Positions 1 to 40,561 of a stretch of DNA of 40,561 bases are shown one piece after another (position 1 is the first letter of the stretch; the number at the start of each line of letters is the position of its first letter). Source of the stretch: Clostridia bacterium (GTDB lineage Bacteria > Bacillota > Clostridia > Oscillospirales > Acutalibacteraceae). Where the stretch lies: contig JAGBAK010000124.1 of the NCBI GenBank assembly GCA_017938985.1, forward strand, positions 1 to 40,561. Reading direction: 5' to 3'. Both the position numbers and the translations under genes were made by a program. The notes beneath the pieces were generated by a model, which worked only from the letters and a program-made list of their open reading frames with translations, ran no database searches and was not told where the DNA came from.

Positions 1-24
1 CCCGAAACAGGCTTAAGTCTCTGA
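1..24 (+). CDS. argC: Probable C-terminal end of ArgC (N-acetyl-gamma-glutamyl-phosphate reductase), partial
   Basis: The first 24 bases read in frame as PETGLSL followed by TGA. ArgC proteins often end in a tail of the type 'GL-PETTGL', and argC commonly precedes argJ in Firmicutes arginine operons, so this is probably the last seven codons of argC. The call rests on seven residues and gene context only. The stop lies 18 bases before argJ, as expected inside an operon. Confidence 0.4.
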   Translation, partial: PETGLSL

Positions 25-42
25 TTTTGAAAGGACAATAAA

Positions 43-1257
43 ATGAAACAGATTAACGGCGGCGTTTGTGCCGCAAAGGGATTCACCGCAAACGGAGTTC
101 ACTGCGGTATCAGAAAGAACAAAACCAAAAAAGACCTTGCCCTTATCTGCAGCGAAAAGAAAGCTGTTGCGGCAAGCGTTTATACAACAAACCTTGTTAA
201 GGGTGCGCCCATTGCCGTCACAAAAAGCAACATTGCCGACGGCTATGCACAGGCAATTATCTGCAACAGCGGCAACGCAAACACCTGCAACGCAAACGGC
301 GTTGAAATTGCAGAAAAGATGTGCGCTCTGCTCGGCGATAAGCTCGGCATCAGCGCAAAAGACGTTATTGTTGCTTCAACGGGCGTTATCGGTCAGCCTC
401 TTGACATTGAACCCATTGCAAACGGCATTCCCGCTCTTGTTGAGGGTCTTAACGCAGACGGCGGTCAGGACGCCGCAACCGCAATTATGACAACTGACAC
501 CGTTGAAAAGGTTATTTCATATTCATTTGAAATCGGCGGCAAGGAGTGCAGAATCGGCGGCATTGCCAAGGGTTCGGGTATGATTCATCCCAATATGGCA
601 ACAATGCTTGTTTTTGTTACAACCGACGTTGCAATTTCGCCCGCAATGCTTCAGAAGGCTCTGAGCGAAGATATCAAGAGCTCGTTCAATATGGTCAGCG
701 TTGACGGCGACACTTCAACCAACGATATGGTTTCCGTTCTTGCAAACGGTATGGCAGAAAACGAAGAAATCACCGCAGAGGGTGCGGATTTTGACGAATT
801 CTGCAAGGCGCTGAACGCTGTCACAACCTACCTTTGCAGAATGATTGCAGGCGACGGCGAGGGTGCAACAAAGCTTCTTGAATGCATCGTAACGGGTGCG
901 GCAACAAAAGAAACTGCCGTTACCGTTTCAAAGTCGGTTATCTGCTCATCGCTTTTCAAGGCTGCAATGTTCGGCGCTGACGCAAACTGGGGCAGAGTGC
1001 TTTGCGCAATCGGCTACAGCGGCGCAGACGTTGACGTTACGAAGATTGACGTTGCTTTCAAGTCGGCGGCAGGCGAAATCGTTGTTTGCGTTGACGGCTC
1101 GGGCGTTGAATTCAGCGAAGAAAAGGCAAAAGAAATCCTCACGGAAAAAGAAATTCAGGTGCTTATCAACCTCAAGAGCGGCGAATTCGACGCAACGGCA
1201 TGGGGCTGCGACCTGACTTATGATTACGTTAAAATAAACGGAGACTACAGAACTTAA
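43..1257 (+). CDS. argJ: Bifunctional ornithine acetyltransferase / N-acetylglutamate synthase ArgJ
   Basis: This cytoplasmic enzyme moves the acetyl group from N-acetylornithine to glutamate (cyclic arginine pathway) and in bifunctional forms also uses acetyl-CoA. The 404-residue length is typical. The self-cleavage site is visible as KGSGMIHPNMATM, with the break expected between Ala186 and the nucleophile Thr187. The STGVIG stretch at 112-117 corresponds to the oxyanion-hole Thr-Gly. The ATG is preceded by AAAGGA with a 7-base spacer. It is followed after 10 bases by argB and then argD, so it lies in an arginine operon. Bifunctional versus monofunctional activity cannot be decided from sequence alone, and no argA-like gene is in view. 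Confidence 0.96.
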   Translation: MKQINGGVCAAKGFTANGVHCGIRKNKTKKDLALICSEKKAVAASVYTTNLVKGAPIAVTKSNIADGYAQAIICNSGNANTCNANGVEIAEKMCALLGDKLGISAKDVIVASTGVIGQPLDIEPIANGIPALVEGLNADGGQDAATAIMTTDTVEKVISYSFEIGGKECRIGGIAKGSGMIHPNMATMLVFVTTDVAISPAMLQKALSEDIKSSFNMVSVDGDTSTNDMVSVLANGMAENEEITAEGADFDEFCKALNAVTTYLCRMIAGDGEGATKLLECIVTGAATKETAVTVSKSVICSSLFKAAMFGADANWGRVLCAIGYSGADVDVTKIDVAFKSAAGEIVVCVDGSGVEFSEEKAKEILTEKEIQVLINLKSGEFDATAWGCDLTYDYVKINGDYRT

Positions 1258-1267
1258 GGTGAAAAAT

Positions 1268-2125
1268 ATGGCTATTACAAATGCACAGAGGGCACAGGTA
1301 CTCGGCGAGGCACTGCCTTACATACAGAATTATTCAAACAAAACGGTTGTTATCAAATACGGCGGCAACGCCATGATTAACGAAGAGCTTAAAGATGCTG
1401 TTATGGGCGACGTTGCTCTGCTTTCGCAAATCGGCATCAAGGTTGTTCTTGTTCACGGCGGCGGCCCCGAAATCACGGATATGCTCGGCAAAATCGGCAA
1501 AGAGAGCAAATTCGTAAACGGTCTGCGCGTAACCGACAAAGAAACCGCCGACATCGTTCAGATGGTGCTTGCAGGCAAGGTCAACAAGAGCCTTGTTGCT
1601 CATCTTCAGAGCAAGGGCTGCAAAGCGGTCGGTATCTGCGGCGCAGACGGCTATCTCATCAAATCCGAAATGAAGGACGAACAGCTCGGCTTTGTGGGCG
1701 AAATCACAGAGGTTAACACCGACGTTATCAACGACCTTCTTTCTCTCGGCTACGTGCCCGTTGTTTCAACCACAGGCGTTGACGGCGAGGGTAACGTTTA
1801 TAATATCAACGCTGACACAGCCGCCGCTAAAATCGCAGGCGAGCTTTGCGCCGAAAGCCTTGTTTCAATGACGGATATCGACGGCATTCTGCGTGACAAG
1901 AACGACCCCTCAACCCTTATTCCCAAGGTGCTTGTGAGCGAGATTTCGGAGCTTGTCAACGACGGCATTATCTCGGGCGGTATGATTCCCAAGGTTGACT
2001 GCTGCAGAGAAGCCATCCGCAGGGGCGTTAAAAAGGTGTTTATCATTGACGGCAGAGTACCGCATTCACTTCTTCTTGAAATTCTGACCGACGAAGGTAT
2101 CGGCACAATGTTTGTGCAGAACTGA
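1268..2125 (+). CDS. argB: Acetylglutamate kinase ArgB
   Basis: ArgB phosphorylates N-acetylglutamate, the second step of arginine synthesis. The amino-acid-kinase fold is shown by KYGGNAM (residues 30-36) and LVHGGGPEI (61-69). About 25 residues precede the first strand and form a helix (LGEALPYIQNYSNK). Such an N-terminal helix is characteristic of hexameric, arginine-inhibited NAGKs such as those of Thermotoga and Pseudomonas, so feedback inhibition by arginine is inferred. A GTG at 1259 lies within the Shine-Dalgarno AAGGTG (1256-1261); the ATG at 1268, 6 bases downstream of it, is the better start. The gene lies between argJ and argD. Confidence 0.95.
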   Translation: MAITNAQRAQVLGEALPYIQNYSNKTVVIKYGGNAMINEELKDAVMGDVALLSQIGIKVVLVHGGGPEITDMLGKIGKESKFVNGLRVTDKETADIVQMVLAGKVNKSLVAHLQSKGCKAVGICGADGYLIKSEMKDEQLGFVGEITEVNTDVINDLLSLGYVPVVSTTGVDGEGNVYNINADTAAAKIAGELCAESLVSMTDIDGILRDKNDPSTLIPKVLVSEISELVNDGIISGGMIPKVDCCREAIRRGVKKVFIIDGRVPHSLLLEILTDEGIGTMFVQN

Positions 2126-2138
2126 GAAAGGATAAAAA

Positions 2139-3302
2139 ATGAGCATTATCAATAAAGATAAAGAATACGTTGCAGGCACTTATGCAAGATTTCCCCTTGA
2201 AATTTCAGAGGGCAACGGTGCGCTGATGTATGACGAAGAGGGCAACGAATATATTGACCTTGGCAGCGGCATTGCCGTCAACAGCTTCGGCGTTGCCGAC
2301 GATGAATGGCTTGAAGCAATCACCGTTCAGGCGTCAATGCTCGGTCACACCTCAAATCTCTATTACACAAAACCCTGCGCCGACCTTGCAGAAATGCTTT
2401 GCAGCAGAACGGGAATGAAAAAGGTTTTCTTCTCGAACTCGGGCGCAGAAGCCAATGAATGCGCAATCAAGGCGGCAAGACTCTGGGCACTCAAAAATAA
2501 GGGTGAGGGCAATTCAACCATCATCACTCTCAAAAACAGCTTCCACGGCAGAACAATCACAACTCTTGCCGCAACGGGTCAGGATACTTTCCACACCGAT
2601 TTCGGACCTTTCCCCGAGGGCTTTGTTTATGCAGAGGCTAACAACCTGTATAGCGTAAAAGAGCTTGCAGAGAATAATAACTGCGCCGCAATTATGATGG
2701 AAACCGTTCAGGGCGAGGGCGGCGTTTACGTGCTTGACGATGATTTTGTCAAGGGTGTTTGCAAAATTGCAAAAGAAAAGAATATGCTTGTTATCATTGA
2801 CGAGGTTCAGACGGGTAACGGCAGAACGGGCAAGCTTTACAGCTATATGCACTACGGCATCACGCCCGACATCGTTTCAACCGCAAAGGGTCTTGCGGGC
2901 GGTCTGCCTCTTGGCTGCACAATGCTTGGCGAAAAGGTGCAGGATATCCTCACCCCCGGCTCACACGGTTCAACCTTTGGCGGCAACCCGATTTGCTGCG
3001 CAGGTGCATTGAGCATTCTTTCAAGGCTTGATGACGTGATGTTTGAAGAAATCAACAAGAGAAGCGAATATATCGTTTCAAGGCTCAACGGTGTTAAAGG
3101 CGTTAAGAGCGTTTCGGGCAGAGGTCTTATGCTCGGCATCGAATGCGAAAAGCCTGCAAAGGACGTTATTGCATCGGCAATGGCAAAGGGCGTTCTTGTT
3201 CTCAGCGCAAAAACAAAGGTTCGTCTGCTTCCGCCGCTCAACATTCCTTTTGAACTTCTCGAAATGGCAATGGATAAGCTTGTTGAAGCAATTGAAGAAT
3301 AA
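2139..3302 (+). CDS. argD: Acetylornithine aminotransferase ArgD
   Basis: This PLP-dependent class III aminotransferase converts N-acetylglutamate semialdehyde to N-acetylornithine. It has 387 residues, the usual size. FSNSGAEANE (98-107) binds the cofactor phosphate, IIDEVQTGNGRTGK contains the PLP-ring Asp221, and VSTAKGLAGG contains the Schiff-base Lys250. The ATG follows a GAAAGGA Shine-Dalgarno and lies 13 bases after argB. A rho-independent terminator follows immediately, ending the visible arginine operon. Bacterial ArgD enzymes can also act on succinyl-diaminopimelate; that cannot be judged here. Confidence 0.95.
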   Translation: MSIINKDKEYVAGTYARFPLEISEGNGALMYDEEGNEYIDLGSGIAVNSFGVADDEWLEAITVQASMLGHTSNLYYTKPCADLAEMLCSRTGMKKVFFSNSGAEANECAIKAARLWALKNKGEGNSTIITLKNSFHGRTITTLAATGQDTFHTDFGPFPEGFVYAEANNLYSVKELAENNNCAAIMMETVQGEGGVYVLDDDFVKGVCKIAKEKNMLVIIDEVQTGNGRTGKLYSYMHYGITPDIVSTAKGLAGGLPLGCTMLGEKVQDILTPGSHGSTFGGNPICCAGALSILSRLDDVMFEEINKRSEYIVSRLNGVKGVKSVSGRGLMLGIECEKPAKDVIASAMAKGVLVLSAKTKVRLLPPLNIPFELLEMAMDKLVEAIEE

Positions 3303-3308
3303 TAAAAC

Positions 3309-3336
3309 AAGGGGCTGCATTTGCAGTCCCTTTTGT
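3309..3336 (+). terminator. Rho-independent terminator of the arg operon
   Basis: An 11-bp stem (AAGGGGCTGCA with TGCAGTCCCTT, one G-T pair, two-base loop) is followed by a short T run. It lies 6 bases after argD. A near copy follows rny at 22261. Confidence 0.85.
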
Positions 3337-3404
3337 TGATTAAGCGGTTGAACCGTAAGAATTGGCAGAGGTAAGGCAAAGCACAGATGTTAACTTCACA
3401 AAGA

Positions 3405-3634
3405 GTAGGGCGGCTTGCCCTCAAGCCGCCGCCGTGTGCCGTCAGGAGCACGGAATAATATAAACTGATTATTCAAATCAGCGGCGGGATGTGGGCATCC
3501 CGCCCTACAATTGTGCACTGATATTCGGGCGACCACAGAGGGTCGCCCCTACGATATTGCCGTAAGATTTCATTAAAAATGGGTAAGGGCAACGCCCTTG
3601 CGAAACTATTCACTTTTCACCATACACTATTCAC
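3405..3634. repeat. REP/BIME-like palindromic cluster plus heptamer repeats (intergenic 3303-3676)
   Basis: This holds everything between the argD terminator and the next terminator. A palindrome beginning GTAGGG (3405-3430; stem GGCGGCTTG/CAAGCCGCC) faces one ending CCCTAC (3483-3508; stem GGCGGGATG/CATCCCGCC), forming a convergent pair. A third palindrome (3527-3552, stem GGGCGACC/GGTCGCCC) also ends in CTAC. A small one (AAGGGC-aac-GCCCTT) is at 3585-3599. Four tandem heptamers of TATTCAC type occupy 3607-3634. No gene is seen. Confidence 0.85.
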
Positions 3635-3636
3635 TG

Positions 3637-3672
3637 ACAAAGCCGTGTGCAAAATCTGCACACGGCTTTGTT
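3637..3672 (-). terminator. Terminator hairpin of the glycosidase operon
   Basis: A perfect 14-bp inverted repeat (CAAAGCCGTGTGCA / TGCACACGGCTTTG, five-base loop) lies just after the stop of the minus-strand glycosidase gene. The T run is weak and partly inside the stem, so strength is uncertain. It may act in both directions. Confidence 0.65.
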
Positions 3673-3676
3673 GCGT

Positions 3677-6600
3677 TTATTCAGCTTTGATAACGGGTGC
3701 GGTGAGAATGCCGACGTCTTTGAGGATATATTCGTAGCTCCATTCGTCCTCACGCGTTCTCCAGGCATCGGGTCCGTGCCACGAACGCTTTGCGTTTGCC
3801 ATATGAACGGCACCGAAGCAGTTGTAGCGGTTGCCGTAGAGAGTAACGTCAAGCTTGTGGCTGCCTTCGCCGAGACCGTCAACGCTGAGCATATAGGGCG
3901 GATATGCGATGTTGCCCTTAAGCTCGCCGTCAACCTTAACGTCAATTATGCCGCCTCTGTATCTGGTGGCTTCAATCTGAATTGAGTCGCCCTCAACGTC
4001 AAGGTGATATGTCACGTTGCCGCCGTAGAAAGGCATACCCTGATTAACGATTGAGCCGAAAGCGATTTTTTCGGGCATCGGGATAAGCTGAGCCTTTCTG
4101 CCTGCAACGCTTACGCCGAAGTTGCCGAGCAGATAGCACCACTCCGTGTTTGTGCGTTTGCCGATGGGGATGGTGATTTCAAGAACGTTTTCACCCTTGA
4201 CAATGTCTGTGAGCTTAACGGTCTTGATGTCCTTATCGGTAAACCAGCCGACGATATCGTTTGCAATTTCGTTGCCGTTGAAAACGATTTTTGCCTTTTC
4301 GGCGTCTTCAAGAGCGAGCATTGCGCCCGTATATTCAATTGTGCTGTTGATTCTGAAGCGGAGCGTAACGGTGTGTGTGGGAGGTTCGTTTTCAACTACC
4401 CAGGGCTGTGCAACGCTGCCGCCTCTTTCGGGCAGACCGATAATCTTACGGGCAACATTATCAAGGCGAAGAATTTCTTCCTCTGCCATATATTCGCCGT
4501 CGTCAACCTTGAATTCCGCCATATCAAGAAGCAGAACGTTGGGTTCGGAAAGGGTGAAAGGAACAAATGCGGGAAGTTTTGTTTCTTTTTCGGGTGCGGA
4601 ATCATCTGCAGCATTTGCGGCAGGCTCCGTTCTGCCGTCAACAAGCTTTAAGAGCAGACTGTCGTATTCATACATTTCCTTTGAAATAACGGTGTTGCCG
4701 CCGATATACTCATATTCAGCGGCTTCAATTTCGCCGTTGAGAGTGTTATAGATGCAGGGTGTGAACTCGCCCTTTACGGTTATGCGCAGATCTCTGCTTC
4801 TGACCATATCCTTGTTTTCAGGCTCACAGCAACGGCTGACGAAAAGCCAGTTGCAGCCGTTGTCACGGCGGAGCTGATAGATGAAGCCGTTTGAAAGCTT
4901 GCCGTTTTTGAGGCGGAGAGTAACCGTGCGGTTATCTTCAAGGGCAGTGAGAATCTTTTCTCTGTCAAAGGGAATAAGCTGTGATTCGTCACAGAGCTTT
5001 TTGCCTCTTTCGGATTCAACGCCGTCCTCAAGGTAAGGAGCGCTGCCCATAAAGATGAGCTTGCCGCCTGCCTTGCGGAATGCTTCAAGGCGTTCGAGCG
5101 TTGTTGAGCGCAGAGTTTCGCAGTCGGGAACGATGATTGCATCATATTCCATCTTGCCGACTTTAAGCGGAGCAGAGCCGCTTTCGCAAAGGTCGGGCAG
5201 AAGCGATTCGCTGATATAGTTGAAATCTATGCTGCCTTTGAGAAGCCATTGGGCAAGGTCAAGGAATTTTTCGTCCATTGAGCTTCTGATAAGGTCGGTT
5301 TTGTCGTTGGGACCCCAGTGGAGCCAATAGCTTTCAACGGGGTGAATAACGCCGACTTTAACAACGGGTTTACCTCTTGTGAGAGCGGTGTTGACTCTTG
5401 CAAAATGGTCTTCAACGTATGAGAATTTTTTGTACCACGGGGACTGATAGTGGATTGAAGCAGGGTAGTCACGCTTTGCTTCGCCGCCCATTGCAACCCA
5501 GGAAAGGTGAGGCACACGGATTGTTACGCCCAGGCAAGCCTGCCAGTCGCCGTGAAGCTTGTAGCCTCTGAAATCGTAGTCCCAGCCCGTAACGCCGTAA
5601 AGCTCGGAGAGCATACCCTCATAGCCGAACTGATGAACGGCGGACTGAGCCTGTTTTGCGGTTGTGAACTCAAAGTTTGCGCAGAGCATATCAATGCCGG
5701 GCAGGTCAAAGCCTCTGTAAGAGCGCATTGCGTCGCCGAGTGCGGCGGTCTGGCTCTCGAGAGTGGGTTCTTCCATCATATGACCCGTCAGCGCAATTCC
5801 GTTTTCGCGGCACCATTTTCCGCAGGTGTCTGCAAAAGCCTGTGCAAAGCGCTCGGAAATATGGTCGTGATAGCGGTATCTTGCAAGTGAAGGCTTGTTA
5901 TCGGGCAAATCCCAGAAAAGCTCGGGGATTGAGGGGATAATATCACAGCCGTACTGTGCTTTATATGTTTCGGGAATATTGTCTGTCCAGGGCAGAAGAA
6001 CGTCTGACGTGTCGGTTGAGTTGGGAAGCTGGCTCTTGCGTGTGAACTGCGGCTCGTCCGTGAAAATGGCAGGCACGGTGTTGCCGAAGCCGTAGCCGAC
6101 CTTTTCCTTATATCTGTCGTGAGTAACCTCAACAAAGCGTTCAACCGCCTTGGGGTTGAGGGTGTCAAGATAGGTCTGGTTGTTATACCATGACGAGGGA
6201 GCGTGAATTTTGAGGTAGGCATACCATTTTGTACCCTTTGCCTCATCGTTTTCGCCAATCATATCATAGCTTGCAAGGCAGCCGTTATCGTCAAGAACGA
6301 TGTCATAGCAGGCAATAAGATAACCCTTGCCGTTTCTGCCGCCCTCAGCTCTTGAATCAACGGTATCAACCTCTTTGTTGCCTGTGTTATCGCAGGGCAC
6401 GGTTGTGAGAAGCAGACATCTTGCTCTGTTTTCTTCGTCTTTTGTAACAAGACCGCCTGCGGCGCCTGAGGGCCAGCGGTCCTCGTCATAAAGCCAGGCA
6501 AGCATTTCTTCTCTGTCCGCCTTGTCAACGCAGTCCTTGACAAGCTGCATAAACTCGTCTGAAAGGTATTTTGTTGACATACCTGTGCGCACGTGCATAT

Positions 6601-6766
6601 GGAAACCGCCAAGACCCATTTCTTTGAAAACCTCAATCTGCCACTGAAGCTCTTCGGACTTAAGGTCGCTGTTCCACGCCCAGAACGGAGTGCCTCTGTA
6701 TTCGCTTGTGGGGTTTCTGAAAAGCTCCTGAGTCAGTTCGGGAGCTGAATTTTTTTTATAAAGCAT
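3677..6766 (-). CDS. GH106-like glycoside hydrolase (alpha-L-rhamnosidase-type)
   Basis: A 1029-residue protein opening with TPFWAWNSDLKSEEL (26-40) and GLGGFHMHVRTGM, the signature of large glycosidases related to family GH106, in which characterised members release L-rhamnose. A TIM-barrel-like N-terminal half is followed by a glutamine-amidotransferase-like segment and C-terminal beta-sandwich segments (ending with a galactose-binding-like WHGPDAWRTREDEWSYEY region). There is no signal peptide, so it probably acts in the cytoplasm on imported oligosaccharides. The ATG has a good Shine-Dalgarno (AAAGGAG) and lies 12 bases after the metallophosphoesterase gene, so the two are co-transcribed. 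The family is well supported, but the substrate is not known and rhamnose is only the family precedent. Confidence 0.75.
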   Translation of the reverse strand: MLYKKNSAPELTQELFRNPTSEYRGTPFWAWNSDLKSEELQWQIEVFKEMGLGGFHMHVRTGMSTKYLSDEFMQLVKDCVDKADREEMLAWLYDEDRWPSGAAGGLVTKDEENRARCLLLTTVPCDNTGNKEVDTVDSRAEGGRNGKGYLIACYDIVLDDNGCLASYDMIGENDEAKGTKWYAYLKIHAPSSWYNNQTYLDTLNPKAVERFVEVTHDRYKEKVGYGFGNTVPAIFTDEPQFTRKSQLPNSTDTSDVLLPWTDNIPETYKAQYGCDIIPSIPELFWDLPDNKPSLARYRYHDHISERFAQAFADTCGKWCRENGIALTGHMMEEPTLESQTAALGDAMRSYRGFDLPGIDMLCANFEFTTAKQAQSAVHQFGYEGMLSELYGVTGWDYDFRGYKLHGDWQACLGVTIRVPHLSWVAMGGEAKRDYPASIHYQSPWYKKFSYVEDHFARVNTALTRGKPVVKVGVIHPVESYWLHWGPNDKTDLIRSSMDEKFLDLAQWLLKGSIDFNYISESLLPDLCESGSAPLKVGKMEYDAIIVPDCETLRSTTLERLEAFRKAGGKLIFMGSAPYLEDGVESERGKKLCDESQLIPFDREKILTALEDNRTVTLRLKNGKLSNGFIYQLRRDNGCNWLFVSRCCEPENKDMVRSRDLRITVKGEFTPCIYNTLNGEIEAAEYEYIGGNTVISKEMYEYDSLLLKLVDGRTEPAANAADDSAPEKETKLPAFVPFTLSEPNVLLLDMAEFKVDDGEYMAEEEILRLDNVARKIIGLPERGGSVAQPWVVENEPPTHTVTLRFRINSTIEYTGAMLALEDAEKAKIVFNGNEIANDIVGWFTDKDIKTVKLTDIVKGENVLEITIPIGKRTNTEWCYLLGNFGVSVAGRKAQLIPMPEKIAFGSIVNQGMPFYGGNVTYHLDVEGDSIQIEATRYRGGIIDVKVDGELKGNIAYPPYMLSVDGLGEGSHKLDVTLYGNRYNCFGAVHMANAKRSWHGPDAWRTREDEWSYEYILKDVGILTAPVIKAE

Positions 6767-6778
6767 AGTTTTCTCCTT

Positions 6779-8416
6779 TCACTCGGTGGGGTGTTTGCAT
6801 AAGGGCTTATCTTCGCTCGGGGTGTTCCAGTTTATAAAATTATTGCGTTTTGCGTGGTACCACTCCATTTCAAAGATTTTTGCACTTTCGTCAACGGGAA
6901 CGTAAAGCTGATTTCTGTCAAAATAAGCTTCGCCGTTCATTTCAACCGTGCCGAGGTCCGTCATCACCTTGTTGCTGCCGACGGTGAAAAGTGCGTGGTG
7001 GTCGTAAGCTTCGCAATAAAGAGTTTCTTTTTCTTTTATGACCTTGCCGCCGATTGCCTGAATAACAATGCCGAACGGCGCATACCATACGCCGTCTTTT
7101 TGCTGCGCATAAAACTCTCTTGCAATCAGCTCAAGCATATCGCCCTTGAAAGCCATTTTTGTCCAGTCATAGGTCGGAGCAAGGGCGTAGGGCAGAAGCA
7201 GGTCTTTTTCTTTGTCGATTGTCATAACGTCATATATTCTGCCGTCCTCCATATAGGCGGTGGCGGTCAGAACGTTGCCGTCAATTTCAACCAGAGTGTA
7301 TGAGCCCATTCTCTCCTCCTGAGGCCAGAATGCGCTGTGCCAGAGCTTGCGTGCGTTGGAATGATAAATATTTCCGCCGCCGTTGCCCGTTATGTAATGA
7401 ACCGTACCCTGTGACGGCTTGTCAAAAAGCTCGTCGCCCTTGATGGGATAGGTTCTTGCAAACGAATGCTCGTGACCCGCAAAAAGAATATCAAGCTCTT
7501 CAATCGGCTTTCGCAGCCACGGGTAAGCATCGTTGTTCTGACCCTCGGGCATAACGGGATAAATCGGAAAATGATAAGAGCCGAGCTTCCACGTTTTGTC
7601 GGTTTTCTGCAAATCTTCATATGCCCAGGGCGAAACCTTTTCGGGAGCGTTTATGCCGAGCACAAGAAAATGCGCATTGCCGTAATCAAACGAATAATTT
7701 TCGCCCGTATAGCCTTCGGGTCCGTTATCGGGATAAACGGGTCCGAACTGAAAATCAAAAAAGTCGGCGTGTTCAAGATAGAATTTGCCTGTCGGTTCGG
7801 GAAAATAGGTGATGTAGCCGCGGTTATCGTGGTTGCCCGTTGTCATCATATAAGGCATACTTTCGATTATGCCTTTGAGTCCCTCAAACATACCGTTCCA
7901 CTGCAAATCGTTCTGACCGTTGTCGCAGTTATCGCCTGCGGTGAAAATGAAGCGGCATTCGGGGTGGCGTTCAAGCGCCGTTTTCATCATTCTGCCGACG
8001 CACGAATAATCGGGCAGGTGGCAGGGGTCGCCCTTCTGGTGGTCAGCAATGATGATAAAGCTGAATTTATCAAGGTTTTCAGGCTCTGTTTCAAAAGTGA
8101 ATTCCTCGCTGCGGTGCGTTTCATCGCCAACGGTGTAGCAATATTTTGTTCCGCTTTTAAGACCTTTGAGCCTGACCCAATGGTAACGGCTTATGTCGAT
8201 ATCGGTTTCCTTGACCTCGTTTATGCTTTCAACTCTTGCGGCTTTGTCCGAACCGCTTTCACGGTATTCAACGTAACCGTTTTCAATCTCGGTGCTTGTG
8301 CGCCAGGCAACCGCCATTTCGGTTTTCGGGTCGCCGCAGAAAGCGAGCATAACGTGGTCGGGGTTTACCGACGAACCTCTTTCGGGTTTATAAAAATTAC
8401 CTTTTTCGTCAATCAT
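6779..8416 (-). CDS. Purple-acid-phosphatase-like metallophosphoesterase
   Basis: 545 residues from the chosen start. An N-terminal fibronectin-like domain (about 15-115: VMLAFCGDPKTEMAVAWRTS to YCYTVGDETH) resembles that of purple acid phosphatases. It is followed by a calcineurin-like phosphoesterase domain with ADHQKG, GDNCDNGQND, TTGNHDN, HFPIYP and AGHEHSF, the five metal-binding blocks. A C-terminal domain of about 150 residues is not recognised. No signal peptide is seen. A longer reading frame begins at 8479, but that start overlaps the -35 box. The ATG at 8416 has AGGAG 10 bases upstream and lies downstream of the promoter. It is the first gene of an operon with the GH106-like enzyme, suggesting a joint role on a phosphorylated or sulfated glycan; the substrate is unknown. 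Confidence 0.8.
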   Translation of the reverse strand: MIDEKGNFYKPERGSSVNPDHVMLAFCGDPKTEMAVAWRTSTEIENGYVEYRESGSDKAARVESINEVKETDIDISRYHWVRLKGLKSGTKYCYTVGDETHRSEEFTFETEPENLDKFSFIIIADHQKGDPCHLPDYSCVGRMMKTALERHPECRFIFTAGDNCDNGQNDLQWNGMFEGLKGIIESMPYMMTTGNHDNRGYITYFPEPTGKFYLEHADFFDFQFGPVYPDNGPEGYTGENYSFDYGNAHFLVLGINAPEKVSPWAYEDLQKTDKTWKLGSYHFPIYPVMPEGQNNDAYPWLRKPIEELDILFAGHEHSFARTYPIKGDELFDKPSQGTVHYITGNGGGNIYHSNARKLWHSAFWPQEERMGSYTLVEIDGNVLTATAYMEDGRIYDVMTIDKEKDLLLPYALAPTYDWTKMAFKGDMLELIAREFYAQQKDGVWYAPFGIVIQAIGGKVIKEKETLYCEAYDHHALFTVGSNKVMTDLGTVEMNGEAYFDRNQLYVPVDESAKIFEMEWYHAKRNNFINWNTPSEDKPLCKHPTE

Positions 8417-8450
8417 ATAAGCATTTCTCCTGAAATATACAGTTAAGTTA

Positions 8451-8479
8451 ATTTTAGTAATTGTGTATAGTTTTGTCAA
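8451..8479 (-). promoter_or_regulatory. Sigma-A promoter of the metallophosphoesterase/GH106 operon
   Basis: On the minus strand, TTGACA (8479-8474), a 17-base spacer and TAAAAT (8456-8451) lie about 35 bases upstream of the chosen ATG. The match to consensus is very good. Confidence 0.8.
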
Positions 8480-8516
8480 TAATTAATAAGGAATTTTAAA
8501 CATTTTTCTGCGGCTA

Positions 8517-8545
8517 TTGCTTTTTAGCTTTAAATATTATATAAT
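8517..8545 (+). promoter_or_regulatory. Promoter of the LRR-protein gene
   Basis: TTGCTT (8517-8522), a 17-base spacer and TATAAT (8540-8545). The -10 box is overlapped by a long inverted repeat (8539-8564), described separately. Confidence 0.65.
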
Positions 8546-8564
8546 ACTCGATGTAGTATTATAA
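8539..8564. promoter_or_regulatory. Perfect 10-bp inverted repeat over the -10 box (candidate operator)
   Basis: The arms ATATAATACT and AGTATTATAT are separated by CGATGT. The repeat covers the -10 box and probable transcription start of the LRR gene and sits between two divergent genes. It is too AT-rich and lacks the T run of a terminator, so a repressor site is the simplest reading; the regulator is unknown. Confidence 0.45.
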
Positions 8565-8580
8565 TTCGGGGGTTCAAAAA

Positions 8581-10368
8581 ATGAACAAAATATCAAAAAT
8601 TTTATCACTTTTGCTTGTGATAATAATGTCGCTTTCGTGCTTCGGCATATGCGCATTTGCCGCAGGCGAAAGCTATCTCACCTTTGTTGATGCAGGCGAT
8701 TATTACGCCGTCACAAAGTGCGTCACTTCGGCAAGCGGCGAGATAAATATTCCCGCAACCTACGGCGGCAAGCCTGTGGGAGTAATATCTTCAAACGCTT
8801 TCAAGGAGTGCGAAAGAATATCAAAGGTAACAATTCCCGCAAGCGTCACAAGCGTCGGCGCATCGGCTTTTGAAAACTGTGTGTCGCTCGGCACTGTTGT
8901 TTTTGAGGGTGACGAATGCACAATCGGCACGGCGGCTTTCCGTTATTGCTCAACTCTCAAAACAATCACGCTGCCTTCAGAGCTCAAGGTGATTCCGCTT
9001 GAAGCTTTTGCAAACTGCACTGCGCTTGCCGACATCGAAATACCCTCAAGCGTAACAACAATCAATAAGGAAGCGTTCAAAAGATGTATTTCTCTTCAGG
9101 ACGTAACAATTCCTGCAAGCGTGACGTCAATCGGCAAAAACGCATTTCTCAACTGCGCGGCTGTGAAATATTTCAAGGTCAACGCAGGCAACACCGCATA
9201 CAAAGCAATTGACGACTGCCTTTATGATTACAGCGGCGAAACGCTTATTCAGTATCCCAACGGCAAGGTAACAACAGGCTTCACCGTGCCTGCAGGCACA
9301 AAAACAATTTCAGATTCCGCTTTCGGCTCAAACACAAGGCTCACAACCGTAACTCTGCCTTCGGGTCTTGAAACAATCGGCGACTACGCCTTTAACCTTT
9401 GCTCGGCGCTGAGCAAAATTACAATTCCCTCAACGGTAAAAACAATCGGCTCGCAGGCTTTCGGCGGCTGCAAAAACCTTAAAGAAATAACAATCCCTGC
9501 AAGCGTAACCTCATATTCGGGCGCTTTTTATAACTCGGGTCTCGAAACCGTTACAATCGAAAACGGCGTTAAAAAGATTGACGAAAAGGCTTTTGAAAAG
9601 TGTGCATCGCTCAAAAACGTAAGCATTCCTTCAAGCGTGACCGAAATTTGTATGGGTGCTTTTGACGGCTGCACCGCTCTCGAAAGTCTGACCGTTCCCG
9701 AAACGGTAACAACCATCGGCGTTAACGCTTTTGTGAAATGCACGAACCTCACTCTGAAAGTGAAAAAGGATTCGGCTGCCTATGATTATGCCGTTGACAA
9801 CGGAATTGCTTATGAGCTTGAGGGCGTAGAACCCGAAAGAACGGTTGTTTCAATTTCAGTCAAAACAAATCCCACAAAAACGAGCTACACCGCAGGCGAA
9901 AAGATAAACACCGCAGGTATGGTGCTTAACGTCAATTACAGCGACGGCACAACGGCAATCGTTACAAGCGGCTTTGAGCTTGACACGCAGTATGCCGCAG
10001 GCAGCGGCACAAAGACCGTTACCGTAAAATATAAGGGCAAAACCGCAACTTTCAATATCACCGTTTCACCTGCAGCAACAAAGACCGTTGTGGGTATGCA
10101 GATTCAGAAATATCCCGATAAGGTGGATTATTTCTATAAATCAACGCTTTCAACCAAGGGTATGGTTCTTCTTGTTGAATATTCCGACGGCTCAACAGGC
10201 ACGGTGACAAGCGGCTACAAGGTGTCCCAAACCGAGCTTAACAAAACGGGCACACACACAATCGAGGTCAGCTACGAGGGATTCACGGACGAATTCAACG
10301 TTAACGTAACGTATTCGTGGTGGCAGTTGATTATAATGATTCTGCTTCTCGGCTTCCTCTGGTATTAA
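8581..10368 (+). CDS. Secreted BspA-type leucine-rich-repeat surface protein with two Ig-like domains
   Basis: 595 residues. A Sec signal peptide (about 1-27, cleavage near CAFA-AG) is followed by tandem LRR_5/BspA-type repeats (about 35-410) with recurrent ITIPASVTSIGKNAFLNCAA-like units. Two bacterial Ig-like domains of the Big_3 kind (about 420-495 and 500-580) carry the repeated phrase YSDGT..VTSGF/Y. The protein ends in a hydrophobic WWQLIIMILLLGFLWY segment without a positively charged tail or LPXTG, so membrane retention is likely but sortase anchoring is not. GGGGG at 8568-8572 serves as Shine-Dalgarno. BspA-type proteins mediate adhesion in gut bacteria; the ligand here is unknown. 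Confidence 0.88.
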   Translation: MNKISKILSLLLVIIMSLSCFGICAFAAGESYLTFVDAGDYYAVTKCVTSASGEINIPATYGGKPVGVISSNAFKECERISKVTIPASVTSVGASAFENCVSLGTVVFEGDECTIGTAAFRYCSTLKTITLPSELKVIPLEAFANCTALADIEIPSSVTTINKEAFKRCISLQDVTIPASVTSIGKNAFLNCAAVKYFKVNAGNTAYKAIDDCLYDYSGETLIQYPNGKVTTGFTVPAGTKTISDSAFGSNTRLTTVTLPSGLETIGDYAFNLCSALSKITIPSTVKTIGSQAFGGCKNLKEITIPASVTSYSGAFYNSGLETVTIENGVKKIDEKAFEKCASLKNVSIPSSVTEICMGAFDGCTALESLTVPETVTTIGVNAFVKCTNLTLKVKKDSAAYDYAVDNGIAYELEGVEPERTVVSISVKTNPTKTSYTAGEKINTAGMVLNVNYSDGTTAIVTSGFELDTQYAAGSGTKTVTVKYKGKTATFNITVSPAATKTVVGMQIQKYPDKVDYFYKSTLSTKGMVLLVEYSDGSTGTVTSGYKVSQTELNKTGTHTIEVSYEGFTDEFNVNVTYSWWQLIIMILLLGFLWY

Positions 10369-10374
10369 AAAAAT

Positions 10375-10412
10375 AACAGGCTTGCAGCAATATCAGCTGT
10401 GAGCCTGTTTTT
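10375..10412 (+). terminator. Terminator of the LRR-protein gene
   Basis: The stem AACAGGCT/AGCCTGTT with an inner GCAGC/GCTGT extension is followed by TTTTTGTT, just after the stop codon. Confidence 0.8.
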
Positions 10413-10454
10413 GTTAAGATGATAAACGTGATATAACAGATGTTATTATTATGC

Positions 10455-10676
10455 AGGGACAGCCATTGTGACTGTCTGATAAAACACAGAGTAGGGCGGC
10501 TTGCCCTCAAGCCGCCGCTGATTGTGTCTGACGTTAAACGGCGGGATGTGGGCATCCCGCCCTACACGGTTGCAATATAGCTGTTTGTTGACGGGCGATG
10601 AAACGTCGCCCCTACGCAGTTGCCGCGGTTTGCGGTGCTGTTCAATAAATCCTGTAGGGGACGGGTCACCCGTCCC
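10455..10676. repeat. REP/BIME-like palindrome cluster (intergenic 10369-10687)
   Basis: Five palindromes lie in a row: a GACAG/CTGTC type (10455-10477), the convergent pair GTAGGG...CCGCC (10491-10516) and GGCGG...CCCTAC (10540-10565), a GGGCGATG/CGTCGCCC type ending CTAC (10593-10615), and a GTAGGG element with the 9-bp stem GGGACGGGT/ACCCGTCCC (10654-10676). The last lies just beyond the stop of the GtrA-like gene and could act as its 3' hairpin. No gene is seen here. Confidence 0.85.
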
Positions 10677-10687
10677 GAAAAAACTTT

Positions 10688-11113
10688 TTACTGCTTCTGA
10701 TTGGTATTCATTGAGTTTCTGTAAACAAAGAAACGGCAGTAGAGATATTCGGTAACAAGGTTTATTGCCATTGTGCCGATTTCAATAACGTATGCGTTGA
10801 GGTGATCGGTAAGAGCGTGAGTCCACCAGGTTGAAAGGGGAGCGAAAACGCAATAAAAAAGCGCAACCTTGAGCATTGCAACGGGAATGTTGCTTGCCGA
10901 TTTAAAGGTGAATTTTCTGTTGAAGGTGAAATTCCAGAGCACCGAAAGTGTCAGAGAAATCAGATATGACCAGGTGTTGCCGAGATGGAAAACCTCCATA
11001 AGCAAGGTAAAAGAACCAATCTGAATTATGCCTGCCGATGCCGAAAACAGTGCGAATTTGATTACCTGAATTATGTTTTCTTTTGTTGAAAGCTTCTGAT
11101 TGTTTTCGCTCAT
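10688..11113 (-). CDS. GtrA-family membrane protein
   Basis: 141 residues with four predicted membrane helices (about 15-35, 40-60, 75-95 and 105-125) and the GtrA-like ending TEYLYCRFFVYR. GtrA proteins are proposed to help move lipid-linked sugars across the membrane for glycosylation of envelope polymers. A longer frame starts at 11134, but the ATG at 11113 has GAGAGG 9 bases upstream and lies one base after the stop of the preceding isomerase gene, implying translational coupling. No glycosyltransferase partner is adjacent, so the role is open. Confidence 0.8.
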   Translation of the reverse strand: MSENNQKLSTKENIIQVIKFALFSASAGIIQIGSFTLLMEVFHLGNTWSYLISLTLSVLWNFTFNRKFTFKSASNIPVAMLKVALFYCVFAPLSTWWTHALTDHLNAYVIEIGTMAINLVTEYLYCRFFVYRNSMNTNQKQ

Positions 11114-11114
11114 T

Positions 11115-11975
11115 TTACTTTGCCTCTCTTTCATATTTCAATTTCAGGGCGGCAACTCTGCACGCTCTGTTATATGCCTGCGCAAAATAGATTTCGGGTT
11201 TCATAGCCGCATAGGGGTGGTTATCGAAGCGGTTCGGCTTGCTTTGAATGCTCAGTTCAAACGAAAGCGGAGCGGTATAGTCAGCGGCAACAAGCCTTTT
11301 TGCAACGGAATCCCAGTCCGTTATTCCGTCAAAGGGGAGCAAATGCAAATCATCGTGATAAGTGCGCACACCGCCGAAATCGCTCACTCCGAGGTTATCG
11401 TTCAGATGGGTGCAGATGAGCCTGTCGCCGTAAAGCGAGCACATATCCTTGCCGTAGTTGTAGCAAAGCTCGTGACCTGTATCCCAGCAGAAGCCGACGC
11501 TTTTTTCGCTTCTGAGCGCATCGAAAAGAACGGCAAGATATTCGTCGCCCTCTGTGTTTTCGAGTGCAAGCCTGACGCCGAGCTCGCCTGCTCTTTTTGC
11601 AACCGCACCGTAGCGCTCAATGCCTGCTTCAATGCTGACAAAATCATTGTCATAGCCAATAAAAGCGTGCGTGACCATAACGGGTATTTCGTGTTCGGAA
11701 CAGATTTCAAGGCACTCAAGCAGCTCGTTTTTGCCCTTTTCGCCTATTTCGTCGGGGTTCCACAGGTCGTCGCTTTTGTTGAACGGGGCGTGATAAGAGG
11801 GGATTTCCATTTCCAGCTCTTTTGAAAGCGCAACAAGCTCCTCAACGGGTGCGTGTCTTTTGCAGTCGTCAATAAAAAATGCTTCAAAGCCTGAATTTTT
11901 CATAAGCTTTATTTGTTCGGAATACGGAATGTCAAAGCCTTCGATTATGCCGAGGCAGAGTTTTTGATTATACAT
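11115..11975 (-). CDS. Sugar phosphate isomerase/epimerase-like TIM-barrel protein (AP endonuclease 2 fold)
   Basis: 286 residues of the xylose-isomerase-like TIM-barrel family (PF01261). Expected metal-ligand motifs are present: YHAPFN, VTHAF, LALENTEGD (Glu), CWDTGHEL (Asp, His) and THLNDN (His). Members isomerise or epimerise sugars, inositols or hydroxy-acids in the cytoplasm; the substrate cannot be predicted. GGAGGT lies about 8 bases before the ATG. It is co-transcribed with the GtrA-like gene and divergent from the S51 peptidase gene. Confidence 0.78.
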   Translation of the reverse strand: MYNQKLCLGIIEGFDIPYSEQIKLMKNSGFEAFFIDDCKRHAPVEELVALSKELEMEIPSYHAPFNKSDDLWNPDEIGEKGKNELLECLEICSEHEIPVMVTHAFIGYDNDFVSIEAGIERYGAVAKRAGELGVRLALENTEGDEYLAVLFDALRSEKSVGFCWDTGHELCYNYGKDMCSLYGDRLICTHLNDNLGVSDFGGVRTYHDDLHLLPFDGITDWDSVAKRLVAADYTAPLSFELSIQSKPNRFDNHPYAAMKPEIYFAQAYNRACRVAALKLKYEREAK

Positions 11976-12005
11976 TAATATATACCTCCCGTTGAGTATA
12001 ATTCA

Positions 12006-12034
12006 ATGGTAACCCCAAGTGCGGAAAAAGTCAA
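12006..12034 (-). promoter_or_regulatory. Probable promoter of the isomerase-gtrA pair
   Basis: On the minus strand, TTGACT (12034-12029), a 17-base spacer and TACCAT (12011-12006). The -10 box is poor, so confidence is moderate. Confidence 0.45.
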
Positions 12035-12039
12035 CATAA

Positions 12040-12068
12040 TTGACGAATTATTTGCCGTGTGGTACAAT
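12040..12068 (+). promoter_or_regulatory. Promoter of the S51 peptidase gene
   Basis: TTGACG (12040-12045), a 17-base spacer and TACAAT (12063-12068), 30 bases upstream of the ATG. Confidence 0.65.
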
Positions 12069-12098
12069 TCTTTCAGAATTTGAAACGGAGGTTCTGAT

Positions 12099-12770
12099 AT
12101 GGGTGTTATTATCGGAATAGGCGGCGGCAGATACAGCGACGAAGAGGTTATGCCGATTTTTGAAAAGATTGTTGAGCTTTGCGGCAAAAAGAATCCCAAG
12201 GTGCTTTTTGTGCCGACGGCAGGCTTTGACGATATGGAGGGCGACGAGGATATATTTGCACTTTTTGAAAAGCTCGGGGCAACAGTTTCACCCTTGCTTC
12301 TGACGGATGAAAGTCTGACTTATTCTGACATAGAAAACGCAATTCTCGCCTGCGATATCGTTTATGCGGGCGGCGGCAACCTGAAGTTTTTGATGGATAC
12401 CTGGAAAAAGACGGGCGCAGACGTCGCTTTCAGAAAAGCTTTTGAAAAGGGTATCATTCTTTCGGGCTACAGCTCGGGTTCAATGTGCTGGTTTGCCGAA
12501 GGTTATGACGATTGCGGCGAAAACCACGAATTTATGTTTGTTGACTGCCTTGGTCTGCTGCCCTATTGCAACTGTCCGCACTATGAAAGCGGTTACTGGC
12601 AGAGCTTCAGTGATGCCGTCAGAACCCGAAACGTTTCGGGTCTTGCGCTTGAAAACGGCGCGGCTTATATCTGGGATAACGGAAAGGTTACAACAATGTG
12701 CGGCAACGATGGCGGCAAGGTATATCTGATGCGCAAAGAAAACGGTTTTGCGCAGGAAATTGTCGAATGA
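12099..12770 (+). CDS. Peptidase S51 family protein (dipeptidase E / cyanophycinase-like)
   Basis: 223 residues with the S51 layout: Gly-rich start (IGIGGG, 5-10), VLFVPTA, YAGGGNLKFLMD (89-100), and the nucleophile elbow LSGYSSGSMCWF with Ser125 as the probable nucleophile. Most family members have G-x-S-A-G-A; here it is G-Y-S-S-G-S, a mild variant. Known relatives cleave Asp-X dipeptides (PepE) or cyanophycin. No cyanophycin synthetase is nearby, so a cytoplasmic dipeptidase role is more likely. GGAGG lies 7 bases before the ATG. It has its own promoter and terminator. Confidence 0.8.
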   Translation: MGVIIGIGGGRYSDEEVMPIFEKIVELCGKKNPKVLFVPTAGFDDMEGDEDIFALFEKLGATVSPLLLTDESLTYSDIENAILACDIVYAGGGNLKFLMDTWKKTGADVAFRKAFEKGIILSGYSSGSMCWFAEGYDDCGENHEFMFVDCLGLLPYCNCPHYESGYWQSFSDAVRTRNVSGLALENGAAYIWDNGKVTTMCGNDGGKVYLMRKENGFAQEIVE

Positions 12771-12835
12771 AAACACATATATAATGTATATTAATATATT
12801 ATTATAATATATATAGCGGTTAATTATGAAAACTG

Positions 12836-12872
12836 CACCCCAATCTCTTTTCAGAGGTTGGGGTGTTTTGTT
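12836..12872 (+). terminator. Terminator of the S51 peptidase gene
   Basis: The stem CACCCCAA/TTGGGGTG with an inner CTCT/AGAG extension is followed by TTTTG. An AT-only palindromic tract (12773-12818) precedes it. Confidence 0.85.
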
Positions 12873-12897
12873 ACAAAAAGGTTACAAAAAAGTTACA
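12870..12897. repeat. Three GTTACA repeats at 11-bp spacing
   Basis: GTTACA begins at 12870, 12881 and 12892, exactly 11 bp apart and so roughly on one face of the helix. A mirror set in the opposite orientation lies at 13058-13095. The 160 bp between them is AT-rich and includes two copies of TTTTGAGGCA (12912 and 12962). Confidence 0.6.
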
Positions 12898-13057
12898 CTC
12901 ATAACAGCTCTTTTTGAGGCATAAGAATTAACAAAGGTAAAGATTTCTGCAAAATCGGTTATTTTGAGGCAAAAATGGGTAATAATAGAATAAACGGTAA
13001 AATAAAGGTGCAAAAAAACGCTTTAAAATACCAAATTAATATTCTGATTTAGAATAA

Positions 13058-13095
13058 TGTAACCTATTTTTACCCTTTTGTAACCACTTTGTAAC
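13058..13095. repeat. TGTAAC repeats (inverse of GTTACA) at 10-11-bp spacing
   Basis: TGTAAC begins at 13058, 13079 and 13090, with a degenerate TTTACC at 13069. This is the reverse complement of the array at 12870. It lies 135 bp upstream of the -35 box of the cell-wall gene. Confidence 0.6.
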
Positions 13096-13229
13096 TTTTT
13101 CTGTTTTCTACAAAAAAATTGACAAAAATTGACAAAAACCACCCCGAGGCAACACGAGGTTACAGGCTTAATTGTAAAAAATTGTCAATTGAGTTGTGCA
13201 AAGTAGACAAAAAATCAATCTCAAAAAAT

Positions 13230-13258
13230 TTGACAAATAAAACTTTTGTCAATATAAT
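13230..13258 (+). promoter_or_regulatory. Consensus sigma-A promoter of the DUF348-G5-3D gene
   Basis: TTGACA (13230-13235), a 17-base spacer and TATAAT (13253-13258) match the consensus exactly. The -35 box and spacer end form an inverted repeat (TTGACAAA ... TTTTGTCAA). A leader of about 124 bases follows before the ATG at 13389; it can form small hairpins (such as around AGG-AATG-CCT at 13284-13293) but matches no riboswitch I recognise. Confidence 0.8.
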
Positions 13259-13388
13259 AGCAAGCGTTGCAAAAGGAAATCGAGGAATGCCTCTGACGAT
13301 TACCGCTTTTTACACGGCAATTGCTCGTTTCAGACAGACCAAAAATAACTGATAAGATTACCCAAGTAACACTTTAAGGAGAATTTTT

Positions 13389-14645
13389 ATGTTTAAGAAA
13401 CTGCGCTCCGAAGCAACAGAATCACATAAAAAGAGTTTCCGCATTCTGACATCGGTTTTTGCCGCTGTTTTTGTGTGTTCAGTTACCGTTAATGCGTTTG
13501 CAACGGCAAACGATTACGTTGCGGTAAATGTTGTTGACGGAGAAAACACCGTTTCGGTTTCGGTTAAAAGCACGGCTCCTGCCGACGTTATCGCCGCTGC
13601 AGGCATTGAGCTCAACGCCAATGACGAGCTTATTCTTGACGATTATAACGAAACCAACGGCGGCACAATCGTAATTGACAGAGCCAAGGTTGTAAGAATT
13701 GTTGATAACGACCTTATTGGTTACTACGTCGGTTATGATGAAACACTTGACGATATGCTGGCTCAGAATGAAATCACAATTCTTGACGGTGACGTTATTG
13801 ATACCGGCATTGAAACTCCCGTTTATGACGGAATGCTTGTCAATATCGACAGAGCTTTCGGCGTCGGCATTGAATATGACGGCAACGCCGTAACCCTTTC
13901 GCTCACGGGCGGCACTGTTGCGGATGCTCTTGAAGCAGCAGGAATTGTTCTTGGCGAAAACGATATTGTTACTCCTTCTCTTGAAACCGAACTCACAGAT
14001 TACACACACATCGAGATTCAGAGAGTAACGTTCAGAATCGCAACCGAAACAGATTCAATTGAATACGAAACAAAGAGAGTTGAAGATTCAAGCCTCTACG
14101 TTGGTGAAAAGAAGGTAACAACAAAGGGCGTTGACGGCGAAAAGCTTTATACCTACACCGAAAAATATGTTGACGGCGTTTACGTTGACAGAACTCTTGA
14201 AAGAGAAGAAATTGTCAAAGAACCCGTTGATGAGGTTATCACCGTAGGCACAAAGAAGGTTGAAACTCTTTCAGCTTATAAAAACACAACCGCTCCCATT
14301 TCGGAGCTCAGCGTACCCGACGACCTTGAACTTGATGAAAACGGACTTCCCAAGAATTACAAGAGCAAGGTAAGCGCAAAGGCAACAGCTTATACAGGCG
14401 ACCCTGCAACGGCATCGGGCAGAAAGCCTATGCCCGGTCACATCGCTGTTGACCCCAATGAATATCCCTACGGCACGGAGCTTTACATTGTTTCTGCTGA
14501 CGGCAGCTATGTTTACGGCTACTGCATCGCCGCTGACACAGGCGGATTTGTTGAGATGGGCAACACAGACGTTGACCTTTATCTTGACAATGAAGATATG
14601 TGCTATAACTGGGGTAACCGTGACATCATCATCTATGTTCTCTGA
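13389..14645 (+). CDS. Secreted cell-wall protein with DUF348, G5 and 3D domains (YabE/RpfB-like)
   Basis: 418 residues. A basic N-terminus and a membrane/signal segment (about 20-40) are followed by two DUF348 ubiquitin-like domains (about 40-105 and 135-215), a G5 domain (about 215-295) and a C-terminal 3D domain (about 325-418). The 3D domain has the three conserved Asp motifs IAVDP, AADTGG and NTDVDLYL, which form a MltA-like double-psi barrel. In YabE/RpfB relatives this arrangement belongs to peptidoglycan-cleaving or resuscitation-type proteins acting outside the cell. AAGGAG precedes the ATG. The gene stands alone behind a consensus promoter and a long regulatory region. Enzymatic activity is inferred from the family. 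Confidence 0.88.
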   Translation: MFKKLRSEATESHKKSFRILTSVFAAVFVCSVTVNAFATANDYVAVNVVDGENTVSVSVKSTAPADVIAAAGIELNANDELILDDYNETNGGTIVIDRAKVVRIVDNDLIGYYVGYDETLDDMLAQNEITILDGDVIDTGIETPVYDGMLVNIDRAFGVGIEYDGNAVTLSLTGGTVADALEAAGIVLGENDIVTPSLETELTDYTHIEIQRVTFRIATETDSIEYETKRVEDSSLYVGEKKVTTKGVDGEKLYTYTEKYVDGVYVDRTLEREEIVKEPVDEVITVGTKKVETLSAYKNTTAPISELSVPDDLELDENGLPKNYKSKVSAKATAYTGDPATASGRKPMPGHIAVDPNEYPYGTELYIVSADGSYVYGYCIAADTGGFVEMGNTDVDLYLDNEDMCYNWGNRDIIIYVL

Positions 14646-14689
14646 TGAGCCTGCTCACGGGGCAAATAACAAAAGAAACAGATAAAAAG

Positions 14690-14726
14690 AAGCTTGCAGC
14701 GGAAAAAAACCGTTGCAGGCTTTTGC
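14690..14726 (+). terminator. Terminator of the 3D-domain gene
   Basis: A 13-base stem (AAGCTTGCAGCGG with CCGTTGCAGGCTT, two imperfect pairs) and a seven-A loop, followed by TTTTGCTTTTT. Confidence 0.8.
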
Positions 14727-14762
14727 TTTTTCAGTTTTCCGCGGAATTATGTGTCTGCATTT

Positions 14763-14973
14763 GGGGCGGGTGACCCGTCCCCTGCACAACCGTTAAAACA
14801 AAAACGTAGGGACAGACCTCCGTGTCTGTCCGTAAACCAACGGGACGGCGCAGAGACCGTCCCCTGCAGAGGTTATTGAATAACGCTGCAAAACCTGTGG
14901 CAACAGCGTAGGGGCGGCGTTTCGCCGCCCGTTATGAACGTTTATAACGTAGGGACAGCCCTTGTGGCTGTCC
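14763..14973. repeat. Cluster of five REP-like palindromes (intergenic 14646-15026)
   Basis: The palindromes are at 14763-14782 (GGGGCGGGT/ACCCGTCCCC), 14806-14832 (GGACAGA/TCTGTCC), 14842-14866 (GGGACGG/CCGTCCC), 14908-14930 (GGGCGGCG/CGCCGCCC) and 14949-14973 (GGACAGCC/GGCTGTCC). Most start with GTAGGG, and their arms differ, so at least three sequence subtypes coexist. No gene is seen in this gap. Confidence 0.85.
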
Positions 14974-14980
14974 GCAAAGT

Positions 14981-15023
14981 AACAAAGCTTGCAAAGGTTT
15001 TTGAAGCCTCTGCAAGCTTTGTT
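14981..15023. terminator. Terminator hairpin beyond the patatin gene
   Basis: The 13-bp arms AACAAAGCTTGCA and TGCAAGCTTTGTT enclose an inner AGG/CCT stem. It lies at the end of the minus-strand patatin gene. The T run is better on the plus strand, so it probably acts in both directions. Confidence 0.65.
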
Positions 15024-15026
15024 GTT

Positions 15027-15881
15027 TTATTTGGTTGTGAATGCCTTTATCTGCTCAAGCATTTCTTCGCCCGTTTTTCTGCCGATGTTATAAACTCTGC
15101 GCAGCTCTTCGGGGTCGCGGCAGGTGTGCTTGATACCCAGCGGTTCGGGCGGTCTGATAACAAGAACTTCGCCGCTTTTTTCACGCTCTTCAATATATTT
15201 CAGCGTTTCGTTATATTCAATGTGGCGCACCTCAAGCAGGTCCGCAACCTTGGGATATTGCTTAAGAGCACGTCTGATGATGGGAGCAAGCTTGTTCTTT
15301 TCTTTTATAAAGCCTTTCGGCTGCGTGAGAAGAATAACGTTTCTGTTATAGCCGATGCTTTCAAAATACTGAATCGGAACGGAATCGATTATTCCGCCGT
15401 CAAGAAGCTTTCTGCCGTCAGCCTCAACGGGTTTTGCCGCAAGAGGCAGAGAAGCCGATGCCCTGAACCAGTCAAGCTCGTTTTCGTTGTCGCCGCACCT
15501 GTGATAAACAACCTCGCCCTTTTCAATGTCTGTGCAGACAACGTAAAATTCCATCGGGTTTTTGACAAAGGTTTCTTCATCAAAAAGGTCAAGCTTTGTG
15601 GGAATTTCAACGTAGCAGAATTCGGCGCTGTAAAAATTGCCTGTTTTGATAAGGCAACGCAAGCCTGCGTATCTGGGGTCACGGCAATAGGTGGTGTTAT
15701 AGCGTATAACTCTGCCCGGCTGGTTGGATTTGTAGTTGCAGCCGAATGCCGCACCTGCAGAAACGCCGATTGCGCCGTCAAAGGTTATGCCGTTTTCCAT
15801 CATAACGTCGGTAACGCCTGCGGTGAACATTCCTCGCATTGCGCCGCCTTCAAGAATTAAACCTGTTTTAATATTTTCCAT
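15027..15881 (-). CDS. Patatin-like phospholipase family protein
   Basis: 284 residues with the complete patatin catalytic pattern: an oxyanion stretch EGGAMRG (11-17), the nucleophile elbow GVSAG with Ser41, and DGG with Asp161 forming the Ser-Asp dyad. Bacterial members are lipid acyl hydrolases, mostly cytoplasmic; no signal peptide is seen. The start lies 5 bases after the stop of the upstream reductase gene and has no clear Shine-Dalgarno, so it is probably translated by coupling. The lipid substrate is unknown. Confidence 0.87.
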   Translation of the reverse strand: MENIKTGLILEGGAMRGMFTAGVTDVMMENGITFDGAIGVSAGAAFGCNYKSNQPGRVIRYNTTYCRDPRYAGLRCLIKTGNFYSAEFCYVEIPTKLDLFDEETFVKNPMEFYVVCTDIEKGEVVYHRCGDNENELDWFRASASLPLAAKPVEADGRKLLDGGIIDSVPIQYFESIGYNRNVILLTQPKGFIKEKNKLAPIIRRALKQYPKVADLLEVRHIEYNETLKYIEEREKSGEVLVIRPPEPLGIKHTCRDPEELRRVYNIGRKTGEEMLEQIKAFTTK

Positions 15882-15886
15882 AAGAA

Positions 15887-16900
15887 TTAAAGAAGATCGT
15901 CAAAGAATCTGATATTTGAAGCCTGCGGCTTGAGTTCGCCTGCCTGTTCTTTTTTGATGATTTCAACGATTCTGTCGTTGATGGGTGTGGGAACGCCGCA
16001 TTTTTTGCCCCAATAGCAAACAACGCCGTTGATAGCGTCAACCTCGCAGGGTTTGCCGTTGCGGATATCCTGAAGCATTGAGGGAACAATGGCTCTGTGC
16101 TTTTTCATTGCAATGGGAACAAGGAATTCGGCAAACGCACGCTTGAGAGCTCCTTTATAATAGAAAAGCTTTGTGATATCCTTGCCCTGAACGGGAACGA
16201 ATTCCGCGCCTGTTGCGTGGCCGACGTCGATGCACTCTTTCATGCAGCGAACGGCAATTTTGCGTGCATCCTTAACTTCCGAAACGTCGCCGAAGCAGCC
16301 GCCCACAACGGTGCCCAGACCTGAATAGGTTGCGTTGATGAGGAGCTTTGACCATCTTGCGCCGATAAGGTTTTCTTCAAAATGAACGGGGCACATTTTT
16401 TCAAGAAGCTCTTTAACCATGTTGAACTGTGCATCGGTGATGCCGTCCATTTTGCCCATATGGAACGAAAGGCTTTCGGGTTCGCTGGTGAGAGTGCAAA
16501 CGCCGGGTTCGTCAAGCGAAGCGCCCCATTCAACCGTGCAGCCCATTGTTCTGTTTTTGCCGACTATTTCTGCAATGCCGGGTTCGGGAATACCGTTCTG
16601 AAGAGTAACGATAACGCCGTCATCGGCAAGGTAAGGCTTGAGGAAGGTTACAACCTCGGGGTTAAGAAGCTGCTTTGTCATAAGCAGAATAACGTCATAA
16701 GTGCCGCTCATTTCGTCGGGAGTAAGAGCGCTGACGGGAACGTTCATATCAACAGTGCCTCTGATTGTTGCGCCTTTTTCTTTGAGGGCGGCAACGTGAG
16801 CCTTGTTGCGGTTGATAAGGTCAACCTGCGCACCATTTTTTGTCATATATGCGCCCAGAACCGTTCCGAGAGAGCCTGCACCGTAAATTGCACATCTCAT
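15887..16900 (-). CDS. Ketopantoate reductase-family protein (2-dehydropantoate 2-reductase-like)
   Basis: 337 residues from the ATG. An N-terminal NAD(P)-binding Rossmann fold has YGAGSLG (6-12), VILLMTKQ and TLQNGIPE (typical of ApbA/PanE). The C-terminal helical domain carries RWSKLLINATYSGLG, the region holding the catalytic Lys and substrate Asn. An apparent earlier TTG at 16915 is part of the Shine-Dalgarno itself (GGAGG, 8 bases before the ATG at 16900). The family includes true PanE (pantothenate synthesis) and many paralogues acting on other 2-keto acids. With no panB or panC nearby and a patatin as partner, the true substrate is uncertain, so no gene symbol is given. Confidence 0.82.
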   Translation of the reverse strand: MRCAIYGAGSLGTVLGAYMTKNGAQVDLINRNKAHVAALKEKGATIRGTVDMNVPVSALTPDEMSGTYDVILLMTKQLLNPEVVTFLKPYLADDGVIVTLQNGIPEPGIAEIVGKNRTMGCTVEWGASLDEPGVCTLTSEPESLSFHMGKMDGITDAQFNMVKELLEKMCPVHFEENLIGARWSKLLINATYSGLGTVVGGCFGDVSEVKDARKIAVRCMKECIDVGHATGAEFVPVQGKDITKLFYYKGALKRAFAEFLVPIAMKKHRAIVPSMLQDIRNGKPCEVDAINGVVCYWGKKCGVPTPINDRIVEIIKKEQAGELKPQASNIRFFDDLL

Positions 16901-16934
16901 AAAGAATTCCTCCAAATTAAAATATTACTTTATA

Positions 16935-16963
16935 ATTATAGCAAAAGAAATTTGCCATATCAA
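16935..16963 (-). promoter_or_regulatory. Promoter of the reductase-patatin operon
   Basis: On the minus strand, TTGATA (16963-16958), a 17-base spacer and TATAAT (16940-16935). Confidence 0.75.
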
Positions 16964-17054
16964 GACGGAACAGGGGTGTTTTTTCTGCATAAAACAAAAA
17001 AATTCCGACAAAAAACGGCAATAAAAAAATTTTGAAAAAAATTTAAAAAATGTG

Positions 17055-17083
17055 TTGACAAATCGGAAATCATATAATATAAT
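17055..17083 (+). promoter_or_regulatory. Promoter of the tRNA-Met/tRNA-Glu operon
   Basis: TTGACA (17055-17060), a 17-base spacer and TATAAT (17078-17083), about 30 bases before the first tRNA. The match to consensus is perfect, as expected for stable RNA genes. Confidence 0.85.
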
Positions 17084-17113
17084 AAACAGGCGCTTTAGAG
17101 AGCGCAACGATAT

Positions 17114-17189
17114 GGCGGCATAGCTCAGTGGCTAGAGCAACCGGTTCATACCCGGTAGGTCGTGGGTTCAAATCCAACTGCCGCTACCA
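17114..17189 (+). tRNA. tRNA-Met (CAT), elongator type
   Basis: A 76-nt cloverleaf with encoded CCA. The acceptor GGCGGCA pairs with TGCCGCT (one G-T), the anticodon stem is ACCGG/CCGGT and anticodon CAT is at 17147-17149. The T-arm has GGTTCAAATCC. The anticodon stem lacks the three G-C pairs, and position 1-72 the mismatch, of initiator tRNA, so it is an elongator. A tRNA-Ile2 (lysidine-modified CAT) cannot be fully excluded without covariance scoring. Confidence 0.9.
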
Positions 17190-17196
17190 TATAATT

Positions 17197-17271
17197 GGCC
17201 CGGTGGTCAAGCGGTTAAGACACCGCCCTTTCACGGCGGTAACACGGGTTCGAGTCCCGTCCGGGTCACCA
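17197..17271 (+). tRNA. tRNA-Glu (TTC)
   Basis: A 75-nt cloverleaf with encoded CCA. The acceptor GGCCCGG pairs with CCGGGTC, the anticodon stem is CCGCC/GGCGG and anticodon TTC is at 17230-17232. The T-arm has GGTTCGAGTCC. It lies 7 bases after tRNA-Met, so the two share one transcript. Confidence 0.94.
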
Positions 17272-17280
17272 CGAAAAAGA

Positions 17281-17310
17281 AAGACAAGTCGAAAGACTTG
17301 TCTTTTCTTT
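17281..17310 (+). terminator. Terminator of the tRNA operon
   Basis: A perfect 10-bp stem (AAGACAAGTC/GACTTGTCTT) with a GAAA tetraloop, followed by TTCTTTTTC. Confidence 0.9.
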
Positions 17311-17315
17311 TTCAA

Positions 17316-17483
17316 CGAAATAAATCCCTTTGGGATTTGTGAAATGCACTTTGTGCGTGAAATATTGCTTCGCAATGTGAAATACCTGCGGGTGTGGGGG
17401 ATTTATTTTATTTCACTTGATGCGTAAGCGTCAAATTTCACAATGACAGTATGTCATTATTTCACATCTGAAGGATATTTCAC
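17316..17483. repeat. Comb of seven small hairpins separated by GTGAAAT (left half) and ATTTCAC (right half)
   Basis: Left half: hairpins AAATCCC-ttt-GGGATTT (17322-17338), GCAC-ttt-GTGC (17346-17356), ATTGC-ttc-GCAAT (17364-17376) and ACC-tgcg-GGT (17384-17393), joined by GTGAAAT at 17339, 17357 and 17377. Right half: TTGATGC-gtaa-GCGTCAA (17417-17434), AATGACA-gta-TGTCATT (17442-17458) and ATCT-gaa-GGAT (17466-17476), joined by ATTTCAC at 17410, 17435, 17459 and 17477. The two linkers are reverse complements, so the halves could also pair with each other. AAATAAATCCC (17318-17328) is inverted at 17398-17408. Hairpin stems differ in sequence while loops are mostly three to four bases. The array ends just before the promoter of the next gene. 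Confidence 0.85.
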
Positions 17484-17512
17484 TTTAACTGTTACAACGC
17501 TTATGGTATAAT
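17484..17512 (+). promoter_or_regulatory. Promoter of the four-helix-bundle gene
   Basis: TATAAT (17507-17512) has the weak -35 TTTAAC (17484-17489) 17 bases upstream. Transcription would begin near 17519, so the hairpin comb lies upstream of the transcript and the ATG at 17516 cannot be used. Confidence 0.55.
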
Positions 17513-17536
17513 TATATGAAGAAAGGCGGTGCTTAT

Positions 17537-17887
17537 ATGGCAGAGTCCAAACTTCGAGAGCTTTCGACCGATTTCGCTGTTAAAATCATAAAACTCTGTG
17601 AAACAATCAGGGGGCATTATTCTCTTGTTAATCAGCTGGAGCGTTCTGCCACTTCTATTGGCGCAAATATCCGAGAAGCGAATTATGCTCACGGAAAATC
17701 TGATTTTATCGCAAAGTTGCAGATTTCTTTGAAGGAATGCTATGAAACGGAGTATTGGTTGGAGCTGTTTGTAAAGTCCGATATAGTGAGTAGAGATATC
17801 GCTGCCGATTTGTATAATCAATGCGGCACAATCCGCCGTATGCTCATCGCCTCCATCAACACCGCCAAACAGAACAATGAAAAGTAA
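17537..17887 (+). CDS. Four-helix-bundle protein (23S rRNA-intervening-sequence / S23 family)
   Basis: 116 residues, entirely helical, with the family signature LVNQLERSATSIGANIREANYAHGKSDFIAKLQISLKECYETEYWLEL. Proteins of this type (PF05635) were first noticed as reading frames inside 23S rRNA intervening sequences; relatives (Avd) serve as accessory proteins of diversity-generating retroelements. Their nucleic-acid role elsewhere is unclear. Here it is a stand-alone gene behind the hairpin comb, next to a tRNA operon, with no reverse transcriptase or rRNA in view. The ATG at 17537 is preferred: AAAGG lies 10 bases upstream and the earlier ATG precedes the probable transcription start. Confidence 0.85.
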   Translation: MAESKLRELSTDFAVKIIKLCETIRGHYSLVNQLERSATSIGANIREANYAHGKSDFIAKLQISLKECYETEYWLELFVKSDIVSRDIAADLYNQCGTIRRMLIASINTAKQNNEK

Positions 17888-17993
17888 AAACCTGAACTAA
17901 AAACGGACAGACACGGAATTTTTAATGAAATTTGCCTGCGGCAGATGATGCCGTTGACGCTGATGACGTGTTTTGTGCATAAAGATAATCAAC

Positions 17994-18019
17994 GTAGGGG
18001 ACGGACTCTGCGCCGTCCC
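17994..18019. repeat. REP-like palindrome
   Basis: GTAGGG precedes the stem GGGACGG/CCGTCCC. Degenerate relatives flank it (about 17903-17917 and 18038-18060). The rest of the gap 17888-18112 shows no gene. Confidence 0.75.
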
Positions 18020-18112
18020 GAAAACGTATATAAACTGAGGTCTGACCCTGCACTGTCGGATAAACAATCAAGTGTTGCCTTCAGACTGTAAAACCGATTA
18101 AATTTAAAACCA

Positions 18113-18144
18113 AAGACCCCAAAGGTTTTACCCTTTGAGGTCTT
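18113..18144 (-). terminator. Terminator of thrS
   Basis: The stem AAGACC..AAAGG pairs with CCTTT..GGTCTT. On the minus strand it is followed by TTTTGGTTTTAAATTT. It lies 7 bases after the thrS stop and may act in both directions. Confidence 0.75.
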
Positions 18145-18150
18145 ACTTTT

Positions 18151-20097
18151 TTACCAGATAACTTTTGTTGCGATGTCTGCAAGTGCGCTCTGTGCGAATT
18201 CGTCAACGCTCTTTGCGCCGATGTCGCCTTCGCCTCTCTTGCGGATTGAAACTGCGCCGTCCTCGATTTCCTTGTCGCCGACAAGCAGCATATAGGGAAT
18301 CTTTTCGAGCTGAGCTTCACGGATTTTATAGCCGATTTTTTCGCTTCTGTCGTCAACGGAAACTCGCATACCCATAGCTTCAAGCTTTGCGGCAACTTCC
18401 TTTGCATAAGCGTGATGTCTGTCGGCAATGGGAAGAAGTCTTACCTGCTCGGGTGAAAGCCAGAGAGGCAGTGCGCCCGCAAAGGTTTCAAGCAGATATG
18501 CAAGAGTTCTTTCGTAGCAGCCGAGGCTTGTTCTGTGGATGATATAGGGAAGCTTCTTCTGACCGTCCGTATCAACGTAATACATACCGAACTTTTCTGC
18601 AAGAAGCATATCAATCTGGATTGTAACGATTGTATCCTCTTTGCCGAAAACGTTCTTGAACTGAATGTCAAGCTTCGGACCGTAGAATGCTGCTTCGTCA
18701 ATGCCGATTGTGTAATCAACGCCGAGGTTATCAAGGATTTTACCCATTGTTTCCTGAGCGGCGTTCCACTGCTCGGCTGTGCCTTCATATTTCTTTGTGT
18801 TTGCGGGATCCCACTGTGAGAAGCGGAACGTGCACTTGTCAAGCATACCGACTGTGCTCAGGAAATATTTGCAAAGGTTAAGGCAGCCCTTAAATTCTTC
18901 TTCAAGCTGGTCGGGTCTGAGAACAAGGTGACCCTCTGAAATTGTGAACTGGCGGACACGGATAAGACCGTGCATTTCGCCCGAATCCTCGTTGCGGAAA
19001 AGTGTTGAAGTTTCGCCCAGACGCATGGGAAGGTCACGGTAGCTTCTTGCGCTGTTGAGATAAACCTGATACTGGAAAGGACAGGTCATCGGACGCATTG
19101 CAAGGCATTCTTTTTCTTCGTCGTTGGGGTCGCCGATAACGAACATACCGTCAAGGTAGTGGTCCCAGTGACCTGAAATTCTGTAAAGGTCTCTCTTGGC
19201 CATAAGAGGAGTTTTTGTGAGAAGATAGCCGTTTGCCTGTTCAACGTCCTCAACCCAGCGCTGAAGAAGCTGAATGACTCTTGCACCCTTGGGCATAAGA
19301 ATGGGCAGACCCTGACCGATTGAATCAACGGTTGTGAAATAGCCGAGCTCTCTGCCGATTTTGTTGTGGTCACGCTTCTTTGCTTCTTCGATAGCTTCAA
19401 GATGAGCTTCAAGGTCCTCTTTCTTTGTAAAAGCCGTGCCGTAAACTCTCTGAAGCATCTTGTTGTTTGAGTCGCCTCTCCAGTAAGCGCCCGTGCAGGA
19501 GGTCAGCTTGAAAGCCTTGACTCTGCTTGTGTCGGGAATATGGGGACCTGCGCAAAGCTCGTCAAACTCGCCCTGCTTATAGAATGAAATCTTTTCGCCC
19601 TTGTCGGAATGCTCTTTGATAAGTTCAACCTTGAAAGGCTCGCCCTTTTCTTCCATCATCTTGATGGCATCCTCGGGGTCAAGCTCATATTTTTCAAGGG
19701 GCAGACCCTCTTTGACGATTTTCTTCATCTCTGCCTCGATTTTTTCAAGAACTTCAGGAGTGAAGGGTACGTCAACGTCAAAATCATAATAGAAGCCGTT
19801 TTCGATTGCGGGGCCGATAGCAAGCTTTGCAGAAGGATAGAGTCTTTTAACGGCCTGTGCAAGAATGTGGGAAGCGGTGTGACGGAAAGCATATTTGCCG
19901 TCAGCATCGTCGAATGTAACGATTTCAAGTTCGCAGTCCTCGTTGAGAGCTGTTCTCAGGTCGGCAACCTTGCCGTTGATGCGGCAAGCGCAGGCAGCCT
20001 TGTAAAGACCCATGCCGAGTTCCTTTGTGATTTCCATTGCGGTTGTGCCGTTTGCATATTCCTTAACGACGCCGCCTTTGAGTGTTACTTTTATCAT
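18151..20097 (-). CDS. thrS: Threonine--tRNA ligase
   Basis: 648 residues, full length. Order: TGS domain (1-62), the editing/SAD-type domain with HTASH (His73, His77) and the downstream Cys-Ala-Gly-Pro-His motif, the class II catalytic core with Zn ligands in MTCPFQY (Cys), TISEGHLV (His) and IIHRTSLGCYER (His), and the C-terminal anticodon-binding domain. It charges tRNA-Thr and hydrolyses mischarged Ser-tRNA-Thr. The ATG has AAAGGA 10 bases upstream. The gene is preceded by a T-box leader, so it is expected to be induced by uncharged tRNA-Thr. It stands alone between terminators. Confidence 0.97.
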   Translation of the reverse strand: MIKVTLKGGVVKEYANGTTAMEITKELGMGLYKAACACRINGKVADLRTALNEDCELEIVTFDDADGKYAFRHTASHILAQAVKRLYPSAKLAIGPAIENGFYYDFDVDVPFTPEVLEKIEAEMKKIVKEGLPLEKYELDPEDAIKMMEEKGEPFKVELIKEHSDKGEKISFYKQGEFDELCAGPHIPDTSRVKAFKLTSCTGAYWRGDSNNKMLQRVYGTAFTKKEDLEAHLEAIEEAKKRDHNKIGRELGYFTTVDSIGQGLPILMPKGARVIQLLQRWVEDVEQANGYLLTKTPLMAKRDLYRISGHWDHYLDGMFVIGDPNDEEKECLAMRPMTCPFQYQVYLNSARSYRDLPMRLGETSTLFRNEDSGEMHGLIRVRQFTISEGHLVLRPDQLEEEFKGCLNLCKYFLSTVGMLDKCTFRFSQWDPANTKKYEGTAEQWNAAQETMGKILDNLGVDYTIGIDEAAFYGPKLDIQFKNVFGKEDTIVTIQIDMLLAEKFGMYYVDTDGQKKLPYIIHRTSLGCYERTLAYLLETFAGALPLWLSPEQVRLLPIADRHHAYAKEVAAKLEAMGMRVSVDDRSEKIGYKIREAQLEKIPYMLLVGDKEIEDGAVSIRKRGEGDIGAKSVDEFAQSALADIATKVIW

Positions 20098-20162
20098 ACT
20101 TAATCAGTCCTTTCTGAATATTTACAAAATTGTTGTTGAAATTCGGTTTTTGCTGAGTCTGC

Positions 20163-20188
20163 GGGGCGTCGGGGTCGCCGCCCCCTAC
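20163..20188. repeat. REP-like element between the T-box terminator and thrS
   Basis: A GC-rich imperfect palindrome (GGGGCG...CGCCCCC) ends in CTAC, like the dispersed elements. It sits in the thrS mRNA downstream of the T-box decision point and 66 bases upstream of the start codon. Confidence 0.65.
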
Positions 20189-20193
20189 AGAAC

Positions 20194-20440
20194 AAATAAA
20201 AAAGCTTCACCCTGCAAAAAACAGGATGAAGCATAATAAGCTCCACGGTTCCACCCGTAATTCCGAAGAAAAAACTCGGCTCTCAACAGCCTTAACGCAG
20301 CTGATACGGCGCGCATTGGTTTGCGGCTCTCGGCAGGCGGTAACTGAATGCGGAGTTTTGCCGCCTTCACAGCCAAGGGGCGGCTCTCTGAAAAAACGCC
20401 GTTGCAAACAGCCTTCTGCTTCAACGATTTATTATTGTTA
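20194..20440 (-). promoter_or_regulatory. T-box riboswitch of thrS (specifier probably ACC)
   Basis: On the minus strand, the T-box core TGGAACCGTGG (20253-20243) is preceded by GGG and followed by a terminator, GCTTCATCCTG/CAGGGTGAAGC plus a T run (20232-20194). Upstream, a Stem I with AGAGAG and the distal stem GCCGCC/GGCGGC is present; on its 3' side an ACC triplet (20341-20339) is the likely threonine specifier. When tRNA-Thr is uncharged it should pair with the T-box sequence and favour read-through. The specifier position is inferred by eye. Confidence 0.85.
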
Positions 20441-20446
20441 TAATTC

Positions 20447-20475
20447 ATATTATCACCGTCATTTGACAAAGTCAA
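20447..20475 (-). promoter_or_regulatory. Promoter of the thrS T-box leader
   Basis: On the minus strand, TTGACT (20475-20470), a 17-base spacer and TAATAT (20452-20447). Confidence 0.7.
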
Positions 20476-20506
20476 TAGAAATTTAATAAAAAACAGATAA
20501 AAAAAC

Positions 20507-20535
20507 TTGACAATATGATGTTAAAAGTATACTAT
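20507..20535 (+). promoter_or_regulatory. Promoter of rny
   Basis: TTGACA (20507-20512), a 17-base spacer and TACTAT (20530-20535), divergent from the thrS promoter. It gives a 5' leader of about 155 bases before the rny start. Confidence 0.7.
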
Positions 20536-20559
20536 TAATACAATGGTGTTATTTTGTGC

Positions 20560-20670
20560 CAAGAGGAGCTTTTTTGAGCTCCGAAACACCATTTATTGAG
20601 TTTAACCGATAGTTTTTATCGTTCTGCGGCAAGTGCCGCAACCCAATTTTATGCAGCCTGCGAATGCTGC
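20560..20670 (+). promoter_or_regulatory. Hairpin-rich 5' leader of rny
   Basis: Four hairpins follow each other: GGAGCT/AGCTCC (about 20563-20582), CGATA/TATCG (about 20607-20621), the perfect TGCGGCA-ag-TGCCGCA (20625-20640) and GCAGC/GCTGC (20653-20670). None has a T run. It is not a leader that I recognise. Confidence 0.5.
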
Positions 20671-20696
20671 AAATAAACTGAAAAGGAGGAATTCGC

Positions 20697-22253
20697 ATAG
20701 ACAACACAGCTATAACTATTCTTATTGCCGCTGTAGCTTTTGCAATCGGAGCAGTTGTGTTCTTTATACTCGGCGGTTTACATAGGAAGAAGGTTGCTGA
20801 AGCCGCAATCGGCTCCGCTGAACAGGAAGCAAACAAAATTGTCAGCGACGCCATTGCAACGGCAGAAGCAAAAAAGAAGGAAGCTATTCTCGAAGCTAAG
20901 GACGAAATCCATAAGCAGAGATCAGAAACAGAAAAAGAACTGCGTGAAAGACGCAACGAAGTGCAGCGTATGGAACGCCGCATAACCCAGAAAGAAGAAA
21001 CTCTTGACAAAAAGAGCGATAACCTCGAAAAGAAAGAAGAGGTTCTCAACGGCAAAATCAAGGCTGCGGAAGAACGCCTTGAAGAAGTTGAAAGCATCAA
21101 AAAGAGCCAGTTCGATATGCTTGAAAGAATTTCAGGCTTCACAAAGGAACAGGCAAAAGAGTATATCCTCAAATCTCTTGATGAAGATCTTGACCACGAA
21201 AAGGCAATCAGGATTCAGGAGTATGAACAGAAAACAAAGGATGATTGCGACCAGCTCGCAAGAGAAATCATCACAACGGCAATTCAGCGCTGCGCCGCTG
21301 ACCACGCTGCCGAAGCAACGGTTTCCGTTGTTGCTCTGCCCAATGACGAAATGAAGGGCAGAATTATCGGCAGAGAGGGCAGAAACGTAAGAACTCTTGA
21401 AATGATAACAGGCGTTGACCTTATCATTGACGATACTCCCGAAGCAATTACCGTTTCAAGCTTTGATCCCGTTCGCAGAGAAATTGCAAGGCTCACGCTT
21501 GAAAAGCTTATTGCCGACGGCAGAATTCATCCCACCAGAATCGAAGAGATGTATGAAAAGGCAAAGCGTGAGGTTGAGCAGACCATCAAGCAGACCGGTG
21601 AACACGCTCTTATCGATGCAGGTGTCAACAGTGTTCATCCCGAAATCGTTAAGCTTATCGGTAAGCTTCGTTACAGAACAAGCTACGGTCAGAACGTACT
21701 TAACCATTCTCTTGAAGTATCCTACATTGCAGGTCTTATGGCTTCGGAACTTGGCACCGACGTTAAGATGGCAAAAAGAGCAGGCTTGCTTCACGATATC
21801 GGTAAGGCTCTTGACCACGAAATGGAAGGCTCACACGTTGATCTCGGCGTTGAATTTGCAAAGAGATATAAAGAAAACGAAAACGTTCTTCACGCAATCA
21901 AGGCTCACCACGGTGAGGTTGAAGCAAAAACTCTTGTTGCCTGCCTTGTTCAGGCTGCCGACGCTATTTCGGCTGCAAGACCCGGCGCAAGACGTGAAGA
22001 TGTTCAGAATTATATCAAGCGCCTTGAAAAGCTTGAAGAAATCGCAACCTCGTTCGAGGGTGTTGAGCGTTCGTTTGCAATTCAGGCAGGCCGCGAAGTC
22101 CGCATTATGGTCAAGCCCGAAATTGTTAATGATGACAAGATGGTTCTTCTTGCCCGTGATGTTGCAAAGAAGATTGAAGAAAGCATGGAATATCCCGGTC
22201 AGATTAAAGTTCATCTTATCAGAGAAAGCAGATCCATCGATTTCGCAAAATAA
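20697..22253 (+). CDS. rny: Ribonuclease Y, with apparent ATA start codon
   Basis: This membrane-anchored endoribonuclease initiates mRNA decay in Gram-positive bacteria. From the ATA at 20697 the protein has 518 residues (B. subtilis RNase Y has 520). It has an N-terminal membrane helix (about 5-27), a long charged coiled coil (about 30-190), a KH domain ([12 protein letters not shown] from 221) and an HD domain with His366-Asp367 in LLHDIGK. No ATG, GTG or TTG lies in frame between the stop at 20679 and the membrane helix; the first GTG, at 20757, would cut that helix and lacks a Shine-Dalgarno. AAGGAGG (20683-20689) is exactly 7 bases before the ATA. ymdB follows, as in many Firmicutes. 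Confidence 0.95.
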
Positions 22254-22260
22254 TTATTCC

Positions 22261-22294
22261 AAGGGGCTGCTGTTGCAGTCCCTTGCTTGCTTTT
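22261..22294 (+). terminator. Terminator after rny
   Basis: AAGGGGCTGC and GCAGTCCCTT form a stem, followed by GCTTGCTTTT. It is nearly identical to the argD terminator. Confidence 0.75.
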
Positions 22295-22324
22295 AAATAA
22301 GTTTTTATCACTTAAGGAGTTATA

Positions 22325-23095
22325 ATGAATATTCTTGTTATCGGTGACGTTGTTTCGTCAAAAGGCTGTGAATTTCTGCGCAGTGCTCTGCCTTCGTTCA
22401 AAAAGGTCAAGGGCATAGACCTTTGTATCGCAAACGGTGAAAATTCGGCAGTCGGCAACGGTATAACTCCTTTTTCGGCGCAATATCTTTTTGACAGCGG
22501 CGTTGATTTTTTAACAACGGGCAATCACGTTTACCGCCGCCGTGAGATGTACGATTTGCTCGATGAGAGCGATTGCATCATCAGACCTGCAAATTTCAAC
22601 AAAAACAACCCCGGCAAAGGCTGGGCGGTTATTGATATGGGTTTTGCCAAGGTCGGCGTTATCAACCTTATGGGCAACGTTTATATGGACAGGTGCGACA
22701 GTCCGTTTGCCGTTGTTGATGAAATTCTGCCCAAGCTTTCGGACTGCAGAATCATTCTTGTTGATTTTCACGCAGAGGCAACGGCAGAGAAAAAAGCGCT
22801 CGGCTATTATCTTGACGGCAGAGTGAGCGCCGTTTTCGGCACGCATACCCACGTTATGACCGCCGACGCACATATAATGCCCAAGGGTACGGCTTATATT
22901 ACCGATATCGGTATGACGGGACCCAAGTTTTCCGTTCTCGGCGTCAAGCCCGAAATTTCAATCGAATGGCTCAGAACAAGTATGCCTGCAAGGTTTGACA
23001 CCGCAGAGGGCGAATGTATGATGAACGGTTGTATTTTTGAAATAGAAAACAAAACAGGCAAGGTGCTTGGCATTGAGCCTGTTACGATAGAATAA
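22325..23095 (+). CDS. ymdB: YmdB-family metallophosphoesterase
   Basis: 256 residues. Metal-binding blocks are GDVVSSKG (7-14, Asp8), ANGENS, TTGNHVY, VDFHAEATAEK and GTHTHV. The family (TIGR00282) includes B. subtilis YmdB, a 2',3'-cyclic nucleotide phosphodiesterase that affects biofilm and nanotube formation, encoded next to rny there as well. Start: AAGGAG 8 bases before the ATG. The conserved neighbourhood suggests a link to RNA turnover. Confidence 0.92.
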   Translation: MNILVIGDVVSSKGCEFLRSALPSFKKVKGIDLCIANGENSAVGNGITPFSAQYLFDSGVDFLTTGNHVYRRREMYDLLDESDCIIRPANFNKNNPGKGWAVIDMGFAKVGVINLMGNVYMDRCDSPFAVVDEILPKLSDCRIILVDFHAEATAEKKALGYYLDGRVSAVFGTHTHVMTADAHIMPKGTAYITDIGMTGPKFSVLGVKPEISIEWLRTSMPARFDTAEGECMMNGCIFEIENKTGKVLGIEPVTIE

Positions 23096-23104
23096 GGTGG
23101 AAAT

Positions 23105-23815
23105 ATGCAAAAACTTTTAAGCTATATGCGTTCCGCCTGCCAGCAATACGATATGATAAAAGACGGCGACAGAATTGCCGTCGGTGTTTCGGGCGGCAAG
23201 GATTCGATGGCGCTTCTTGCGGCGATGGCGAATCTGCGCATTTTTTACCCTGCAAAATTCGAGCTTGTTGCAATCACGCTTGACCCCCGTTTCGGCGGCG
23301 AGGATGCCGATTATTCCGAAATTGAGGAGCTTTGCAAAAGGCTTGACGTTGAATATATTATAAAACGGACACAGCTTGCGGAGGTTATTTTTGATATCAG
23401 AAAAGAATCAAATCCCTGCAGCCTTTGCGCCAGAATGCGCAGGGGAGCGCTTCACGATGCAGCAAAAGCGGCAGGCTGCAACAAAATTGCTCTCGGGCAT
23501 CATCTTGACGACGTTGCCGAAACGTTTATAATGAACCTGTTCAACGGCGGCACGCTTGATTGCTTTATGCCCGTAACCTATCTTTCAAGAAAAGATATTT
23601 ATATGATAAGACCGATGATATTTGCAAGAGAGAGCGACTGCGCAAGGGTTGCCAGAAAAGAAAACCTGCCCGTAGTCAAAAGCAAATGCCCTGCCGACGG
23701 CACAACCGAAAGGCAGGAGGTCAAAGAATTTTTGAGTTCACTCGAAAAAAAATACGGCAATGTCCGCGAAAAAATCCTCGGCGCAATGCAAAGGAAAGAA
23801 ATAAACGGGTATTGA
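23105..23815 (+). CDS. TtcA-like tRNA thiolation enzyme (PP-loop ATPase)
   Basis: 236 residues. The ATP-pyrophosphatase P-loop VSGGKDS is at 28-34. PCSLCARMRR gives Cys105 and Cys108, and KSKCPADG gives Cys195; this three-Cys pattern matches the [4Fe-4S] site of TtcA, which makes 2-thiocytidine at tRNA position 32. GHHLDDVAETFIMN is also typical. The protein is shorter than E. coli TtcA (about 310), so a related thiolase is possible. The start follows AAGGTGG and lies 9 bases after ymdB, implying co-transcription. Confidence 0.83.
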   Translation: MQKLLSYMRSACQQYDMIKDGDRIAVGVSGGKDSMALLAAMANLRIFYPAKFELVAITLDPRFGGEDADYSEIEELCKRLDVEYIIKRTQLAEVIFDIRKESNPCSLCARMRRGALHDAAKAAGCNKIALGHHLDDVAETFIMNLFNGGTLDCFMPVTYLSRKDIYMIRPMIFARESDCARVARKENLPVVKSKCPADGTTERQEVKEFLSSLEKKYGNVREKILGAMQRKEINGY

Positions 23816-23832
23816 TAGTAAAAAAGTGAGTC

Positions 23833-23877
23833 TGTAGGGCAGGATGCCCTCATCCCGCCGTCATCGCATTGCGATGA
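23833..23877 (+). repeat. Composite REP-like element upstream of the RAYT gene
   Basis: GTAGGGC with the stem GGATG-ccct-CATCC and GCCG (23833-23860) is followed directly by a second hairpin, TCATCGC-att-GCGATGA (23861-23877). The same two-hairpin unit occurs in reverse inside the RAYT gene at 24179-24222. A GTGAAAT heptamer follows at 23880-23886. Confidence 0.8.
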
Positions 23878-23902
23878 AAGTGAAATCGAGCAGAGGATAT
23901 TT

Positions 23903-24400
23903 ATGGATTTGAAGACAAGAAAACACCCCAGGCTAAAAAATTATGATTACGGTCAAAATGGCTGTTACTTTGTGACAATCTGTGTTAAAGATAAGAAGCA
24001 TTTGCTTGGTCGTGTCAGTGTAGGGCGGGATGACCTCATCCCGCCGCAAACGATTCTTTCTTCAATCGGAAAAGTTGCGGAGAAATATATTCTCAATATT
24101 GAAAAAACATATAAAAGTGTAAAGGTTGAAAATTATGTGATTATGCCCAACCACATTCACTTACTTTTACTGTTTGATTCATCGCTTTGCGATGACGGCG
24201 GGATGAGGTCATCCCGCCCTACACTATTCACCGTTATCAGGTCCTTCAAAACGATGGTTACCAGAGAAATCGGATATTCCGTATGGCAGGATTCATTCTA
24301 CGACAGGGTTGTGAATTCTGTTGAGGGATATGAAGAGGTATGGGTATATATTGAAGAAAATCCTTTTAAATGGGTAATCGGCAAAGGCGACGATTATTGA
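23903..24400 (+). CDS. RAYT: REP-associated Y1 (IS200/IS605-like) tyrosine transposase with REP copies inside its reading frame
   Basis: 165 residues of the Y1/HUH transposase family. The metal-binding HUH motif is MPNHIHLLL (His84, His86) and the probable nucleophile is Tyr149 in VYIEENPFKW. RAYTs bind and nick REP hairpins as single strands. Two palindromes lie in frame: 24020-24046, translated as VGRDDLIPP (residues 40-48), and 24179-24222, translated as SSLCDDGGMRSSRPT (93-107). Both fall in probable loops between conserved blocks, so the enzyme may still be active. Palindromes also flank the gene. The frame is otherwise intact; the Shine-Dalgarno (AGAGG) is modest. No IS605-type TnpB is seen. 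Confidence 0.88.
   Translation: MDLKTRKHPRLKNYDYGQNGCYFVTICVKDKKHLLGRVSVGRDDLIPPQTILSSIGKVAEKYILNIEKTYKSVKVENYVIMPNHIHLLLLFDSSLCDDGGMRSSRPTLFTVIRSFKTMVTREIGYSVWQDSFYDRVVNSVEGYEEVWVYIEENPFKWVIGKGDDY
24020..24046 (+). repeat. REP palindrome inside the RAYT gene, copy 1
   Basis: GTAGGGCGGGATG-acct-CATCCCGCCG in the same orientation as the gene. It starts exactly at a codon boundary (residue 40). Confidence 0.9.
24179..24222 (-). repeat. Composite REP element inside the RAYT gene, copy 2 (inverted)
   Basis: The hairpin TCATCGC-ttt-GCGATGA (24179-24195) is followed by CGGCGGGATG...CATCCCGCCCTAC (24196-24222). It is the reverse of the unit at 23833-23877 and faces copy 1. Confidence 0.9.
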
Positions 24401-24426
24401 CAAATCTTTTGGTTATATCAATGTAC

Positions 24427-24446
24427 GTCGGGTCGCCGTCCCCTAC
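24427..24446. repeat. Degenerate REP-like element downstream of the RAYT gene
   Basis: A GC-rich stretch ending CCCCTAC, closely resembling the element at 20163-20188. It completes the set of elements around and within the transposase gene. Confidence 0.55.
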
Positions 24447-24490
24447 AAACAAAAAACAATACCTAAATTCAGAAAGGTAGTATGATATAA

Positions 24491-25708
24491 ATGAAATATG
24501 CAGTAGTTCTTTATGACGGAATGGCTGACTATGCCGTTCCTGCTCTCGGCGGTAAAACTCCGATGGAGCTTGCAAAAAAACCTCTTTTTGACGCTATGGC
24601 TCAGAAGGGCAGGGTAGGTCTTGTCCGCACCGTTGCCGACGGTCTTAAACCCGGCAGCGACGTTGCCAACCTCAGCGTGCTCGGCTATGACCCCAAAATC
24701 TGCTACACGGGCCGTTCACCGCTTGAAGCTGTCAGCATCGGCGTTAAAATGGCTGACGATGACGTTGCTCTGCGTTGCAACATCGTAACCCTCAGCGACG
24801 AAGAAAATTATGACGACAAAACAATGCTCGATTACTCCGCAGGCGATATCTCAACCGCAGAGGCGGCAGAGATTATCAAAACCGTTCAGGAGCATTTCGG
24901 CAACGATGAATTCGCATTTTACAGCGGCGTAAGCTACCGCCATTGCCTTATTCATCACGGCGGTACAACCGAGCTCGGCAAAATGACTCCGCCCCACGAT
25001 ATTTCGGGCAGAGTTATCGGCGAATATCTTTCAACCTCACCCAACGCCGAAAAGCTTGTTGCAATGATGAAAGAAAGCTATTCTTTCCTCAAAGACCACC
25101 CCGTTAATCAGAAAAGAGTTGCCGAGGGCAAGGCTCCCGCAAACTCAATCTGGCTCTGGGGCGAGGGCAGCAAGCCTGCACTTTCAAACTTTGAGCAGAC
25201 ATACGGCGTAAAGGGCAGTATTGTTTCTGCGGTTGACCTGCTCAAGGGCATCGGCATCTGCGCAGGTATGAACACACCCGAGGTTGAGGGTGCAACAGGC
25301 TATATTGACACAAACTTTGAGGGCAAGGCAAACGCCGCCGTTGAAGAATGGAAAAACGGCGCAGACCTTGTTTATATTCACATTGAAGCTCCCGACGAAT
25401 GCGGTCACAGAAACGAACCCGAAAACAAAATCAGAGCAATTGAGCTTATCGACGAAAAGGTTCTGCCGATAATTCTTGATTATCTCAACGGCTGCGGCGA
25501 TGATTACAAGGTTATGATTCTGCCCGACCACCCCACACCCATTGTCACACAGACTCACGCAAGCGACCCCGTACCCTTTATGATTTACCATAAGAACGGC
25601 GAAAAGGACAGCGGCGTTGAATCGATAAACGAAAAAACAGCCGAAGCAACAGGCGATTTTGTTGATTTCGGACCCGGACTTATGAAAGAATTTCTGGAGG
25701 TAAAATAA
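24491..25708 (+). CDS. Cofactor-independent phosphoglycerate mutase-like protein (ApgM family; possible homoserine kinase)
   Basis: 405 residues of the alkaline-phosphatase superfamily. Metal-binding motifs are LYDGMAD (Asp9), the nucleophile region PGSDVANLSVLGYDP (Ser56), HIEAPDECGHR and ILPDHPTP. Archaeal-type ApgM interconverts 2- and 3-phosphoglycerate. A bacterial subgroup (TIGR02535) has instead been proposed, on genome context, to be a homoserine kinase. Here the stop is one base before the metY start, and the metY Shine-Dalgarno lies inside this gene. Tight coupling to homoserine metabolism favours the homoserine kinase reading, but sequence alone does not decide. Confidence 0.85.
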   Translation: MKYAVVLYDGMADYAVPALGGKTPMELAKKPLFDAMAQKGRVGLVRTVADGLKPGSDVANLSVLGYDPKICYTGRSPLEAVSIGVKMADDDVALRCNIVTLSDEENYDDKTMLDYSAGDISTAEAAEIIKTVQEHFGNDEFAFYSGVSYRHCLIHHGGTTELGKMTPPHDISGRVIGEYLSTSPNAEKLVAMMKESYSFLKDHPVNQKRVAEGKAPANSIWLWGEGSKPALSNFEQTYGVKGSIVSAVDLLKGIGICAGMNTPEVEGATGYIDTNFEGKANAAVEEWKNGADLVYIHIEAPDECGHRNEPENKIRAIELIDEKVLPIILDYLNGCGDDYKVMILPDHPTPIVTQTHASDPVPFMIYHKNGEKDSGVESINEKTAEATGDFVDFGPGLMKEFLEVK

Positions 25709-25709
25709 G

Positions 25710-26990
25710 ATGGATTATAAAATTAATACAAAATGTATTTTAAGCGGCTATTCACCCAAAAACGGTGAACCCCGTCAGCTTCCCATTTATCAGAGCACAA
25801 CCTATAAATATGATTCAAGCGTTGAGATGGGCAAGCTTTTTGACCTTGAAGCTTCGGGTTATTTCTACACCCGTCTGCAGAACCCCACAAACGATGCCGT
25901 TGCCGCAAAAATCGCCGCTCTTGAAGGCGGTGTCGGCGCAATGCTTACCTCTTCGGGTCAGGCTGCATCGTTCTATTCGGTTTTCAACGTTGCACAGGCA
26001 GGCGACCACGTTATCAGCTCCGCAAAGATTTACGGCGGCACTTTCAATCTTTTCAACGTTACAATGAGAAAGCTCGGCATTGACTTTACTTTCGTAAGTC
26101 CTCAGGCAACAAGAGAAGAGCTTGAAGCGGCTTTCAAGCCCAACACAAAGGCTGTTTTTGCAGAAAGCCTTTCAAACCCTGCTCTTGAAGTGCTTGATAT
26201 CGAAACCTTTGCCGATGCCGCACACGCTCACGGCGTTCCGCTCATCATCGACAATACTTTCCCCACACCCGTTAACTGCCGTCCCTTTGAATTCGGCGCG
26301 GATATCGTTATCCACTCCACAACCAAATATATGGACGGTCACGCAACAAGCGTTGGCGGCGTAATCGTTGACAGCGGTAACTTTGACTGGACACAGAACG
26401 ATAAGTTCCCCGGTCTCACAACTCCCGACGATTCTTACCACGGTATCACATACACGGAGCGTTTCGGCAAGCTTGCTTATATTACAAAAGCAACTGCCCA
26501 GCTTATGCGTGACCTCGGTTCAATTCCCTCACCCTTCAACGCATTCCTGCTCAACATCGGTCTTGAAACTCTGCCCCTTCGTGTTGAAAGACATTGCTAT
26601 AACGCATCAAAGGTTGCAAAGTATATCAAAGACAGCGGCTATGCCGTTGAGGTTACCTATCCCGGTATGGAGGGCAGCAAGGGTTATGAGCTTGCTCAGA
26701 AGTATATGCCCAACGGCACCAGCGGCGTAATTTCTTTCCGCATCAAGGGCGGCAGAGACGCTGCAACCAAGTTTATGGACAGCCTTCAGATTGCCGAAAT
26801 CGCAACCCACGTTGCCGACGCAAGAACCTGCTGCCTGCATCCTGCAAGCACAACTCACCGCCAGCTCACTTCCGAAGAGCTTATTGCCTGCGGTATTTCC
26901 GACGACCTTATCCGTCTTTCGGTCGGTATTGAACACGTTGACGATATTATTGCCGATGTTGCACAAGCTTTGGAAGCTTCACAGAAGTAA
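25710..26990 (+). CDS. metY: O-acetylhomoserine aminocarboxypropyltransferase (MetY-type)
   Basis: 426 residues, PLP-dependent Cys/Met-metabolism family. Lys206 in HSTTKYMDGH is the Schiff-base residue, Asp181 in IIDNTFPTP contacts the pyridine ring, and YTRLQNPTN (53-61) is a cofactor-phosphate motif. The length and the ENSATYKY-like start (IYQSTTYKY) fit MetY rather than MetB/MetC (about 380). It makes homocysteine from O-acetylhomoserine and sulfide. GGAGG inside the preceding gene serves as Shine-Dalgarno, so translation is coupled. Confidence 0.9.
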   Translation: MDYKINTKCILSGYSPKNGEPRQLPIYQSTTYKYDSSVEMGKLFDLEASGYFYTRLQNPTNDAVAAKIAALEGGVGAMLTSSGQAASFYSVFNVAQAGDHVISSAKIYGGTFNLFNVTMRKLGIDFTFVSPQATREELEAAFKPNTKAVFAESLSNPALEVLDIETFADAAHAHGVPLIIDNTFPTPVNCRPFEFGADIVIHSTTKYMDGHATSVGGVIVDSGNFDWTQNDKFPGLTTPDDSYHGITYTERFGKLAYITKATAQLMRDLGSIPSPFNAFLLNIGLETLPLRVERHCYNASKVAKYIKDSGYAVEVTYPGMEGSKGYELAQKYMPNGTSGVISFRIKGGRDAATKFMDSLQIAEIATHVADARTCCLHPASTTHRQLTSEELIACGISDDLIRLSVGIEHVDDIIADVAQALEASQK

Positions 26991-27045
26991 TAACCGTTAT
27001 TTTTCATTAAAATATATACTGAAACGAAAAATTTTGAAAAAACAC

Positions 27046-27074
27046 TTGCATTTTTGAATCCGTTATGCTAAAAT
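27046..27074 (+). promoter_or_regulatory. Promoter of rpmE
   Basis: TTGCAT (27046-27051), a 17-base spacer and TAAAAT (27069-27074). It leaves an unusually long leader of about 310 bases. Confidence 0.7.
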
Positions 27075-27080
27075 CGTTTC

Positions 27081-27391
27081 GTTATGTTTATGAGAGTGTC
27101 GGGAGTAATCCGAACTATGCCTGAAAGCGATTCTTTTTAATGCTTTTCGGTGTTTCGTGATTGAAAGGCGATAGCCTTCCTGCTCACTCAACAGCCAAAA
27201 ATCATTTAAAAATCTTTCGCTTTCAGGTCGAAGATTTTTTATCGAGAGGATTTTCGGCTTGTCAAGGCACAAAACGGAGCAAATCCCTTTGCGGATTTGC
27301 GAGTATTTTAACGAAGAAAAGGCGGAAAGCATCCGATAAAAAACACAGTTTGGATTATTCCCGCCACTCTATCTGAAAGAGGTGAACATCA
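27081..27391 (+). promoter_or_regulatory. Long structured 5' leader of rpmE (candidate cis-regulatory RNA)
   Basis: The leader holds TCGG/CCGA near 27099, an attenuator-like hairpin AAAATCTT/AAGATTTT (27209-27238) followed by more T residues, and GCAAATCC/GGATTTGC (27279-27300). Overlapping small frames exist on both strands but look like shadows. Ribosomal-protein leaders are known for several L31 genes; whether this belongs to one of those classes I cannot tell. Confidence 0.5.
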
Positions 27392-27598
27392 ATGAAGGAA
27401 GGTATCCATCCCAACTATAAGCAGACAACAATCCGTTGCGCTTGCGGTGAAGTTATCGAAACCGGCTCAACAAAAGAAAATCTTCGTGTTGATATCTGCT
27501 CAAAGTGCCATCCGTTCTATACCGGTAAGCAGAAGCTTGTTGATACAGGCGGACGTGTTGATCGCTTCAACAAGCGTTTCAATCTTAACAACAAATAA
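27392..27598 (+). CDS. rpmE: 50S ribosomal protein L31 (zinc-binding type)
   Basis: 68 residues: [13 protein letters not shown] and [13 protein letters not shown] are diagnostic. The Cys pairs at 16/18 and 36/39 mark the zinc-binding (C+) form. GAGGTGA lies before the ATG. The protein helps bridge the ribosomal subunits. A strong terminator follows. Confidence 0.97.
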
Positions 27599-27608
27599 GA
27601 GCAAATTC

Positions 27609-27643
27609 AGCGGCGCAGCAGTGCGCCGCTTTGCTTTTCTTTT
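27609..27643 (+). terminator. Terminator of rpmE
   Basis: A perfect 9-bp stem AGCGGCGCA/TGCGCCGCT with a four-base loop, then TTGCTTTTCTTTT. Confidence 0.9.
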
Positions 27644-27658
27644 GGAGTGTTGTAGTAT

Positions 27659-28288
27659 ATGAATAAAAACAGCTACAAAACAATAAGAACCGAAGCAAAG
27701 GACGAATACATAGTCAAAAAGTCACGCTTTATCGGTCACATCAAGCCTGTCACAACGCAGGAAGAGGCGCTCGCTTTTATTGCCGAGGTCAGCAAAAAGC
27801 ATTGGGACGCAACCCATAACGTTTATGCCTATATTCTGCGTGAGGGCGGTGTCAAGCGCTATTCCGACGACGGCGAGCCACAGGGTACGGCAGGTATTCC
27901 GACCCTTGACGTGCTTGAAAAAACAGGTGTCACGGATTGCGCCGTGGTTGTTACCCGTTATTTCGGCGGAATTATGCTCGGCGCAGGCGGTCTTGTAAGA
28001 GCTTATTCCCATTCCGCTTCAATCGCCGTTGCCGCAGGCGGAATTGTCACCCGCGCAATGTGCGGCAGACTCAGGGTAACCTGTGACTATTATTTTTACG
28101 GCAAGCTTTCTTCGCTTGTACCCGAAAACGGCGGAATAATTGAGGATACAATATTTGAGGATAACGTTACCCTCATTTTCAGAATGCCGCTTGAAATCAT
28201 TGACGGCTTCAACGCAAAGCTTATTGACGTGAGCAACGGCAGGTATAAGGCTGAAAAAACCGACGAGTTTTTTGCTGATATGGACTGA
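27659..28288 (+). CDS. YigZ/IMPACT-family protein
   Basis: 209 residues. The N-terminal UPF0029/IMPACT domain shows KKSRFIGHI, ATHNVYAYI, YSDDGEPQGTAGIP and VVVTRYFGGIMLGAGGLVRAY. The C-terminal half is the ferredoxin-like YigZ domain. The function in bacteria is not established; eukaryotic IMPACT modulates translation control. TTGGAGTG serves as Shine-Dalgarno. It follows the rpmE terminator and ends in a strong hairpin. Confidence 0.9.
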   Translation: MNKNSYKTIRTEAKDEYIVKKSRFIGHIKPVTTQEEALAFIAEVSKKHWDATHNVYAYILREGGVKRYSDDGEPQGTAGIPTLDVLEKTGVTDCAVVVTRYFGGIMLGAGGLVRAYSHSASIAVAAGGIVTRAMCGRLRVTCDYYFYGKLSSLVPENGGIIEDTIFEDNVTLIFRMPLEIIDGFNAKLIDVSNGRYKAEKTDEFFADMD

Positions 28289-28291
28289 TTG

Positions 28292-28318
28292 GAGCTGACT
28301 CACCACGTGAGTCAGCTC
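28292..28318. terminator. Perfect 12-bp hairpin after yigZ
   Basis: GAGCTGACTCAC and GTGAGTCAGCTC flank a three-base loop 3 bases after the stop. There is no T run, so it may be an RNA-stabilising hairpin or weak terminator. Confidence 0.5.
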
Positions 28319-28339
28319 TGTAATCATATATATTATATA

Positions 28340-28360
28340 AAGTTCACAATTTGTTCACAA
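28340..28360. promoter_or_regulatory. Two GTTCACAA repeats 11 bp apart (near-DnaA-box)
   Basis: GTTCACAA begins at 28342 and 28353. TTGTTCACA (28351-28359) differs from the DnaA box TTWTNCACA at one position. They lie upstream of dgt-dnaG-rpoD. Confidence 0.3.
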
Positions 28361-28415
28361 TATTTATGCAGGAATCGACCCGTTTTGTGCGTATATAGCT
28401 ATTGAAGGGGTGAAA

Positions 28416-29432
28416 ATGATGAATACTATCAGAGAAAGCACCTGCTTGAGGGAAAAAGAAACCTTATCTCCCAAAGCGGCTCTTGCCGGCGAAAGCAAGG
28501 GCAGACTTATTCCCGAAGAAGAATGCCCCATAAGAACGGCTTTTCAGAGAGACCGTGACAGAATAATTCATTCCAGTTCTTTCAGAAGGCTCAAGCACAA
28601 AACCCAGGTGTTTCTTTCACCTGAGGGCGACCATTACCGCACCCGTCTGACCCACACCCTTGAGGTTTCGCAGATTGCGAGAACAATTGCAGGCGCACTT
28701 AATCTTAACTGCGACCTTACCGAGGCGATTGCGCTGGGTCACGATCTGGGTCACACACCCTTTGGTCACGCAGGTGAGAGAGCGCTCAACGACGTTTGCC
28801 CCGGCGGCTTCAAGCATTATGCGCAGAGCCTGCGAGTTGTTGACCTGCTTGAAAAAGACGGCAAGGGTCTTAACCTTACTTTTGAAGTGCGTAACGGAAT
28901 TGAACGCCACACAAACGGCGAACAGGCGGCAACCCTTGAGGGCAGAATTGTCCGCCTTGCCGACAGAATCGCTTACATAAACCACGATATTGACGATGCG
29001 ACAATTGCGGGAATTATGAGCGAGGACGATATTCCGCTTGCAATCCGCCACGTTCTGGGTATGTCGAAAAGCGCAAGAATCAACACCCTTGTTCTGAGCT
29101 GTATAAACAACAGCGATGACGATATCAGGCTCGAATCGGGCATTCAGCAGGCATTTGACGAACTGCACACGTTTATGTTTGCTAAGGTTTATACAAACCC
29201 CGCCTGCAAGAGCGAAGAAAAAAAGGCGGTAGCCCTTGTTCAGCAGCTTTATTATCATTTTGCAAAAAAGGTCGAAAACCTTCCGCCGCAGTTCAAAGAA
29301 ATTGCAGAGCGTGACGGAATCGGCGTTGCAGCCTGCGACTTTATAGCAGGTATGACCGACAGGTACGCTGTCAGAGTGTTCGATGAGCTTTATATCCCCA
29401 AGGCGTGGAGCGAATTGAGCAATATATTTTGA
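28416..29432 (+). CDS. dgt: Deoxyguanosinetriphosphate triphosphohydrolase-like protein
   Basis: About 338 residues. The HD-domain ligands are visible in RLTHTLEV (His), ALGHDLGHTPFGHAGE (His-Asp) and RLADRIAYINHDIDD (Asp); FQRDRDRIIHSSSFRRLKHKTQVF is the N-terminal family signature. Such enzymes hydrolyse dGTP or other dNTPs to nucleoside and triphosphate and influence dNTP pools. A GTG at 28410 overlaps the Shine-Dalgarno (AAGGGGTG); ATG at 28416 or 28419 is the likely start. It heads a run with a secreted protein, dnaG and rpoD. Confidence 0.92.
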   Translation: MMNTIRESTCLREKETLSPKAALAGESKGRLIPEEECPIRTAFQRDRDRIIHSSSFRRLKHKTQVFLSPEGDHYRTRLTHTLEVSQIARTIAGALNLNCDLTEAIALGHDLGHTPFGHAGERALNDVCPGGFKHYAQSLRVVDLLEKDGKGLNLTFEVRNGIERHTNGEQAATLEGRIVRLADRIAYINHDIDDATIAGIMSEDDIPLAIRHVLGMSKSARINTLVLSCINNSDDDIRLESGIQQAFDELHTFMFAKVYTNPACKSEEKKAVALVQQLYYHFAKKVENLPPQFKEIAERDGIGVAACDFIAGMTDRYAVRVFDELYIPKAWSELSNIF

Positions 29433-29455
29433 TTTTTGAAAAAAAGGATGTTTAA

Positions 29456-30457
29456 ATGAGTTTAAAGGAAACAGCTATTAAACTCACGTGTGTTCTGACT
29501 CTGTTTTTTTGCTTTATGCAGAGCGCATCTGCCGATTGGTATGATGACATCAAGCCGAACAGCACGTGGGTGAAAATAGAAGGAGAAAATTTTGTTGCAG
29601 ATACGTTTATGGGAGTGTCTGCGCTGTATAACGAAAGTGACAACAGCCGCTATCATTGCGGCGAGCTTATAATCAGGTTCTATAAAGAGGCTTACGGAAT
29701 CGATATTTATCCCTATACCAACGATACGCCCACGTCGCAGACGGACGGATATGAATTTGTTAAAACAAAAACTCCGAAAAAAGGCGACATTATCTTTGTG
29801 TCAAAAGAAATGCGCGGTTCAACACAGGACCATTGGGCAATCGTCAAGGACTACAGTGACGGCTACATAACTCTTTTTGAGCAGAACACCATATGGGAGG
29901 GACAGGCAGGCGTTGAAAGAAAGCTGAAATGCCCTTCTGACTCATATTATATTTATACGTTGGTTAAGGTTGACGGTGCTCCCGTTCCCGGTGTTGACGG
30001 AGTTCAGACAGAAAACATATCTTCGCCGTCTGTGCAGAGTTCAAAGCCTGCGGAAACAACCACCGCAATTGTAACCGTACCCGAAACAAAGGTTACAACA
30101 ACCGTGCCCGTAACGGCACCGCCGACAACGGCAAAGCCCGTAACAACAACCGGACCCGCAACCACAGGGGTTGTAACAACCAAAGCTGAAACAACTGCGG
30201 CAACAGAATCAACAAGCGCCGACGTTTCAGTTACATCTGAAGAATCAACAACTCAGCCGCTTTCTCTTCTCACGGAGCTTAACACCACGCAGAAAGCAGT
30301 TGAAAACAAAACTGCGGCAGAAAAAACAACCGCTCAGGCAGAATACGGAAAAGACAACGGCGGCGAAACAAAAAAAGTTTTGCTTGCGGTCGGAATCTGT
30401 GCCGGTCTGGTTGCGGCTGCCGCTCTGGCAATGATTATTGCAAAGAAAAAGAGATAA
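29456..30457 (+). CDS. Secreted CHAP/NlpC-like cysteine hydrolase with Thr-rich linker and C-terminal membrane anchor
   Basis: 333 residues. A signal peptide (1 to about 26, ending SASA) is followed by a papain-like-fold domain (about 28-175). Cys68 in RYHCGELIIRF, His126 in DHWAIVKDY and Glu142/Asn144 in FEQNTIW are the likely catalytic residues, in the order of CHAP/NlpC amidases. Then come a Thr/Pro/Val-rich linker (about 185-300) and a membrane helix (VLLAVGICAGLVAAAALAMI) with a KKKR tail. It probably cleaves peptidoglycan peptides at the cell surface. AAGGATG is the Shine-Dalgarno. It is placed between dgt and dnaG with short gaps. Assignment to CHAP versus NlpC is uncertain. Confidence 0.7.
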   Translation: MSLKETAIKLTCVLTLFFCFMQSASADWYDDIKPNSTWVKIEGENFVADTFMGVSALYNESDNSRYHCGELIIRFYKEAYGIDIYPYTNDTPTSQTDGYEFVKTKTPKKGDIIFVSKEMRGSTQDHWAIVKDYSDGYITLFEQNTIWEGQAGVERKLKCPSDSYYIYTLVKVDGAPVPGVDGVQTENISSPSVQSSKPAETTTAIVTVPETKVTTTVPVTAPPTTAKPVTTTGPATTGVVTTKAETTAATESTSADVSVTSEESTTQPLSLLTELNTTQKAVENKTAAEKTTAQAEYGKDNGGETKKVLLAVGICAGLVAAAALAMIIAKKKR

Positions 30458-30478
30458 AAAACGAAAGGAGGACGGAGA

Positions 30479-32227
30479 TTGAAGCTTAATGAAAGATTTA
30501 TTCAGGATTTACAGGATAAAATAGATATTGACCAGGTTATATCGTCTTATGTCAATCTCAAGCGCAGAGGTAAAACTCTTGTCGGTCTCTGTCCCTTTCA
30601 CAACGAAAAAACGCCCTCGTTCACCGTTTATCCCGACACCCGTTCGTTTTATTGCTTCGGCTGCGGCGCAGGCGGCGACGTTATAAGCTTTATCCGCAGA
30701 ATAGATAATCTTGATTATATCGAAGCGGTCAAAGCTGTTGCGCAGATGGCAGGTATGCCTATGCCCGAGGACGGCTATGACGATACCCTTTCCAAAAAAA
30801 GAATGCGTCTGCTTGCGGCAAACAGAGAGGCGGCAAGATTTTTCAACGCCTGTCTTATGGAAGAAAAAAACCGCTTTGCATTAGAGTATTTCCTTAACAG
30901 AGGTCTTTCGATGAACACAATCCGCCGCTTCGGTCTCGGCTATGCACCGAACGAATGGCGCGCGCTGATTGAACATTTGCGCAAAAAAGGCTTCACTGAC
31001 GAGGAAATGGTGCTTGCAAACCTTGCAAGGCGTTCCGATAAGGACGGCAGAACGAGCTGTTACGATAATTTCAGAAACAGGGTTATGTTTCCCATAATCG
31101 ACCTGCGGGGCAACGTTATTGCTTTCGGCGGCAGAGTTATGGATGACTCAAAGCCCAAATATATCAACACCTCCGACACCCTTGTCTATAAGAAAAGCAA
31201 CGGTGTTTTTGCCCTGAATTTTGCAAAGAACGCAAACGACAACAAGCTTATTCTTGTTGAAGGATATATGGACGTTATTGCGTTGCATCAGGCAGGCTTC
31301 ACAAACGCCATTGCCTGTCTGGGTACAGCCTTCACAAGCGAACAGGCAAATCTGCTTTCACGCTATGCCGAAGAAATACTGATTTGTTACGATAATGACG
31401 AAGCAGGCAAAAAGGCAACGCAGAGAGCGCTGGGCGTTCTCGGCAAAACGGGCGTCAAGCTGCGTGTTGTTAAAATGGAAGGCGGCAAGGATGCCGACGA
31501 AATCATACGCAAGCACGGCAAAGAGCGGTTCGATTCGCTTCTGGGCAACGCAGCAAACCGAACGGAATATAAACTGCTTGAAGAAAGGGCGAAATATAAC
31601 CTTTCAACCGATGACGGCAAACTGCGTTTTCTTATGGCGGCAACGCAGGTGCTTGCCGAATGCGGCAGCATTGAGTGCGACATTTATGCAACAAGGCTCT
31701 CAAACGAGCTCGGAGTCAATGTTGACAGCATAAATGCCCAGATAAAATCCGCAAAAGCAAAGCTTCGCCGTTCCGATGAGGAACGCCGCAAAAAAGAGCA
31801 GGATAATATGCTCGAAAAAAGCTTTGAAGATAAAAACAACCCTGAAAGAGCAAAAAATATCAGGGCGGCAAAGGCGGAGGAAACCTTGATTTCCTCTTTT
31901 ATGCGCAACCCCGATTTTTATAAAAAACTTAAAGACAGACTTTCTGCCGATGATTTTGTGACCGCATTCAACCGCAGGCTTTATCAGTGCCTTGTGGATA
32001 AGCTTGAGGCAGGCGTTGATGCGGAGCTGAGCCAGTTTGCGCAGCATTTCAGTCCCGAAGAAATGGACAGCGTAACGCGCATATTTATTTCTTCAAGCTC
32101 CTTGAACAACACAATCAAAGAGTGTGAGGACTGCATAAACGTGCTCAAAGAAAAGGCCGCTCCAAAAATTACGGATACCTCGTCTATGAGCGATGAGGAA
32201 TATTTGAAGCTGTTTAAGAAAAATTAA
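30479..32227 (+). CDS. dnaG: DNA primase DnaG (TTG start)
   Basis: 582 residues. The N-terminal CHC2-type zinc finger has Cys38, His41, Cys59 and Cys62 (LCPFHNEKTPSF, FYCFGCGAGG). The RNA-polymerase core includes FGGRVMDDSKPKYINT and the TOPRIM motif LVEGYMDVIAL plus CYDNDEAGKKA. The C-terminal helicase-binding domain ends the protein. It makes primers for lagging-strand synthesis. The start is TTG at 30479, 7 bases after a strong AAAGGAGG; no better in-frame start exists. rpoD follows after 18 bases. Confidence 0.96.
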   Translation: MKLNERFIQDLQDKIDIDQVISSYVNLKRRGKTLVGLCPFHNEKTPSFTVYPDTRSFYCFGCGAGGDVISFIRRIDNLDYIEAVKAVAQMAGMPMPEDGYDDTLSKKRMRLLAANREAARFFNACLMEEKNRFALEYFLNRGLSMNTIRRFGLGYAPNEWRALIEHLRKKGFTDEEMVLANLARRSDKDGRTSCYDNFRNRVMFPIIDLRGNVIAFGGRVMDDSKPKYINTSDTLVYKKSNGVFALNFAKNANDNKLILVEGYMDVIALHQAGFTNAIACLGTAFTSEQANLLSRYAEEILICYDNDEAGKKATQRALGVLGKTGVKLRVVKMEGGKDADEIIRKHGKERFDSLLGNAANRTEYKLLEERAKYNLSTDDGKLRFLMAATQVLAECGSIECDIYATRLSNELGVNVDSINAQIKSAKAKLRRSDEERRKKEQDNMLEKSFEDKNNPERAKNIRAAKAEETLISSFMRNPDFYKKLKDRLSADDFVTAFNRRLYQCLVDKLEAGVDAELSQFAQHFSPEEMDSVTRIFISSSSLNNTIKECEDCINVLKEKAAPKITDTSSMSDEEYLKLFKKN

Positions 32228-32245
32228 CATAAGGATGTGAGTGTA

Positions 32246-33331
32246 ATGGAAGGAACAGAGAAGAAAACCCCTTTCAAAGCGTTGGTTGACAAAGGTAAGG
32301 CTTCGGGCAAGCTGACAACGCAGGAAATCGATGCGGTTATTATCGAGATGGACCTCGATATCGAAGAGCTGGACAAGCTCTATGAAACACTTGAAAGCAA
32401 CAATATTGAGATTATTGATGACCTTTCAAGCGCAGCTATTGAAAATTTTGACGTTGATATCCCCAAAGCTCTTGATATCGGCGGCACCGACGACAGGGGA
32501 ACGAATATCGACGACCCCGTTAAGGTTTATCTTAAAGAAATCGGCAGAGTGCCGCTTCTGACCGCTGAAGAAGAAATCGAGCTTGCAATCCGTATTTCGG
32601 ATAACGATAAGCAGGCAAAGCAGCGTCTTGCAGAGGCAAACCTGCGTCTTGTTGTAAGCATTGCAAAAAGATACGTGGGCAGAGGTATGCAGTTCCTTGA
32701 CCTCATTCAGGAAGGTAACCTCGGTCTTATCAAGGCTGTTGACAAATTCGACTACACAAAGGGCTTCAAGTTCTCAACCTATGCAACGTGGTGGATAAGA
32801 CAGGCTATCACAAGAGCCATTGCCGACCAGGCAAGAACAATCCGTATTCCCGTTCATATGGTTGAAACCATCAACAAGGTTAAAAAGACAAACAGCCAGC
32901 TGCTCCATAAAAACGGCAGAGACCCGACGGCTGAAGAAATTGCCGCAGAGCTTGATATGCCTGTTGATAAGGTTCGTGAAATTCTGCGTGTTGCTCAGGA
33001 GCCTGTTTCGCTTGAAACACCCATCGGCGAAGAAGAGGACAGCCACCTTGGCGACTTTATTCCCGATGACGATGCTCCCGCACCTGCAGATGCAGCTTCA
33101 ATGCTCCTTCTCAAAGAGCAGCTCAACGACGTTCTCCGCACCCTTACGCCCAGAGAAGCAAAGGTTCTTGCTCTGCGTTTCGGTCTTGAGGACGGACATC
33201 CTCACACCCTTGAAGAGGTTGGCAGCGAATTCGGCGTAACCCGTGAAAGAATCCGCCAGATTGAAGCCAAAGCACTCCGCAAGCTTCGCCACCCGAGCAG
33301 AAGTAAACGTCTCAAAGACTTCCTCGACTGA
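32246..33331 (+). CDS. rpoD: Primary sigma factor RpoD (sigma-A)
   Basis: 361 residues from the ATG. Short region 1.1 (about 1-85), region 1.2 ([17 protein letters not shown]), region 2 ([70 protein letters not shown]), region 3 and region 4.2 with the helix-turn-helix [28 protein letters not shown] at 32237 is only one base from the Shine-Dalgarno AAGGA, so the ATG at 32246 is preferred. It directs transcription from the TTGACA/TATAAT promoters seen throughout. It is co-transcribed with dnaG. Confidence 0.97.
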
Positions 33332-33478
33332 TTCTGATTGGCGATAACGGCGATATGAACGTTTTTTCTCGCTTGACGTACCTTTGTACGCCTGCGCTCA
33401 AATAAAACGCCCATCTCATCCGTTCTCGCACAATCATAAGGACATCTGATTGAAACAACGGCGATATGAACGTTTTTT
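33332..33478. repeat. Direct duplication downstream of rpoD (two copies 111 bp apart)
   Basis: A 23-base identical block (33345-33367 and 33456-33478), preceded in both copies by TCTGATTG (33332 and 33444). Between the copies is a hairpin CGTAC-ctt-tGTACG (near 33376-33389). No gene is seen. Confidence 0.7.
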
Positions 33479-33503
33479 CGCTCGTTTTGTGAAAATTAAA
33501 AAT

Positions 33504-33578
33504 GTAGGGCGGCTTGCCCTCAAGCCGCCGCAAATTTACATTGTGATTTAACGGCGGGATGTGGGCATCCCGCCCTAC
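33504..33578. repeat. Convergent REP pair (BIME-like)
   Basis: GTAGGG...GCCGCCG (33504-33530) faces GGCGGG...CCCTAC (33552-33578). The arms are identical to the pairs at 3405-3508 and 10491-10565; only the central spacer differs. Confidence 0.9.
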
Positions 33579-33606
33579 ACAATAAAAACCAAAATCAAAC
33601 AAAAAC

Positions 33607-33637
33607 AACCGCTTCGGTTTTTACACCGAGGCGGTTT
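33607..33637. terminator. Bidirectional terminator between rpoD and the sugar-kinase gene
   Basis: AACCGCTTCGG pairs with CCGAGGCGGTT (one G-T). T-rich stretches lie on both sides (TTTATTCTTT on plus, TTGTTTTTGTTTG on minus). Confidence 0.8.
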
Positions 33638-33661
33638 ATTCTTTATAATTACATATCGAAA

Positions 33662-34789
33662 TCATTTGCTGATGCCGAGTTCTTCGCAGCATTCGGCAAC
33701 GATTTTTTTCATTTCGTCCATCTTGCGCTCCATATCTGCAACAAGAACAAACTGTGTGTGGCAACGGTCAAGGTTGTGTTCGGGGTAAGCGGTCTTGAAA
33801 TACGTGTCGCCGTTGATGTAGTCGCCAAGGAAACGCATACCGCATTCAAGCGTCATCAGCTTTGATGAGAAGGGAAGATACTCAATTTCTTTTGCGGTCA
33901 GGCTTTCGCCTGCAGTTGTGAGGTAGCCGAGAGTGTATGCCTTGAAAAGCTCAAGGCTCATTGAAACCTTTGAAAGGTCTTTTTCGTCCTCGCTTGCGGT
34001 GCTTGCGCCGAAACGGATGCTGTCGCCGAAATCATAGAGCGAAAGACCGGGCATAACCGTATCAAGGTCAACAACGCAGATACCTTCGTTTGTATCGTTG
34101 TCAAACATAACGTTGTTGAGCTTTGTGTCGTTGTGGGTAACTCTCAAAGGCAGTTCACCTGCGGCGAGCAGGTCAACAAGTACGGAGCAGTCTGCTTCCC
34201 TTGCAAGAACAAACTCAATTTCTTCCCTAACGTTTTCCGCTCTGCCCGAAAGATTATCGGCAACCGCCTTTTTAAAATCGGCAAAGCGTGAGCGAGTGTT
34301 GTGAAAATTGGGGATTGTTTCTCTGAGAGTTTCGCCGGGATAATCGGCAAGCATATTCTGGAATTTGCCGAACGCCTTTGCGGCATTGAAGAAAACCTCT
34401 TTGTTTTCAACGCTCTGGCAGGAATGTGCATCCGAAATAAAGTTGTAGCAGCGCCAGAATTTGCCCTCTGTGTCAATATAATAGGGTTTGCCGTCTTTGG
34501 CAGGGTAAACGGTCAGGCACTCTCTTTCGGGGTCTCCGCCGTTTGCAACAACCGCCTTGCGAAGATGGTTGCAGACACCTACAACGTTATCCATAAGAGC
34601 ATCGGGCTGTTTGAAAATGCTTGTGTTAAGTACCTGAACAAGATAACGGCGGATTTTGCCGTTATCGTTGAAATCAAAAACGTATGTATCGTTAATATGA
34701 CCGTCATGAAGCTGCCTGATGTTTTCAAGCTCGCCCTCAAAAGTGAAAGCGGCAAGCAGCTCGTTGGCGGTTGTGATTTTTTCTGACAT
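33662..34789 (-). CDS. APH-fold phosphotransferase (N-acetylhexosamine-kinase-like)
   Basis: 375 residues. The phosphotransferase-fold motifs are LRVTHNDTKLNNVMFD (catalytic loop) and GICVVDLDTVMPGLSLYDFGDSIRF (metal-binding Asp). N-terminal GHINDTYVF and the overall length fit the group containing bifidobacterial N-acetylhexosamine 1-kinase (NahK), often mis-annotated as mucin desulfatase. It probably phosphorylates a sugar at C1. An upstream TTG at 34828 is inside the preceding gene; the ATG at 34789 has AAAGG 10 bases before it and lies 5 bases after that gene, so they are coupled. No lacto-N-biose phosphorylase is in view, so the substrate is uncertain. Confidence 0.72.
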   Translation of the reverse strand: MSEKITTANELLAAFTFEGELENIRQLHDGHINDTYVFDFNDNGKIRRYLVQVLNTSIFKQPDALMDNVVGVCNHLRKAVVANGGDPERECLTVYPAKDGKPYYIDTEGKFWRCYNFISDAHSCQSVENKEVFFNAAKAFGKFQNMLADYPGETLRETIPNFHNTRSRFADFKKAVADNLSGRAENVREEIEFVLAREADCSVLVDLLAAGELPLRVTHNDTKLNNVMFDNDTNEGICVVDLDTVMPGLSLYDFGDSIRFGASTASEDEKDLSKVSMSLELFKAYTLGYLTTAGESLTAKEIEYLPFSSKLMTLECGMRFLGDYINGDTYFKTAYPEHNLDRCHTQFVLVADMERKMDEMKKIVAECCEELGISK

Positions 34790-34794
34790 AAAGG

Positions 34795-35418
34795 TCACGC
34801 CTTTCTGAATATTATATCGCCAAAGCAATCGGGGTTATGGAAGCCGAGCGCAGCGGTGGTTACGGGGAAATGTGCGCCGTAGTGAGGAGAGACCGAAAGG
34901 TCGGCGCATTTATAGAAATTGCCCTTCATTCTGCATTCGCCGAGACTGAAATCAACGCCGTAGAGAGCCGAGATAAACTCGCAGGGGAGCAGAATATCAC
35001 ATCCCCAGGCGGTTCTGCCGTCCTCTTCAACGGTCATCGGCTGAATAACAGGCTCAAGGTCGGTAAGATCTTTGATGAAAGCACGGTTTTCTCTGACCTC
35101 GCCAATCTGCGAGAGATAAACGCCGTTGGGGTTGACCTCAAAATTCATATAGCGTTTATCGCCCTCAACGGGAGCAATAAAGAATTCAAGGCAGCTGTCC
35201 GTATAAACGGGGTCGTCACGCTTTTTGCATTCGATGCGCAGATTATCTTCAAACGACCATAAAACCGCGTGAATGCCTTCGCCTTCAACGCCAAACAGTG
35301 CGGCATAGCTTTCGGGTCTGGAATATCCGTCTTGTTCCCAGTGAAAGGAATCAACAGCCGCAACGGGAAAACCTCTTGCTTCAGCGGCGGAATTGTATAT
35401 CGGAGCGATGTATTCCAT
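34795..35418 (-). CDS. Carbohydrate-binding family 9-like protein
   Basis: 207 residues resembling the CBM9-like (DOMON-related) beta-sandwich proteins: FHWEQDG, AVLWSFEDNLRIECKKRDDPVYTDSCLEFFIAP and YMNFEVNPNGVYL. No signal peptide is present, so despite the name it may act inside the cell. AGGAG lies 6 bases before the ATG. It is the first gene of an operon with the sugar kinase, consistent with handling of a carbohydrate. Confidence 0.72.
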   Translation of the reverse strand: MEYIAPIYNSAAEARGFPVAAVDSFHWEQDGYSRPESYAALFGVEGEGIHAVLWSFEDNLRIECKKRDDPVYTDSCLEFFIAPVEGDKRYMNFEVNPNGVYLSQIGEVRENRAFIKDLTDLEPVIQPMTVEEDGRTAWGCDILLPCEFISALYGVDFSLGECRMKGNFYKCADLSVSPHYGAHFPVTTAALGFHNPDCFGDIIFRKA

Positions 35419-35450
35419 ATGCTTCTCCTGTATATTATAATTATTAAAAC

Positions 35451-35479
35451 ATTATACTATAATGCGGCAGAATAGTCAA
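35451..35479 (-). promoter_or_regulatory. Promoter of the CBM9-like/kinase operon
   Basis: On the minus strand, TTGACT (35479-35474), a 17-base spacer and TATAAT (35456-35451). Confidence 0.8.
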
Positions 35480-35518
35480 CAAATAAAATATGCCCTTGCT
35501 ATGCAATACAATCAGGTG

Positions 35519-35560
35519 CGGACAGAGTCCGCCCTTAACTATTCACTCTTCACTATTCAT
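35519..35560. repeat. Short palindrome plus three tandem TATTCAC-type heptamers
   Basis: GCGGAC-aga-GTCCGC (35520-35534), then TATTCAC, TCTTCAC and TATTCAT in tandem (35540-35560). The same kind of heptamer run sits at 3607-3634. Confidence 0.6.
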
Positions 35561-35561
35561 T

Positions 35562-35589
35562 AAAAAAGAGCACGGCGAAAACCGTGCTC
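35562..35589 (-). terminator. Terminator of ackA
   Basis: On the minus strand, GAGCACGG/CCGTGCTC with a six-base loop, then TTTTTT. Confidence 0.85.
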
Positions 35590-35605
35590 CTTGATTTTTG
35601 TTAAA

Positions 35606-36811
35606 TTACATTGCTTCAACGATAGCCTTTGTATCTCTTGCGATAACAAGCTCTTCGTTTGTGGGCAGAACGTAAACCTTAACCTTTGAGTTTGCGGTTG
35701 AGATTTCGCCTTCCTTGCCTCTTCTCATAATCTCGTTTGCAGCATCGTCAAATTCAATGCCGAGATAGCTGAGGTTTTTGCAAACGTCTGCACGAAGGTC
35801 GAACGTGTTTTCGCCGATGCCGCCTGTAAATACGATAGCGTCAACGCCGTCCATAGCTGCAACGTAGCTGCCGATGAGCTTGCGGACCTGATACTTCTGG
35901 ATGCTTCTTGCAAGGTGAGCTCTTTCGTTGCCCTCTGCTTCTGCTGCGCTTACGTCTCTGTCGTCACTGCCGACGCCTGAAATGCCGAGAACGCCCGACT
36001 TCTTGTTGAGGATTGTGTCTGTTTCAGCGGGTGTCCAGCCTTCCTTCTGCTGAAGGTAGGTGATAACCGAGGGGTCAACAGCGCCGCAGCGTGTGCCCAT
36101 AATGAAACCGTCAAGGGGAGTGAGACCCATGCTTGTGTCGATGCACTTGCCGCCCTTAACAGCGGTGATTGATGAACCGTTGCCGAGGTGGCAGGTAACA
36201 ATCTTGAGGTCCTTGATATTCTTGCCCATAATTTCTGCGCAGCGAGCGCTTACGAAGCGGTGAGACGTGCCGTGGAAGCCGTAGCGGCGAACCTGATATT
36301 TCTCATAGTATTCATAAGGAACGGGGAAGATATATGCCTCGGGGGGCATTGTTGAATGGAAAGCGTTATCAAAAACAACAACCTGAGGAAGCTCTGTGCC
36401 GAAAACGCTGCGGCAAGCTTCAATACCCTGAATGTGAGCGGGGTTGTGAAGGGGAGCAAGGTCGCAAAGGCTGCGGATGCCTTCGATAACTTCGTCTGTA
36501 ACAAGAACGCTTTCGTTGAAGAGAGCGCCGCCCTGAACAACTCTGTGGCCGATAGCCGAAATTTCGTCAAGGCTTTCAAGAACCTTGCAGTCGCCCTCTG
36601 TGAGAACCTTTTTAACTTCAAGGAAAGCGGCTGTGTGGTTTGCAAAATCTACTTCATACTCAAACTTACGTCCGTCAGCAGTTGAACCGCCGATTTTGCC
36701 GTCAACGCCGATTCTTTCGCAGTTGCCCTTGGCAATCATTGATTCTGTGTCCATATCAAAAAGCTGATATTTGAGCGATGAACTGCCGCAGTTAATAACA
36801 AGAACTTTCAT
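35606..36811 (-). CDS. ackA: Acetate kinase
   Basis: 401 residues, the standard length. NCGSSSLKYQ (7-16) is the N-terminal phosphate loop, with FDNAFHSTMP, RRYGFHGTSH, HLGNGSSITAV and FTGGIGENTF following, all diagnostic. It makes ATP and acetate from acetyl phosphate during fermentation. GGAG lies 8 bases before the ATG. The usual partner pta is not adjacent. It is divergent from tmcAL, whose product consumes acetate. Confidence 0.97.
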   Translation of the reverse strand: MKVLVINCGSSSLKYQLFDMDTESMIAKGNCERIGVDGKIGGSTADGRKFEYEVDFANHTAAFLEVKKVLTEGDCKVLESLDEISAIGHRVVQGGALFNESVLVTDEVIEGIRSLCDLAPLHNPAHIQGIEACRSVFGTELPQVVVFDNAFHSTMPPEAYIFPVPYEYYEKYQVRRYGFHGTSHRFVSARCAEIMGKNIKDLKIVTCHLGNGSSITAVKGGKCIDTSMGLTPLDGFIMGTRCGAVDPSVITYLQQKEGWTPAETDTILNKKSGVLGISGVGSDDRDVSAAEAEGNERAHLARSIQKYQVRKLIGSYVAAMDGVDAIVFTGGIGENTFDLRADVCKNLSYLGIEFDDAANEIMRRGKEGEISTANSKVKVYVLPTNEELVIARDTKAIVEAM

Positions 36812-36864
36812 TTTAACACTCCAAATCGTGAATAATTAGCTTGATTTAAGCTTATAACTGTTAT

Positions 36865-36893
36865 ATTATATATCTATAAAAATTATTTTGCAA
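36865..36893 (-). promoter_or_regulatory. Promoter of ackA
   Basis: On the minus strand, TTGCAA (36893-36888), a 17-base spacer and TATAAT (36870-36865). Confidence 0.75.
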
Positions 36894-36931
36894 GTGTTTT
36901 ATTGGTTAATTTAGGATAACGAGGTAAAAAA

Positions 36932-38119
36932 ATGAAAACAGCCGGAATTATAGCTGAATATAATCCGTTTCATAAAGGGCATGAACTGCTTATCCGTAAA
37001 ACAAAAGAAAACGGCGCAACGCACGTTGCCGTTGTAATGAGCGGCAACTGTGTGCAGAGAGGCGAAACGGCGATTTTCGGGCAGAGGGCAAGAGTCAGGG
37101 CGGCGCTTGAATGCGGCGCAGACCTTGTTTTGCAGCTGCCTGCCGTTTATGTCGCTTCGGGCGCACAAAGCTTTGCAAGGGCAGGCGTGCGTGTGCTTGA
37201 TGCACTCGGCTGTGTTGATGAGCTGGTTTTCGGCAGCGAGTGCGGTGATTCAGAGCTTATTTTATCCGCGGCAAAGGCGGTTTATTCCGATGAGGTGCAG
37301 CAGAAAACGGCTGAAGAAATAAAAACGGGCATAACTTTTGCGGCGGCAAGGGAAAATGCCCTGCGTGCTTTTGATTCACGGCTTGCCGACGTTATTCAGA
37401 CACCGAACAATATTCTCGGCGTTGAATATGCGGCGGCTATTGAAGCTTGCGGCAGCAAGATGAAGCCTGTCACGTTCAAAAGAATCGGCGCGGGTCACGG
37501 CGAAAACGGCGGCTGCGACGGTATTGCTTCCGCTTCGTACATCCGTGAGCTTATAAAGAACGGCGGAGAGTGGCAGAAATTTGTTCCCGAAGCGGCGGCA
37601 AGGATTTTTGAAGAAGAGCTTTCAGCAGGCAATGCCGTGGTTAATTCAGCCAAATTTGAAACGGCGGTTTTGTATAAAATGCGAACTGTCGGCGGCGAAG
37701 AGCTTGCCCTTGCGCCTGACGTGAGCGAAGGTATTGAAAACAGAATTCTTTCTGCGGCGGCGAGCGCAACTTCGCTTGATGAGCTTTATGATATGGCAAA
37801 AACAAAAAGATATACGCACGCCAGAATAAGAAGAATCATTCTTGATAATCTTATCGGCATAACCGCCGCAGACCTTGCGGTGCCTATACCGTATATACGT
37901 TTGCTCGGTCTCAACGACAGGGGAGCGGAGCTGCTCAAACTTACAAACGAGAGCCGCAAATTGCCGCTTATTTCCAAAACTGCAGATATTTCTCAGGCTG
38001 ATTCAGCCGCAAAAAGAGTGTTTGAGCTTGAATGCAGAGCGGCGGATATACGTGCTCTTTGCTGCGAAAAAACCGCTGTGTGCGCAAGCGAAAAAGATTA
38101 CACTGTCATTAAATTATAA
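36932..38119 (+). CDS. tmcAL: tRNA(Met) cytidine acetate ligase TmcAL
   Basis: 395 residues. N-terminal nucleotidyltransferase-like domain with AEYNPFHKGHELLI (HxGH motif) and VMSGNCVQRGE, typical of TmcAL (YlbM, formerly UPF0348). The enzyme activates acetate with ATP and transfers it to C34 of elongator tRNA-Met, giving N4-acetylcytidine. A helical C-terminal half follows. GAGG lies about 8 bases before the ATG. The target tRNA class is encoded at 17114-17189. It is divergent from ackA. Confidence 0.92.
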   Translation: MKTAGIIAEYNPFHKGHELLIRKTKENGATHVAVVMSGNCVQRGETAIFGQRARVRAALECGADLVLQLPAVYVASGAQSFARAGVRVLDALGCVDELVFGSECGDSELILSAAKAVYSDEVQQKTAEEIKTGITFAAARENALRAFDSRLADVIQTPNNILGVEYAAAIEACGSKMKPVTFKRIGAGHGENGGCDGIASASYIRELIKNGGEWQKFVPEAAARIFEEELSAGNAVVNSAKFETAVLYKMRTVGGEELALAPDVSEGIENRILSAAASATSLDELYDMAKTKRYTHARIRRIILDNLIGITAADLAVPIPYIRLLGLNDRGAELLKLTNESRKLPLISKTADISQADSAAKRVFELECRAADIRALCCEKTAVCASEKDYTVIKL

Positions 38120-38163
38120 TATATATTTTGTTAAATTAAAATTGAATACAATATATAGGTGTG

Positions 38164-38197
38164 CTCCCTGCGGTTGCTTGCTGCAGGGAGTTTTTTT
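38164..38197 (+). terminator. Terminator of tmcAL
   Basis: The stem CTCCCTGC/GCAGGGAG is followed by seven T residues. Confidence 0.9.
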
Positions 38198-38314
38198 GTT
38201 GTTAATTTTAGCCAAAATGTCAAAAATAATACACAAAATATTTTTACATTTATATTAAAATTTCGTATGAATGCACAAAAATAAATTTTTGCTTATTTTT
38301 TTATAAAATATTTG

Positions 38315-38343
38315 TTGACAAAATAATGCGATATGTATATAAT
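38315..38343 (+). promoter_or_regulatory. Consensus promoter of rpoB
   Basis: TTGACA (38315-38320), a 17-base spacer and TATAAT (38338-38343), giving a leader of about 140 bases. Confidence 0.85.
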
Positions 38344-38371
38344 TTTATCCTGTCTTTATAATGGAAAGAAA

Positions 38372-38463
38372 TACCCTATAATTTAAGATAATTTTGCGCT
38401 TAATTATTTTAAATTATAAGGGAATTTCGAGCAAAAATTTCGGCTTCCATCCCCGATGGAAAA
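38372..38463 (+). promoter_or_regulatory. Structured rpoB leader
   Basis: A long stem joins CCCTATAATTTAA (about 38374-38386) to TTAAATTATAAGGG (about 38409-38422). It is followed by TTCCATC-ccc-GATGGAA (38445-38461). No T run follows the first stem, so attenuation is not obvious. Confidence 0.5.
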
Positions 38464-38489
38464 ATTAAGGAACGGAGTGATTTAGCCTA

Positions 38490-40561
38490 ATGCTGAAAGT
38501 TAATCCCGTTAAACGCGGCAACAGAATCCGCCAGAGCTTCGGAAAAATCAATGAAGTTATGGATATGCCCAACCTCATTGAGATTCAGAAGGCATCTTAC
38601 AAGTGGTTCATCGATGTAGGCCTCAAAGAGGTATTCCGCGATATGGCAGATATCACGGACTATACCGGCAACTGGGTGCTCAGCTTTGTTGACTACCGTA
38701 TGGACGACAAGCCCAAGTACACCGTGCGCGAGTGCAAAGAGAGAGATGCAACTTACGCTGCTCCCATGAGAGTTACGGTTCGCCTTCAGAACAAGGAAAC
38801 CGGCATCATCAAGGAGTCCGAGGTCTTTATGGGTGATTTCCCCATAATGACAGACAGCGGCACCTTTGTTATCAACGGCGCAGAAAGAGTAATTGTTTCC
38901 CAGCTTGTTCGTTCCCCCGGTGTTTACTACGGAATGACACACGACAAGACAGGTATTGAGCTTTACACAAGCACAATCAACCCCAACAGAGGTGCCTGGC
39001 TTGAATACGAAACAGACGCAAACGATATTTTCTACGTTCGCATCGATAAAAACAGAAAAATTTACATCACTGCGTTCATTCGTGCTCTCGGCTTAAGCTC
39101 AAACGATGACATCCGCCGTTTCTTCGGTGAGGATGCGAAGCTTGAAGCAACCCTTGAAAAGGATGAAACAAAGAACACCGAAGAAGCTCTTATGGAAGTT
39201 TTCAAAAAGCTTCGTCCCGGTGAACCCGTAACCCTTGAATCTGCACAGCAGCATATCGACAACCTCTTCTTTGATCCTCACAGATATGACATTTCAAGAG
39301 TCGGCAGATATAAATATAACAAGAAGCTTTCAATGCTCAACCGTCTTCCCGGCTGCACACTTGCTCAGCCCGTTATTTCCGAATACACAGGCGAGTTCAT
39401 TGCAGACGCAGGCGAAGTTATCACAAAGCAGAAGGCTCTTGAAATCGAACAGGCAGGCGTAATGAGAGTTGTTGTTGCCTGCGAAGACGGCAGTGAGCTG
39501 TTCGTTATTTCAAACGGCATGGTTGATGCAGCTGCAATTCTTCCCGTTGAATTTACGAAGGATGAGCTTGACGCTATCGGCATCAACGAAAAGGTCCGTT
39601 ATTCCGTTCTTAACGAAGTTATTGAAAAGTGCGGCGCAGACAAAGAGGCTCTTCTTGCAGAAATGGCAGAGCGCTGCGACGACCTTATTCCCAAGCACAT
39701 CATTGTTGATGATATTTTCGCATCAGTTAACTATGTCAACTGTCTCACTAAGCGCGTGGGCACAATTGACGATATAGACCACCTCGGCAACAGAAGAATC
39801 CGTTCAGTCGGCGAGCTGCTTCAGAACCAGTTCAGAATCGGTCTTGCAAGAATGGAAAGAGTTGTCCGTGAAAGAATGGCTATCCAGGCACAGGAAGATG
39901 AGGATAAGATTACTCCTCAGACCCTTATCAACATCCGTCCCGTTATGGTAGCTATCAGAGAATTCTTCGGTTCATCACCCCTGTCACAGTTCATGGACCA
40001 GACCAACCCCCTTGCCGAGCTTACTCATAAGCGCCGTCTTTCGGCTCTCGGTCCCGGCGGTCTTTCCAGAGACAGAGCAGGTTTCGAGGTTCGTGACGTT
40101 CACTATTCTCACTACGGCAGAATGTGTCCCATTGAAACTCCCGAAGGTCCCAACATCGGTCTTATCTCTTACCTTGCAACGTTCGCGAGAATAAACGAAT
40201 ACGGCTTTATCGAAGCCCCCTTCAGAAAGATTGACAAAGAAACAGGCAGAGTTCTTGATGAAGTTGAATATATGACAGCAGATTCAGAGGACGAATTCAT
40301 TGTTGCTCAGGCAAACGAAGCTCTTGATGAAAACAACTGCTTCGTAAGACAGAAGATTACAGCCAGACACAGAGACGAATTCATTGAAATCGACAAAACA
40401 AAGGTCGATTACATGGATATTTCGCCCAAGATGGTTGTTTCTGTTGCTACAGCGATGATTCCCTTCCTTGAAAACGACGACGCCAACCGTGCTCTCATGG
40501 GTTCAAACATGCAGAGACAGGCTGTTCCGCTGCTCAAGACCTGCGCACCCATCGTCGGTAC
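38490..40561 (+). CDS. rpoB: RNA polymerase beta subunit, 5' part (runs off the window)
   Basis: 690 codons are present and open at the right edge (full-length proteins have about 1200 residues). The N-terminal protrusion begins [41 protein letters not shown] and the rifampicin region [30 protein letters not shown] are clear. The main resistance positions (E. coli Q513, D516, H526, R529, S531) carry the susceptible residues, so rifampicin sensitivity is predicted. The ATG follows GGAG with a rather long 12-base spacer. It has its own promoter and is not preceded by rplJ/rplL. Confidence 0.97.

Follow-up and report, generated by a model that had tools for sequence, protein, structure and literature searches.

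Genes of the PF05635 family are classically found within an insertion in 23S rRNA. REP/RAYT systems comprise many palindromic copies that lack a gene and a few that lie beside a dedicated protein gene, the RAYTs being HUH-type transposases. Integron cassettes and tRNA-targeted islands are characterized by recombination-site DNA that folds, by small passengers that differ from one another, and by an association with tRNA or tmRNA 3' ends.

Gut-1, a motif of three hairpins, is presented in the relevant part of Weinberg et al. 2010 (PMC2864571) as a non-coding RNA with no assigned function, marked 'Human gut only'; within the literature searched, this was the only paper in which RF01706 is named. 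Heptamer repeats of cyanobacteria and Xanthomonas (STRR and GGGNATC, respectively) are described, in the portion of PMC4692102 considered here, as tandem 7-nt units, which in Xanthomonas often form inverted convergent pairs. The same portion treats the repeats as G-quadruplex formers, states that they are generally not found with mobile elements, and notes for Nostoc PCC7120 that inverted pairs are scarce and that the repeats are missing from plasmids; the terms '23S rRNA' and 'four helix' are absent from the text of that paper. In the P6b region of the Nostoc tRNA-Leu intron, degenerate heptanucleotide repeats base-pair into a hairpin, according to the section of PMC3488679 on this intron. 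Among the papers listed in searches of a library with few subscription journals and no preprints, none ties heptamer arrays to PF05635.

Here we describe an array in a contig of 40,561 nucleotides (hereafter the window) from a Clostridia bacterium whose draft genome is 81% complete. Between the terminator of a tRNA-Glu gene and the promoter of a PF05635 gene, seven hairpins stand between linkers that read GTGAAAT in the left half and ATTTCAC in the right half; we call this structure a comb (Table 1). We think it likely that a small mobile cassette has this array as its 5' end module; the ends of the cassette would carry heptamers specific to the clade of the encoded protein, and the protein would drive or guide its movement.

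Table 1. Features of the comb and its surroundings in the window
Feature	Position	Strand	Basis and details
tRNA-Met(CAT)	17114..17189	+	ARAGORN; upstream context
tRNA-Glu(TTC)	17197..17271	+	ARAGORN; element starts after CCA end, one C between
First hairpin, tRNA transcript terminator	17273..17313 (terminator-like hairpin 17279-17306)	+	Consensus match only
Variant linker CGAAAT	17316-17321	+	Read directly
Comb left half	17322..17383	+	Hairpins 17322-17338, 17346-17356, 17364-17376
GTGAAAT linkers	17339-17345, 17357-17363, 17377-17383	+	Read directly
Central arm	17384..17409	+	Contains GGGATTTATTT (17398-17408), inverted copy of 17318-17328
Comb right half (mirror)	17410..17483	-	Hairpins 17417-17434, 17442-17458, 17466-17476
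ATTTCAC linkers	17410-17416, 17435-17441, 17459-17465, 17477-17483	-	Read directly
Promoter-like site of PF05635 gene, TTAACT-16-TATAAT	17485..17512	+	Consensus match only
PF05635 / TIGR02436 four-helix-bundle protein gene	17516..17887	+	Profile match

The mirrored score of the comb is 7 (3 + 4 copies of the 6-mer core), whereas among 3000 dinucleotide shuffles a score of 4 occurred in three and a score of 5 in none. Direct reading confirms the seven hairpins and mirrored linkers of the original prediction. One hairpin (17417-17434) contains a G-T pair, and another (17466-17476) is weak, with 3 pairs. The alternative partner that had been proposed for AAATCCC exists as an exact pairing of 11 bp between the two copies given in Table 1. 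When 17313-17490 is folded as single-stranded DNA, the paired linkers form a trunk with hairpins on both sides, which is the central duplex with outward hairpins envisaged earlier; the z-score of the fold is -6.4 for the + strand and -6.2 for the - strand, and none of 200 shuffles was as stable on either strand. The array also ends, as had been claimed, at what looks like the promoter of the gene. On the other hand, the two tRNA genes directly upstream of the comb had been missed, and the element had been placed at 17316 onwards; its start appears instead to be the terminator hairpin that follows the CCA end of the tRNA, and elements of this kind often carry a second gene, which varies from locus to locus. 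In the bacterial order studied here the gene comes after the two comb halves, whereas elsewhere it lies between them, so that the right end of the unit in the window is not defined, a point against the cassette reading given above. The comb is not a CRISPR array: the intervening segments are hairpins, the repeats invert mid-way, only a sub-threshold match to CRISPR-DR63 was found in the window, and no cas protein was found among the 10 neighbouring window proteins searched.

The cassette in the window contains one recognised gene. Its product is a clear member of PF05635 (5.7e-25, 88 bits against a cut-off of 33.8) and TIGR02436 (99.2 bits against a cut-off of 24), and the conserved start is probably the ATG at 17537 (MAESKL). 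The sole solved relative found in the PDB is 2rld, an entry with five chains. The gene is not part of a 23S rRNA intervening sequence: it follows tRNA-Glu and, in agreement with the original prediction, no rRNA family match occurs in the window. Neither a recombinase nor a HUH (Y1) transposase was found among the 10 neighbouring window proteins searched, the gene of the cassette itself being PF05635, and no four-helix bundle of about 115 residues is known to us to act as a recombinase, which tells against movement by the protein. Elsewhere, PF05635 genes recur in defence-type operons: between or beside cas2/cas1 (L381, L385, L404), between hsdS and hsdR (L391), between DUF1156 and Swt1-HEPN genes (L390, L398), and between helicase and N-6 methylase genes (L397). 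The positions between or beside cas genes fit a figure-legend panel in PMC10910872, in the part of that paper on associations of the CRISPR adaptation module, which lists the 23S rRNA intervening-sequence protein.

Gut-1 matches at E <=0.001 number eight in the source genome; they are spread over four contigs, and three exceed the cut-off. The genome also has two PF05635 genes. Each of these genes has a mirrored comb directly upstream, and the linkers differ: the comb in the window has GTGAAAT/ATTTCAC, whereas its counterpart on contig C122, behind tRNA-Asn, has ATATCAT/ATGATAT. Two other GTGAAAT combs, which follow tRNA-Cys on contig C87, lack a PF05635 gene; the genes that come after them are an acetyltransferase gene and a gene with a sub-cut-off AAA match. 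Among 60 related genomes, PF05635 genes were found in 40 and Gut-1 matches in 44 (up to 48 per genome); the drafts are incomplete.

To define combs uniformly, an exact mirrored comb was taken as at least two copies of a 6-mer followed by at least two of its reverse complement, within 330 nt upstream of the gene. From the relatives, 92 of the 96 listed PF05635 loci were taken (four contig-edge matches were left out), of which 86 had at least 300 nt upstream. A mirrored comb precedes 44 of these 86 genes, compared with 0/430 shuffles, 3/90 other open reading frames (ORFs) of the same loci, and 3/82 downstream windows; a tRNA or tmRNA on the same strand ends within 450 nt upstream of 35 of the 86 genes, compared with 5/145 other ORFs. 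A second set took the best 80 of 579 matches, at named loci of gut and rumen Clostridia/Oscillospiraceae, of which 76 had enough upstream sequence and 75 remained after the removal of L330, which is identical to L042 of the first set. Here, combs were found at 62/75 loci (downstream control, 0/71) and a tRNA or tmRNA at 49/75; the comb rate of this set is biased upward because the loci were picked by similarity to eight proteins from comb loci. Arrays beside this gene family are thus present in other genomes and, in the first set, exceed chance, as the original prediction would have it. Its claim that stems change freely while pairing is kept was likewise borne out in the relatives, where drift of stems without pairing did not occur.

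The association is incomplete in both directions. The exact mirrored comb is absent at 42 of the 86 genes, which we count against the reading of the array as part of a mobile cassette. Among these 42, 13 have arrays without hairpins, in every case with a period of 7 (the control over periods 6-10 gave 5/121), some have degenerate combs, and the remainder have nothing clear. Conversely, and also against that reading, many combs and half-combs lack a nearby PF05635 gene, and some genomes have Gut-1 matches but no PF05635 gene (G006, with 21 matches, is an example). Since combs with other genes or none exist, we rejected the idea that every comb has a PF05635 protein as its one partner. Passengers without a PF05635 gene do exist behind a promoter plus comb; the possibility that such 'integron cassettes', without PF05635, are the core was set aside because the coupling between clade and linker, described below, favours PF05635 as the core.

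Several variants of the comb were also observed. Half-combs, consisting of GTGATATT hairpin units only and without a mirror, occur at L291/L263, L265, and L267 (G039:C10, C5), where they lie just upstream of the ribosome-binding sites of genes that, by eye, resemble prophage structural genes; in G007, several similar intergenic half-combs in one genome (L276-L279) are MITE-like. A hairpin-less variant at L089, L092, L093, and L100 (G023, G032, G019, G010), behind tRNA genes that are Gln- and Arg-like by eye, has the layout GACAGCGCC...GGCGCTGTTTG around AGATAATA-type heptamers and their complement, followed by the PF05635 gene. At L106, L116, L117, and L107 (G051, G049), part of the terminator is repeated inverted downstream and encloses TTCTCT- or TTCACT-type tracts. 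Solo combs L050, L059, L234, L253, and L282 have a common tail with a T-arm-like GGTTCGAATTC and ...ATCTTTTTCGTAGCCCATAGACA, and in most of them a terminator-like hairpin directly follows the tail. The combs of G059 (L221, L222, L228, L229, L231, L233, L235) represent a second solo type: they open with a perfect hairpin that is not U-rich, e.g. GGCGTGATACTC...GAGTATCACGCC, with no tRNA end directly before it. A right-end motif, AAATATCTTTTTCGTAG..., is clear only in the solo combs of a few genomes. In addition, two unannotated scaffolds labelled as human faecal phage (L392 and L393; MT835590 and MT835815), which may be bacterial contigs, carry a comb and a PF05635 gene, one of them behind tRNA-Arg.

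The two halves of the element are complementary, and the heptamer is coupled to the clade of the protein. Left and right linker chains were found independently in 54 of 162 elements, or 53 without a shared locus, and 48 of these 53 have a right linker that is reverse-complementary to the left one along 6 nt or more, compared with 139/1434 when left and right linkers of different classes are paired; left and right linkers thus co-vary. Over 88 elements, the similarity of linkers tracks the identity of proteins (Mantel r 0.80; 0/1000 permutations): a linker is common to 1470 of 1571 pairs at 60% protein identity or more, and to 126 of 2257 pairs below 60%. Different PF05635 genes in one genome had the same linker in 0/14 pairs. 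GTGAAAT, which had been taken as the linker, is merely one among many. Such tracking is expected if each protein reads its own heptamer; alternatively, heptamer and gene may be co-inherited as one mobile piece without binding.

In the window, hairpins stand between the heptamers, which are not head-to-tail, but at PF05635 genes on plasmids plain tandem heptamers prevail. From a set of 28 plasmid records, mostly cyanobacterial, 24 were examined (H10, H13, H22, and H27 were left out). Within 250 nt of the gene, 22 of the 24 have a period-7 array and one an array of period 8, while periods 5, 6, 9, and 10 did not occur; tandem heptamers are present in 38/48 adjacent flanks and in 1/48 windows 300-550 nt away. 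Sequence upstream of the gene is repeated inverted downstream at 20/24 loci, against 46/552 in a cross-locus control. Note that dinucleotide shuffles of the plasmid flanks reach the threshold for inverted 8-mers in 32/240 cases, so that the cross-locus control and the period-7 tests weigh more. At one locus (L384; Nostoc sp. ATCC 53789 plasmid, about 1106-1375), tens of GCGACTT-type heptamers downstream of the gene precede a gene annotated as element excision factor XisH. The Bacillota set comprised 28 newly returned loci, three of them below the family cut-off; period-7 arrays occur in 17, period 6 in two, and other periods in none, and the arrays are inverted across the gene in 13/28 (cross control, 30/756). 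The 11 loci without a period-7 array again count against the reading as a mobile cassette. Of 250-nt control windows elsewhere in these loci, 15/219 were positive for period-7 arrays, and in a neighbour-gene control of four ORFs only, two had a period-7 array and one had inverted 8-mers.

Cassettes of this kind occupy many different tRNA and tmRNA sites. PF05635 cassettes were found behind 15 tRNA isotypes plus tmRNA, and 176 of 198 pairs with PF05635 proteins at least 80% identical lie behind different RNA genes. For example, two elements in different genomes (L057 and L058) are 96.7% identical over 275 nt, including the first hairpin, with one behind tRNA-Thr and the other behind tRNA-Val; flank searches for their empty sites gave no usable orthologous site. 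The first hairpin travels with the element, being the same or nearly the same at different tRNAs in this pair as well as in L249/L250 and L223/L239. The site in the window, tRNA-Met/tRNA-Glu/thrS, is empty in two relatives (G031 and G033), and in a third (G063) an element at this site shares the first hairpin and the left half with the window but continues into another small gene. Among 30 loci with the tRNA-Met/tRNA-Glu pair, including the window, of which 15 were viewed up to 330 nt past tRNA-Glu (one to ~140 nt, at a contig end) and 15 to at most ~40 nt, an element after tRNA-Glu was seen in the window and G063 only. By eye, no copy of the terminator of the empty sites is apparent downstream of the gene in the window.

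Passengers differ as well. At 49 loci, a second ORF starts between -12 and +15 nt from the PF05635 stop codon, with an ATGA overlap in 27, and these 49 ORFs fall into 40 clusters, so the second gene differs between loci. Pfam searches returned nothing for eight of nine passenger proteins (several of them cut to ~110 residues) and, among another nine proteins, nothing for two and sub-cut-off matches only for two more.

Occupied and empty sites could be compared on plasmids, where three sites have relatives without the element. In Aulosira, ~500 bp lie at a two-gene junction where two relatives have 25-31 bp, and in two Nostoc plasmids it is found where the relatives have 188 bp in one case and, within a DNA methyltransferase gene, 328 bp in the other. 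With 25-328 bp exchanged for the element at these sites, host DNA seems to be replaced and clean insertion is less apparent; the window, with no terminator copy apparent by eye downstream of the gene, is in line with this.

These sites invite another explanation, in which a tyrosine integrase acting in trans moves cassettes at tRNA and tmRNA 3' ends, in the manner of integrons or islands, with PF05635 as a common passenger and the comb as an accessory att arm. The elements do lie at such ends: among 93 elements examined, 48 have a terminator-like first hairpin, which abuts the CCA in 41. The differing passengers are also as an integrase would have it, and so are two tmRNA loci. In L296, 1259 bp containing a comb, the PF05635 gene, a cytidine-deaminase gene, and a tail are bounded by exact 20-nt repeats of the tmRNA 3' end, and L280 has three tmRNA-end repeats (one mismatch each), with combs directly after two. 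A general integrase att site, persuasive at tmRNA, failed across 84 loci, as a repeat of the 3' end of the RNA gene was found downstream in only three (control, 0/377) and was clear at tmRNA sites only; none was found for the element in the window. Because they are otherwise so rare, the tmRNA-end repeats are not a general mechanism. Moreover, the range of isotypes is unlike a site-specific integrase, the searched neighbours in the window include no recombinase, and plasmid genes keep mirrored heptamers with no tRNA evident, as judged without a tRNA search of the plasmids. We therefore regard an integrase in trans as unlikely.

The comb might instead be a structured non-coding RNA, i.e. Gut-1 as in Rfam, acting in trans or as a leader. 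Indeed, the left half (17313-17388) matches Rfam RF01706 over model positions 1-77 with 75.3 bits, where the gathering score is 50; the right half (17405-17485, - strand) reaches 36.9 bits, below gathering. The original prediction spoke of an undescribed mobile element; signs of mobility are present, but the repeat itself is not undescribed, since its left half is already in Rfam. Stems that vary freely while pairing is kept and TTCG-type loops in the left half would suit an RNA, as would one linker class (GATATA/GCGATA/TCGATA; L115, L120, L123) in which 12-18 nt separate the comb from the start codon, with scant room for a promoter. Mismatch counts point mostly the other way. In left-half stems, 473 pairs contain 8 G-T and 11 A-C, and in right-half stems, 725 pairs contain 22 G-T and 18 A-C; G-T is thus no commoner than A-C in the two halves together (30 vs. 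29 of 1198 pairs), whereas in the 171 tRNAs of the loci, 3650 pairs contain 267 G-T and no A-C, a contrast that the pairing rule of ARAGORN may favour. A stricter count of single mismatches gives 0 G-T vs. 1 A-C in the left half and 6 vs. 1 in the right half, and the latter, with few events, leans towards RNA.

Other properties of the comb also argue against RNA. With a terminator-like hairpin before it and a promoter-like site after it, the comb is expected to be little transcribed, and its two strands fold equally well. The commonest loops of the right half are GAA (15) and GCA (13) of 113, and those of the left half TTC (22) and TTT (9) of 86; they are largely complementary, as expected for mirrored DNA ends. 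GNA loops form unusually stable DNA mini-hairpins. Furthermore, the wider family contains heptamers without hairpins. The comb thus looks like a DNA structure rather than RNA: the larger count and the terminator/promoter layout led us to set aside a purely RNA reading of Gut-1, the stricter count being less clear, and we consider such a reading improbable.

Still less probable, in our view, is that the arrays are operator sites for the autoregulation of a stable chromosomal gene and not the ends of a mobile element. A comb directly upstream of a promoter-like site and a linker that tracks the protein clade would be natural for an operator; the heptamers found inverted downstream of the gene at the 20 plasmid loci would not, nor would combs without a gene, the occupied/empty polymorphism, and the many insertion contexts. 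That the arrays are simple repeats grown by slippage, linked to PF05635 through a common intergenic preference, is hardly credible, for while array length varies widely, up to tens of copies (L384), and Bacillota loci have period-7 arrays at a distance from the gene as well (the 15 windows and two control ORFs above), the shuffle, neighbour-gene, and adjacent-window controls, the almost exclusive period of 7, and the complementary halves all speak against it.

Returning to the array as an end module of a mobile cassette, the cassette is ordered as a first hairpin (its own terminator), the mirrored heptamer comb, a promoter, the PF05635 gene, and an optional passenger gene. The heptamer may serve as the address and recognition unit of the element, with the PF05635 protein as its presumed reader; the five chains in 2rld suggest that the protein could meet a repeated array with several faces that are identical. 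The comb would act as DNA, in that the inverted arrays may extrude as a fishbone cruciform that marks the end or ends of the element; in the comb form, the heptamers would pair into the fishbone while the stems drift. The protein, whose gene is the only one common to gene-bearing cassettes, might drive or guide movement, probably by leading single-stranded or broken heptamer-bearing DNA ends into intermediates of replication or repair; such a path would account for replacement instead of clean insertion. The replacement of host DNA, together with the lack of a recombinase in the cassette or among the 10 neighbours, suggests such a route rather than cut-and-paste. Combs without a gene would be non-autonomous copies.

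The PF05635 family, which is widespread and has no known function, appears to belong to a single system together with an Rfam RNA of unknown function and with bacterial heptamer repeats to which no role has been assigned. We put forward, tentatively and as a possibility of which we are not yet persuaded, that the PF05635 family represents a novel type of DNA-mobilising protein without a recombinase fold. Each clade would read its own heptamer, build or bind inverted arrays of it as element ends (plain tandem arrays in several phyla, combs with hairpins in gut Clostridia), and install these in place of host DNA at tRNA 3' ends and gene junctions; Gut-1, cyanobacterial STRR, and Xanthomonas GGGNATC would all be traces of this single class of elements. 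If the protein indeed moves DNA, this would be a mobile element without a known recombinase, with a seven-letter code that changes with the protein, and it would account for PF05635 genes inside cas, restriction-modification, and other operons.

Compared with known systems, the elements resemble integrons and tRNA-targeted islands in their recombination-site-like folded DNA, varied small passenger genes, and use of tRNA/tmRNA 3' ends; they differ from them in that no integrase was found among the window proteins searched, tRNA ends are not generally duplicated, and the promoter-like site is borne by the cassette. With REP/RAYT they share many gene-less copies and few beside a protein gene, but the protein is a four-helix bundle and the arrays consist of heptamers with a clade-specific sequence. 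The product of the gene in the window belongs with the 23S rRNA intervening-sequence protein, whereas the genes studied here lie behind tRNA genes or in operons and are accompanied by heptamer arrays. The heptamers of the Nostoc tRNA-Leu intron, as they appear in the section cited, lie inside a tRNA intron, and no link to PF05635 is seen there. STRR and GGGNATC repeats, in the portion of the paper considered, are 7-nt units that are tandem and, in Xanthomonas, often inverted, as are those around PF05635 genes on Nostoc plasmids; head-to-tail period-7 arrays occur at other PF05635 genes, the linkers in the window being separated by hairpins. Finally, the Gut-1 match of the left comb half spans all 77 model positions and exceeds the gathering score, but here the motif is half of a mirrored element that has many other linkers and is tied to tRNA genes and PF05635.
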